A stretch of 64,000 bases of DNA from Buxus sempervirens (Eukaryota; Streptophyta; Magnoliopsida; Buxales; Buxaceae), in the NCBI GenBank assembly GCA_947561395.2, contig OX387184.1, positions 10,458,205-10,522,204 on the forward strand, read 5' to 3'. Below the pieces are notes generated by a model. The model ran no database searches and had not been told where the DNA came from. It saw only the letters and a list, made by a program, of their open reading frames with translations. Within the stretch, counting starts at the first letter, position 1, and each line of letters opens with the position of its first letter. Shown here one piece after another: positions 1-64,000 of the stretch. The position numbers and the translations under genes were made by a program.

Positions 1-2130
1 TCTCGGCCAAACCACAATCTATTTTAAGCATGCAGGGCCCAATTAGGGCTTGGGTGGGCCTCCAATGGTTTGGCCCACTCAAATCTCTCATTTTATCTTA
101 TTTAAGCATGATTGGGTTTATCGGGGTTGGTGGGCCCCGTTGGAAGGCCCACCTGGAATCAGTTTGGACCGGGTCGGTCCATGGCCCATTTTGGGTTTCC
201 GGGTGGCCCGGAAACCCTTCTGATTCATTCGAATTTGATCTAACAATCCAAAATATTGCACAAAATCAGCAAGATGGCAAAAAAAGAGTTCTGGCAGTGT
301 AGCCGGCCTGAGATACCGGTTACACACAGGGTTCTGTGTATCCGGTATCTATATCCGGCTACACGTGGGCTTCTGTTGATCCGGCCTGAGTTGCCGGATC
401 ACCTTGCAGAAGCCATTTTCTGGATTTTCGCACTGGGGTTGGGTTTTCATGCTTCTTGGGATGTTCTATGGGTGGTGTGGGCTCCTGTGTGAGCCCACAG
501 TGGTCTATGTGAGAGGAAAACCTCCTCTCGGTCACTTTTCGGGGAGCTTTGAGATCAATACCAAGGAAGATGGATGAGGCTCCAACTCTCCCTCCCCTTT
601 TGATAAAATACGGCCGAGAATCACATACTAAATCACCAACCAAACAAGGGAAAACTACAGCGAAGAAAGGATGAGAAGGGGGGGTTTAAACATGGGATAC
701 ATTAGATTACCAAGTATGGGGAAACATGCTTCCTCTTAAAACTGATGCACACATGCAAAACAGTGGCCTTAGTGGCCGAAAATCCTTAGAGGAATCTTTC
801 CTCCTCCCCTTTAAAACTAACTATGTACCTCTCCCTTACTCGGAGGTCTTCATGGGGTGAGATGAGAGCACATGTATACTTAAAACATAAAGGAAATGAT
901 CTCATGCAAAAGGAAGAAGACAAACCCCAAGAGCTTTGTGAAAAGCTCCCATTTTCATATATGTTAAATGAAGGTTAGTGAGGAACCATACCTTAGGGTT
1001 AAAACCCTGGATTGAGATGTGTGGAGCCTCCTTAGAGCATAGGAAGCAGTTGGAGCAGCACCTCCTCCCACCGACAGCAGCCTCTTCTCCTTCTTCAACT
1101 TCTTGAGTGAGGGAAGGAAGGGAATGGGGAAGGGTAGTAAGGCCAAACAAAGAGGTTCTTGGGTTTAGGGTGCAAGGAGGGGTTAAAGTGAGGGATTTCG
1201 GACCAGGTGCAGTGGGGGAGAAGAGGTGGAAACAGCCAAAGTAAAGCCAACCCCCGAAATGAGCTGCTGTTTGCTATTTATAAGCAAACTTAATGTATCC
1301 GGACTTCAAGTCCGGATACACTAAGGCTCCTTTGTATCCGGACTTGAAGTCCGGATACACTAAGGCTCCTTTGTATCCTGTCTTCAAGTCCGGATACAAA
1401 CACAATCATTCGAAAATTAAATGCCGCCGCGAATCTGTCGGCCAAGTGGCGCGAATGTCGCGCGGAAATCTTCTTGGATCCGGCCTTCAAGTCCGGATAT
1501 ACACAAGGGTATGTGTATCCGGTATATTTGACCGGATACAAATCAAAAAATTACGGATTTGCCCTTCGACTTGACCGATTCGACCGATTCGACCGATTTG
1601 ACACTTTTGGATATCTACGGATTGCCCCCTGCGAATTTTGGTTTAGTCCCTGAGATATTTGATGATTTTTGGATATTTGAGATTTAGTCCCTGAGATATT
1701 TTGCTGCATTGGCTGCCACGTGGGCAGTTCCTGCGCCACGTGTGCAGTTTCTGGTTTTGCTGCCCGGAAACTTCGACAGCTCATATCTCCTTCATCTGAA
1801 CTCCGATTTGAGCAAACTCAATTGCGTTGAACTCGTATCGGAGCCCTTTATTTAATGACATAGGGCTAAGCACTTGGCACGGGGTTCGAGGAAAAGTCAA
1901 CTTTTGGCCTTCCCTCAAGTTTGACCGCCCACAGAACCTTCATCCAGACTCTGATTCCAGCAAACTCAGTTGCGTTGGACTCGTGTCAGGATTCCCTATC
2001 CAATGGTATAGGGCAAGGTAGTCAAATTTCACTTGATCAAAAAGTCAACTTCTTGTCCCCTTGGGGTTTGACTTTCTGCCAGGGTTTTTATTTTCAGCAC
2101 TTCCAAGGGTGCAAAAATAAGGTGCTTACA
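1..2130 (-). mobile_element. LTR of a second Tat/Ogre-like element, cut by window edge
   Basis: This fossil LTR-retrotransposon sequence reads on the minus strand. It starts with TGTAAGCACC at 2130 and runs off the left edge. It is collinear with the 5' LTR at 10353-13695 (for example 20-300 matches 11110-11340) but clearly diverged from it. Its end abuts 2131, where the 3' LTR of the large gag element resumes at ACCGCCCGC, so this LTR appears to have inserted into that 3' LTR, with ACCGC (2131-2135) as the likely target-site duplication. Whether it is a solo LTR or the end of a full element cannot be seen. The reading frames inside it are not genes. Confidence 0.7.
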
Positions 2131-2400
2131 ACCGCCCGCAAAACCGTCATCCGGACTCCGATTCCTGCAAACTTAGTTGCGTCGGAATCGTGTCGAGATT
2201 CTCTATCCAATGATATAAAGCAAGGTGGCCAAATATCACTTAATAAAAAAGTCAACTTTTTGTCCCTCCGGGGTTTGACTTTCTGCCAGGGTTTTGAGCT
2301 GTTTTGCTGTCTTTTAGCACATTTTTTTTGTTTTCTTATTTTCTTTTCTTTTCCTCCTTTTTTTTTTTTTTTTGGTTTGATCAAAATTTGGGTGCTTACA
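2131..2400 (-). repeat. Start of the 3' LTR of the gag-only element
   Basis: These 270 bp match 13425-13695 of the 5' LTR almost base for base; the only difference noticed is one base in the long T run near 2360. The segment ends in TGCTTACA (plus strand), next to the polypurine tract. Confidence 0.8.
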
Positions 2401-2415
2401 GCTGCCCCCCTTTGT
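2401..2415 (-). other. Polypurine tract
   Basis: On the minus strand the sequence just before the 3' LTR is ACAAAGGGGGGCAGC. A purine-rich run directly next to the TG of the 3' LTR is the usual plus-strand priming site of LTR elements, and it fixes the element's orientation. Confidence 0.7.
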
Positions 2416-5135
2416 CGGAGTCACTTGTTGATGAACGACAAAGGTTGAAAGAAACCCAAATTTTGCATTCCTCACCTCCTTCTGAGAGAGCCTGGGATTT
2501 AATTTTTGGTTGGTGGGACAAAGCACATTAACGCGAGCTGGTCATGCGTGTGGTACCTTTCCCGGTTCTGGTTCTTAGAAATAGGTGGTGATTAGCACCT
2601 TTTCTAGATTCTGGTTCTGGGGAAAAGGTGGTGATTAGCACGTTTCCGGGTTTGGGTTCTTTGGAATAGGTGGTGATTAGCACCTTTCCGGTTTTGGGTT
2701 TTCTGGATGATTCAGCTTCTCAGATTTCAGTGAGGATGCAATTTTCAGATTTCAGTGAGGATGTAAACATTTTTTCTTTTTTCTTTTTTTTCTTCTTTTT
2801 TTTTCTTTTTTTTTTTTTCAAGCTTTGGGGAGTTGGAGGTGGGCTAAGGAACGGAAGGAGGAAGGAAGGAGGAGGTGCTCTTGGTGAGGAGGTGCTCCTG
2901 GCGCTGTCCGGTGCCTCAAGGGGACTCACCCACCTGTCCTACTCTACTTACAAAAGTGGGAAATCAAAAATTACATGAGGGGCCAATTTGCCCATTTGTC
3001 TTCAGAATACACCTTCTCTTCTTGATCGTGAGCTTGCTTGACCTTTGGACGGTTCTCCGCTGGGGATCTGGGGATTCTTTATTTGGGAAAGAACCCGCAG
3101 GGGACAAGTGAGCTTTCTTCAAACCCCATCTTGGTGTGCGTTGGATTACCGCCTGGCTTTCCTCCGCTTTGCTTTTCTTGTCTTCTTTCTTTTCTTTCCT
3201 TTCCTTCCAACTTGAGGATGCTTCTTGATATCATCTGGCTTTTCCTGCCTTGCCTGGGCCTGCAAAATTCTCACAAGGTAGTGAGGTATCTGAAGTTCCC
3301 ACTGTGAGCACTTGTGGCTTACTTGATTTTATTGTGTGTGCGAGTAAACATGACTGAAATGAGATATTTTTCAAAAGTTTTTTTGTTTTTTTTTTTGTTT
3401 TTTTTTTGTTTTTTTTTGCACAAGTGCTTCAAAAGGAATGGCCAGGACCAGTGACCATGGTGATTTGCCTTGTTAGCTTAAAGTGTTTTGGGACGGTGTG
3501 TTCGACACGCATTCCCATGAGATTCTTGACTTGTGCCATCAGAGGCTCTCAGTGGTTCTGTAAAAGTTTAGAAGGTGGGGAATGTCTCAAGGAGTGTTTT
3601 CCCTTTCCCAGTTTTGGTTGCTCTCACCTTGACCCAATCATTTAGGGTGGTTTCAGGATCTTGCTATTGAGGGTTTTCCCTTTGTCTTTTCCCTTGGGTT
3701 AGTGCTTGCCCCAGCTTTAGGGACTTTGGTTGACTTTTGTGCATCATGTCTCATAGATCAGAGAGGTCTTCACATTAGGACGAAACATAGGCTTGGTTTT
3801 AAATTTGAGAAATGAAGGGATATAAGGCTCAAATTCTTTTCTTTTCATTTTCAGGTTTTACTTTGTGTCTCGCCAAAGCTCATTTTTCTTTTTAGATTCC
3901 TTCATTATAGATCTGCATGAATTCGACTGTCACATCCTCTGCAATCAGAGAGGACTTTCTGATGGGACGAAACGTAGGCTGAGGTTTTTGGTTTATGAAA
4001 GGAAGGGAATATGGCTCAAAGTCTTTTGCAAATGGGTCGAGTCATGTCCTACCCTTTTCTTGACTGCTTGGGCTTTGCCAATACCTTTTCACTTTCTTTC
4101 ATTTTTTTCTTCTGGAGGCCTTTTGTGACTTTCACTTTTTCCTCTAGCATTTTTGCTTTTCCTTTTCTTTGCTCTGGGGTCATCTTAGCTTTTTTACTTT
4201 GACTAGCATGCCCCGGTTTATTTTCTGCTTTCTCTTCTTTTTCCTTTGTTCTTGCTCATCCATGTCTCTTTTCTTCTTTATCAAGCGCCATATTTAGGGC
4301 TCATGACTCAGTGGGTTAGAAGAAAGAAAGTTAGGCTCAAAATGGTTTGACTAGAGATATGACTTTGAAATTGGGAAAATAAAGCAAAGATGGCCTTTCA
4401 TCCTTTTGCAGAAGTTGTGACAACTTGGTTGAAATATTCATGCAAATTTATTCAAAAATCTATTCATCCGTTTTATTTTCTTTCTTAGCTTTTCCCCGGT
4501 GTGGGGTGGCTAGACACAACACGGGTATTTGAATAATACGATCAAGCCCAAAGTGTTTTGACTAGTGATTCTTAAGATTCAGGATTCATGAAGGACGGCC
4601 TCTCATCCTTTCTTAAAGACGTGATGTTAAAGTCGGCCTAAGCCCTTAGCTGGTTCTAGCACTTTCACTTCTCTTTCTTTTTCCTTCCCTTTCTCTCAAG
4701 GACCATTTTGCCCCGGTGTAAAGATAGGTTTGGGAGGAAAATCAAGGCATGGATCAGGAAAGATTGCCTTTGGCTCAATCAAGGTTCTCATGGGAGCAGT
4801 ATATTGCACCCGGCTGAAGACACCTTTGAGCAACTCAACATTTTTCCATGATCATGGTGGTGCCAAAAGTGCGATCTCAGAATGATGTCATCATCGACCT
4901 GAGCACTTGCCATTTTTTTCAAAAAGTATTTTCTTCTGTGTCTTTTTTCCAAAAGGTTTTTTACAAAAGTTTGCATGAAAGCGAAAGCATGTAAAAAATA
5001 TGTACAGAATGACCCATCACCAGGAACGGTTGATGTAAAAAGTAAATTCAAACTTAGCCTGGGAACGGCGGACTCGGCGTGGGGTCGCGTCCGGTGCAGA
5101 TTTTGGATTCTTGGGAGTTTGTTGCGCCCCGCAAC
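2416..5135 (-). other. Noncoding 3' interior of the gag-only element
   Basis: About 2.7 kb lies between gag and the polypurine tract. Full Tat/Ogre elements carry pol here. No reverse transcriptase, RNase H or integrase motif is recognisable in any frame. Short direct repeats of a GGTGGTGATTAGCACC motif lie at 2585-2700, and T- and C-rich tracts are common. Short open frames here have no recognisable domain. Confidence 0.55.
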
Positions 5136-6719
5136 TCACTTCTCAGCTGTGCCACTGGAGGATGCCCCCTTACTGTGATCCGGGAGAGGGTTCACATATA
5201 CGGCGGCCGGTGGTGTTTTGGCAGGAGCAGGAGGGTCCACTGTGATTCTTCTGGCATCAATCAGATCTTGGATTGCATGCCGAAGGGCCCAACACTGATT
5301 AGTGGCATGCCCCGGTGACCCCATGTGATATTCACAGATTGCCTTGGGGTCATAGTTCCTGTTCAACGCCGCATTCGGGTTGGGAGTTATCAACCTTACA
5401 TAGCCTCCCTTCATCAATGTAGGAAGGAGCTCTGCCAGCGTATATGGGAGAGGTGTAAATACCCTCTGTCTCCGATCTTCCCTTCGTGCACCCTGTGGCG
5501 GTGCCGACCCGGTAGGCCCTGTGCCATGTGGATGTGACCCTCCTTGCAGGTGGAGTGGTTGTTGCCCATGTGCGGAGTCAACACTTGCCACGTCTCTCTG
5601 GCCTTCAGGCTTCTTGCCTCCATTCATTGGCCTTCTTGTCATTGCCCCAGGTGAGCCTGCATCTATCAATCCTGCCTTGATGCCACCCTCAACCCTGTCG
5701 GCGATTTGGACCAAGGCACTAAAGCTTGTTGCCTGTTGGCCAATCATGTGAGAGTAGTATGGTTGCCCCAGGGTTGAGATGAACAGGCTGGCCATCTCTT
5801 CCTCTGTCAGTGGTGGGCGCACCATCATTGCATGTTCGCGCCATCTTCGAGCATAATCCCGGATTATCTCGCCTGCTTTCTTGCTCATCCTCATTAATTC
5901 CATCCTTGTTGGTACAACCTCAGAGTTAAACCTGAACTGCTCAGTGAAGATGTGTGCCAGGTCTGACCAAGTTCGGATCTGTGCAGGGCTCAGGGTGGAA
6001 AACCAACGATGTGCTTGCCCAGTCAAGGATCTCTGGAATAGCTGTATCATCAACTGCTCATCCCTGTTGTACCCCATCATGGCTCCACAGTATGATCTCA
6101 GGTGTGCAGTGGGGCAGCCAGTCCCGTCGAATTTCTCAAAGTCAGGACACCTAAACTTTGCCGGGAGTCGCATGTCAGGGAAGAAACAGAAATTGTCAAC
6201 TGTCATCCTACCTGGCATTGCCCCTCTTTTCATCTCTTGCCATTCCGCCCTGAGGTCTTTGATCGTGGCACTAAGTTCAGGCGAGATGCCCCTTACCTCG
6301 ACCCTCTGTCTATGCCATTCCTCCTCTTCTTCCTGGTTTATCTCCGGGATGTGCGGGAGATGTAATGCTTCTTCAGGAGGTGGCTGATGCAGCTGTTGGC
6401 CTTGTGGCACCGGCGGAGGTGGAACTTGTGGAGGGAAAGCCTGTGGAGGCATGGGATGGACAGGTACCGGCGGGGCATGTGGTGGTCCTGGCGGCGCCTG
6501 CGGCAATGCTTGTGGTTCTCCTTGAGGTTGCAGGATAACTGGTTGCGGCATCTGCCTGACCAAACTCTGGAGCAGCTGGGTGATTTGCCCCATCTGCTGC
6601 GTTAGGTGGATAATCACAGGCTCATCCTCAATCTGGCGCTGAGGCAGAGGCAGAGGCTGTTGCGGTGCTGGAGGTTGTGGTACTAGTGGCTGAGGTACAG
6701 GTGGCTCTTCTGGGTTCAT
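5136..6719 (-). CDS. Gag polyprotein of the Tat/Ogre-like element
   Basis: This is the structural Gag protein of the LTR element, a fossil. The start taken is the Met at 6719 (MNPEEPPVPQP), giving about 527 aa; the frame stays open further upstream. Residues 1-130 are a Pro/Gln-rich, low-complexity region. The retrotransposon gag domain lies at roughly 190-350, with FDGTGCPTAHLRSY, HRWFSTL and EQFRFN as typical Ty3/Gypsy gag blocks. Near the C-terminus a Cys/His motif CEYHMGSPGHATNQCWAL is followed by IQDLIDA, a pairing characteristic of Tat/Ogre Gag proteins. The frame looks open from end to end. No protease or pol follows it, so any mobility would depend on enzymes from another element. Confidence 0.8.
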   Translation of the reverse strand: MNPEEPPVPQPLVPQPPAPQQPLPLPQRQIEDEPVIIHLTQQMGQITQLLQSLVRQMPQPVILQPQGEPQALPQAPPGPPHAPPVPVHPMPPQAFPPQVPPPPVPQGQQLHQPPPEEALHLPHIPEINQEEEEEWHRQRVEVRGISPELSATIKDLRAEWQEMKRGAMPGRMTVDNFCFFPDMRLPAKFRCPDFEKFDGTGCPTAHLRSYCGAMMGYNRDEQLMIQLFQRSLTGQAHRWFSTLSPAQIRTWSDLAHIFTEQFRFNSEVVPTRMELMRMSKKAGEIIRDYARRWREHAMMVRPPLTEEEMASLFISTLGQPYYSHMIGQQATSFSALVQIADRVEGGIKAGLIDAGSPGAMTRRPMNGGKKPEGQRDVASVDSAHGQQPLHLQGGSHPHGTGPTGSAPPQGARREDRRQRVFTPLPYTLAELLPTLMKGGYVRLITPNPNAALNRNYDPKAICEYHMGSPGHATNQCWALRHAIQDLIDARRITVDPPAPAKTPPAAVYVNPLPDHSKGASSSGTAEK

Positions 6720-7012
6720 CCTTGCACGGGATCTTAGCAGATACGGGCTCCGATTGGCAATGGTTGCACCGCTTTCAACCTTGGGGTTACAAAAATAAAA
6801 ACAAAAGGAAGGACAAACAAGCAACATGTTAGTTTCTTCCGAAAATGGTCTGCTCCTGTGCGAGGGCAGCCGTGGTTTAGAGTGCCGTGGGTGGCAGAAA
6901 AGTGGTGCTCTTTTTTTTTTTTTTTTTTTTAAGAGATAAATTCTGCTTTGTGCTGGTGCTGTGAGTGGTGACAAGGAATCTTTGTACTGCAGACAGCGCT
7001 GCGACCGTGTGT

Positions 7013-8160
7013 GACAAACGCCGTATGTGGCTATGCATGAAAATGAAACGTCTTGAAAGCTGTGCTATGCCAAGGATTGGCAAGGGTGGACGCCGTATAT
7101 GGCTATACACGAAAAAGAAATATCTTGAAAGCTGTGCTATCCCGTATGTGGGAAGGGTAGCCTAAGGGGAGATGCCGTATATGGCTATATATGAAAAAGA
7201 AACATCTTAAAAGCTGTGATATCCCGTATGTGGGAAGGGTAGCCCAAAGGTGGATGCCGTATATGGCTATACATGAAAAAGAAATATCTTGAAAGCTGTG
7301 GATGCCGTATATGGCTATACATGAAAAAGAAACATTTTGAAAGCTGTGCTATCCCGTATATGGGAAGGGTAGCCCAAGGGTGGATGCCGTATATGGCTAT
7401 ACATGAAAAAGAAATATTTTGAAAGCTGTGCTATCCCGTATATGGGAAGGGTAGCCCAAGGGTGGATGCCGTATATGGCTATACATGAAAAAGAAATATT
7501 TTGAAAGCTGTGCTATCCCGTATATGGGAAGGGTAGCCCAAGGGTGGATGCCGTATATGGCCTTCTTGAAAGCTGTGCTATCCCGTATATGGGAAGGGTA
7601 GCCCAAGGGTGGATGCCGTATATGGCCTTCTTGAAAGCTGTGCTATCCCGTATATGGGAAGGGTAGCCCAAGGGTGGATGCCGTATATGGCATTCTTGAA
7701 AGCTGTGCTATCCCGTATGTGGGAAGGGTAGCCCAAGGGTGGATGCCGTATATGGCCTTCTTGAAAGCTGTGCTATCCCGGGTATGAGAAGGGTAGCCGA
7801 AGCCGTGCTATCTCAAACGCGAGAAGGGTAGCCCAAGGGTGAGGGTGCTGTGCTATCTTGCATATGAGAAGGGTAGCCTGAGCTGTGCTATCCCATATAC
7901 AAGAAGGGTAGCTGGAAGGTGAAAGTGCTGTGCTATCTTGCGTATGAGAAGGGTAGCCTGAGCTGTGCTATCCCATACACAAGAAGGGTAGCTGGAAGGT
8001 AAGAGTGCTGTGCTATCTTGCACATGAGAAGGGTAGCCTGAGCTGTGCTATCTCACGTACAAGAAGGGTAGCTGAAAGGTATGAGAGCTGTGCTATCTTG
8101 CACATGAGAAGGGTGGCCTGAGCTGTGCTATCTCACGTACAAGAAGGGTAGCTGTGCTTT
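7013..8160 (-). repeat. Satellite-like tandem array in the retroelement leader
   Basis: About 15 imperfect tandem units share GCTGTGCTATCCCGTATATG and GGAAGGGTAGCC. In 7254-7550 the spacing is about 82 bp; from 7550 to 7790 a shortened unit of about 65 bp repeats; from 7800 to 8160 a diverged form repeats. Each unit holds the inverted pair GCTAtCCC...GGGTAGC and could fold into a short stem-loop. The array lies between the primer site and gag. It is a minisatellite, not a CRISPR array. Confidence 0.85.
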
Positions 8161-10331
8161 GGAAATTTTTAACAGGGACTCTTGGTTTTGGTGCCGCAAA
8201 TGGCAAAGTGATTTTTTTTTTTTTTTTTGAAGACCTTTTATTGGTTCGGTGCCGTAGACGGCAAATGGATTTTTTTTTTTTTTTTTTTGAAAATTTTAGG
8301 AATGTGCCGTTTTTGGCACGATGATTCTTGGAAAATTTTAGGAATTTTAGGATTCTGAGAGATTGGCTTAAAACATTCTTTGGAAATCTTTTTTTTTTTT
8401 TTTGTTTTTTGTTTTGAGGTTTTGCTGTTTTGACGGTAAAACCCGAAATCGTGCCGAGATTGGCAAATTTTGAAATTATTGCTATGAGGAAGCAAAATGG
8501 GGGGCATTGGGATTGGTTCCAAATGTCATGCCATGGATGGCATTGCCCCTGTTGAAAAGGAATGTATGCCAAAAAAGGCAATTCGATGTTTCTCCAGGGT
8601 GATGGCCCAATATAACCATGGAAAATGGTTTATCCTGAGTCACGGGAGATCTTCACAAATGTTCGTCATGAAAGACGATTTTGATGTAGGCCCAGAGGCC
8701 ACTTAAAGCTGTTTTTTTTTTTTGAAAAACAATGTGCACCTCGGAAGGCGGCTTGATGTACGCCCGGAGGCGGTTCGATGTATGCCATGAGGCACTTTGA
8801 TGTACGCCCGGAGGCGATTAAATTTTGAAAATTCTTTTTGTGCAATTTTTCAGAGCAGTTTTGACCAAAAGTGTTGGCATGGTTTTGATTTTGAAATTGG
8901 TGCAACTTGATGTGCAAATGATTTATGCATGCGCAGGACGGTAAGGGCAAGTATTGCAAGGCTTACCATAGTATTAAACGGAAATACACAAACAAAATTA
9001 AAATGTGTGTGCAGTCCTAGAAGGGGTTGGTGCCAACGAAGGCACGACTCCTAGACATACTTGTGTAAGGAAGCACATCCAAGTCCAAATCAGTCTTTTC
9101 ATCTGTTCTGAAGAATCTCTGCTGTCTGATTGAAGAGCTGCTTACAACTTGCCAGCTAGGGCGAAATCACTTAAAGCCTAAAAAGCTGGAAAAGTGTTCG
9201 ATCCCAGGGTTGTTGGGAACCCTAGGACAAGGTACAATTGATTGTGAAAGGGTAGGCTGAAAAGTCCTAGATCTAGGGTTTCACTGCCCCTGTTCTGATC
9301 TGGCCTGCTTTCGTCTGCTCTTTCTGATTTGGCCGGCTTTCGTCTGCTAAAAAAGACTGATCCGGACTCAGGGTGCTTCCCGCGGACTCAATGGGTCAGG
9401 GCCCACGGCACACAGGACTCAATGCATGGATCTGGGGTGGTTCCCCTGATCAAAGTTTGGTAGGTTTCCTAAATTAGGGCTGAGGTAGCCCATGATCTAG
9501 TGTTTACTCAGTTGGATGCAAAAAGCGGGGGTTGCTGCCCCTGATGGACTCTTGGATTTTAAGTTGATTTTACTCCTTTTGTATTCATCATTCATATCAC
9601 CCTCGCAATATCAAGCGCGGTTTGTTCAGAAACGTTAGGTGGGAGAGGATACCCAGCCCGAGACATAAGCCTACAAGGGTCTGGACCAGTACTGGATCCT
9701 CGCGTGCCACGGCAAGAAACCTGTGGTGCTAATGGACTCCAGAAAACTTGGGGGATGGGTTTACCCTGCTTTCCCCGGCAAGCCACGGGAGCGTAGGTGC
9801 TAATACCATCCCAAGAGTCAGTTCATAGGAATCAGAAGGGTAGGCTGCTAGAGAGGTCTAAGTCTTGGAAAAGAAGATGCAGTATCCGCTCTCATTCATT
9901 CAGGGTCGGATCATCCACGCATCCTCCCTCGTGCGTGTCACCCCACGCATTTTATCACAAAACTGGAAAATAAATCCATCCACGGTGTGGTGGTGTGCCC
10001 GTATGTGCATTTGGGCCGAGTGCGGTGTCTAACCGGGTGAGATTTGACTGGATTTTGTTGATAAAGGAATTTTTACCGTCTCGTATAGTAAGGTGCAGAA
10101 TTGGCACGCAATACGAGGTTCCGGGAGAGTCCCCAGGTAAGTGGGGGGTCACAGGGGACCGCTTAAATCCCACTTTCCTTAGGCGATTATCATGTCCTTA
10201 TGACAGGACTCCCCAGAATACGCAATTGCGTGTATTCCACGTCTTACTAAGCGAGGTAGTAAAACCCTAAAATCGACTAAATCCCTCTCAGGTTGACTCA
10301 TTCTAACCAAGGGTCCTATTGGGCTGAGAGG
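8161..10331 (-). other. Leader region of the gag-only element
   Basis: About 2.2 kb lies between the primer site and the tandem array. It has poly-T tracts (8210-8420), short direct repeats of GATGTACGCCCGGAGGCG-type units at about 8755-8815, and no convincing coding region. Confidence 0.5.
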
Positions 10332-10350
10332 TCCCCAGCAGAGTCGCCAA
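10332..10350 (-). other. Primer-binding site, tRNA-Arg type
   Basis: On the minus strand TTGGCGACTCTGCTGGGGA follows the LTR end by two bases. This sequence type, complementary to the 3' end of a tRNA-Arg, is the usual primer site of Ogre-type plant Gypsy elements. The assignment rests on recalled family knowledge; no tRNA alignment was done. Confidence 0.65.
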
Positions 10351-11489
10351 GCTGTGCGCGTGGTCGCACGGGTCGGCACGCCTCCCAAAGGGTAATTTCG
10401 GGAATGTTGGAGTCGCCACCGCCTGATGGGGTGCAGGCGGACACCTGGGTGCCTAAGTTCTTCTACTAAGGCTTGGTCTGCGGCTTGAGATTCTAAGTAG
10501 GTTCTCGGTTGAGGTCTGGGGAAGTCCGTAGACACCCCAGTCCACCCCGTCAAATGACGGGTCCCATAAGTTTCCCTGGTTTGAGTCAACTCTGGTCTCT
10601 CACTCACCCGATTCCTATTCCAGCATGTAATTTTGATTAAGTCTAGCGGGACCGCCAAAGTGGTGTGGGTCCCTTTACTTGGTTTTATCTTTCTTAGCTT
10701 AAAGTGGTGTGAGTCTGATTGGGCGGGCCCCGTTGGAAGGCCCGTGGGTTCCTTGGTGGGCTTGGTTGAGCCCACGTGTCCCTTGGTGGGCCTCGGTCTA
10801 AACCTGAGAGACCCTTTGGGCTTTGGTTCAAGTGAATTGATTTTACTTTGAAGTTCAGTTTGGTTATTTAAGTGATTTCTATGCACAAGTGGGCCGGGAC
10901 TGTTTGTGCGCCCTTGAGTGGGCCCCACAGTTGTTTGCCAAGTGATTTGAGATTTATCTTGCTTAAGTTTCCAAAGTGGGCCAGGATGTGGGCTTGGGGC
11001 CCTTTACCTGGGCTTGGGCTTGAAAGCCCAAGACTTCCTGAGTTAGGGTTTTGAAACCCTAACCTTAGTTGGTTAATGGGCTTGGTGGGCCCGATAGGCC
11101 CTGCCCTTGGTCCCGGCCAAACCACGACCTAATTTAAGCATGCAGGCCCCGCATAGGGCTTGGGTGGGCCCCAAGTGGTCCGGCCCGCCCAGCTCCTTTG
11201 ATTATCTTATTTAAGCACGATTCAATGGTTCGGGCTGGGTGGGCCCCGTTGGAGGGCCCACTGGAAATCAAGTCAGACCGGGTGGTCTGGGTCCCAGGTT
11301 GGGTTCCCGGGTGACCCGGAAACCCTATTGGCATATTTGGTTCGGTTTGAGAATGTCACCCCACAGTCAAAAATCATGAAATACACAAAATACACTGGGT
11401 CCAAGGGGTATTTTCGGAATTCAAAAAATATAGGCCATTCGGCCTTAAAAGGGTAGGCGCCGACCTCCGGGTGCTAGGCGCGAGGTCAG

Positions 11490-12010
11490 CGCGAGGTGGG
11501 CGGACCGAAAACAGCGAAAAAACACCCAAAAACGAGGTGGGCGCACCCAAAATGAGGTGGGCGCGAGGTGAGCGCGAGGTGAGCACGAGGTGAGCGCGAG
11601 GTGAGCGCATCCAAATTTAGGTGAGCGCGAGGTGAGCACGAGGTGAGCACGAGGTGAGCGCGAGATGAGCGCATCCAAATTTAGGTGGGCGCGAGGTGAG
11701 CGCGAGGTGAGCACGAGGTGAGCACGAGGTGAGCACGAGGTGAGCGCGAGGTGAGCGCGAGATGAGCGCACCCAAATTTAGGTGGGCACGAGGTGAGCGC
11801 GAGGTGAGCACGAGGTGAGCGCGAGGTGAGCGCGAGATGAGCGCATCCAAATTTAGGTGGGCACGAGGTGAGCACGAGATGAGCGCGAGGTGAGCGCGAG
11901 GTGAGCGGACCCAAGCTAGGTGGGCACGAGGTGAGCACGAGATGAGCGCGAGGTGAGCGCGAGGTGAGCGGACCCAAGCTAGGTGAGCGCGAGCTCAGCG
12001 CGAGGTGAGC
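11490..12010. repeat. GC-rich minisatellite inside the LTR
   Basis: About 0.5 kb is built from a 10-11-bp unit, GAGGTGAGCGC or GAGGTGAGCAC, broken at intervals by an ATCCAAATTTAGGTGGGC-like spacer. It creates long open frames of repeated RSPRAHL on the minus strand, which are artefacts of the repeat. The related solo LTR carries a shorter version at about 56560-56870. Confidence 0.85.
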
Positions 12011-12984
12011 GTGAGCTCAGCGCAGACCCTGACTCTCTGTTTTTTCTCTCCAAACTCCATTTCCGACTGGTTTTAAGCTCTGTAACTGGTTTCTGGGGAT
12101 CCTTAGAACCCCAGCAGACCTTTAACATACTTGGAAATTAATCTAACCTAAGTTGTGAGGATCAAACCTCTTTGCAAACCTACAAATCCGAACACCCAAA
12201 CATTACAGAACATGCATAAAACTTTGAAAACAAAACACTAACTAACAAAACACGATTAAGGAAGAAGGGAAAGGGGGGTTTTATCGGGATACAAGAGAGG
12301 TGCGATCACAAGGAACATGCTCCCTTCGAATTCGAATCAAACAAACAATGACAAACAAGATATCAGAGATTCATGGGAAGCCTGATTTATATATATATCT
12401 TGAACAAAAGAAAATGGAGAGCTCACCTTGGTTCCAGGTCTTTGTAGGGTAGGCCGGAGGGTTCCTTGGAGCCAACGAGCTGCAGCCGGAGCCTCCTTCT
12501 CACACCAAGAGCAAGATTACCTTCGAGTGCCGAGGGACAACAGAACGTCCAACCCCCAAGAAAATGCCGAACTCCAACAACCCGAACCAACAAAAAAATG
12601 CAGAACCCCAAAAAAATGCAGAACCCCCGCAAATGAAGGCTGCTGGAGCTTTTATAGAAGGAAAAATGGGCATCCGCCCACTTTGGCGCCCAGCTCGCGC
12701 CGAGCTCCTGTCGCTCGGCGCGAGCGACAAAATCATTAAAACATTAAATGCCGCCGCGGGTTTGTTTAAAAAATCCGAAAATTAAGATATAGTCCCTGGG
12801 ATATTTTGGTTTAATATTATTTTATTCAGATATTTTCAAATATTTTCAGATTGGTCCCTGGGATATTTTGAATGTTTAGATATTTACGGATTTGATCCCC
12901 GAGATATTTTCCTGCGCAACTCGCCACGTGTGCAGCTTTTTGCCACGTGCGCAGTTTGCTGGTTTTGCTGCTCGGGAATTTCGT

Positions 12985-13560
12985 CAGCTCATATCTTCTT
13001 CATCCGGGCTCCGATTTGGGCAAACTCAGTTGCGTTAGAATCGTATCGGAGCCCTCTATCCAATGGCATGGGGGTAAGCACCTGGATCGGATTTCACCAG
13101 AAAGTCAACTTTTGGCTCCGCCTAAGTTTGACTGCCCGCAGAACCTTCATCTGGACTCCGATTCCTGCAAACTCAGTTGCGCTGGAATCGTGTCGAGATC
13201 CTCTATCCAATGATATAAAGCAAGGCCTCTGGATCGGATTTTAGCAGAAAGTCAACTTTTGGCTTCGCCCAAGTTTGACCGCCCGCAAAACCTTCATCCG
13301 GACTCCGATTCCTGCAAACTCAGTTGCTCTGGAATCGTGTCGAGATCCTCTATCCAATGATATAAAGCAAGGCCTCTGGATCGGATTTTAGCAGAAAGTC
13401 AACTTTTGGCTTTGCCCAAGTTTGACCGCCCGCAAAACCGTCATCCGGACTCCGATTCCTGCAAACTTAGTTGCGTCGGAATCGTGTCGAGATTCTCTAT
13501 CCAATGATATAAAGCAAGGTGGCCAAATATCACTTAATAAAAAAGTCAACTTTTTGTCCC
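12985..13560 (-). repeat. 147-bp tandem repeat in the LTR
   Basis: Four imperfect copies of a unit containing CATCCGGACTCCGATTCCTG, CTATCCAATGATATAAAGCA and AAAGTCAACTTTTGGC; successive CTTCATC blocks fall at about 13145, 13291 and 13438. The same unit is repeated at 54830-55520 in the solo LTR and at 1800-2260 in the LTR fragment, so it is a family trait. Confidence 0.75.
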
Positions 13561-13700
13561 TCCGGGGTTTGACTTTCTGCCAGGGTTTTGAGCTGTTTTG
13601 CTGTCTTTTAGCACATTTTTTTTGTTTTCTTATTTTCTTTTCTTTTCCTCCTTTTTTTTTTTTTTTTTGGTTTGATCAAAATTTGGGTGCTTACAATAAC

Positions 13701-13782
13701 ACAATGTCTTAATTAGTCTAATAATCACACTTTAGATAATTAAGTTTAATAATTAAGGTATAATCCGGGACGGGGTTTTACA
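13701..13782 (-). mobile_element. Fragment of another LTR (TGTAAAACCCCGTCCC type)
   Basis: On the minus strand a typical plant LTR start, TGTAAAACCCCGTCCC, begins at 13782 and is cut at 13701, where the gag-only element begins. The LINE reading frame resumes at 13783. The simplest reading is that an older LTR element entered the LINE and the gag-only element then landed in it. The fossil is too short to assign further. Confidence 0.4.
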
Positions 13783-14553
13783 CAAAGGCTCAATGACAAC
13801 ACATCATCACCTTCCCAAGGAGCATTTTGGGCTAATTTATGCTGGATAATATGGCTCACTCGAAACCAGGTATTATTTGAAGGATCAACAGTTAATATAA
13901 ATCTGACATTGGGCAAATTGCTGGCTATGCAGGAGGAGTCTGAGAACACGTTAAAGAAGGTTAAATGCAACCAAGGCAGGGAGGACATCTTCATCCGATG
14001 GACAAGACCTGTAGGAGAAAATGTCAAGTTAAATGTGGATGGAGCCGCCCGTAGAAGCGATGGACGTGCAGCTTGTGGGGTCGTGTGCAGGGATGCTGAC
14101 GGGAGATTCATTGTTGCCATAGCCCATGAGCTTGGAAAATCATCAGCTCTAGTGGTAGAGGCAACAGCCATTCTTGAAGGAATCAAATTGGCGGTTGCTC
14201 GGAAGGAGAAGAAAATTGAGATCGAAAGTGACTCCGAACGTATTGTCAACTTTATGAATGGGGAGACTAATCGAATCCCGTGGACGATTGCAAATATCAT
14301 TGCTGAAGCAAAATACCTCCGCAGCAGATTTCAAGGATTCAAGGTTACACGCATATACAGAGAAGCCAATAGAGCAGCTGATGCTCTTGCAAACTTTGCC
14401 TTGGACAGTTTTTCGTGTTTTTGGTCTTATTCCCCACCTTCATTCCTGGAACCTATCCTCTGCCTTGATTTCTTGGGCGCAACTTCTATAAGAACTATCC
14501 ACTTGAGAGAGTAATACTATGGTTTCATCTTTCCCACCAAAAAAAAAAAAAAA
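13783..14553 (+). mobile_element. 5'-truncated LINE: RNase H end of ORF2 and poly(A)
   Basis: The 3' end of a plant L1-type LINE. An open frame runs from about 13783 to the stop at 14512-14514. It starts with AFWANLCWIIWLTRNQ, the usual region after the zinc-binding RT tail, and continues into an RNase H domain. That domain has VKLNVDGAARRSDG with the first Asp, VVEATAILEGIKLA with the Glu, IEIESDSERIV with the second Asp, and YREANRAADALANFA, where Tyr stands in place of the common His. A short 3' UTR and an A run at 14539-14553 follow. The upstream part, including the polymerase, is absent. Confidence 0.8.
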
Positions 14554-14581
14554 GCAATAACTCCACCAAAAAAAAGCATGG

Positions 14582-16986
14582 TGTGCGCACTTAAAACCTG
14601 GATCCTAGATCGCACACCGGGCGTACCTTCAGTGCGTGCCTCTGGACTTTTCGGAGTCGCCACTGCCTGAGAGTGCAGGCAGACACGGTTTTGCCCTATC
14701 CGGGTCTAAGTCTGGTCTGCAGCTTATTAGAGATCTAGCTAAGTCCTCGGTTACGTCCGGGGAAGTCCTAAAGACACCCCGGTCCGCCCCGTCGGTCTGA
14801 CGGGTCCCTCGGGTCTCCCTGGTTTTTGAGTCAATCTCACCCTTCCTAGATCAGCATGCTATTTATTGGGTCTGGCGGGGCCCTCTGAAGGTGTGGGTCC
14901 CTTTTATTTTAATTTTATCTTTTTATTTAGTGAAGTGGGTTGGATCCGGATCCCGTTGGAAGACCCGTGGGCTGCCAAGATTGGGCCTGGGGCCCAGTTG
15001 GGTTATTGAGTAACCCATTTGGTTATTTATTAAATTAAACCATTTACACATGCAATGGGCTTAGTGGGCTTGGATTTGGCCCATTAGCCAAGGGTCAAAG
15101 GGCCTGGGCCTGTTTATTGAAAACAGGCCTGGTTTGGGCCGGTCTAAGGTGGACCACTCATGTGGGCCAAAAGAGGGTCTTGGTGGGCCCACGGTCCAAA
15201 GATGGGCTTAAGATAGCCCAAATTGTTTAAGGGACTGCTTAAGATAGCCCAAATTGTTTAAGGGACTGGTTCAGGTCGGTTCGGGTCGGAATAGATCCAA
15301 CCGGGCCGAAAAATTACATTTTTTATGTTACTTTTTACATTAGCTCGTATTTTCTATACGGTCCCCACTTGCCTGTGAACTAAATCCGGTTAGGCTTGCC
15401 CATGAAGCAAACACGGTCCCAACTGGATCGTTCTGAGTTTACTAGCGCAGCCAGTTTTGCATTTTTGCAGCCGATTCTTTTCAGGATTTGTTCCGTGGCC
15501 TTCTTAAGTGCTCCAGAGACCTCTGTTGAGCTTCCAGCATTTCCGGTATGCCACCTTTGTTTCATTTGGCTTATAAAGCCACTTTTCTTTTCTTCTTGTT
15601 CTTCCTGGAAAGGAAGGTCTTCTTCTAATCATCCATGGTCATTTTTAGAAGGAGGAGTGAGGGAAGATTACAGGGGATGATCTATAGATTACAGATTCTT
15701 TTTGTATTTCCAAAACAAAGCCAAAATGGATGTATGGCATCTTCATGTTGCCTCATGTACTCACTTCTCTCTTTTTTTTTTATTTTGAAACTCTCATTGG
15801 CATGGAGGTATCCCAACAACCATAAATCAACTGATTAGTAGATAATGTAGTAAAAGAAAAATACCAAATGCTTCAAATAAGGAAATTGATGAATATATTA
15901 ATAGGAAACATTACCAAACTAGCAATTCTTTGCTTTTGTTGATGCTAGGATCCTTCGAGGATTTCGGCAGCGCTTCCGCACTTCAAGGAATTTCATGGGT
16001 TGATTTTGAAAGGGTTTTTGCTGGGTTCCTTTATTAACTAGGTGAGAAGAAGGGGTTTAGGCATGGTTTAGGCAAGGTGAGGGGTATTTTGGGGATTAAA
16101 TGGGGTTAGGTGTTGGGGTGATGGTGATTGGGCAGAGCTAGGCCGCAGTTAACTGCAAAGAGGGAGAGGGGTTCGGCCTGAGGGGAAGGCTTGTTGAAAT
16201 GGGGGGGAGGCCTCTCTATTTATAGGCAAAAAGGGGGCGTGCCCGTATTTGAAGTATTGGCGTGCCTTGCCCGTACTTCAAGTACGGGCGTGCCTTACCC
16301 GTAATTCAAATACGGGCGAAAAACGCACATTTGCAAATCTCGCGAATCCGCCGTACGGGACGCGTGTCCCGCCGTACAGCGACGCGTGTCTTCTTCCAGA
16401 ATCTTGCCCGTATTTCAAATACGGGCATGCCCTGCCCGTAATGCAAATACGGTCCAGCACGTTTTTTAAATGTTTGGATTTCAAACCTTTATTCAATTTG
16501 GTTTTTGCAAGATTTTTATTCGATTTTTCCGATTATTTTATTAAAAAGCGAGATTCTCTTTATTAAAATATTATTAAACACTTTTATTTTATTTATTGTA
16601 TTGGTTTATTCCATTTTTTACTGCCTTTTTGCCACATTGGCAGTTTTTCTGAAACTTCAACTGCTCATAACTTCTTCATCCGGTGTCCGATTTCAGCAAA
16701 CTTAGTGTCGTTGGAACCGGCTCGGAACCACCTATCCATTAGGATCAAGTTTGGCAGCTGAATTGGACTTTTTGCTCCCCCAAAAGTTTGACCAGCTCAT
16801 ATCTTTCTCATCTGGACTCCGATTCCAGCAAATTCAGTTGCGTTGGAACCGTGTCGAAATGCTCTTTTCAATGAGATGAAGTTTGATGGCCAAATTTACT
16901 TGAATCAAAAGTCAATTTTTTGACCCCCTCAGGGTTTGACTTTTCATTTTTCTTTATTTTGGGGGTGCAAAAATCAGGTGTCTACA
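14582..16986 (-). mobile_element. Solo LTR, Tat/Ogre-like, with TSD CATGG
   Basis: A 2405-bp solo LTR on the minus strand, starting TGTAGACACC at 16986 and ending GTGCGCACA at 14582. It is flanked by a perfect 5-bp duplication CATGG (14577-14581 and 16987-16991). Its inner end resembles the LTR at 10353-10620 (GGAGTCGCCAC and the following 200 bp), so it is a relative of the gag-only element. It has no internal region and is the product of LTR-LTR recombination. Short open frames inside it (near 15380-15840 and 16249-16705) are not genes. Confidence 0.9.
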
Positions 16987-17064
16987 CATGGTAAGCAATA
17001 ACCAACCAAAAGTTAAATATAGCTGTAAATAGAACAATAATCAACCAAAAGTTAAGTACAGTCG

Positions 17065-18224
17065 TGTTGGTCTTAAATTGGTCTGGGTTCGACACGTGGT
17101 TATGGGGATGATGTGTCTTTGTGCGGGCGTGACAGTATCTATCGATACAATGATTCGGGTCGATCGGATTCTGACCCCGGGCACCTGTTCCGGATCTAAA
17201 CCGACGTCGGTCTAGCCATACTGCAAGTCAGCTGTAATAAAACTGATCAGACGAGAGAATGAAGACAAGGGGTTCGGTCTTTGTTTGGATTTTTATTCAA
17301 GTTTGAAAACAGTAGTAGGTGATAAAAAAAGTACTTTATTTAGATATCGGTCGCCAAAAACGTAACCGTTGATTACAACAAATCCTCAAGTAACTCAAAA
17401 AGAAATGAAACAAAAGAAAATCAACTGGGTTGACAGTATTGGCCTTCCCTGACCTTATAGCCGTAATCGGAGTATAAGGAAAGGAAGTAAGGGGCGTCTG
17501 TTAACAAAATTAATCCGGGGGTTCACCCAGAAATACTACTTAGCCAATGTTCCGACAATCATCTGGCTTGACCAAAGATGGTTTTGGGATCGACTGCTTG
17601 TAACCCTATAGTCGTAATTGGAGTACAGGACTAGGAGTCAGGGGCGGCCGCAACCTCCTTGCCGGCGGCAGAGTCTTTACTTCAATCGGAGTAAATATAA
17701 CTTGAAGTGTCACTACGACAGGAAGCATTGAGAGGAGTCCTAAATTATCCTTTCTTGCTATAGTTTGGGTGTAGGAAACTGGATAGAGATCGGATGATCA
17801 AATTATAGTCATAATAATCGGTTGTAATTGAATGGAGGTCGTCCTTGAGCTTTTCGAGATTGTGCCTTTTATAGCTGGATTCTAACAATTGCTACCGACT
17901 CATGTTTGCACGAACTCTATGTCTGTTCTGAGAGTTATCCATCTGTTTCCTCTTGTCTGTGTGAGATAACCTCTTGCCATGATCTTTAACAAATAACTTC
18001 CTCATCCATCGTTGCCTATCCACATGGTCTCGACAGTCAATTCTGTATTGACGATGACATCATCCCTTAAACGTAAGAGAACAGTTTTCCCATTATATGT
18101 GCTCACGTGGCTTCAGTCGTGTGTTTAGCCCATGTAGATGTTGACGTGGCTTCTCCGGTGAGGTTAGTTCGCGTAGGTGCCACGTGGCTTTCTTTCATTT
18201 GCCGGGCTATGGCGGGTGTAAACA
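17065..18224. mobile_element. Solo LTR (1160 bp) with TSD AGTCG
   Basis: The sequence begins TGTTGGTCTT and ends GTAAACA, and is flanked by perfect 5-bp duplications AGTCG at 17060-17064 and 18225-18229. Removing it rejoins a local AGTCGTAAATAGAAC sequence that resembles the neighbouring copy at about 17026. No coding domains are seen and the family is unassigned. Confidence 0.85.
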
Positions 18225-18400
18225 AGTCGTAAATAGAACTTCATATAATGCAAGTTTGAGACATCTCAAGACACAAATCTCCCACTCAAACCTTGTGCAA
18301 TATTTATTTATTTACTTGATAATAATGTACAGATGGAAAATATCAACAACAGAAACACAGATTCTGATGAGTTTCTTTGATGTCTACGGTATGTAATTTG

Positions 18401-18976
18401 TGTTGGGATTTATGCCCTAGTATCACCGTAAGTATGGATATGTAAATCCAACTTACACTATACCACATCCACCAAAAAAAACGGTAAGAGTAAACAAGAC
18501 AAAATATACGTAGTTCGTCAAAAACCTACCTATGTCAACGGAGAAAATAACCTCTCTGAATTTAAACCCAAACCCATAAACTTTGTACACCCTATTCTCA
18601 AACCCCAAGAACTTACATATTTCGCTCTTTACTTCAGAATAATACCCATACAAGAAAACAAAACCTCTCTGAATTTAAACCCAAACTTAGAACCCTTGTA
18701 CACCTTATTCTCAAACTCTAAGAGCCTACACATTTTCTCTCCCCTTTTGTCTCTCTCTCTAGTAGTCTCTCTACCTTTCAAGAAATCCCCACACTCTTAT
18801 TTATAACCACATGTTCAAGCGACTTTATATAAAAACCTTCTAATTTTACTATACAAGATAGAAACCTTCTAACTTTACCCAAGAAAGTTTCCAAAACATC
18901 AAATATAGCAACCTTCTAATTTCATGTCCAAGAAAGTTTCTAAAATCACTGCTCTACCAAAGGAGCAACCCTAACA
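18401..18976 (+). mobile_element. Copia-like solo LTR (576 bp) with TSD ATTTG
   Basis: The sequence begins TGTTGGGATT and ends CCCTAACA, with perfect 5-bp duplications ATTTG at 18396-18400 and 18977-18981. Inside are a duplicated block of about 110 bp (CCTCTCTGAATTTAAACCCA near 18552 and 18663) and a TATA-like TTATTTATAACC near 18798. Size and ends suggest a Copia LTR, an inference from form alone. Confidence 0.85.
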
Positions 18977-18981
18977 ATTTG

Positions 18982-19737
18982 TACACAAAATGCCCGCCGA
19001 TATCACGAATAATTAACGATTTCTTATCCTTTCTACAGGCGTGCTAAGCCTGTCAATCAACTAAAACCATTAATAATCCTATCGCAACCTTTGTTGAGGA
19101 TGTTAGATAGTAATGGTTAAGTGTCGTGCATTAATATTTAAATCTTAAAACTTTTGTTTAGAGATAAAGAGCAACAAGATCTGGAACTCATCTGATGAAG
19201 AATATAATTTTTAAATACAGCAAACGACTCCTGTATATGAGAGTGAGGAATTCTTTCAACCATTATTTAATTCTACTTTTATAGCCTGGATTAAACCCAG
19301 AAATTGTTGCTCTATCGTCAACCTAATTGACTGAGCCTTTTATTTGTGGAACTTCAAAAACACGGGAATGTTCAATTTGATCAATTACTGGAGGATTTCA
19401 GAAGCTATAAGGAAAGGATAATGAATGAGGTCTTCTTAAGTTACATCAAATTAATCTTAATTTAAGGGATACAAATAGTAGTCTAAGTAACCATATGTAT
19501 GATTATCCCTGTCACAAAAAATCTGTGCCCTTCAGAAGGGAAAAATATCCTTAAGCCTGCAATGAACAAAAGGAATATCTGGATCCTCCACATGCATGCA
19601 CCAAGGAAAATTGTAATCTAATTTAGTTTGATTAGAGGTGGTTTTTGACAAATCGAGCATACACGAGTACTTTGACTTCAGACATGAAAGTTTTCTTCAT
19701 CCAGGTCTGGATTCCACATATGCAAGTATGCAACCAA
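18982..19737. other. Intergenic DNA, no gene seen
   Basis: AT-rich sequence without a convincing open frame, splice pattern, RNA gene or repeat end. It separates the solo-LTR cluster from the AT-rich element. Confidence 0.5.
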
Positions 19738-20865
19738 GGGGGCGTTTGGTGGGCATTATAGAATCTGGATTCTAGTAGAATCCGATTCCATAATCCAAAA
19801 GGTGTGTTTGGTTGGGATTTTAAGGCCGGATTCTACTATCCGGTTGTATAATCAAGCCCATAATCAGTATCTCCTTTTTTGGTGATTATAGGGATTATGG
19901 ACATTAGTGCTTATATTTCCAAAACCTGTGATTCTAGAGATTATGTATGACATATTATATAAAACATATTATAATAAATAATAACATTATAAGTATTATA
20001 ATATAATATATTCTGTTATATGATATATAATTGATAATACAATATTAAATTATATTACATGTAATATAAATATTATTAATATAAATATCATTATTATAAT
20101 AATATTATACATTATTATATTATATATAATAAATTATAAATTTCAATATAATGTACATTATAAATAATAATAATTATTATAATATATTATTTTAATAATA
20201 ACAAATTGTAATATAACTTATATTACATTATAATAATATTATATTATTATTATAATAATATTATTATATCATAAAATATAATAATATAACAATATAATAT
20301 ATTATAATATCATAATAAATTTAATATATTGTAATAAATTTAATATTATAATAAATAAATTATATTTAAGATAATAATATTTTATAAATTATAATATAAC
20401 TTATATTAGAATTTATTTTATAATAAACATTAATTATACTATAGTATTATTATAATAATATTATATATTATAATATCATATTATTATATAATAATCTGAA
20501 ACATATTAATATATTATATATTTTAAACAAATTGATATATTAATATTAATAATATATATAAATTTATATATTATATAAAAATATACATGTCACGTAATAA
20601 TATATATGTAAATACGACTTTAATTTTTTTTTTTATATATTATATTATTTTTATGTAATTTTTAATAAAAAAAACTCCAAATTTAATATCAATAATCGGT
20701 GGCAACCAAACAAGATTCCAAATTCTAATTTAAAAATCTGAGTTCACAATCCAACTCATCCAAATAGGATTTTGGTTTTCTAAAATCGAGGAAATATAAT
20801 CTGGGTTATAGAATCTGGGGTTAGAATCCTAATCCAGATTCTACAATGCCCACCAAACGCCACCC
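19738..20865. mobile_element. TIR element with an extremely AT-rich core
   Basis: Inverted ends face each other: GGCGTTTGGTGGGCATTATA on the left, and the complement ending TACAATGCCCACCAAACGCC on the right. Inside the ends, subterminal inverted blocks based on GAATCTGGATTCTA continue the symmetry. The core, about 19930-20690, is almost pure A/T, made of TATAATA-type words. The GGCGTTTGG end type is common in plant DNA-transposon MITEs. The TSD is not clear, so the superfamily is left open. Confidence 0.75.
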
Positions 20866-21373
20866 AAGTCTTTTAATGATGGGCAATGCATAAAATCATT
20901 TACTCCTTTTCTCTATCTCCATCTTTCTTCTCTCTGTTAGAAATTCTCTTTTTTTTCTCTCTTCTTTTCTGTGAGTATACTAAATAATTTGATCTACTCT
21001 TATGAAATAGGGGTTATGATCATCTTATAGTGGAAGATCAGAAAGAGGGGACCTGAAGTGCAATTGGGTTGTGAACATAAATGCTGCTGCTTGATGGTGT
21101 TGGTCCAAGTCTTAGAATCTCGATCATATAGATGTTATGTAAACTTAATAAAATTATTGTAATCGTCAGTCTGATGAGTCTCGAGAGTATATCTGGTCAT
21201 CTTACTACCTCTAGAAATTTGGAATGTGAGAATCCAATGTCTATGTATTGGGAATCTTTGTCCTCCAAAAAAGGTGATAGCAAGACAAGAAGGCCATACA
21301 AAAAGCTGAAGGATTTGAAGGCTAGAACCAAAAGCAATAATATTGCTAAAATGCAAAGATACCGAGTGCCAAC
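20866..21373. other. Intergenic DNA, no gene seen
   Basis: A TC-rich tract lies at 20900-20970. The short frame starting near 21132 runs straight into the neighbouring hAT MITE and is not a gene. Confidence 0.45.
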
Positions 21374-21877
21374 TAGGGCTGTCAATGGGTCGGATATATA
21401 TCCGAATCCGATCCGAAAATCCCGAATCCGATCCGAAAATATTGATCCGTGGTTCAAATACGGATATCGGATTTCGGATCCGACCGAATTCGGATCCGAA
21501 TCCAAATCTGTCCATATCCGATCCGAAAAAGATCCGAACCGAAATCAACATATACTTTTCATTACATCATTGGTAAACTTTGTACAAACCATGGTTGAAC
21601 TATCCTTATTCATATCTTACTTTAATATTTATATGGCTCATTAGTTTTGATAATTAAAATTTGCTTTAATAGTTAAACTTGACTTTTGAATTTTAAGTTC
21701 AAAATCGGATCTAATTCGGATTTCGGTTATTTATTCGGTCGAATTTCGAATTCGGATACAGTATATAAATTCGGTTTCGAATTTGGATTCACATATAAAA
21801 GATCCGTCGGATTTCGGATCGAATTCGGATTCGGATCATGACAGATCCGTACCGTATTCGACCCGTTGCCAGCCCTA
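21374..21877. mobile_element. hAT-type MITE, TAGGGCTG ends, 8-bp TSD
   Basis: A 504-bp nonautonomous element. The left end TAGGGCTGTCAATGGGTCGG and the right end CGACCCGTTGCCAGCCCTA are inverted repeats with two mismatches. It is flanked by GTGCCAAC (21366-21373) and GTGCCAAT (21878-21885), an 8-bp duplication with one difference. Subterminal regions are dense in GGATTCGGAT-type words. There is no transposase. Five other elements in the window share this plan. Confidence 0.85.
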
Positions 21878-21885
21878 GTGCCAAT

Positions 21886-22804
21886 ACTTTGATTTATAGC
21901 GGCAAAAAAAATAAAAAACGACATCCAAGAACTTTCAGGTGTCTCATCCAATCGATACGTAATAAGTAGTCCACTTAACATTGCCCACAAACAAAACATT
22001 GCACGACTCATGTCGGCAGATGCTCCAGTTTGCCTTCTCATTGGAACCTAATGGTGTGCTTACAGCTCTCATTCTCGTTGCAGACACGGGGACAGCACTA
22101 CTGGAATGCAGAAGCTGGATACCGTACTTGCTAGAGACGAGCAACTTGTAGCCAAAACGTCAAACCAACTTTCACGTACTTTATTGCCTTTTCATGTTGT
22201 TCCGAGGAACTCTCTGACGGATGTTATTGACCGTTTTTGATAAAGAAATCGGCATGTAGCTTCTACGATAAAAGTAGGGTATATACCCTAAAAAGTTCTT
22301 GATGTCACTGGTTCTGTCCAGACTAGTCAGTAGAAGGGAACTACACAACAAAGACACCCGCTCAAATTGTTGGGACACGTAATTAATCTCAGTTTTGCAA
22401 TTTAAGTTGCCATGGCTATGCTGTCAATCCTCTATACCATCTCTCTTTCTCTTTCTTTTTCTTTTTCTTTTTTGGCTCCAAAAATGGTGGGGTTTTTTAG
22501 GCATCTTTTATCCATCTTATTTCAAGATAAAGCATAAGATATATAGTCCAAAAAATCAGTAAGAGCAATCCCTTAATCAGATAAATCATTGTAAACTAAA
22601 TAGTATATATATATATAATCGTCGCAAAAATTAACAAATATGCAGACACTAGTCAAAATGAAATGTGAAAACACTTTACTAGAATGAAAGTGGGAGCCCA
22701 AAACCAACATCCCCGAACGCGTTTATTATGTTTTTGAGGAGAATGCAACACATATTTTCCTACTGGTGGTGCAAATTAATTTACACCAACAATGTACAGT
22801 ACAG
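21886..22804. other. Intergenic DNA 3' of the MYB gene
   Basis: The far end probably includes the 3' UTR of the minus-strand MYB gene. A CT-rich tract lies near 22440-22475. No other gene is supported. Confidence 0.45.
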
Positions 22805-24073
22805 TCATACTGACCCGAGTAGCCTCAGGCCACCATCCTGGAAAGCACATTCTGGTGTCATCTCTTGTTGGAAAACCTCGTAGCTGGAAGCGATGGAAGG
22901 ATATGGCAGAGAGCTGTTGTCATCCAAACTGGAGCTTTCTGCTGAATTGGTCCCAGCAGTGCTACCATTGACCATGTCCACCCCAAAGAAACACTCGATT
23001 CCATCAAGATCTTGTGGGTTTCTGTAGACCATTTCATCAACCTCGAAAAGGAAGCTGTTAAGTCCTTGCATCATGTGCATGCCAGCGCCATCCATGTCGT
23101 ATTGGGGGCTTAGAAATTGGGAAAAATTGCGGTTTAAGGAATTCATGGACGAGGGATGAGAAGATAACATACTGGTGTCCTCATAGAATTGTTGTTGGGT
23201 AGAGGAAATATCAACTGGGAATCGAAGATTAGCACTATCATTGATTTCTAGTCGATGATAATCGGAAAATCTTCCTCCAAATTTGATCGGCATTTTCCTG
23301 ATTGATTCCATGTCACTAACACGAGGACCTTGGTTCGGATAAGGCACAGGTGGCACTGGCCTGTATAAAATTTGGTTTTCACTATTAGCAACCATGAAAT
23401 TTTGATTCCCTTTCTTCGTCTCTTGCTTTAGGTAGCCAACTCTATTGGCCTGTTGTTCCTTGCTATGCTTCCCGAAGAGCTTCTTCTTAAGCTTAGTATT
23501 CCAGTAGTTCTTTATGTCATTGTCTGTTCGTCCTGGTAATTGTGCGGCAATTATAGACCACCTGTTGCGTGTAAACAGATAATCATGTGTAACAATTCAA
23601 AGCCCCAAAACAATCGTATGATTTGAGTAATCAAATCAAACATAAAAAGAAACCAATTTATATAGCGCAATTCATGGTTCATTACCTGCTTCCAATACTG
23701 ATATAAAGGCTGCAAATTATGTTGTCCTCTTCCTCGGAAAATCCACCATGCTTAATGTTTGGACGGAGGTAGTTCAACCATCTAAGGCGGCAGCTCTTTC
23801 CACATCTCTTGAGACCTGAACCAACAACAGACCATCCATAACTTATAAAGTTTGTTTTTTTTGCTTAAGCTCAATTATTGGATGTTATTAATTAGCACAG
23901 ACAAGTAAGTCAATAGAAGGAGTTTTGCGTTTATTACCAATCTTCTGCGGCAAGGCGATCCAGTTGCCGCCGGTGCCGCGCTGGTCGATGTAAGCCTTGA
24001 GCTTGGCATCTTCTTCGGGTGACCAGGGACCTTTCTTGACGTTGGCTTTGTCACAGCAAGGGGCTCTCCCCAT
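22805..24073 (-). CDS. R2R3-MYB transcription factor, subgroup 14 (MYB36/68/84-like)
   Basis: A DNA-binding transcription factor of 340 aa, nuclear. The exons on the minus strand are 24073-23938 (136 nt), 23815-23686 (130 nt) and 23561-22805 (757 nt). All junctions are GT-AG, and the intron positions are the usual ones for plant R2R3-MYBs. R2 begins at [17 protein letters not shown] and R3 at [17 protein letters not shown], ending [13 protein letters not shown] at about residue 115. The tryptophan pattern is complete in both repeats apart from the usual replacement of the first R3 Trp by Phe. The start [17 protein letters not shown] and [13 protein letters not shown] are hallmarks of subgroup 14, which includes MYB36 (Casparian strip regulation), MYB68 and MYB84, and the RAX proteins (axillary meristems). 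The C-terminal half (about 115-340) is Ser/Asn/Gln-rich and poorly conserved, as expected. Which family member is orthologous cannot be decided by eye. Confidence 0.93.
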
Positions 24074-24136
24074 GTTTTCTTTGTTGTGTGGTCAGGTTAA
24101 GCTTCTATTTTCTCTAAGTGATCTCGATCTGATACG

Positions 24137-24141
<5 letters not shown>

Positions 24142-24173
<32 letters not shown>

Positions 24174-24182
24174 AATTTTATA
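24142..24182 (-). promoter_or_regulatory. TATA box and (CT)n leader of the MYB gene
   Basis: On the minus strand TATAAAA at 24182-24176 lies 103 bp upstream of the MYB start codon. It is followed by a pure (CT) run (24170-24142) in the presumed 5' UTR. CT/GA leaders are common in plant genes. The run is a microsatellite likely to vary in length. Confidence 0.6.
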
Positions 24183-26112
24183 ACCGGGGGGGAGGAGAGA
24201 CAAGGTTCCCGGAAGGCACACGAGTCACGACAGCTGAAGGGGTATAGCATAAAGTTGAGCCTTCTTTACGTAAATACAAACGAAAGAATTAGTGCTGCCA
24301 GAGCAGAAGATAAGGGTTTTCCTCCATGTCTTCTTAGCTCAGAATCTGTAAAATTATATCTCCGAGAACTAACCCCATTAAGAGCAATTTAGAATCAATC
24401 AAGGATCCTGACAAAGTATTTGGGTTCTTACTGAGATTCTTTAAGTGGGTCCTTTCCTCAGCGGTTGATCCGATCCACTGACCACCTTCTACATAGCTAT
24501 TACTTATGCGCCTTAGCCGTTTTAATTTATCTAACTATATCCAAGAGATAATTCTTATAAATAAAATTAAAAGTTAATGTTAATTTCATCCATTTTAGTA
24601 CAAGAGATCTATATGATAAGAAACTTATAGGGGGGGATCTCCCATTCATCCAATAATTCTGGTGACATGTTACGAAGCCTAAGGTTCTTTGAACAGTACT
24701 ATAAAAACTTAGTACTGAGAGGTGATGTCGTAGATAAAAGAGTTACAGCACATAAAAATAACGGGGAATAATAAGAAGAATTATTTCTTTTCTGGTTGGT
24801 GACCAAATGGCCAGACAAAGTAAGAGCCATCGGAAATAATGAAATTACTTGCTTATCTGGTGTTGATCTTTCCAGATTGTTTAAGTACATTATTAGTTAT
24901 GTTTCAACATTGAAATAGCCAAGAAGTTCCAAAACAAAAAGAAAAGATCAGAATACAGACGACCTCCGCTAATAATGGTGGGAGACACAATTTATTAATT
25001 GAGGGAGTTCTATGATACAGAGAAGGCAAGACATAAAATGGATGTGATTTTTGCCACGTGGTCTATAAAGGGGTGAGCCCTCTATTCTGACCATGAATTG
25101 CATCAGAAATCTACTGGTCTTATCATGCATTTGGATTATTTTGATCCATCAAACCTGCCCCCTAATCAAATGACCAAAGGTTCGTAAAATAGCCAACATT
25201 CTTCTGCAGCGCAAATAGGCGACGGTCGCCGACGCTGACACTTCCCTTGAGACGAAGCGGTAAAAGTCAAGATGGCTCTTTGATTTTCTGAGGGTGTGCT
25301 CTTGTTTTTCACTACTTTTACGCATTTTTTTATGCTATAAAGCTAACTTGTATAATGCAAAAAATATCAACAAAGCGTTTTCAACACGGAAAGCAGGGGT
25401 CTTCTTGGTAGGGTAGGCCAAACCCTCAGTGGGTAATGAATCTTGCACTCTCTCTCATCCATATTTTCAAAGCTCTCTTTTTCTCTCTCATCCATTTTTT
25501 CCAAACTTGGACCTACATGTCAGAAGAACTTTTTTATTTTTAATTTTAATTTTTGTTTGACGATATCCTTCTCTAGAGTTCATCGTCTCAAGGTTCTTCT
25601 TGTTTGACAGTTCCTAACTTCCTATATAAGTTGGATGAAAAGAAAGGACCTTGGTTCATTTCATGACGTGTTTTTTCTAAAATTTATCACAGTTAGAAAT
25701 ATATTACTTCTGATAATGACAATAGACAATACTACCCAAAAAAAAAAATTTGACAATAGACAACCTCGAGGCAATGTACCGGATTAAAAGCCTAGAATAG
25801 GAAGGTGTCTCTTGCTGATCAGCAGGAAGACAACGATGAGTGAACAGTGCCATGTCTTATTACAATGAACCGAATACTCAAGGTTAGCTTAGTTCCTTAG
25901 TGGTCACCTCCGAAAGCTCCGCGATGTCTTATTCAATCAATGTATAATTGAAGTTAGGCAGATATTTATTAATTGCAAGACGCGTTCTCAATTTGAATTG
26001 GTAACTTCGAATTTTTCATGACTGAAACAGTGTAGCTTCAGAAGAGCTGTTCAATTGGGTTAATGCAGATTTAGTGGTGTGACTAGGGTTGAAATCGTCT
26101 CTTGCCGCAGTT
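24183..26112. other. Promoter-side intergenic DNA of the MYB gene
   Basis: No gene, transposon end or RNA gene is recognised. A CT-rich stretch lies at 25450-25500, and the rest is AT-rich unique-looking sequence. Confidence 0.45.
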
Positions 26113-26224
26113 AGATGCTTCCACGTGGAGCAGCTCAAGGCTCTTTGTTTTTCACATTTCTCAATGTGATGTCTTTTCATATTGAGAAAATAAGAGCTCT
26201 CAGATGCTCCACGTGCAAGCATCT
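26113..26224. repeat. Imperfect hairpin with G-box-containing arms
   Basis: Two 32-nt arms (26113-26144 and 26193-26224) pair at about 27 of 32 positions, and the centre of each arm reads CACGTGGAGCA or its complement. The 48-nt loop holds a further inverted pair (TTCTCAAT and ATTGAGAA), so the whole can form one long foldback. It could be a small foldback element or a MIRNA-like precursor. Transcription cannot be judged from sequence. Confidence 0.6.
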
Positions 26225-27463
26225 CACGACAGCAGCATCCTTGTGCAGCATGCGATTTCATCCTGTGTGACCGGGACTTTTACTATCTCTTCAGTTTCGG
26301 CTGTCAGAAAAACAAAATTAGCACACAGAAAATTGGAGAACTTGGAGCCCATTCTGCTTGTCTGATGAAGCAAACCAGCCAGGCTGTTTCCTTCATATTG
26401 TTGAGACGTGGAAGTATTCTTTATAACGAGCAAATAAAAGAAATTTTCAAGAGTCAAAGGAGGGGAATAAAAGATTAGTGAGGTATACCAGATGAAAGGA
26501 ACTGCTTGTCAGCTGCCAAGCTGACGTCTTTGTAACGAAGGTTCAAATGCATCCGACGACCATTTCAAATGCTTCGCCGCTCAGTCCCGACATACAGAAT
26601 ACGTCCAAAGTACCACAAACGTCCATAATGGTAAAACTTTACTGCTGTCACGCAACCCTAGCTTTGTCCACGAAGCAACGTTACAATGACCGTTACTGTC
26701 CTAATCCGGGTTTTTTTTAAATCAAGTTAAATCCAAGTAAAAATTTGAAATTAAGGTCTAAATTAACCTCTTCAATTAGACCCAAATTGACCATTCCCGC
26801 CCGCATAAAGTTTGTCTTTTGACATTTAAGTACCCCTTTAAATATTATTTTTTATGAGTGGACAATGATGCCATGATTTACTATTTTCCCCCACTTGAGT
26901 AAATTTTCTAGCCCTACCCCTGATAGAATATGAATTCAGATTTGATTTATAGAAGTAAAGCTCGCCGGATTCAACAGCCAATATAATAAGCTCAAATCAC
27001 ATTACAAACAAGACCATTTCGCAAAAGAAAATGCATTTACACCAAAACATAATCAGCTTCTGGGAAAAGTTCACCCGCACCACACTACATAAAAACAGAC
27101 ACGGAACTCCCAAGTTGCATGGACTCGCCACATCTTTTCTATGAATATCAATACAACCATCCATCTCAAATGACATTTTATACAAGTTAAAACTCAAACC
27201 CCAAAAGGAAAAAAAAAAAAAGGTATAAAGCCTTTACAGATGTCAGCATGTGTCAGAGAACTGAATCAATTATATTCTGCATTGAAGTGACAGATATTCA
27301 GCTGCCCACAAGGTTATCAGTGGGCGTGGGTATTCTGTCACACAAACGGAAAAAAGGCTCGGCTAGTAGTTGAATTGGAACAGGCTTTCAAATACTTCAC
27401 AAATTGACCAACAGAAAGGTCAGCAAAAGGTCATACTAAATTGCAAGCAGAGTAACAAAAAAA

Positions 27464-27568
27464 TTACTCTGATCGATTCATGACCATCGCTAGCTTGTCC
27501 GTTCTCTTAGGTTTCTCCTGATAGTTGTGCTTCTGACCATGATTCTCCAACATAAATGTGTCTTGACG
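27464..27568 (-). CDS. CRWN4: Candidate terminal exon of the CRWN4 gene
   Basis: On the minus strand a CTTTGCCAG acceptor is followed by a 35-codon frame (RQDTFMLENHGQKHNYQEKP and onward to a TAA at 27464-27466). It is in phase with the donor CAG|GTATCT at 29396, which closes exon 7 on a codon boundary. If spliced, the intron is about 1.8 kb and the protein about 1130 aa. The charged composition fits a lamina-protein tail, but no conserved motif proves it. Alternatives are read-through to the stop at 29348 or a tiny exon 29083-29075. Confidence 0.4.
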   Translation of the reverse strand, partial: RQDTFMLENHGQKHNYQEKPKRTDKLAMVMNRSE

Positions 27569-29347
27569 CTGGCAAAGAAAACACAAGCAAAAGGGATCAA
27601 GGTGTTGAAGGGTGAGGGCAATATAATAAGGAAGAAGCCAATATACCAGACTTCAAGTCTTGAAATACTGGTAATTTTTAAAGGACCCATTTCTCATATT
27701 GATCAAATTGGGGTAGTATTGGCCATGAAAAAAAAAAAAAGGACTAATCCTCTGCTGTCTCTTTGGATGTATAATCCAAGGCATATCATACCAGTGAGAG
27801 ATTTCATTCACTTGCCTTTTTTCTTCTCTCTCCACTTTATTTTATCCTAGGCCTTTCTTTCCATTTTCTCCCCACTCAAGCTAGAGGGAAGTGAAAATCT
27901 TAAACAGAACAGAAATTTACCTCCCCAACCTTTACACTACTGGATTCAGCGCAAGAGATTTGGTATTGGCAAGTATCCTAGTGATATACACACAAACTTG
28001 GAACTGATTTCTCTCTAATTTCATGTGTAACAGCAGCATTCTGGTGAGCTAAGTGACAAGGAGTTTTTTGAGGACTTGGATAATGCTGCCTATTAAGGAC
28101 AGCATCACATAGACAATCTCCAAGAAATCTAGGTTGCCTATGGAACAAAGCAACAACCAAGATATGATTTTCTTGCCAGGCAATTGCCTAACCTAATTAA
28201 TAAATCAAATTCGTAATTATTATCTTAATTATTAAACTTATAAGTTATAGTATAAGATAAAAACAATGAACCTATTTGTAGATATAAAAGATAATTAAGG
28301 ATTCATTCAATTAGACAAAGAGAGAGTAGGCACTTGGCATATCAGGTAAAGCCCTCTCTTTCTCTCTGCCCCTTCCTCATCTTAATTCATGACTCAAATA
28401 TCAATTACTATTGCCGGGAGTTCTGGGATATTTATATATGTTAACATATATGTGTTTCTTTCCATAATCAACAATAACAATTAATTGTTTTCTACTTTCT
28501 TTGTTGCTTTTAACAAAAACTACGTAACCTCCCCTCTCTCTCTCTCTCTCACATCCAGCTCCAAAGTTTATTCATTATGATTTTTTATTTTCCTTTTCAT
28601 ATTTTTTACATGTACCAAAACCTTCTAAATTGCTTCCCTAATTTGGTTCTCTTATTTTTGCTTTTACTATAATAAAGTTTTTATTTTGTATTCTTGTTGT
28701 TTAACCAAGTATGTTCATGTCTTTTTGTTAACATATTCATTATGACTAATTGATATTTTCTTTTAAGTTGCAAGCACTAAAATCACATGCACCCCTACAA
28801 AAAGACCTGCAAAAAATCTCACTGGTTACTACATCATTTATTAATCAAAATAAGTTTTATAGTTCCTTCACTTGATTAATAATTTAAATTCATACCGTTC
28901 AACTTTCACTTACATTTAATACATTGTTGATCATCTCATTGGACTAGAGTGATTGTCAACATTTTCATACTGACCCTTTCTTATTAAGGAGAAAAAAAGA
29001 TATTGCATATTTTATTCATTTAGATATAGAGTGCTTTAGGATTCATATTTAATACCATGTAGCTTTGCCCTTGCCTAACATGCCTGCAAAGCAAAATATA
29101 TGATAAAAAACTATTTACAACTCAGAAGCAAAACTGATTTCCACAGATTACAGTATAAAACACATGCATGCACACACACACCAGAATGCCAGCCCATTAT
29201 GTTTAGTACTTCATTTTAGTCCATCACGTTAGAAAAGATACAGAAGTACAAGTAGAATATCACAAGATTACAAATTCAACTACAACAAGATTAATGAGCA
29301 AATAAGCTACAAAATTAATCATGTACATAACATCACCATGATAATCT

Positions 29348-32300
29348 TTATTTCAAAACGCTAATATAGTGTGGTTTGAGAGTATCAGAAGATACCTGAT
29401 CCTGTGCCTTCGAATTAAATGATGATACACCATTCTCCCCAGGCACATGATTAACATGTTCATCTGATCCTCCAGCTTTAGAATTTCCCTGTTCTAGTGC
29501 CACTAAAGAGGGATCCTGTGAAGAAACTACATTAGCTTGATAGGCAGAGTTGTTGTTCTCTTTATTTTCAATCATAACTTCAGGGACTAATTGACTTTTA
29601 TCTATAAAGCCACTGGTCTCTTCAGCATCATCAGGAGAGCAGTCTACTGGTATCAATTCATGATCAACTTTTGGGGCAAGCGGTTGTATGATTTCTGTTG
29701 AAACCACACTAACAGGAAAAAAATGCACCCGGAAAGGAGAAAAAACGAAAATAAGAAAGCATAAGATTCAATAAATAAGTAAAAACCAAATTCACAAACA
29801 GGATTTGTGGTATAGACTGAGTTGTACCAGTTAACCGCCTCTTCATAGGGCATTTCAGATAGGTCTTTGTGTTGCTTTCTCTTCTTATTATTCTGCCTCT
29901 TCTTCAACTGTCCATCAACATCATCATAAGGGGAAGAGCTCTTTGATCGTTTTCTTCCAAACTGAAGCCCCTGTTCAGCAACATCCTTCATAGTTTCCAG
30001 CCCTAAATTATGTGACTCCTTTACATCCACTCCAACTACAGGCACCTCAAGTATCTCTTTTGGCTCTTCAAGAGCAGATCTCAATGGTATTGTCCTGATG
30101 AATTTTCTGTTAGTTTTATTGTTCCCCACAGACAGCTGTTGCATGAATACACCAGACGTATCTTCAACACCTTCCAAGTGTCCTGAAACAACTTTCTTAT
30201 CATTCTCACAGCTCGCCGGTGATTTCAGATTTGCATCTTCAGTCTTATATCTCAGTGATTTTCCACCATATTTAATAGGAAGCTTTTCAGGAGAAGGTTT
30301 AAATATCAACTCAGTACACCGTTTGATCCATGAGAAAGGGGTGGAGCTAGGAGCCGTAGTACAATCTGATGTTTGCTTCGAAAGCAACCCCACTCCATTG
30401 CCACTGCCACTGCCAACAACCTTTTTTGCTGGTTTCAAATTAAGCTCAACATCCTGAATCTTCTCTGAATGATCTATATCCACAATTATTTCTCCCCTGG
30501 GCTTCAAATCTGCTTGAAGAATCTGTGAGAAAAGGATATTTTCTGAGGCAATTTTGAAATCTTCCAAATTTTTCAAATTTTGGATCTGAACTAGAATTTC
30601 TTCTCTATCTGCATGCAATAATTCCCGCTGTTTCTTCAGCTTTTCACTTTGGATTTGAAGTTCCTGAATGGAGTTCCTTATCTCATCCCATTCCTTTTCT
30701 CTTCGTTCCCGATCCAGGTTGATCTCAATTCTCTCCTTATCAAGCCTTTTCATTTCCAGAGCAATGTGTTCAAGTTCTTTTGTAACTGTTTCCTTTAGGG
30801 AATTGATATACTGAAGTTCTTTGTTTTTCTCTCGCTCAAATGCTTCCTCCCGTTCCCTTAAATAGCTTTCTATTTCTTCTCGCCTTCTATCAACACAATT
30901 TTCCAATTCCCTAGCTTGCATATCCATGTCCAGTAAAAGATCCGTGCGCTCTTTCTGAATCTTGCTAAACCACTCTGAATGTTCATGCTCCATTTTGCTT
31001 ATAAAGGCTTCTCGCTCGCGAGAAAGTGATTCAACATCTTGTTTAAACTGATCCCTCAGGGCATCCTTTTCTAATTTTAGACTAACACGTTCTTCTTTGA
31101 GAACCTTAGTGATAGCTTTTCTCTCCTCAGCAATACGTTCTTCTTCTTTCCGCAGTTCTTCTCTTTTCTCTTCAATTAACTCCCATTCAGCTTCAAACTT
31201 TGCTTTTTCTGATTTCAAATCATCAGCTTCAGCCATATTCTCCAGCTTTTGGGCCCTGATGCTATCGATTTCCTCTTTAAGTTTCTTTTCAATAACCGAT
31301 AACTCATATTTTTCACTTCTCAAGTCCTCTAGCTTTTCTTGAGCTTGTTCAACTTGTTTCCTCTTGTCTTCTAGAGAATCCATAGATTTTTTAAGCTCTA
31401 ACTTCATGTTATTGATATCTTCTCTTTCTTTCTGCAAGTTCAGCTTTTCCAACTCTGCCTTCTTTTCAGTGGTGTTGAGACTTTGCTCTTTCTTGTCAAG
31501 AGAATTCAATCTTTCTGTTACATCCCTCTCCTTATCCATTAATGCTGCTGACTGTACCTCAAGTTCATGTTCCCTTACCAAGATTGATTCTGCTCTTTCA
31601 TTAATGTCCACCTCTCTCAACTCAAGAGCTTTCCTCTTGGCCTCCATCTCATCTTCTAACATCTTAAGTTTAACATTCAGCTCTGCCTCAAATTCAGACT
31701 TCCTTGTCTTTAGAGCAGTTTCATGTTCAGCTGTAAGTCTTTGAATCTCATCCTGCATGGTTCATCATGAAACATAGCATCAAGGTCTGGTTTTTGGAGA
31801 TAATAGATGTAACAACTGAAATCTACTTGCAAATACTGGCAATAAATAATTAATATTAGATGTGAAGTAGTAACATGCAAGAGCTTTTCTTCTAGTGGAA
31901 TCAATGGTTTGGATTACAAAGAGAGCACACCATTTTGAGTTTGTATCATGAAGCCATTTCAGGAATGGTTGGCCTCACCTTTTATGCCAGCAGAAGTAAG
32001 CCAGGCTTGATCTTAATGCTTGTTTAGATAAATGGGATAGGCATGGCTATAGGTTGAAGAAATCAACCTGCCAAGGCCTATCATCTTACATACTTGTGTA
32101 AGTGAGCCCGCAGAAGTAAGCCAGGCTTGATCTTAATGCTTGCTTAGATAAATGGGATAGGCATGGCTATAGGATGAAAAAAACAACCTGCCAAGGCCTA
32201 TCATCTTACATACTTGTGTAATGCTTAAATATTACCACAAGATTTAACTGCTAAAAGGATTAAAATATGGATTAAAATGATTGCTTTATGTTCATGGTTG

Positions 32301-35300
32301 GAGCAGTATATGAATGCTATACATGGGCTAAGCTTACACTTAATTTCTTAGACCAGTCATGGGCCTTATAAGTACTTGGGCAAATTTTGCCATAAAACGT
32401 CATCATGATATTAGTTGATTTCAAGTTATCAATGCATCTTGATTCCACAGTTACACTATATCTGAAAATAAAGAGCACAAAACTCCTGTCAGACAATAGA
32501 TTCCGAAATAATATGGGAGTACTAAGACTAAGTCATGCATAAAAAACTTTGTGATCTAAATTCACTGCAGAAAACCACATTCTCCTAGGTATTAAACCAT
32601 CAGAATGAACGATATAAGAGAGAGAAAGCTCTACTGGAGCACCTATGAACCAGAACCACCCCCCTTCTCTCTCTCTCTCTCTTTATTTCGTTTTTGCACT
32701 ACTTTCTGTCTTTCTGATTTTAGCCCTATTTTTTTTTCACTCACCTGTTTGGGCTGACCACCTCCCCTTCTATTCCTTATACTTTTCCTCATTCTGAATA
32801 ATTTCAAACTTGACAATCCAATAAGAAGAGGAGAAAAGACTTAGAAGCATTTATATTCAAGACAGCACACAGCACTCACATTTTCCTTTGTAATAGACTT
32901 CTCCTGTAGAATAAGTAGCTCCTGCTCTTTCTTGTTTAGAAGTGACTCCCTTTCGATAACAGCCTGCAAGTCTCAATAAGGTGAATCAAGTAAAGAACTT
33001 CTGTACGTCCAAAAAAAGATGCTTTTACAACCAAGAACACAAACAGACGCACCGCCTCTCTCATGGATAGTGAAGCCATCTTCATGTCCAAGTTTGACTT
33101 TTCCTCTTCCAATGCTCGTAAGTCCTTTTCAACTTTTGTTTTTGAGGCTTCCAACTCCTTTTCAAGTTGATTTAATTTCTGAGACTTTCCTGAGATGTAC
33201 TCTTCCCTCTCGTTTAGCAGAGCCTGTCCATCAACAAGTCTTTCTTGTCCCTGCAGTAAAACTTTCTGCCGTTCATATAGAGATTGCCTCTCAAGGATGA
33301 GCTCCTTTTCCTTAGCATCACATCTATCACAAGTGAAGAACACATCAACATATTATAGACAAAGAAGATTTCTAAGCTGCTGATATAACAAGTTAATAAT
33401 GTTCTAAAATCTGTGTAATTAGGGTCATAAACCTTTAAATGATATGCCAACTTATCCAAGTCATTCACAGATATCATAAGAGTTCAGATCTTTTAAAAAC
33501 AACACATGAAAGCCAGAAAGGTCCAGGTAAAACATAAATAAATAAATAAATAAATAGTATAACATGAACACATTTTAAGAATACTTTGAATCTCCCTGCC
33601 CATGCTATTTGTCTTTACATGGAGACTGACGGTTACTTTACAATTATTTTAGAATAGATCAGTTATGTTAGGTCTAAAACCTGTACCTTACCCAAGAATC
33701 CAAACCATGGCATAGGTAGGGAAACAGAAGTTTTCAGATGCACAGGCGCTGAACCTGATGAAAGCCACATTTACATAATTGAAAAGCCCAAATCGGTACT
33801 TTCCAATAATTGATTAAGTTTCTCGTGATGAGTAGGTCCTATGCAAATTGAAAACAACTAGAATATTCTGATAGCAATCGGAGAGGCAAAAGTATCACAT
33901 ATGAAAAAATTAGTGCCAGCAGACAACACATACTCAGATTTGAAAGATATGAGTCGCCTCCTAAGTTCATCTTCACGTGCTTCAACTTCTTGTAACTTTC
34001 TTTCAGCAGCGCGGTGAGACCGACTGGCCTCTGCCTGCAAAGATTCTGCTGCATGCAGTTTTACCTCAGCTTCTGTGAACTTCTTTTGGGCATTTTCTAT
34101 CATATTCTGTGCTTCGGCCATCTTACTATCAGCTGCAACCTTTGCCTCGGCCGATTCAGCACGCAACTCATGCAAGGCCTTTTCTATCTACAGAAATGCC
34201 ATCAAAGAATTATTAATTACTAATAAACAAGGTAATGATACTGCAAGAACATTTTAAAAGCAAAAGAAGCATTTAATACAACTAAAGGGGAGATAGGAAA
34301 TGACTGTAAGTAACAAACAGGACTAGAGATATTATAAGAGCACCTTAAAAACAAAAGAAGCATTTACAATAACAAAAGGGAAGATGACAAATGATAAGCA
34401 TACACTTGCAATACATTCTTTCTCAACTCCTAGAGCCTTTCTCAGACCCTCTTCTCGTTTCCTTGCTTCAGCTAATGCAGATGAGTGTGCAGCTTGATCA
34501 TACTTGTATGTTATTTCAGCTGAATCAGCAGAAGCTTTAACTTGCTCACACTTTGATGCCCATTCTTTTCTTTCCAATATGAGAAGACCCATGTGATGCT
34601 GATACTCAAAGATCTACATAAAGTGAAAATTTTCAGATCCTAAATGTTGAAGTAAGAAAGGATGGGCGGCACCACATGCATACAGTTAATACGCTAAAGA
34701 AGCATATGAGACATACAAAGCCTAGTATTCACTAGGCTCGTATGGCAATCAATTTCAAAACACATAATCACAAACATACTTACATACACAGAGAGAGAGA
34801 GTTTTAGCGCACAAAACATAGAAACATGACATCATTATTTATGCCACACAAAAAATGAAAAATATGTTATTTTTCTTGATACTAGCCATCAGTCTTCCAG
34901 TAAGCAACTGGGGACCCCAATCACTAAGCATACTTCAGAATATGGACATAAGCAAAAAATAAATAGAAGCAAAAACCAGCACATAACCAGGGATATTGTA
35001 AAAAGAAAAAGTTGTAGTGCTGATTTTCCAATGTTTAACACCACTTAAGTTCATGTAACATAATCTGGTGGAAGATGAATAAAGTGGCATTGATATGTCA
35101 AGCCATAAACTTCAGAGAAGTGCAAATATCTGATTTTTTTCCCCTAATCTTGTATAACGTACATGGCTAGCCCTGAGAACATGGTAAGGTTCCAGTTTCA
35201 GCCATTAAAGAACTTATATTCAGAAATTTAAAAGGAAAAAAAAATAACTGCCTTAAAAATTAGTAAGAATAGTTATAAAAAAAATCAGCCTACTGACCAG

Positions 35301-36435
35301 AGGGATTTTTATTTAAAAGAATAAAATAAAAGAAAATAGAGGTGGGAAAAGAGATATAACCACTTTATACTATCAACAAATCATTATCGACCATTTATTT
35401 CAATAATTAAGAGTCACAGGCAGCTACTGATCACTATTGATAAGGTCTATTCTCAAAGATAACAATAAAGAATCATCTTTTTCCAGTTAATATACATGGG
35501 AATAGGGCATTACGGGAAGTCCTAGTTACTGTTGTTTGGACAACTATAGGTACCTACGCATGGGAAACAACAAAGTGCTGCCTGTTTTACAGCTTTTGCA
35601 CCATAAAAAGACTGGACAAGAAATCAGCATAGAATTATCATTGCTACATGATTTAATGGACATAATAGGTTACAGAAGGCAGTATTAGTACCCATAATAC
35701 TGTATCCGAAATGGGTGTGTCCTGAAATTCCCCCACTGGCTTTTGACTGATCCCAAATGCTGCTGAATTGCATTTCTCATGACATCCTAGCATTACTTTT
35801 TTTATGACACTGTCATAGTAAATGTTGAAGACGGGATTTATACAATTAAATCATTTTTCTATTTTCAAAGTCCATTTCGTTGTCTCTAATAAAATTGGAA
35901 CAAAATGAAATGCAAACGCAATAAAATTATTCGTTTATGCCTCCCCACCAGACCACACGGCAGAGTAACTGCTCAGTGCAGTATCCGCTCTTGTAATTCA
36001 GAAGTCCAAATTTAATTAGGTTCTATAAGCAACAATGTTCACAATTCAATCAAAGTGTCCATAACTTATACAAAAAGAAGCCAGAAGAAACCATAAAGAT
36101 AGTACAAGAATTCATAACCACATCATATCCAGAGAAAAAGCAATAAAGAAACGTAGCATCAAACGATAATATGAAAACAGATAGACTAAAATCAACAGTC
36201 AGACCTCAGCCTCAAGCTTAGCAATATAGGCAATGAGAGCCGCCTTATCCCTCCGTTTGATGGAGTCTTCGTCGAAGCCAGCTTCACGGAGACGCTTCCA
36301 GATCGCTTCATCGCTAAGAGGACTTCCACCAGTTCTTGAAAGAGGAGTAGAAACATCTAAAAACCTAGAAGCAGGAGATCCAGCTTTACCGGCGCAGAAA
36401 GCGACTGCAAGTCGATCTTGCTGTGGATTCACCAT
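29348..36435 (-). CDS. CRWN4: CROWDED NUCLEI 4 / NMCP2-type nuclear lamina protein
   Basis: A plant lamin-like coiled-coil protein at the nuclear periphery. In Arabidopsis, CRWN proteins set nuclear size and shape and heterochromatin organisation. The minus-strand exons are 36435-36205, 34613-34404, 34187-33934, 33323-33053, 32963-32880, 31752-about 29828 and 29708-29396. All have GT-AG borders and consistent phase; the exon 6 donor at 29828 is the least certain. The start chosen is MVNPQQDRLAV; an in-frame Met 17 codons upstream is possible. The N-terminus has PLSDEAIWKRLREAGFDEDS and RDKAALIAYIAKLEAE, diagnostic for the CRWN4/NMCP2 branch. Next come EYQHHMGLLILE and a very long Glu/Lys/Arg coiled coil through most of exon 6. 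The tail has SSTPFSWIKRCTELIFKPSP and a basic GRKRSKSSS...KKRQNNKKRKQH stretch likely to be the nuclear localisation signal. The length of about 1100 aa matches the family (Arabidopsis is about 1000). The 3' end is uncertain: the coordinates given read through to the stop at 29348, while splicing at 29396 would add a downstream exon. Confidence 0.93.
31990..32229. repeat. 120-bp tandem duplication in a CRWN4 intron
   Basis: Two nearly identical copies, starting GCAGAAGTAAGCCAGGCTTG at 31990 and 32110, lie head to tail in the intron between exons 5 and 6 (31753-32879). Only a handful of differences are visible, so the duplication is recent. No coding or splice role is visible. Confidence 0.85.
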
Positions 36436-36957
36436 TTCTTCGAACAACAGAAACCCTAGAATTCGTTTCGCTTCTTCTCCTCTCACGGACTGGAAAAGTT
36501 GGACTCGATACTCATTTTCTCATCCGTTTCTGCACTTTATTGCCCGTGGAATCTGAAAGTGCCTTTACCTTTAAACGGGCACCGGTGTTCCGATTCGCTC
36601 GGCCTCGCAATTACGAAAACGGAAAAATAAAAATAGACGAGTTTGAATTTTGAAAATCGATTCGAATTTCTCACTTTCCAAAAACAAATAAGAGGAGAGG
36701 AGCTCAGTGGGGTTTACGAACAGAAGTGAAATAAGCACTTTTGGAATCTGGACTTCCTGACTTTTAATAATTACGGTTATTAATTAGTTTATTAAGATAT
36801 TAATTGACAGTTATAATACTGGTGAGTGGTGACTCATCCATCCATCCCAGTCAATTACAGTGGACAAAATAAAATTATTTAGAAGAGGAGATAATACAAG
36901 GGAAATTAATTTTTAGTGATAGTTTTTTATAATAACTAAAATTCAGTCATCAAAGTT

Positions 36958-38272
36958 TTTTTTGGGTGGGGGGGGGGGGGGGGGGGGGGGGGGGAACGAC
37001 TACCTTCGTTAGTAACGCAAAAACAGTACATTCTAGGCATCTGCCGGAAGCTGAAACAAAAGACACAAAGGGGGAAATTTTAACCAAGTACATGAAAATT
37101 CTTCAATCGCAAAATTTGCTAGAAGGTCTGCAACTTGATTCCCTTTTCTACAACGATGTGAAAAGATGACTATGCTGAATCTTGCACATAACTGACGAGC
37201 TTGTGATAAAACGCCATGAATCCTCCATGGATAGGTTGCATTTCGTCTGGCTAAGAGTTTAATAACAGTGAGAGAATCCTCTTCCAAAATAAGATGAGCT
37301 ACATTCAAAGCAAGAGCCAACTTTATCCCTTCCAATGCACCCAATGCCTCCGCAAGTAATGCCAAATCAGCACCTACAATGGAAGCGAAACCTCCTAAAA
37401 AATTGCCATTATGGTCTCTACACCTCCAACCGCAGCTTTCTATTCCGACTGTCTCCAAGCCCCATCGAAATTCATCTTCACGAATGGATAATCAGGTCCT
37501 ATCCATTGAATAAGACGTGGAGTCCTTTGCTTGACCACTGCCTTATCATGATTCCATAGAAGTTCTAAATCTTTGTTCATACCAGCAAACATACCACAAG
37601 CCATTTCCACTGACAATTTTTTTCCTTCCCATGCTGCTCCATTGCGATTTTTCCGTATTGTCCAACCAAAATTTGCAATGTTTGTGAGGAACTATAGAAT
37701 ATTAAAATCATTGTTAGATGGTTGCATCGTAGTTAAACATTCAAACCATTGGAAAAAAGAATTCTGTTGGCCGAGGCTTTGAGTTGTTCCACCTATGGCT
37801 TTAAACCAAACAGCCCTTGAGAAAGGGCAATTAAGCCAAAGGTGTTCTATCGACTCTATGCTTTGTTGACATAAATAGCAGCTGCTCACTCCTCCACCAA
37901 TTCGGCCATTAACCAACTCCCCCGTAGGAATACTTCCATTTAGACTTTTCCACAAGAAAAGCTTGATCTTTCCAGCACACTTTAAATGCCAAATTTTTAA
38001 CCATAAAGGGTTAGTGGAATCTAAATTAGCATGCATCAACATTCTATATGCAAAAGCCACGGCAAAATTACCTTGACCAGTACCTTTCCAGTGCCTAATA
38101 TCATTCCTCAAAAATGTACATACCTGAGTTGCAGTAATTCTTTGAATGGTCTCAACTGTCCAAAACTTTGAAAGTAATGTCAGGTTCCAGGATGCTCCAT
38201 GTGGCAGTAACAATTGATCTATTGTATTTATATCAAATTAATCAGCATTTTGTTGGACCTGAAGTGTTTGGA
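36958..38272 (-). mobile_element. 5'-truncated LINE with 10-bp TSD
   Basis: The 3' end of a plant L1-type LINE on the minus strand. From 38213 to 37692 a frame encodes the zinc-binding tail of the reverse transcriptase (FAVAFAYRMLM, CAGKIKLFLWKSLNGSIPTG, CYLCQQSIESIEHLWLNCPF). From 37458 to 37033 another encodes RNase H (CGWRCRDHNGNFLGG, LLAEALGALEGIKLAL, LILEEDSLTVIKLL, GNQVADLLANFA). The two are not in one open frame, so the copy is dead. Near the 3' end is a run of 27 C (minus strand), then CACCC and a short A tail. It is flanked by CATCAAAGTT at 36948-36957 and 38273-38282, a perfect 10-bp TSD. The polymerase region is missing by 5' truncation. Confidence 0.85.
36968..36994. repeat. Homopolymer of 27 G
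   Basis: An uninterrupted G run on the plus strand (C run in the LINE sense) near the 3' end of the LINE. An open frame reading poly-Gly across it is meaningless. The exact length may be a sequencing or assembly estimate. Confidence 0.9.
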
Positions 38273-38631
38273 CATCAAAGTTCTTGGTTTAAAAAGCCTT
38301 TATCAAAATCATTAAATTTTAGTGACATTTTACCATTACAAACCATTCTTCCAAGAATGCACTTATACTAATCAATTAAATGACTTGTATCTTCCAACAC
38401 ACTAACTTGTACAAGTCATTTGAATAAGTGACATAAGGACATTCTTGGAAGATTTGGGATGTAAAAGTAAAATATCACTAAAATTTAATTTACCAAAACT
38501 CAATTCCAACCTTTTGGAATAATTAAAATTAATCATAATTATAGAAAAGATTTAAAAAGAAATAATATTTTCTATTATAATTTTTATTTGGACAAAATTA
38601 CCACTTTTTCACATATAGCACACTAAATTAT

Positions 38632-38993
38632 TGGGGAAATTGGTTTTTAGTGCAACTTTTTCAAAATAATTCATCTTTAATCGGCCAATTCTTGAAAATT
38701 AGAAATTAGTGTTACTTTTTTAAAATATTTGAGAATCAATATCATTTTACTGTTCATGAAGACTTTCTTCCAACAATGCCCTTAAAAGACTTCGAAAACA
38801 TTTTCACTTATTTCGGTACAAGTGAGGTTTGCAAGTCTTTTGAGGGTATTTTTGGAAGAAATTCTTCATTAATAGTAAAATGACACTAATTCTCAATTAT
38901 TTTAAAAAAGTATCACTAATTCTCAATTTTCAAGAATTGGCCGATTGAATTTGGTTTATTTTGAAAAAGTATCACTAAAAACCAAATTTCCCC
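38632..38993. mobile_element. MITE with long TIRs, 8-bp TSD TAAATTAT
   Basis: A 362-bp foldback element. The left end GGGGAAATTGGTTTTTAGTG and the right end CACTAAAAACCAAATTTCCCC are inverted. The symmetry extends inward through TCTTTAATCGGCCAATTCTT and its partner near 38930-38950. The 8-bp flanks TAAATTAT at 38624-38631 and 38994-39001 are identical. There is no transposase. Confidence 0.85.
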
Positions 38994-39013
38994 TAAATTA
39001 TCATAGGGTACAC

Positions 39014-39573
39014 TAGGGTTGTAAACGGCCGGATTCAGACCGAATCCACCAAGATCTGAATCCGATTAAATATCCAACGAATCTTTCATATTTGTTATTG
39101 AATTTGAATCCAAATATAGTTATAAAATCCGTATTTGAATCCGATTATTTGATTAAATGTTTGAATTTGAACAATTCAATTAAACAACTTTGTTTACTAT
39201 AATTATACTAAATCATACTTCAAATAATTTTAAAATCTATATCTTAGGGTCACATTTAAGATGATATATATGTTATTTTTAAAAAAAAGAATATTAAACT
39301 TACTTAAGCATCCTTAGAACTCTAAAAATATTACAAACATCTATAAGAAGAGGCCTCTTGGGAATCATGCCAAACAAAATATGCAGTTTTCCAAAACATC
39401 CCTTATACACTATTGAAAAGATTTATTAATAAAAGGATAAAATGATCAAAATTGCCCTAACTTTTACAAAAACTAACAATAGACAATTAAACAGGTCATG
39501 ATCCAATTAAATCGGATTATTTAATCGGAAATGGGCAGTAAACAGGTCATGATCCGACCTATTGACAGCCCTA
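39014..39573. mobile_element. hAT-type MITE, perfect 8-bp TSD GGGTACAC
   Basis: A 560-bp element with ends TAGGGTTGTAAACGG and the inverted ATTGACAGCCCTA. It is flanked by identical GGGTACAC at 39006-39013 and 39574-39581. Subterminal sequences are rich in ATCCGATTAAAT-type words, as in the other TAGGG elements here. No coding sequence. Confidence 0.88.
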
Positions 39574-39581
39574 GGGTACAC

Positions 39582-41020
39582 CATATTATCATAATGCACA
39601 CATCATACTGTGAAAATTATAATAATAAACAACTTTATCTTCTTAAATATTTTCTAAAAATGTACTATTTTACAATTATTTTAGAAACCATCACTACATT
39701 ATTATTTATTTGATATTTGATGATTGAAACCTAATATTGCTTAGGAGCTAGGGTGCTACTTTGCTAAATAATCCGTTGTACGAATAAAGAACTTTTAATA
39801 CTTAAGTTATGTCTAATGAAAGGATAGCAATTTTGTAGGCCATGGAAGGAAATTACATGGACTTGTTTACACAAATTTGTCATTTGAAATCAAACGGATC
39901 AAATGTGCAAATACAAATAAATTTTTATTTTTATTAAAAATAATGTGGTATAATTCTCAGTGATTCCTTTGATTCTTTTCTTCAAAAATTTTCAATATGG
40001 GGGCTATAATAGTTTGATCCTAAATTGGTCTCTTGACAAACTTCATGAAAGACAAACAAAGTGGTAGGTCTAGTGGATTCTACATGTTGATCTGTGCTGG
40101 ATTTGGTGAGAAGTCTTCGGCTTGCAAGCTTGTTGAAGATCTCGGGAAATTTCGGTATTTGATATTGATCTCTGGGCTGTGGAGCATATCAGAGACGGGA
40201 GTGCTTAAATCTTCAGATCTTGAGTGCTATTTTTGAGCTTCAAGTCTTCAATGCTTCAAGGTTTCTGGAGTCTTTAGAACAACAACACTTCGATTCTTCA
40301 GAGATTTTGGTCTTTAGAATAGTAGTACTTCAGTTCTTCAGGGTTTAAGTCTTCAGAGTTGCAGGGCTTCGCTTTTTCTTCTGTAGACTTCTCATGTCTT
40401 TTAAATGGAGAGAGAACTACCCTATTTGCAGATGTGGAGATGATAGAGTTTTCTAGATCTAAAACCTTTTAGAGAATTATCATTATTTAAATTTGCAGAG
40501 ATAATTCTCTATTCTTTAAGAATTATCAAGAATTATGATGATTCTTATATTTTTAAAATTATCAAAATAGATCATTTTTAGTGGGGCCTATGAGTAGCTT
40601 ACGTAGCTTTTTTGTAGAGAGAAAATTCCATTTATTTTATTTAAATAATTTTATCTCTAAATGAGGTCCACACTTTTGTGAGATTTTGTCATGTGGCATT
40701 TTTTTTATTCTAAAAAATTTCCCTTCCTACAAGACTTAAACCTAGATGAGCAAAACTCAACACAAATGGGAGTATATGTAAGGAAGCTTCTATGTAATAG
40801 GGGTAATTATCAAGGATGATGCAGACAATTGATTGGGCCATTACAAATAATAGTATTGAAGTATGGGCTTTTCGATTGGGATAATGGATTTAGGAAAATC
40901 AAAGGTGAAATAGACTCTCAACTTACCCTGTCAGCCGTACATGCTTCTAGAGGATCAAGATTGGTCTCTACTAGATTATCTTTATAATGTCAAAAGAGAT
41001 ATTTTTGCAAACAAAAGGGG
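39582..41020. other. Intergenic DNA, no gene seen
   Basis: AT-rich sequence without a supported gene. Around 40120-40400 there are repeated CTTCAGATCTTGAG / CTTCAGGGTTT-like words, which suggest an old repeat remnant that cannot be assigned. Confidence 0.4.
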
Positions 41021-42050
41021 AAGGGGGGTACCAGTGTGGTCGACTGCTTGGACGTGATCATAGGGGCTTCCTTTCCGTTGCCGAATGTTCGGATTGAACC
41101 ATAACTACCAAATCAACCCGCCTTAGTGGGGGAATTGGACAGTTACCATAATACCACAAGAGTTGTTTACATCCGCCGTAGTCCGGTAGTAGAATTGAGT
41201 CCTACATGACTACAAGTCTCCCTAAAATAGAGAAGTGGGGTCCATTAAGAAACCCCATTACGTAGGATTTGTTGAGAAAAAGTCCACAGGATAAGCAGCT
41301 TATAAATAGGGACCTGCAGGCAAGGGAAAAAGATCCATCGATTAATACACAACACAACTACATTTAGCTATTCCGGTTTCATCAGACCCCCCATCCGGTC
41401 TCCTCAGACCACTATACTCTCATGTTATCCTCATAGCATGAAGTAGCCTATCCTTCTGTTACTTCCTGTCGTAACAACACATGGAGATCCCCCTTACTCC
41501 TCTTGGACAAGGTTAAGAAGATACGCCTTGCTCTGATCACGACTTGGTACGATCTCGCTTACTCCTTCAACCAAGGCTAAGGGCAATCACTATATGCACC
41601 CCGGAACCAGTAATCATCAAGGCTGCCCCCGATCTCTTTTCTCTATACTCCGATCAAGGCTATAGGGAAACAGGCGGCAGGTACCGAGATATTGTAGCTA
41701 TTATTTTTACTTTTTATTTATTCTCGTCACTATCTATACTTAAGTGGCCGTCACTCTACACGGCACTCAGTTTCTGCAGATTCTACATCAAACGGCCACC
41801 ACCAACGTGGCCGTCGTCTATGTTGCCATAAAATTGGGGGAAGAATCTTGGAGGATAAACCCCCAATCCTCTCAACAATCGCCGGGTCAGAAGTCTTCAA
41901 ATCTAGAGACAGCTAGGTCGTATCTGAACCGCAACCTATTCGGTTATGCATGCGATTGGCGCCAAAGTGAAAAGTATCCGACTCCTTGCATCGGCACAAA
42001 TGCTGGCACACCTGCGCACTCACACGTCCTCGAGTCGAACTGAAAATGAT
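41021..42050 (+). mobile_element. Probable LTR-retroelement remnant
   Basis: A TATA-like TTATAAATAGGGACC at about 41301 is followed by a long GC-richer transcribed-looking stretch and then by ATTGGCGCCAAAG at about 41955, which resembles the primer-site junction of plant Gypsy elements. No second LTR, TSD or protein domain is found, so the limits and family are uncertain. It is a fossil at best. Confidence 0.3.
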
Positions 42051-43062
42051 GGGAACAAGAGTGCACCGTTATTTCAGGTGGAGATAATTGCCCCTATCCT
42101 TAGATAGACCCTATAGGTAGGGGATTTGATCCTGAGACCTTTGGCCTCCAAACCAATTAGACCTTTGGCCTCCAAACCAGATGGAAGTAACCCGTAGGAG
42201 AGCTTGGACAGTCAATCACAAGCACACCATAAGGAGACCCTGTATGGTAAATCTCAAGCACCAACTTCTCTCTTATCAAAAGAAATTTAAAAAAAGAAAA
42301 AGAAAAAAAGAACATACTTTTCATCTGTAATTTTCTTATGATTTCAATCTGTTTAATAATTCCTGAATGTGTTTTACAATGCTACAGCATTCGTATGCTA
42401 CAGTTTTTTCTTTCCATTTTATTTTTCTGGTAAGAAAACAATAAGATAAGATCTATGCGCCAGTCGATGGTGAGGAATTCGAGCATTGTAGTTGTTGGGA
42501 ATTCGGCCCACCCAGATTGGGCCTACAAACAGGGTTCAACAACTAAATAAGCGATGGATGGGTGGATGGGTTTAGTCCCTTTTTCTTCCGTGGGCCAAAA
42601 TTAAGCTTCTAATTGTCCGATTTGTGCGTACATCTAATCCAAGTACAGGAGACGTTATTACTGAGTTTCATATTCTGATAACAAACTTATTGAAAGATAG
42701 AAAACAATATGAGCAAAAGAGAGGGATTCTTTGCCTGTGTTATCTTTTCCAATCCTTTTTCACAAATTTTTATATCTTTTTTCTAATTTTATTTTATTTT
42801 ATTTTACCCATTTCTCTTGCTAACTCACTAGACTCATAATAAATACTCATTCCTACAATCGGTTATTTCTATTGCTAGCGCATACACGCAGAATCCTAGT
42901 CGCTGGCCTAACCCCTGTGGAGACGGTTACTAAATAGGATCCTCAAGCCTGACGAAGTACCAAGCCTGACGAACACCTGTATGTGTGTAGGCAAACTGTT
43001 TGACAACGGCCCCGTATCATCTGCAGCACAAATATCCTTCATACAGTCCTACGTTAAGACAA
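42051..43062. other. Intergenic DNA with small repeats
   Basis: A 24-26-bp tandem duplication of GACCTTTGGCCTCCAAACCA lies at about 42137-42180. TGTTGGGAATTCGG at 42493 looks like an LTR start, but no matching end was found. No gene is supported. Confidence 0.4.
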
Positions 43063-43113
43063 ATTGATGTGGGGTCACAGAATATTCACTTGGTACGCCC
43101 CACATCAATGTGT
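43063..43113. repeat. Short inverted repeat ATTGATGTGGGG
   Basis: Arms ATTGATGTGGGG and CCCCACATCAAT surround a 27-bp spacer. The cause is unknown; possibly the ends of a much-deleted element. Confidence 0.6.
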
Positions 43114-43418
43114 CTTGTTCTAAGTCTGTTTGGTGGATCTTTATTGTAGGTGATACAGCACCTTTGAGAACATCTAAGATTTTGAGATGCAGATCCTTGC
43201 TTAGGTTAGGGTTTTGTGAGTTACCACCGTCTGTCTACAGTGTGGGTGTAAATAGGAAGATACATCATGGTGCAATCCCGGGCCCACACATTCATTTGCC
43301 TTGCTATTTACATCGGTCGTTGTAGACTATGTGTAGTCGGGTTTTGCAAGGTTCATAAACCTTTAACCGAAAAAAAAAAAGGAAAAAAAAAAAGAAAAGA
43401 GAGGGAGAAAGAGAGTAA

Positions 43419-44578
43419 GGTTGCGTTTGGTAACGCTTTTCAGAAGTACTTTTTTGCTTTTGAAAGCAAAAAATTGCTTTTAAAAGCAAAAGTACCATTT
43501 GGTAATACACACGAGAAGCAATTTACTAAAAGCAAAGAAGAAATTTTATTGCTTTTCACCGGAAGCAACAAAACGTTGCTTCTCAATTTTTTTTACAAAA
43601 TTGCTTTATTGCTTTCAAAATCCCTTGATACTCTATTGCTTTATTCCTATATTAAAGATGATGCCTCCATACTCACTTAAGAAGCAACAACGTATTGTTA
43701 TCGCTAGAGCCGGCAAAATGCCACCCTGACCCGACGGGTCAACCTGATTATAAACGGGTTAGGTTGACCTGTTTATTAATTGGGTTGGGGTTTCCCCAAC
43801 CTGCCAGTAATCGGGTCAACCCGATTATGACCCGCCAACCCGACAGGTAACCTGATTAAAAAAAAAGGTGGCAAAAGTATCATGTTTTGACCTGATTAAC
43901 CCCAAAACCCGACCCGAACCCGGTACAACCGAATCCAATTAACCCCCTAATCCTATTTTAATAATATTTTTTGAAAAATAATAGTAATCGGGTCAACCCG
44001 ATTATGACCCGCCCGATAGGTAACCCGATTAAAAAAAAAAGATGGCAAAAGTATCATGTTTCGACCCCGATTAACCCCAAAAACCCGACCCGAACCCGGT
44101 ACAACTGGATCCAATTAACCCCCCCCAACTTTATTTTAATAATATTTCTTGAAAAAAAAAAAATAATAATAATAAATAGGTTGGCGGGTTGAACCCGTTT
44201 ATTGGCGGGTTGGGTTTGGGTTGGGGGTTTTCCAACCAGCCTTAATTTAGTCCAACCCGATTATGACCCGATTAACCCCAACCCGATTATTTGAATGTAA
44301 TTAAATGACTATTTTATGAATCTTTTATAATATTGGACTTATATTTTTGAGTATATTTCTGAGTACAATACATAAATTGTGTACAATACTTTTATGAAAG
44401 CAAAAAGCAATTTCTATGTTACTGCAATTACCAAACATGCTTTTTTGCTTTTTAGAAGCAAAGCAAAAGTTTACCAAACGCATTTGTTTCAAGAAAAGAT
44501 CATTCGAAAAGCATGAAATTGCTTTTTTGCTTTCTTGCTTTTAGAAGCAAAAAAGCAAAAGCGTTACCAAACGCAGCC
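43419..44578. mobile_element. Tourist/Harbinger-like element, TSD TAA, with an insert
   Basis: The left end GGTTGCGTTTGGTAACGCTT and the right end AAGCGTTACCAAACGCAGCC are near-perfect inverted repeats flanked by TAA at 43416-43418 and 44579-44581. A 3-bp TAA/TTA duplication is the mark of PIF/Harbinger (Tourist) insertion. Subterminal DNA repeats AAAGCAAAA words. A hAT-like segment (43705 to about 44283) sits inside. No transposase is present. Confidence 0.8.
43705..44283. mobile_element. hAT-like CCCGAC/GGGTCAACC element nested in the Tourist
   Basis: It starts TAGAGCCGGCAAAATGCCAC and then carries CCCGACGGGTCAACC and AACGGGTTAGGTTGACC blocks, matching the ends of the elements at 59064-62533. 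A segment is duplicated internally (43800-43930 and 43985-44120). A clean right end and TSD were not found, so this copy is likely truncated. Confidence 0.6.
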
Positions 44579-44639
44579 TAAAAGTGCTCCACAAGAAAAC
44601 TAGGGAACACAAAATGTGCCTTTTAGCCGATTTGCATCT

Positions 44640-44746
44640 CCTATAGTATACACTTTATACACCCCCTCATATTTATTGGGGACCTAACATTCATTTTGGG
44701 GCCCCACACATCCCATGTGAGGGGGGTGTATTACGTATATAGTTTA
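44640..44746. repeat. Small foldback sequence
   Basis: TATACACTTTATACACCCCCTCA on the left is mirrored by TGAGGGGGGTGTATTACGTATA on the right around a GGGGCCCC-containing centre. It is probably a small MITE, but the TSD is unclear. Confidence 0.5.
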
Positions 44747-45459
44747 TGGTGTGGACGATGTGCATTGCTTTTTAACATAACATCTTTGAACCGGTCACGC
44801 ATGCATCAGAATTGAAAAAGAAAAATGGAAAGGGCCAAGCTTTATTTATTTATTTGTGGGCCCAGCATAAGTTTCGGAAACACATGTTGAGGCCGAATGC
44901 ACTGCACCTTTTCCAGCGAAAATCTTGTAGTGCATTGCTTCTGGTCGTCTCGTCCCATGTGAAGGTCACTTTCCGGGCCTCCAAATGGAAGTGCAGTGTC
45001 TCTTTAATTTCCCCGTAACTTTTGTTTTTCTTTCCAATGAGACATGTAGAAGATGATGTTTCTGGTGTGATCGTGCATCGGACTACTTAATCTTCTTTGC
45101 GTGATTGTCGATTAGTGTTCATGTGACTTTCTATTCATTGGGCTAAGGAATATTTGGCGTATATTTTCTGCTTTTCTACTTCTTATAAGAAAACTTGAGA
45201 TTTTTATATTTTCTTCTTCTGTTGTTGTCATCGTAACACTTTTATCCGGTGGATGAATTATCTGATTAATTTAAATCGTTTGTTTGACAAAGGCCCACAT
45301 TAGTTAATTATGTGTTTATAATATATAAAACTCGTAAGCCTTAATAAATACATATATTTAGAATAGGGGAGTGCAGGCACCAGGTAGCAAAATATATATA
45401 TATATATTTCAAAAAGAAGGACATTTTGGGTATAGAATGCTAGCCAGAAAAAAAAGAAA
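44747..45459. other. Intergenic DNA, no gene seen
   Basis: No supported gene. An AT microsatellite lies at about 45390-45408. The short frame starting near 44812 has no recognisable motif. Confidence 0.4.
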
Positions 45460-45664
45460 TGGGATCATCTACGGTTGAGCACGTAAATGAGCTCAACCGT
45501 ACCCCATGTTTGCTTGCCAAGTAGGCAAGCAAACACCCTCTCTCCTTTGTCTTCAGAATGAGGAAATGAAAAAATGGTTTTCACTTTTTCAAAAGGTGTT
45601 TGTTTGCCTACTTGACAAGCAAATATTGGGTATGGTTGAGCTCATCGTAGATGATCCAATTCCC
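45460..45664. mobile_element. Foldback MITE, about 205 bp
   Basis: The left arm begins TGGGATCATCTACGGTTGAG and the right arm ends GAGCTCATCGTAGATGATCC. Inner arms GTTTGCTTGCCAAGTAGGCA and TGCCTACTTGACAAGCAAA also pair. No coding sequence; the TSD is uncertain. Confidence 0.7.
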
Positions 45665-46479
45665 AAAAAAAAATCTTTGTTTTATGATTAATATATATAA
45701 TGTTATTCTAATTTTCTAATTTAAAATTAAATTCATGAAAATGAAAAGTGTGTATTTCAAGTAAGTGCTTGGGAATGGAAAAAAGATTTTTTTTTTTTTT
45801 TTTTTGGTTCAAAAACTTGGCACTTGAGTTTATATGCTCTGAGATCATTGCCGACGTCAGGGACAATGGGGGCCATGTATCACGTGAATTAGTGACTGGA
45901 AAATGGAAATGATCTCGGAGTAAATCAAGGAAACAACGAATGAGATTATAAATACGATACGACTGGTGTCCGGTTCTCTCTAAAAAGATTAAGGTCGCTC
46001 TCCTACCGTCCTACGGTCATTATAAATCAGACTACTTAATTAATGTTGTCGACTAGCGATCATGTGACTGTCCGCTCATTGGCCAGGCAGCGAATACAAA
46101 TATCCCAACAGTCACGAATATATTTGTCTTATATTTGCGCTTCTATCTCCTTCGACCTTCGAGGATAACAGAAATTATCTTCTGTCTTCTCTAACCGATT
46201 TAACGTCCTCTGTCCAATCAGTGTCCAATCAGAGAGCACAGGGCACCCGTGACCCATGTGTTAATTAAACGGCCGTTGCACATAGAAATTTAAGTTTAAG
46301 TTGATAGGAGAAGGCGTAATTATATAATGGGCCCAAATATGATATTTCAACACATGCCGCCTTTGGTCACAATTAAGCCGGCCACATGCCGGTTCATAGG
46401 GGAGATGGAGGTTGTAGTGAGTAGTGACCTGAGAAATGGGTCACTTGTTGCATCACCATCTTAGGACAAATAATAAACC
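45665..46479. other. Intergenic DNA upstream of the PR-1 cluster
   Basis: A T run of about 23 lies at 45785-45807. No gene is seen. GACTACTTAAT-containing sequence near 46029 echoes that near 45083, suggesting an old local duplication. Confidence 0.4.
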
Positions 46480-46649
46480 GTCCTCTCGTGACGTGTGCAA
46501 TCTATAAACCTTCTTATGTTATTAACTTATTTAGCCCACAGTTTATGACTTACAATATATAATCGTAAATAGTAAATCTTGTGACTTCTTTTTAGGTATC
46601 AATTTATAATGCAGACCATAAACCTTCTGGCCCCTTTTTCTTTTTTTTA

Positions 46650-47037
46650 AAATTTGCCCTCCCCAAACAAAACAATCCTCTACTATTTTAAATTAACTAT
46701 CTCGTGCTGTTTATTTAAGTTAGCCCACATTTTCTACGCACGTAGCGCGTGCAGCCCCCTAGTATAATATGAAAGGAACCAACAATGTTGTTCTATACTG
46801 TTTAACTTACTATGTACTTTGGAATATATCGAAATTATTCTGATGATTCCATCTATACTATTAATAAAGAGAAGAGGGGGGAATATTCTCTTCAGATTCT
46901 GGCCTCCCTTTTATTTTTCCAAACCTTGCCCTCTCCAAACAAAACAACCACCCATTATTTTAAACTAACTACCTTAGACTGTTTATCTAAGTGGGCCACG
47001 TTTTCTACGCGCATAGCGCATGCAGCCCCTAGTATAC
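46650..47037. repeat. Direct repeat of about 117 bp upstream of the first PR-1 gene
   Basis: 46650-46766 and 46921-47037 share CCAAACAAAACAA, TTTTAAA(T/C)TAACTA and TTTTCTACGC, and both end in GCAGCCCC(C)TAGTATA. They are about 80 percent alike by eye and 271 bp apart. Confidence 0.75.
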
Positions 47038-47348
47038 ATATATTCGAACACACACAATTATATAGACACGTACAAGCATGCGCCGGCAGTTTTTTAATCA
47101 TTAATTTTATCAAGGCATGGATGATGTGTTAACTATTGGTTGTTCTTGTGTTAATTTGGTCTTTAGCTTGAATTAGGCTTTGTGAAGTGGCAATTATATA
47201 TAGAGACAGTTAATTAATCATGGGGACATTCATCAAGTGAACAGGAAAAAAATAAAAGCCGTATTCGAAAGGAAAATAGAGATTATCTAGGAGTGATTCA
47301 AGGAAATTTACAACGAATTAGATAATGCATAGAGATATATAAAGAGAT

Positions 47349-47354
47349 TTGACT
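47349..47354 (+). promoter_or_regulatory. W-box in the first PR-1 promoter
   Basis: TTGACT inside GAGATTTGACTTTCAAGG, 369 bp before the start codon. The same box sits in the same block of the second gene at 50263-50268. W-boxes bind WRKY factors and are typical of salicylate-responsive PR-1 promoters. Function here is inferred. Confidence 0.5.
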
Positions 47355-47646
47355 TTCAAGGGAGAGGTAAAAACTTGGAATGATTACCTGTAAGGTACAT
47401 CGGTTAAGGAAACTTCCATAATCAGTTATTGATAATTTGTGGTATTCTTCAAACCCACATATTTTTGTAAATATATATTTAGAAAATTTATAACAGTTTT
47501 TCAAATATTCTAATCTATTTTTCATGTTAAGATAAAGAACAGCTACTGTTCTCAAGAGCTTTTTCATTAACATCCATCCTTGTACGTAGAATGACCTAAA
47601 CGCCCATTTTGTGTCGTACGTTTGAACTGCTCTGAACTTCTTGGCC

Positions 47647-47654
47647 TATAAATA
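47647..47654 (+). promoter_or_regulatory. TATA box of the first PR-1 gene
   Basis: TATAAATA in GGCCTATAAATA, 69 bp upstream of the start codon. It is identical in position and context to the box of the second copy. Confidence 0.7.
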
Positions 47655-47722
47655 TATGTCCAAAGGGACATCTCATTACCCAGAAAAACTCTTGTGTGCA
47701 GTTTAGAACAAGAGAGAAGAAA

Positions 47723-48208
47723 ATGGGGTTGTTTAGGCTGGAATTAGCTCTCATGTTGCTCATAGCTTTTGCCCTGCAGGTCCATGTCTCCCAAGCGCAA
47801 AATTCCCCGCAAGACTACGTTAACGCCCACAACTTCTTTCGTTCACAGGTTGGCGTTGGGCCTCTTGTGTGGAACTACACGGTGGCGGCATATGCTGGGA
47901 AATATGCAAATAAGAGGGCTGGTGATTGCGAGCTGGAGCATTCATATGGACCCTTCGGTGAGAATATTGCGGAAGGTGGCGAACCCTTTTCCGGCAGCGA
48001 TGCTGTGAAACTTTTTGCCTCGGAAAGGCCGCACTATAACCCCCAATCGAACAGCTGTGTCGGAGGTGAGTGCCTTCACTACACGCAGGTGGTTTGGCGC
48101 AACTCGGTTCATCTGGGGTGTGCAAGAGTGAAATGCAAGAACGGCAACTTCTTCATTACCTGCAACTATGACCCCCCTGGCAACTACGAGGGTGAGCGTC
48201 CCTACTAG
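47723..48208 (+). CDS. PR1: Pathogenesis-related protein 1 (PR-1), copy A
   Basis: A secreted CAP-superfamily defence protein, 161 aa, without introns. The start is the ATG in AAAATGGGG; an in-frame Met nine codons upstream lies in the leader and is not favoured because the signal peptide begins [10 protein letters not shown]. The signal peptide covers about residues 1-25, with cleavage before [12 protein letters not shown]. The CAP domain has [35 protein letters not shown] and [11 protein letters not shown], with six cysteines for three disulfides. NYT is a possible N-glycosylation site. The last 11 residues, [11 protein letters not shown] after CNYD, fit the CAPE immune peptide. The usual Trp of the AVxxWxxEK block is Phe ([11 protein letters not shown]), which is unusual. 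The sister copy lies 2.9 kb downstream. PR-1 binds sterols and marks salicylate responses in other plants. Confidence 0.95.
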
Positions 48209-48330
48209 ATCGATATACATATCTAGGAGCTCTTGGCTAATTTTAAGCATCTATATTTTATCTAGATTATTCCAGAGTGTTTAATGTAGAAGAAGCTGTG
48301 GATCCTTTGTAGTCCTGTAATATGGAGCCT

Positions 48331-49789
48331 GTTAAGGATCCATTTGTCCTGTATCATGCAGGTTTAATTGTATGAGACGTACAGTATCATAAGTAATTAA
48401 GTAAGTGTTCCTCATCCCAGTCTAAGATTGACATATTGGCAGCAATACGACTTGCTCAGATCTCTTTCCGTCAGCCTAACTTATACATAAACGATCACTT
48501 GGATTTCGTTATATTTCATCCATGTAACGCTGCTACTGATAGTCAATGACGTTAGTATATATATATGGAGTAGAAAATTTGCGTGCAAGCTTATTAAAGA
48601 GAAGATCCAACAAGCTTCTCGACATACCTGTTGTATTGCTACAGGAAATTAATCAAACTATTTCCTCACTTGAATAACTAAATTCGATCACGTTGTGTAA
48701 GAGTGTAATCAAAGTGATTCAGACAGGAACTCGAACTAGTAGCTCCGAGAAGGGAATAACAGAAGAAGACTAGAGAATGTCTATAAACTCGGAATTGACT
48801 TCTCTCGTCGTCGAATTGGGGACGAAATTCTTTTACGTATTGCCTTCGCTTACATTTGAATTTACCGTCATGCGGCGTAATTTTAGCCGGAATTAAAGTA
48901 TAAAACAATCACATGCTTCGGAGAATGTATCCCACATGTTCCGGTTTCTTTTCTGTTCTTTTTCTCTTTTTAATTCTTTTTCGTTTCTCTTCTCTTTTTG
49001 TATGAACTGGTCCCTAGCTATCCATTACAAAACCACACTTTCTTTGGTAGAATCTAAGTCACGGGACTGCACGATGTTGAATTATTATTTGATATACATT
49101 AATTATTACTTTGGTTCATTGTTTGTTAAAATAGAAGGATACTGACGGCACATAAGCTAAAAATAATTGTAGTCGAGAGCTTCTCAAAATACTATCGTCA
49201 AATAATATAAAAAGGGCTTTTTGCATCCATAACCCTACATTATATATTCTCCTGTTTTCATTATTTATATCCATATTCCTCCATTTAGCATAATCGTTGT
49301 AGTGGTATCTCTCAAGTTAAAGTCTGTTAATTTTTATTATATGTTTTTTTATTAAATGATTAAATTAACCTTCTATAAGATAAAAAAATGTTAAATAGCC
49401 AAATGATTATATGCCTACTCTAATTTTCTATGAATAATTACCAATTGAGCAATTGTGAAAGCAAGCTTAAATCGATACACTTGTTATTCAAAATCAAAAG
49501 CTAGACAAAATGGGTCAGGAGAAATTATGTGCAGATGCATTAATTATTTTGGTTAAGATATGCGATAATACAAATTTATGCAAAGTCACCACTGGTCTAG
49601 CTATAAGCACAAATTGTATATATGCTGGTATTACAATTAGAGAGATTTATTCTTTATGCTTTGCTAAGTAATCTATATTAAACAAGAAAAGGAAAAAAAA
49701 TTTGGGAATAATAGCATCTACACGAATACATCAAGAGGCTAATTAAAGACATTATCGAGGCTATCCTCTATCCACTCTATGACAAACAA
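48331..49789. other. Spacer between the two PR-1 copies
   Basis: AT-rich DNA with no gene seen. Sequence near 48590-48900 is weakly echoed near 51480-51980 (AAGCTTCT, TGCGGCGTAATTTTAG), so the ancestral duplication may have been longer than the clear block. Confidence 0.45.
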
Positions 49790-50598
49790 TAAATCAAACA
49801 GACCTCTAGTGGCGTATACAATCTATAACCCTTTTTCAGGGTATCAACTCATGTAGCCCACAATTTATGACTTAGAATAGTCATAAATAGCTAATCTCTC
49901 GTGACTTCTTTAGGGCATCAACTTGTGTAACCCTGTTTCTAATAACATGAATTTCCAACCGTTCATGTCAACCACTCATGTGGAAAACCAACCAGCTGAT
50001 GACTTACGTATAGTTTGTCCAATTAATATATATATATATAAAAAAGAAGAAGCAGCTAGCCATGTTGCAAAGTATCCAAGCAATGTGGCCTAATAGAATT
50101 CCCAGAATATAAAAGAACCAAGCATACGATTATAAAGACAACTAATCAGGAAGACATTGATCATGAGGTGAATAGGGAAAATCACGGCAATATTCAAAAA
50201 CAAAATAGAGATTGTCCCGGAGCAAATCAAGGAAACAACGAATAAGATAATCCCTCAGAGATTTGACTTTCAAGGAAGGGGTATACCTGGAATGATTACC
50301 TGTAAGGACCGTCGGTTAAGGAAAGTTGAAAATCAGTTTGTTCTATCTCTCCATTTTAATTTTTGGTATTCTTTAAACTCGCTTACTTTTATGAACATTT
50401 GGAAAAGCTCTAACAGTCCTAAAAACATATATATACACCAAATATTCTTCTCTATTTCACGTTAATTAACATATCGAACAACTACTCTTTTCTCAATAGT
50501 TTGTCATTAACGTCTTATAGATCTAATGACCTAAACGCCCATGTTGTGTTTGCCTACACCAAAAGAAATTCGTCTGAACTTTTCTGAACTTGTTGGCC

Positions 50599-50606
50599 TA
50601 TAAATA
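50599..50606 (+). promoter_or_regulatory. TATA box of the second PR-1 gene
   Basis: TATAAATA in GGCCTATAAATAC, 66 bp upstream of the start codon, followed by the same GAGGGACATCTCATTACCCA leader as the first copy. Confidence 0.7.
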
Positions 50607-50671
50607 CATCTCCAGAGGGACATCTCATTACCCAGAAAAACTCTTGTGTGCCGTTTAGAACAAGAGAGAAA

Positions 50672-51157
50672 ATGGGGTTGTTTAGGCTAGAATTAGCTCT
50701 CATGTTGCTCATAGCTTTTGCCCTGCAGGTCCATGTCTCTCAAGCGCAAAACTCCCCACAAGATTATGTTAACGCCCACAACTTCTTTCGTTCAAAGGTT
50801 GGTGTTAGGCCAATTGTCTGGAATCGCACGGTGGCGGGGTATGCTCAGAAGTATGCAAATAAGAGGGCTCGTGATTGCAATCTGGAGCACTCTTATGGAC
50901 CCTTCGGTGAGAATATTGCCGAAGGCGGCGAACCCTTTTCCGGCAGCGACGCAGTGAAGTTTTTCGCCTCGGAAAGGCCATTCTATAACCACAAATTGAA
51001 CAACTGCATCGGAGGTGAATGCCTTCACTACACCCAGGTGGTTTGGCGCGACTCGGTTCATCTGGGGTGTGCAAGAGTGAAATGCAAGAACGGCAACTTA
51101 TTCATTACCTGCAACTATGACCCCCCTGGCAACTATGTGGGGGAGCGTCCTTATTAG
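50672..51157 (+). CDS. PR1: Pathogenesis-related protein 1 (PR-1), copy B
   Basis: A secreted CAP-family defence protein, 161 aa, intronless and the close tandem paralog of copy A. The signal peptide is identical ([20 protein letters not shown]...SQA, then QNSPQDY). Differences are scattered through the mature part, for example WNRTVAGYAQ against [10 protein letters not shown] and NHKLNNCIGGEC against [12 protein letters not shown]. All six Cys, the HYTQVVW block and the possible glycosylation site (NRT) are kept. The C-terminal CAPE-like peptide is PPGNYVGERPY after CNYD. Like copy A it has KFFASERPFYN in place of the usual W-containing block. The reading frame is intact and the promoter conserved, so it is probably functional. 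Confidence 0.95.
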   Translation: MGLFRLELALMLLIAFALQVHVSQAQNSPQDYVNAHNFFRSKVGVRPIVWNRTVAGYAQKYANKRARDCNLEHSYGPFGENIAEGGEPFSGSDAVKFFASERPFYNHKLNNCIGGECLHYTQVVWRDSVHLGCARVKCKNGNLFITCNYDPPGNYVGERPY

Positions 51158-51300
51158 ATATAGGAGCTCCTGGCTTCTTTTAAGCATCTGTTGATTGTCT
51201 TGGTTCCAGACTGTTTCATGTAGATGAAGCTGTGGATCCTTTATGCTTTGTCCTATACTATATATATGTAGGTCGACTGTTAAGGATTTATGGGGGTTCT

Positions 51301-52920
51301 TAAGGATATGTACTAAGCATGCTAATTAAATTATGTTTGTATGAGACAATATCGTAACAAGTGCTCCTCATTATTAATTCCTTATCTAAGATTGATGTAA
51401 TTAATGGACAGAAATTTGGTCAGATATCTTGCCGTTCTAAGCTTAATTAACTAACATATACATAAACTCCCAAAAGAAACCCAATAAGCTTCTTTGTGAG
51501 GCTGGTATTCCCATTTTCAATTCTGAAAATGCTTCCACTTGCGTGATTTTGGTGTTTAGTTAGGCAGATGAATCCTTGTTTTAACCGTACGTAAAAAGAA
51601 AGATTGCCTGGAATTCATATCGTGCTAGCTCATGCGTTCAAAAACTCTTGACTGTATTAATTAATGCTAGTTTCTTCTCCTTTTATTGAACTGCTTCCAT
51701 GGCCTATAGTTATCCATGAAATTACATAATCTTAGTTGCAGGCTTGCAGCAGAGCATGGATGTAGCAAATGCCCCGGCACGTTAATAAGATTAGAGAGTT
51801 CTAAAAACTAGGATCAGTCTGTTCCCAGAAGCTTTCTGAATGATTTCATCTTTAAAAAGTAAACAATTATCTATTATATTATTGACTTTAATTAGAAGAA
51901 GAATCGTACCTAATATATATTATTTTGGTTTCGCTTCTCCCTCTCTGAAGCGGACGTTTGAATTTACAGTTATGCGGCGTAATTTTAGGCAACATAAAAG
52001 TAATCACACGGACTTTTCTAAGACGTGCATCTGAAAGAATCCCACATGTTCCGGGTTTTGATTTGTATTCTTCTTCTTTTTTCAGTCACTCTCACTCTTT
52101 CTCTCACTCAATGATTCTTTGGATATAATATGTATGTATGTATTATGTATAATAGCATTGTTTTAATTTAATAATCATAAATTATATCGTCTTCAATTTC
52201 AATTACTAACATCAAGTAATATATTAATAAATTATCATGCGCAAACAGTTGGATGAAAGAGACCGTTTCATGGAGCCAAATCCAGCGTGAAAGGTGCGGA
52301 TTGATGGCCGTTTTCATTAAGGGGCCACACCCCAAAATGCATCCCAGCCGGTGGTTTCATTGAACCACCGGATTTTGGTTCTAGAAGAAATGCTCACCGG
52401 ATTGATGAAAGTGATCTATTAACATTGCCCCACATATTATTTTTTCGTTTATTTACTTCTCTGAATAATGAAATCATCTAACCCTATATATTATGTCATC
52501 TGAGCCTCAAAATAAATAAATGAATTATGATTGTCAAACGTCAAACCAACTTAACGTCGGACGTTAGTTCAGTTTCTTCATCAATCCAATACAAACCGGG
52601 TGGAATCAATGTAATCTGGCAAAACGCCCTATGCATGAAACCACAATAAACTGGTGTGAATCAGAATTAAGTGCCCATAAAGGGACCTCAATTGAACTAG
52701 CTAGCTTGAACCGTCTGATCCAGTGTAAAGCACTGATCCGGCCATAAAATAAAATGAACAGGAACATTTGCACGGTTCAAAAGTTTACAAGTTGGAATTC
52801 CTGAGAATGCCTCAAGAGTTGGGACGAACTTGCATGCAAGTGCCTCGTGTATTATTAATTGTGGTCTATTAGAGGAATGGTGTTGGATTTTTATCAAAAA
52901 AATCAGTTTATGGCTACGTC
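51301..52920. other. Spacer between PR-1 copies B and C
   Basis: No gene is supported. A short palindrome GGTGGTTTCATTGAACCACC lies near 52350, and TATG microsatellite-like words near 52125. Confidence 0.45.
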
Positions 52921-52923
52921 TCT

Positions 52924-53409
52924 CTAATAGGGACGCTCTCCTTCAACGTTGCCTGGGGGATCGTAGTTGCAGGTTATGAAGTAACGGTCGTTGCCGCAGC
53001 TTGCACGAGCGCAACCCAGGCGTACTGAATTTCTCCAGACGATCTGGGTATAATGCAAGCATTCCTGCCCAGGACTGCAAGAGTTGGTGCCGTAATCGTA
53101 GTACTTCTTCTCGTCGAGCCACCAATTGACGGCAGCCTCTGCGTTTGTATAGCTTCCATCACCAAAACCCCAGTAGATATTCTCTCCGTATGGACCACCA
53201 GAGTGAATAAGTTGGCAATCCTTGGATCTCTTCTGGGCATAATCCTTGGCATACTCTTCCAGGGCTTGATCCCACTTCATCGGTCCGACGCCCACTGCAG
53301 CACGAGCGGCGTTTTGGAGGTTCAGGTAGTCCTCGGGATTGTTCTGGCCTTGGACGACGCCCATGATACACAGCAATGCCATTACCGTCAAGCTTGCAGC
53401 AGGAGCCAT
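52924..53409 (-). CDS. PR1: Pathogenesis-related protein 1 (PR-1), divergent copy C
   Basis: A secreted CAP-family protein, 161 aa, intronless, on the opposite strand to copies A and B. The signal peptide is MAPAASLTVMALLCIMGVVQ, with cleavage near G/QNNPEDYL. The mature part has the classic PR-1 blocks LIHSGGPYGENIYWG, AAVNWWLDEKKYYDY, CSPGQECLHYTQIVWRNSVR, LGCARASCG and [11 protein letters not shown]. Six cysteines and the usual Trp residues are present. The C-terminus gives the CAPE-like peptide PPGNVEGERPY after CNYD. This copy is closer to canonical PR-1 than A and B. A TATATA motif on the minus strand at about 53452-53446 lies roughly 40 bp before the start codon. Confidence 0.95.
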   Translation of the reverse strand: MAPAASLTVMALLCIMGVVQGQNNPEDYLNLQNAARAAVGVGPMKWDQALEEYAKDYAQKRSKDCQLIHSGGPYGENIYWGFGDGSYTNAEAAVNWWLDEKKYYDYGTNSCSPGQECLHYTQIVWRNSVRLGCARASCGNDRYFITCNYDPPGNVEGERPY

Positions 53410-53469
53410 GTTTCGAATCTATATCTTACTTCTGTCACCATTTGCATATATAGTGTTTGAGAACATCTT

Positions 53470-54135
53470 ACCTTTCGTTGCATGTAGAGGAATTACATCC
53501 CCCTAACTGTACAAATTGACCATCGGTTGCGTTGCATGGATAACTAATGCTGGCGTTTGAAAGTTTCAATTTCCTTAAAGAGAAAAGGGGTGCTGTCAAA
53601 TTTTCCTTTTTTTGATACGAATGTGCTGTCAAATTTTTAATAGTCATCTCCTAAGAGAAGATAATTAATAACGTCATTAAAAAGTTTCTAACTTTTGCGC
53701 CAAATCAGTATCTGTAACTCTCCGAGAAATCTATAGCTGCGTTTGAACACAGCCGTTCGGGAACTTAATTTCAACTTAATCTAAGATTTTTCTGTAAGTT
53801 CAAATCCTTTATTTCCAAACTAAAGCAGCCCGCCAATGCATATAACCGGAAAAAAAATGAGTAGGAAGAAAAATACCTATTGGGTTCCGTTGATTTTGCC
53901 GGATGACAAACTCGATCAAATGATTTTGGTAGTTTAATTTTTAGTATTTTCTTTTAGGTAACATCAAAATCTACTAAAAACGTTGGTAAAGTTTTAAGGA
54001 TGATACGTTTTAAACTATTTCTTGCATGTGGATTTCTGAAGTGGGAGCAATAACATTAAAAATTTGGTATTGATATTCCATAAATCTGCAGCCGCAACCC
54101 AGCCTAGCTAGCTAGACATTTTTTTTATGCAGAGT
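53470..54135. other. Intergenic DNA beyond PR-1 copy C
   Basis: The nearest part is the promoter of PR-1 copy C. No further gene or clear repeat end is seen. Confidence 0.45.
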
Positions 54136-54475
54136 AAATTTAGTTAACCCCCGTATAAGTCATTAAACCTTGTCAAATTAATTTTTAATGATACTTTTTT
54201 AAAATAATCAACATAATTAAATTTTAGTGACACTTTACCATATAACGTGTACTAAGTCATTTGATTGGTACATGGGCATTCTTCAAAGAACGGGGTTTGT
54301 AATAGGACTGCAACTCGTTGCGGTTTGGTTCGGGTTAGCTTCAACCCAGGTCCAAACCAAGGTTACTGATGGTCGGTTCAGAACCGAACTGAACCGACCT
54401 CAGAACCGAATTACCGAAACTGAAACCGAACCGATTATTTATATAAATCCCGAAACCCAACCCAAACCGAACTGA

Positions 54476-57400
54476 ATTGCAAATACTGCGATTCATTCCT
54501 TTCAACAAGTACATGATCTCGGGCGTCAAATTGTTCTCGATGCTGTAACCAAATATTGCCGGCAATCAAGCACAAACCCTAGCTGATTCCTCATACGAAA
54601 ACTCTAAACTCTCTAAGAATCTTACCTTGGCAACGAGCTTCTCAGTTCGGGTGTTGAGTAGATGGGCATTGAGTGTCGTCGGTGAATTGAGATTACGTAA
54701 CCCTAATTCCATAAGATAGAGAAGCATCGGTCTCAGACAGTACTCGGTGTAAGCACCTCATTTTTGCGCTCCCAGAAAAAAACCAAAAATACAAACCCTG
54801 GACAGAAAGTCAACCCTAAGGGGTGAAAAGTTGACTTTTTTGATCAAATGAAATTGGCCACCTTGCTTTATCTCATTGGATAGAGAATCTCGACACGATT
54901 CCAACGCAACTGAGTTTGCAGGAATCGGGGTCCGGATGAAGGTTCTGCGGGCGGTCAAACTTAAGGAAAAGCCGAGAGTTGACTTTTCCTCGAATTCCGT
55001 GCCAAGTACCTTGCTTTATATCATTGGATAGAGAATCTCGACACGATTCCAACGCAACTGAGTTTGCAGGAATCGGGGTCCGGATGAAGGTTCTGCGGGC
55101 GGTCAAACTTGAGCAGAGCCAAAAGTTGACTTTCTGCTAAAATCCGATCCAGAGGCCTACCCCTAGGTCATTGGGTATAGAATCTCGACACGGTTCCAAC
55201 GCAATTGAGTTTGTAGGAATCGGGGTCCGGATGAAGGTTCTGCGGGCGGTCAAACTTGAGCAGAGCCAAAAGTTGACTTTCTGCTAAAATCCGATCCAGA
55301 GGCCTACCTTTAGGTCATTGGATAGAGAATCTCGACACGGTTCCAACGCAACTGAGTTTGCAGGAATCGGGGTCCGGATGAAGGTTCTGCGAGCGGTCAA
55401 ACTTGAGCAGAGCTAAAAGTTGACTTTCTGCTAAAATCCGATCCAGAGGCCTACCCCTAGGTCATGGGATGGAGGGCTCCGATACGATTCTAATGAAACT
55501 AAGTTTGCCCAGATCGGAGTCCGGATGAAGGAAATATGAGCTGACGAAATTCCCGGGCAGCAAAACCAGCAAACTGCGCACGTGGCAAAAAGCTGCACAC
55601 GTGGCGAGTTGCGCAGGAAAATATCTCGGGGATCAAATCCGTAAATATCTAAACATTCAAAATATCCCAGGGACCAATCTGAAAGTATCTGAAAATATCT
55701 GAATAAAATAATATTAAACCTAAATATCCCAGGTACCATATCCTAATTTTCAGATTTTTAAGACAAACCCGCGGCGGCATTTAATGATTTAATCATTATG
55801 TCGCTCGTGCCGAGCGACAGGAGCTCGGCGCGAGCTGGGCGCCGAAGTGGGCGGATGCCCATTTCTCCTTCTATAAAAGCCACAACCCCCTTCATTGCAG
55901 GGGGTTCGGATTGTTGGAGTTCTGCATTTTTTTGGGTTCTGCATTTTTTGGGTTCGGCATTTCTTGGGGGTTGGACATTCTGTTGTCCTTCGGCACGCGA
56001 AGGTAGTCTGGGCTACCATCTTCCCCAAAGAAACCACACTCTTGGCCATTCCTTTCTTCCCCTTCTTCCTCGTCAAACCCGAAGGTAAGCTTGCTCTTGG
56101 TGTGAGAAGGAGGCTTCGGCTGCAGCTCGTTGGCTCCAAGGAACCCTCCGGCCTACTCTACAAAGACCTGGAACCAAGGTGAGCTCTCCATTTTCTTTTG
56201 TTCAATATATATATAAATCAGGCTTCCCATGCATCTCTGATATCTTGTTTGTCATTGTTTGTTTGATTCGAATTCGAAGGGAGCATGTTCCCTGTGATCG
56301 CACCTCTCTTGTATCCCGATAAAACCCCCCTTTCCCTTCTTCCTTAATCGTGTTTTGTTTTCAAAGTTTTATGCATGTTCTGTAATGTTTGGGTGTTCGG
56401 ATTTGTAGGTTTGCGAAGAGGTTTGATCCTCACAACTTAGGTTAGATTAATTTCCAAGTATGTTAGAGGTCTGCTGGGGTTCTAAGGATCCCCAGAAACC
56501 AGTTACAGAGCTTAAAACCAGTCGGAAATGGAGTTTGGAGAGAAAAAACAGAGAGTCAGGGTCTGCGCTGAGCTCACGCTCACCTCGCGCTCACCTAGCT
56601 TGGGTCCGCTCACCTCGCGCTCACCTCGTGCTCACCTCGCGTTCACCTCGTGCTCACCTCGCGCTCACCTCGCGCCCACCTAAATTTGGATGCGCTCATC
56701 TCGCGCTCACCTCGTGCTCACCTAAAATTGGATGCGCTCACCTCGCGCTCACCTCGCGCCCACCTAAATTTGGATGCACTCACCTCGCGCCCACCTCATT
56801 TTGGGTGCGCCCACCTCGTTTTTGGGTGTTTTTTCGCTGTTTTCGGTCCGCCCACTTCGCGCTGACCTCGCGCCTAGCGCCCGGAGGTCGGCGCCTACCC
56901 TTTTAAGGCCGAATGGCCTATATTTTTTAAAATTCCGAAAATACCCCTTGGACCCAGTGTATGTGATTTTCGTATATTTTGTGTATTTCATGATTTTTGA
57001 CTGTGGGGGTGACATTCTCAAACCGAACCAAATATGCCAATAGGGTTTCCGGGTCACCCGGGAACCCAACATGGGACCCAGACCACCCGGTCTGACTTGA
57101 TTTCCAGTGGGCCCTCCAACGGGGCCCACCCAGCCCGAACCATTGAATCGTGCTTAAATAAGATAATCAAAGGAACTGGGCGGGCCGGACCACTTGAGGC
57201 CCACCCAAGCTCTATGCAGGGCATGCATGCTTAAATTAGGTCGTGGTTTGGCCGAGACCAAGGGCAGGGCCTATCGGGCCCACCAAGCCCATTAACCAAC
57301 TAAGGTTAGGGTTTCAAAACCCTAACTCAGGAAGTCTTGGGCTTTCAAGCCCAAGCCCAAATCCTGACCCACTTTGGAAACTTAAGCAAGATAAATCTCA

Positions 57401-58495
57401 AATCATTTGGCAAACAACTGTGGGGCCCACTCAAGGGCCCACAAACATTCCCGGCCCACTTGTGCATAGAAATCACTTAAATAACCAAACTGAACTTCAA
57501 AGTAAAATCAATTCACTTGAACCAAAGCCCAAAGGGTCTCTCAGGTTTAGACCGAGGCCCACCAAGGGACACGTGGGCTCAACCAAGCCCACCAAGGAAT
57601 CCGCGGGCCTTCCAACGGGGCCCGCCCAATCAGACTCACATCACTTTAAGCTAAGAAAGATAAAACCAAGTAAAGGGACCCACACCACTTTGGCAGTCCC
57701 GCTAGACTTAATCAAAATTACATGCTGGAATAGGAATCGGGTGAGTGAGAGACCAGAGTTAACTCAAACCAGGGAAACTTATGGGACCCGTCATTTGACG
57801 GAGTGGACTGGGGTGTCTACGGACTTCCCCAGACCGCAACCGAGAACCTACTTAGAATCTCAAGCCGCAGACCAAGCCTTAGTAGAAGAACTTAGGCACC
57901 CAGGTGTCCGCCTGCACCCCATCAGGCGGTGGCGACTCCAACATTCCCGAATTACCCTTTGGGAGGCGTGCCGACCCGTGCGACCATGCACACACTCGGC
58001 ATCAGCAAGGAGAATTGCGGGGCAACGAAGAATTAGACTACACGACTCGTGAGATGTTGCGAGGTCAACGTCAAGGAAGTCGAATACGGGAGCGATGTCG
58101 GTGGCGCCGAGATCGGACGGGAAGAATTTGGGGCAGATAAAGGAGAGCCGATGGAAGTCAAAATCGGAGAAGCCCTTGGATTTGAGGTAATTTACGATTG
58201 AGAGAATTCGATCTAGGGTTTCTGGGGAGGAGAATTTGTTACTATAGTTTTTGTTGTTGTTGTTGCTGCTGGTATTGATGATGCCTAGGGTTTTGAGGTA
58301 ACAGAGAATCTGGCGGTGAGATGTGCGGAATCCGAGTAGAAGAGGAGGCTACGTAGAAGGCCGAGATTGGAGTTCTGGGGAGTCGATGGAACGGGGTGGA
58401 GGGACGTGGAAGGAGCTGAGTAGCATTATCTTAAAGCGGTTGACAAATTGCTTCCCGAAGCTCGCGATTCCCCGGCTCTGCGAATTGAAGGCCAT
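54476..58495 (-). pseudogene. Captured mTERF-family gene segment, split by a solo LTR
   Basis: On the minus strand a frame starts at the Met at 58495 (MAFNSQSRGIASFGKQF) and runs to 58000, encoding GFRTSHRQILCYLKTLG, ILSIVNYLKSKGFSDFDF, LSFICPKFFPSDL and LILRCPAILLADAE. After the LTR and one copy of its TSD the same frame goes on with YCLRPMLLYLMELGLRNL, FLESLEFSYEESARV and LPAIFGYSIENNLTP, then stops at the hAT subterminal DNA. These are repeated mTERF motifs of about 35 aa, each with a Pro near its start. Plant mTERFs are organellar nucleic-acid-binding proteins. The captured copy has at least two in-frame stops and lacks the C-terminus, so it is a dead fragment. The parent gene is probably elsewhere in the genome. 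Confidence 0.8.
54748..57994 (+). mobile_element. Solo LTR, Tat/Ogre-like, with TSD CTCGG
   Basis: A 3247-bp solo LTR starting TGTAAGCACC and ending CATGCACACA, flanked by perfect CTCGG duplications (54743-54747 and 57995-57999). It is collinear with the 5' LTR at 10353-13695 in the opposite orientation: the 147-bp repeats (54830-55520), a TATAAAAG box near 55873, the GAGGTGAGC minisatellite (56560-56870) and the GC-rich end all correspond. It is the same family with moderate divergence and a shorter minisatellite. It carries no internal region. Confidence 0.92.
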
Positions 58496-58810
58496 GCAAT
58501 AAGACTAATCACAGTAAAAAGAAGGAGAAGAGTGGGAATCGCAAAGACTCGAAGAAATTAGAATCATTGTTGAACAAAAAAGAAGAAGAAGAAGAATGAG
58601 AAGAGGAGATACTAAGATAAGATTTTAACCTCTTTGTCTGTTAGAACGAAAAATCCGAAGAATCAGCTCCAGAGAATGGCGTCTTGAACACTGGCAATCC
58701 CGGTGGTGAAGAGAAGGGAGGCAGGTCGAGTTTAGGGTTTGGGAGAGGATTTAGTCATTTAAGAGGAACGGTTCGTTTGTAATATGTTAAAAAGTTGGAT
58801 CCTGAATTTT

Positions 58811-58843
<33 letters not shown>
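58811..58843. repeat. (AT)n microsatellite
   Basis: About 15 AT dinucleotides lie between the captured mTERF leader and the right subterminal region of hAT element A. Confidence 0.9.
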
Positions 58844-58847
<4 letters not shown>

Positions 58848-59339
58848 TGTATTTTCGGTTCAATTCGGTTCGGTTTAGAGAAATGCATTATTTCGGTTTA
58901 ACAGATCACACAACCTAGAACCGAATTGATTTAATTCGGTTTGGAGACTTTGAATCTAAAACCGAACCAGACATATAAAAAACCGAACCGAAATCGGTTT
59001 GGGTCAGTTCGGATTCGGTTTTACCCGGACCAAGTTGCAGCCCTAGTTTGTAATAGTAAAATGTAGAGCTGACAAAAATCGAATCGACCCGACGGGTCAA
59101 CCCGATTATAAACGGGTTGGGTTGACCCGTTTATTAATTGGGTCGGGTGCGGGTTGGGGTTTTCCTAGAGGTGGCAACGGGTCGGGTTGGGTCGGGTTCA
59201 GGCGGGTCATAATTGGGTTGAGGTATAATCGGGTTGGGTCGGGTTGAACCCGATTAGTGGCGGGTTGGGAAAACCCCAAACCGAACCCAACCCGCCACTA
59301 ATCGGGTTCAACCCGCCCAACCCGATTATTTTATTTTAT

Positions 59340-60990
59340 TTTTTTTTAAACGAGTTTTACACTTAAAAACTAGTTTGAGATCTTCGGATTTGGCCGATTT
59401 GCCACCATTCGTCAACAAAACTTGGCCGATTTAGTGATTTACCAGTTTTACATCTTTGACGCCCATGGGCCATGGCAATTGGCCATACGGCCCATACCGA
59501 TACAATCATACAAAATATCAAGTTGAACTTTGAGAAATTATTACAAGTGATTAACCTTCTACCTGTTCAACCACAGGTGATTCCACCCCCCACCCCACCC
59601 CAACAAAAACCAAAGAAAAACACTAAATCACGCTGGGGAGTGGGGATCCCATTAGGTAAAGACTACACGGCCCATGATCCACCTGTGGCGTGGGTCATTC
59701 ATCCTTGTCCTTGAACTTTTCGGTTAGGCCTGCAAAAGAGGCAAATATATGGAAATCATTAACAGAGGAAAGAACCTACAAGCAAAACAGTTACTGAAAA
59801 ATCAAAAGAAGCTTCTTTCATTCAATTCAAGCTAAAATGAAACCAAACCCATTACACCCCTCCAGGCCACCACCTCTCTATTCCTTTTAAGACTCTCTTA
59901 ACTCTTGCACACTTTGATGAAGGAAAAAGGAAAAAAAAAGGATTGGTAGGATAATCACAGAGATCTAGTGTTCTAATGGTGCAACACTTCTGGAAATCCA
60001 CCCCATTGATAATGTTGAAAAAGCCTATTGGCTTCTCTAATACCAAAAAAAATGTACAGGACCTGGCGTTTAATAATGTACATATATAACAGCCCACCCA
60101 AAAAAAAATAGCAAATAATATTCTTATTAATGAAAGCAGAGTTTGTCTTTATAATCACATTTTCACGATCATCGTATGTAGAGGAGCTGAGGCAGAAGAT
60201 ATAGAGATTAAAATGTAAGAACTTCTCACCTCACGTCCAAACTGGACTGGGAATTTCTCACTGTCGTTGATAGAATGCAATAGTATTATGTGAATTGAAT
60301 CCCTCCATCCATCCTCAACACCTCCACCTAATTAAATATCCTTCTTCTATCCTCTTTTCTTATCTGATTTCTCTCCTTTTTATTACCTTCCAATCTGCAG
60401 ATGACATTTCTTTAAAATAAAACAAATACATGAAATAATGAACGCTGGGTGTCCAAATGAAATTTCAGTCATAAAATAAAAAAGAAAGAAAGAACACAAA
60501 ATTTAGTCTATTTAAGACTCATAAAACAAGAATCCCCTCCATTTAAGTTTCCAATTTTTCTAATATAGTTTCCCTTATATATGTAAGTAGATTGAAAATG
60601 GCTGCTTTTGCATATTTATATTATCCCTTCATATGTTTCTACATTATTGTAACTTCTCAATTACCAAACAATGCTATGTAATCAATGAAATTCAGGTTAC
60701 CCATAATTCATAATATTTTGAATAATTGTAAAAATATAAAAGAAAAATAATATTTCTCATCAAAACTAAACAGCTAAAAAAAACAAACATGTTACAGAAT
60801 TATAAGCCACAGATCTATTTTTCTAACAAACTACGATGTTTTAAAAATGTTAAACTTGATTTCGTTTTTATTTTTTATTTTTGGCTAAAATCAATGCGAC
60901 ATTAATAGAAGGATTTTTATAAATGAGCCTATCACAGATCTCCAGAACTCAACAGTGCCGATCAAAAAAAATTTCGGGAACAATAAAAAA
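59340..60990. other. Interior of element C, no gene recognised
   Basis: Unique-looking, mostly AT-rich sequence. If the RING exon came with its first intron, part of this stretch may be that intron, since the donor GTAAGT at 60999-60994 (minus strand) points into it. No second RING exon was recognised. Confidence 0.4.
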
Positions 60991-60999
60991 TTTACTTAC

Positions 61000-61105
61000 T
61001 GAGATGAAACTCATGCCCACATTGCAGCTTCGCCCACGATCTGCCCAGAGACAACCCTCCTCCACCACAACAAACATCATCCAGGTCAGTATCTTCCGAA
61101 CCCAT
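61000..61105 (-). pseudogene. Captured first exon of a RING-finger gene (RFI2-like), degenerate
   Basis: On the minus strand the frame runs from the Met at 61105 (MGSEDTDLDDVCC) to KLQCGHEFHL, then meets a good donor A|GTAAGT at 61000. KLQCGHEFHL, followed by DCIGSAF in intact family members, is typical of the plant RING proteins related to RFI2. The Cys pair expected before LSLGRS is replaced by GGGG, so the zinc site is incomplete and the copy is probably dead. A 5' leader with pyrimidine-rich sequence follows upstream. Confidence 0.55.
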
Positions 61106-61562
61106 ACCTTCACCCCAGATCGTGCTTTGATCTAGAAAAAAAAAACCACTAAAATCTCTGGAAAACCTTTCGTAAAACTCAAATTTCCCACTTTTCCCCT
61201 CCGCATAGAAAATCGAGACCTGAACTTGCAACAAACAATCGTGACTTGCGCAGAATCGCAGAGAAGAACGAAGGAAAGAAAGGACACAGCAAAGAAAAAA
61301 AATCTGCAAACAATCGTTTTTACTCTTCGTTTCTCTCTCCTCCTCCTTATCGCTCGCTCTTCGACCCATCAGACAGCTGTGCTAAAATCTGCAAACAATC
61401 GTTTTTTTTAGCTGTTTATGTTACCCATAATATTTCGTGGTTCCCAACTTCCCACACTCCAGAGTCCAGACACCTAATCTGACTCGATTTATTCACCTAC
61501 CTTACTCGAGAGGGAGAAAGGGGAGAAAAGATAAAAAAAAAAAAAAAAGTGACGAACAGTAG

Positions 61563-61648
61563 AACACGACCCCTAGATCAAGCGGCAAGAAGAACAGTAG
61601 AACACGACCCCTAGATCGAGCGGCAAGAAGAACAATAGAACACGACCC
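61563..61648. repeat. 43-bp tandem repeat
   Basis: About two copies of a unit with AACAGTAGAACACGACCCCT and AGCGGCAAGAAG, plus a partial third, lie in the presumed leader of the captured gene in element C. Confidence 0.8.
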
Positions 61649-61719
61649 AAATAAGTCAAGAATCTCCAATCTCCATTCTACAAGTAAAAAAAAACTTACA
61701 GATAATATGAGGATCGACT

Positions 61720-61990
61720 TGCCGACTTGGTCACTTGAGGTTGAGGTTGAAGAGCACCGACCGGCGATTAGCCGAACTTGCCGAAGAGGAACCGAGGAGG
61801 CAAGGAAGAAGAGACTCAAGAGAGTCGACTGTCGAGAGACTTCGACTTTGAGAGGGCGAGAGGGCGAGGCAAACTCGAACTATGGAAGAAGCTGAAGAGC
61901 CGATTAGCTGAACTTGTCGTTGCCGAAGAGGAACCGACTCAACCGAGGAAGAAGAGGGCGAGAGTCGACTGTCGAGAGGTGAGCGGCTGT
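61720..61990. repeat. Imperfect GC-rich duplication inside element C
   Basis: Two diverged copies of a block holding CGATTAGC(C/T)GAACTTG, CGAAGAGGAACCGA, GGAAGAAGAG and GAGTCGACTGTCGAGAG. Open frames across it (Ser/Arg-rich) are probably not coding. Confidence 0.65.
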
Positions 61991-62039
61991 GGGCTGTGGC
62001 GATTTTCGGCGAAGACAAAACGAAAAGAGGAATGTCGCG

Positions 62040-62054
62040 AAAACCCTAAACCCT
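62040..62054. promoter_or_regulatory. Double telobox
   Basis: AAACCCTAAACCCTA, two overlapping AAACCCTA motifs. Such boxes are common near plant transcription starts of growth and translation genes, and support the view that element C captured a promoter region. Confidence 0.45.
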
Positions 62055-62655
62055 AGCTAAATGGCTTCCGCATTTCCGCTAAAACGAAATTTCCAAAAAT
62101 TTTGAAAAATTTGTAATCGGGTAACCCGTCGGGTTGACGGGTTGTAATCGGGTTGACCCGATTTTGGACGGGTTGGGAAAACCTCAATCCGTACCCAACC
62201 CAATTAATAAACGGGTCAACCCAACCCGTTTATAATCGGGTTGGTCGGGTTGACCCGTCGGGTCGGTTCGCTTTTTGCCGGCTCTAGGTTTTCCCAACCC
62301 GATTATGACCCGATTTAAAAAAAAGTGGCATGAACCAACCTGATTAACCCCCAACCCGACCCAATTACCCCCCATCCTATTTTAATAATACTTTTTGAAA
62401 AAATAAAAAATAAAAATGTATATAATTGGGTTGGGGTTTTCCCAACCCGCCATTAATCAGGTCAACTCAAACCCGACCCGTTTAACCTCAACCCGATTAC
62501 GACCCAACCCAACCCAACTAGTTGCCAGCTCTAGTAAAATGTTACTAAAATTTAATTATTTTGATAAAGGTTTCTTAAAAGTTAAAACCTAGAACTTTGC
62601 CAACTGAATGTTAATTATTTTCAAAAATATGACTAAAACGTAAGTTTCCCTTAAA

Positions 62656-63714
62656 CCTTTTAGTTAAATGGCGGGCTGAAGCCCGTTTGGCACGCGGGTG
62701 GCATGGCCCGTCGAGCCGCATGCCCTATAATGGGGGCCTGGCACGGCCCGATAAGCACCCCTATAATCAACTCCACTTATTGAAAGTACGAGAGAACCCA
62801 TTTAAAACCTTTCAGGGGACCTAAATCGAGGGCTCTTTTCAAGGACCCGGTTCAAGGGTTCGGATGAGTTTTTTCTTACTGTCATCAAATCAGGTTAACA
62901 GAACAGTTGTAAATTAGTTTTTGATGGTCTAAAGGGACAAAATGGTATTTTTTTGGATATATGTAAATTTGATCATTATTTGTATAAAAATATGCCCTGT
63001 TGGTCTTTCGTTCAACATTGGCTGGTCTTTCTTTCTTTTATTTTTGTTAAAGGTGACCAAATAATTTTCAAAGTTTTAACCTAATTGCGGGTGGAGATGC
63101 AGTATCTCAAAACCACCAAATACACGTGTGACTTGTGAATGATGATTAATCGAATGAAATCTTTTGTTATGTTTGCCTGAATTGGTATTATGTGTGATTG
63201 AGAGTGTTCAGTGTTTTTTCATTACCCTAAATGGAATGAAATTTTCTGCTATGTTTTAGTGAATTGTTCCCTGGTTTCGCATTTTTGTATGATTGTAAAT
63301 ATTTTAAGTATTGATAGTAAAATGCTCCACATGATAGTATCTCCTGACCAAAGCAGGGTGCAATTCATTAAAACATAACAGAAGATTTCATCTCGCTCTA
63401 AATGTTTCAAATGTGATCCACATGAAAATACACTGCTAATCTCGAGATGCTCCACATGGCCGGCCACATCTTATGATCACATCGGGACCAATTCATGCAA
63501 ACACAGCAAAAGATTTCAACCTGATGATAATAATTCTCGGGTGACACAGCAAAACCCCAAAATCACAATCCACAGTCTTCCATCTTTTATTTCTCAAAAA
63601 AAAAAAAAAAAAAGGAGAAAACAAAAATATATACAAGGACATCTGCGATGATCAACCAAACACAGAATATATAAAACGAAAAATAGAAAGGGAACTAATG
63701 GGCGACGAAAATCA
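62656..63714. other. Intergenic DNA with a foldback; 3' side of the small gene
   Basis: 62700-62765 has GGCACGCGGGTGGCATGGCC-like sequence typical of degraded MITE ends. A foldback occupies 63155-63520. The part next to 63715 may be the 3' UTR of the Cys-rich gene. A pure A run lies at 63597-63614. Confidence 0.45.
63155..63520. repeat. Double-armed foldback sequence
   Basis: The outer arms (63155-63198 and about 63475-63520) pair through GAAATCTTTTG(T/C)TATGTTTGC / ATGAATTGG. The inner arms (63233-63270 and 63353-63390) pair through GAAATTTTCTG(C/T)TATGTTTTA / GAATTG. The outer and inner left arms are themselves similar, so an inverted-repeat unit seems to have been duplicated. No TSD is identified. 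Confidence 0.65.
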
Positions 63715-63921
63715 TCAAAGGATTACACAGCGTGAAGAGGAGTGAGAGTCACTTTGAGTGGACTGATCGGCGTCAGGGTTGACGCCGGGCCACTCCCGAC
63801 ACATACAGTGTCCCCCTTGCTCGATTTGTTTATACACAGTAGCGACGTGCCTTCCACATCCACCCCATGTTGTCTTGCCACAGGATGTGCACCTCACTGC
63901 ATAACACATCTCCTCGATCAC
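63715..63921 (-). CDS. Small Cys-rich conserved plant protein (TTWGGCGRHV family)
   Basis: An intronless 68-aa protein of unknown function. MIEEMCYAVRCTSCGKTTWG, then GCGRHVATVYKQIEQGGHCM and CREWPGVNPDADQS, then a Ser-rich tail ending CVIL. The Cys pattern CxxC...GCGRH...HCxC and the WPGV block match a small, uncharacterised family found widely in land plants, as far as recalled. The pattern could bind one zinc. There is no signal peptide or membrane segment, so it is probably cytosolic or nuclear. The C-terminal CVIL also resembles a geranylgeranylation CaaX box, which may be chance. Met1 is used as start; Met5 is possible. A TATATAAT on the minus strand lies 55 bp upstream. Confidence 0.75.
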   Translation of the reverse strand: MIEEMCYAVRCTSCGKTTWGGCGRHVATVYKQIEQGGHCMCREWPGVNPDADQSTQSDSHSSSRCVIL

Positions 63922-63975
63922 CTTGCTTTCTCTTCCCTCTCCTTCCTCCTCTCCCCGGTGGAGATGCGTTGCTCC

Positions 63976-63983
63976 ATTATATA
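63976..63983 (-). promoter_or_regulatory. TATA box of the small Cys-rich gene
   Basis: TATATAAT on the minus strand, 55-62 bp before the start codon at 63921, consistent with a short 5' UTR. Confidence 0.55.
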
Positions 63984-64000
63984 GTGATTTAGGAGAAGTT

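Follow-up and report, generated by a model that had tools for sequence, protein, structure and literature searches.

Gene capture by hAT transposons is already in print (PMC2528002; PMC3260210; PMC8903248; PMC8277862), and its mechanism is disputed. Pack-hATs are known from a survey of Pack-TYPE elements in maize and rice (PMC8903248) and, like the element described below, have hAT ends, an 8-bp duplication and a host gene fragment in between; acquisition cases are said to occur in hAT as they do in the PIF and Mariner clusters. Gene fragments are also reported in 2 Ds2 and 9 Ds-l4 elements of maize (PMC3260210), which resemble the present case in belonging to the hAT superfamily, in keeping introns, in having a donor on another chromosome and, for some elements, in containing LTR sequences. 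Hatvine-6 elements of grapevine (PMC2528002) have common terminal inverted repeats, while their interior varies and matches introns and exons of genes. Among animal Pack-TIRs, of which 208 of 370 are hAT elements (PMC8277862), capture is likewise accompanied by occasional multi-copy spread with distinct duplications; breakpoints show a median of 2 bp of microhomology, and gap-filling or template-switching models are proposed.

Here we describe an element of Buxus sempervirens, located within a stretch of 64,000 nucleotides (hereafter, the window), that is almost certainly a non-autonomous Pack-hAT whose interior was replaced stepwise by copies of host gene segments made from genomic DNA. Unlike Ds2 and Ds-l4 as reported, this single family has the same cargo at as many as 5 sites and shows captures nested in a stack. 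Hatvine-6 elements are described as having transposase coding sequence in common, whereas 24 of 25 Buxus family stretches other than the relative L012 (window element included) gave no match to the four transposase pieces of L012; the exception, L044, whose two ends could not be paired, matches in a BED-like stretch at 45% over 49 aa. Multi-copy cases are rare among the animal Pack-TIRs as reported (4, or 1.4%), while in the Buxus family four cargo types occur in at least two copies: mTERF (2), tRNA_bind (2), glutaredoxin (2) and O-methyltransferase (5). In the one literature library searched, no published report of an mTERF fragment in a hAT element was found. Gene-bearing hATs are already known from maize, grapevine and animals, but the mTERF element is an unusually clear, layered example.

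Element ends and family framework

The ends and exact 8-bp duplication given in a preliminary description of this DNA were borne out (Table 1): the terminal inverted repeats are 13 bp long and match at 12 of 13 positions (one mismatch as an inverted pair), and short repeats of this kind together with an 8-bp duplication are those of the hAT superfamily. The left 13-mer occurs 50 times in the genome compared to 6 times for a reversed-letter control, so the ends are more than chance. Among 22 element pairs (window element included), the duplication is exact in 13 and has at most one mismatch in 18, a set that comprises elements with both ends located and leaves out places with an end missing, along with L014, L039, L043, L044, L047, L050 and L051, where the best end-like pairs have 3 to 7 mismatches. 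By comparison, pairing left and right flanks across different elements yielded no exact duplication and 3 with at most one mismatch among 462 combinations. Four pairs located after this count all have an exact 8-bp duplication. Of the 49 other places with the left 13-mer, 24 were examined: 10 combine both ends with a duplication having no more than one mismatch, 4 have 2 to 4 mismatches, and 10 gave no acceptable partner end. A point against the present reading is that one genome search with the joined flanks found no empty target site of the window copy; apart from the two flanks themselves it returned 38 matches, all confined to the right flank and mostly beginning at ~59059-59064. The right flank is itself an abundant repeat.

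Table 1. Features of the Pack-hAT and its insertion site (window positions).
Feature	Position	Strand	Remark
Target site duplication GTTTGTAA, left copy	54295..54302		identical to 59046..59053
Left terminal inverted repeat TAGGACTGCAACT	54303..54315	+	13-mer matches, see text
Left subterminal framework	54303..54484	+	also in relatives with different cargo or none known
Captured mTERF segment, 3' part	54485..54747	-	alignment to parent locus L029
CTCGG target duplication of LTR insertion, left	54743..54747		repeated at 57995-57999
Nested solo LTR, TG...CA, 3247 bp	54748..57994		uninterrupted site in C9 copy
CTCGG target duplication of LTR insertion, right	57995..57999		repeats 54743-54747
Captured mTERF segment, 5' part	58000..58439	-	alignment to parent locus
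Captured piece of second locus, with Met at 58495 (MAFNSQSRGIASFGKQFVN)	58438..58554	-	in frame with mTERF segment
Leader block	58572..58702		present in many family members
Right subterminal framework of subfamily	58710..59045	+	matched in L001, L017 and others
Right terminal inverted repeat AGTTGCAGCCCTA	59033..59045	-	pairs with left end
Target site duplication GTTTGTAA, right copy	59046..59053		identical to 54295..54302

Membership in the hAT superfamily is further indicated by L012, a relative of 4671 bp (~4.7 kb) with an exact duplication and ends as in the window element, which carries hAT transposase domains (zf-BED, E 3.3e-7; hAT-like_RNase-H, E 1e-8; Dimer_Tnp_hAT, E 1.1e-27; pieces searched apart). 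None of its four transposase pieces matched the window element, taken without the LTR, using tblastn; framework, leader blocks and mTERF account for the whole length of the element, which contains no transposase gene.

Compared with 14 other elements, the left framework matches 13 at 79-87% over 157-190 bp and the remaining one (L004) in two pieces, while the outer 190 bp of the right framework have at least 41 genome matches (the best 40 of 882 first-look candidates were scored). As the preliminary description had noted, the subterminal DNA is rich in a motif: ACCGAA and TTCGGT occur 5 and 0 times in the left 190 bp and 4 and 6 times in the right 260 bp, and neither occurs in the middle. A TA microsatellite lies within the right framework at ~58813-58852. 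The leader block has at least 64 genome matches (the best 40 of 93 candidates were scored); 14 leader-bearing places were read in addition to the window, and it counts against the present reading that 7 of them did not yield a pair of ends with a matching duplication. No source of the block was found. This outer part of the supposed mTERF leader is family DNA and not the gene's own.

The interval first assigned to the element holds as far as its limits are concerned, but two thirds of it is a solo LTR that inserted later, leaving an element proper of ~1.5 kb. The LTR resembles window positions 10353-13588 (93.3% over 1422 bp and 90.1% over 1009 bp). That region sits 3.4 kb from a same-strand gag ORF (PF03732).

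A chimeric cargo in two copies

The similarity to mTERF on the minus strand stands (PF02536, E 6.8e-12; mTERF-domain structure 3m66_A, E 8.1e-6), and a parent gene was located at C4:4962102 with a 281-aa open frame (PF02536, E 3.8e-36) that lacks stops and shares 86% amino acid identity with the fragment. At the nucleotide level, the whole segment is 92.6% identical to this locus over 706 bp. Counted from its start, the intact gene has 846 coding bases, of which the segment covers the first 690 (82%) rather than the 5' two thirds originally proposed, and the similarity ends abruptly at both cargo junctions.

The start of the captured frame comes from elsewhere. The parent Met corresponds to position 58426, and the parent diverges upstream of CCGCTTTAAG, whereas the piece of ~117 bp around the Met at 58495 is 93% identical over 118 bp to positions 911-1028 of a second locus (L052, C9:25652422) and is fused in frame ahead of mTERF. 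One cargo junction has a 2-base overlap (CC). The cargo between the ends has identifiable donors at both loci, and the idea that leader and initiator Met are the mTERF gene's own was abandoned. They derive from family DNA and the second locus, which makes the cargo a chimera. Nor is its frame a single one, as had been thought: it is split by the solo LTR, and Met, leader and mTERF share one frame over residues 1-48, up to a TAG at residue 49 (58351), with a TGA at residue 226 (54568). This TAG is found in the window copy alone; the TGA, which is CGA in the parent, is common to a second copy. The mTERF piece is now without an intact frame.

This second copy (C9:19737744-19739118, 1375 bp) has its own exact 8-bp duplication, GTAACATG, lacks the LTR and is 91.5% identical to the window element over 1260 bp, so that elements with the mTERF piece sit on two chromosomes. 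The preliminary description had proposed a search for further copies with matching ends. Both copies have identical cargo junctions, the identical second-locus fusion and the same TGA, showing a single capture followed by copying through transposition. In 700 aligned columns compared without an outgroup, so that some shared positions may be changes in the parent, 16 positions common to both copies differ from the parent, 30 are window-only and 18 are C9-only. The shared positions lean to the third codon position (8/16), as if several arose in the parent, and are thus not clean evidence of shared ancestry. Changes private to each copy are spread evenly over codon positions (13/8/9 in the window, 7/5/6 on C9), giving no sign of coding constraint. 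The O-methyltransferase cargo likewise moves as a unit with its element, its 5 copies each having their own exact duplication.

Relatives with matching ends carry fragments of O-methyltransferase, glutaredoxin, DnaJ and tRNA-binding genes, and the captured blocks nest inside one another. When scattered O-methyltransferase copies were fetched as a test of prediction, 4 of 4 lay inside such elements with exact duplications. Pfam yielded no match for the frame of L001, two frames of L017, one of L039, two of L040 and two of L046, and a PPR match in L051 fell below its cut-off. The only structure match of the L001 frame, to a designed protein over 16 residues (E 3.6e-4), was taken as chance. When the window was searched with Rfam at gathering scores, there were 0 matches.

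How the cargo was acquired

Taken together, the donor and the C9 copy with its own duplication uphold the identification as a Pack-hAT. The interior would have been filled in the order framework, leader block, second locus, mTERF, possibly through template switching as a break or excision gap within the element was repaired; the sharp junctions and the CC overlap at one of them suggest this mechanism, and the overlap could be chance. A transposase like that of L012 would have mobilized the element in trans, and methylation may have silenced it. The window copy has since decayed through its broken frame and the solo-LTR insertion.

An alternative, which we consider unlikely, is that the cargo was gained by fusion, in which two neighboring insertions flank a gene and their outer ends move as a unit. 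This model is favored for Pack-TYPE elements of other plants, with the hAT examples called similar, in PMC8903248, and the leader block present twice in L049 is what a two-element fusion would be expected to leave. However, no element ends were found within 1.5 kb either side of the C4 parent (3.7-kb locus) or ~0.9 kb either side of the second donor (2-kb locus), the sole exceptions being a TA-repeat match and one 13-base match (E 0.05). Moreover, BLAST detected one left and one right arm each in the window and C9 elements, and pieces from two unlinked loci are stacked at a single junction, for which repeated fusions and losses would be needed. Template switching fits the Buxus family better than fusion, given the sharp junctions, the donors without flanking elements and the stacked donors.

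It is distinctly improbable that the chimera serves, or served until recently, as an expressed gene or as a source of antisense or small RNA directed at the parental mTERF gene. Met, leader and mTERF do share a frame over their first 48 residues, but the stops described above, a TAG and a TGA also present in the C9 copy, and the split of the window copy by a 3.2-kb LTR all speak against it, and the stops and even spread of changes rule out a functional gene. Very little likelihood attaches to a retro-copy from mRNA that later landed in, or was taken up by, the element. The parent stretch is without an intron, so the mTERF piece alone cannot separate a DNA from an RNA origin; a retro-copy was nevertheless rejected, as by eye neither a poly-A tract at the 3' junction nor a direct repeat flanking the fragment is visible, the piece ends within coding sequence, and the DnaJ cargo of a sibling with the same framework retains a 92-bp GT...AG intron, indicating that DnaJ was captured from DNA. 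Finally, mTERF genes are numerous in plants, with ~30 members (PMC4005652), and the ends are common in the genome (50 exact 13-mers), but the chance that an ordinary mTERF gene lies between two unrelated short hAT elements is negligible, since a single exact duplication lies outside both ends, an intact parent exists elsewhere whereas the fragment is truncated and interrupted by stops, and the occurrence of the same package on C9, flanked by another exact duplication, rules it out.

Implications for the family

For annotators, these observations are a warning that a reading frame for mTERF, O-methyltransferase or glutaredoxin inside such an element is only a fragment. One reading, speculative and on balance improbable, is that this hAT sublineage is a serial exon shuffler. 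If so, the right arm would retain captured 5' leaders in a stack, together with a start codon, new coding segments would be added at the inner edge, in frame behind the borrowed N-terminus, and transposition would spread the chimeras to many sites; the leader may then be retained because it supplies a promoter or start through which the chimeras are transcribed. A single genome shows the donor, two independent insertions, a nested capture stack and a transposase-bearing relative, so template switching and neighbor fusion can be tested against each other within one family.

The window element, its nested LTR and its mTERF cargo

The window (C4:10458205-10522204, in a genome of 676.5 Mb and 247 contigs) is nuclear DNA that looks plant-like by its genes and repeats. 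The interval reported in the preliminary description, 54303-59045, is exact, since both ends are in place and are directly flanked on the outside by an exact GTTTGTAA duplication. Two thirds of the interval is DNA foreign to the element. One insertion, with CTCGG on either side, resembles an LTR-like stretch elsewhere in the window, with 93.3% identity over 1422 bp and 90.1% over 1009 bp; 3.4 kb separate that stretch from a retrotransposon gag ORF. The insertion is read as a solo LTR that entered the hAT element later, and before it the element measured 1491 bp. Further partial matches lie near 1643-2294 and 16808-16943. Inside the solo LTR, at 54860-55554 and 56564-56887, are a 106-bp unit present five times at a spacing of 147-148 bp and a GCTCACCTCGC-type array in 11-bp steps.

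Features of the window and cargo domains of related elements
Feature	Position or locus	Strand	Details
Left end of element	54303		TAGGACTGCAACT
Right end of element	59045		AGTTGCAGCCCTA
LTR insertion	54748-57994		starts TGTAA, ends ACACA
Gag ORF and LTR-like stretch resembling the solo LTR	5136-6974 and 10353-13588	minus	PF03732 (gag)
Three CAP-domain ORFs	47696-48208, 50648-51157, 52924-53409	two plus, one minus	PF00188
Coiled-coil-like long ORF	29653-31758	minus	701 aa
O-methyltransferase dimerisation domain	L017		E 5.3e-15
Glutaredoxin and GRXCR1-2_C	L045		1.1e-9 and 4.5e-16
DnaJ	L042		2.1e-13
tRNA_bind	L040		3e-19
PPR	L051		sub-threshold match

The mTERF similarity noticed earlier (PF02536, E 6.8e-12) is on the minus strand and spans the LTR site, in a frame with stops at 58351 (TAG) and 54568 (TGA). 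Searching the entire genome at the protein level gave eight matches: both halves of the window copy, both halves of a second mTERF-bearing element (the C9 copy), a C4 gene without stops (86% amino acid identity, at a distance of about 5.5 Mb) and, far less similar, three mTERF-like matches (31-33%). The C4 gene, which Pfam identifies as mTERF (E 3.8e-36), is the parent that was to be sought in the same genome. Its product has 281 residues, and the element captured 690 of the gene's 846 coding bases (82%), rather than the two thirds first estimated. DNA similarity to it is confined to element positions 183-885; its Met corresponds to window 58426, upstream of which just 13 bases match in the element.

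Directly left of the element lies the cluster of CAP-domain ORFs, which we take to be PR-1-like. The 701-aa ORF, which presumably resembles nuclear-matrix CRWN proteins, had no match in a Pfam search. A further abundant repeat (about 59059-59330), rich in GGGTTGGGTCGGG and with a 38-bp inverted repeat, begins some 5-10 bp beyond the right copy of the target duplication.

A second copy and a second donor locus

The C9 copy (C9:19737744-19739118, 1375 bp) has both ends and its own exact GTAACATG duplication, lacks the LTR, and is 91.5% identical to the window element over 1260 bp. Both cargo junctions are identical in the two copies and the TGA, CGA in the parent, is common to both; these features indicate a single capture and subsequent transposition. 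When window, C9 copy and parent were aligned, 636 of 700 columns were identical in all three, 30 changes were window-only, 18 were C9-only, and at 16 the copies agreed against the parent. Those 16 are not polarisable within this genome; as eight fall at third codon positions, some may be changes in the parent gene. By codon position, the window-only (13/8/9) and C9-only (7/5/6) changes are spread as expected if coding constraint were absent. C-to-T and G-to-A make up 16 of the 30 window-only changes, seven of them at CpG, which agrees with methylation but is no proof of it. A search of this genome with the joined flanks found no empty target site for the window copy; from 1384 first-look candidates, all 38 listed matches besides the two own flanks were to the right side.

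The Met at 58495 and the sequence around it, previously assigned with the leader to the mTERF gene, match a second locus instead (C9:25652422; L052 911-1028; 93% over 118 bp), which reads MAFKSQSRGIASFGKRFVN there; MAFNSQSRGIASFGKQFVN in the window continues in frame into the mTERF segment. The leader is not the gene's own. In two relatives (L039 and L042) second-locus sequence extends past the point where the window switches to mTERF, L040 and L041 match the window from 58495 outward only, and 58572-58702 (the leader block) and 58710-59045 are common to many members bearing other cargo. From this nesting we infer that the framework, the subterminal DNA common to relatives, came first, followed by leader block, second locus and mTERF. 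One relative, L049, has the leader block (element positions 1018-1126/1140) twice.

Relatives and their cargo

The left terminal 13-mer has 50 genome matches versus 6 for a control. Among 24 of the 49 non-window places (L001-L028, four fetched twice), ten show both ends together with a duplication that has one mismatch or none (six exact); the duplication has two mismatches in two and three or four in two, and ten lack an acceptable partner end within the stretches examined. In L012, a relative of 4671 bp with an exact duplication, separate frames hold zf-BED, hAT-like_RNase-H and Dimer_Tnp_hAT, and by these domains the family belongs to the hAT superfamily. Searching with the leader yielded at least 64 matches, 15 of which were cut out as loci. 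In seven of the 14 besides the window (L038-L051), both ends are present and the duplication differs at one position or none, six being exact (L042 counted after adding stretch L053); both ends with a matching duplication could not be established in the other seven. A right-framework search gave at least 41 matches, the best 40 of 882 first-look candidates being scored. Because DNA searches score best candidates only, family size is a lower bound.

A 92-bp GT...AG intron splits the DnaJ domain, so genomic DNA was the source of that cargo. The interiors of L040 and L041 are 95.7% identical over 899 bp, and these two copies have differing exact duplications. A second copy with glutaredoxin is L043 (92.9% over 692 bp), in which the left 44 bp are missing, and a stop-free glutaredoxin frame with 94% identity lies at C3:60364570. 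At C8:47639673 a diverged glutaredoxin fragment (76%, one TGA) has a right-framework match some 560 bp away (C8:47638962); this may be another Pack element.

For O-methyltransferase, a cluster of matches lies at C4:23.69-24.51 Mb, the best of them at 90%. The scattered matches of at least 91% over at least 70 residues, L017 excluded, were a forward test of the Pack-hAT model: all four sit in elements, each bounded by an exact duplication (GTTGGGAC, CCACCTAT, CTGCCAGG, GCACCAGG). Five further scattered fragments are short or weaker (C9:44760589, C19:27100950, C19:27101691, C10:19873150, C11:16722283). Beside the O-methyltransferase exon, L017 (C4:20707239-20708766) and its copies L054-L057 hold an apparent second gene piece with LRR/F-box-like frames, judged by eye; a Pfam search with the L017 fragment gave no match.

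Probable assembly and mobilisation, and known systems

The window element combines pieces of two loci, the same package stands at two sites, and there is decay and a nested LTR. An internal break or excision gap may have been repaired by copying from elsewhere, which would leave host DNA between the element's arms; the CC overlap at the 5' cargo junction is too short as proof of this. Evidence speaks against cargo gained by fusion of neighbouring insertions: element ends are absent near either donor within the donor DNA examined, though old insertions may have been lost. Given the shared ends, an L012-like transposase may have mobilised the copies. With tblastn, four L012 transposase pieces gave one match among 25 other family stretches, a weak one in L044 (BED piece, 45% over 49 aa). 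L044 holds right framework, leader block and a BED-zinc-finger-like piece in one stretch; its left end was looked for and not found.

Gene-bearing hATs are already described in accounts of Pack-hATs (PMC8903248) and gene-bearing Ds elements (PMC3260210) in maize, Hatvine-6 in grapevine (PMC2528002) and animal Pack-TIRs, 208 of 370 of which are hAT (PMC8277862), and the window element is a new member of that group. With all family comparisons made within a single genome, its merit lies in resolution: a donor, a second locus, nested pieces and several multi-copy cargoes within one family.
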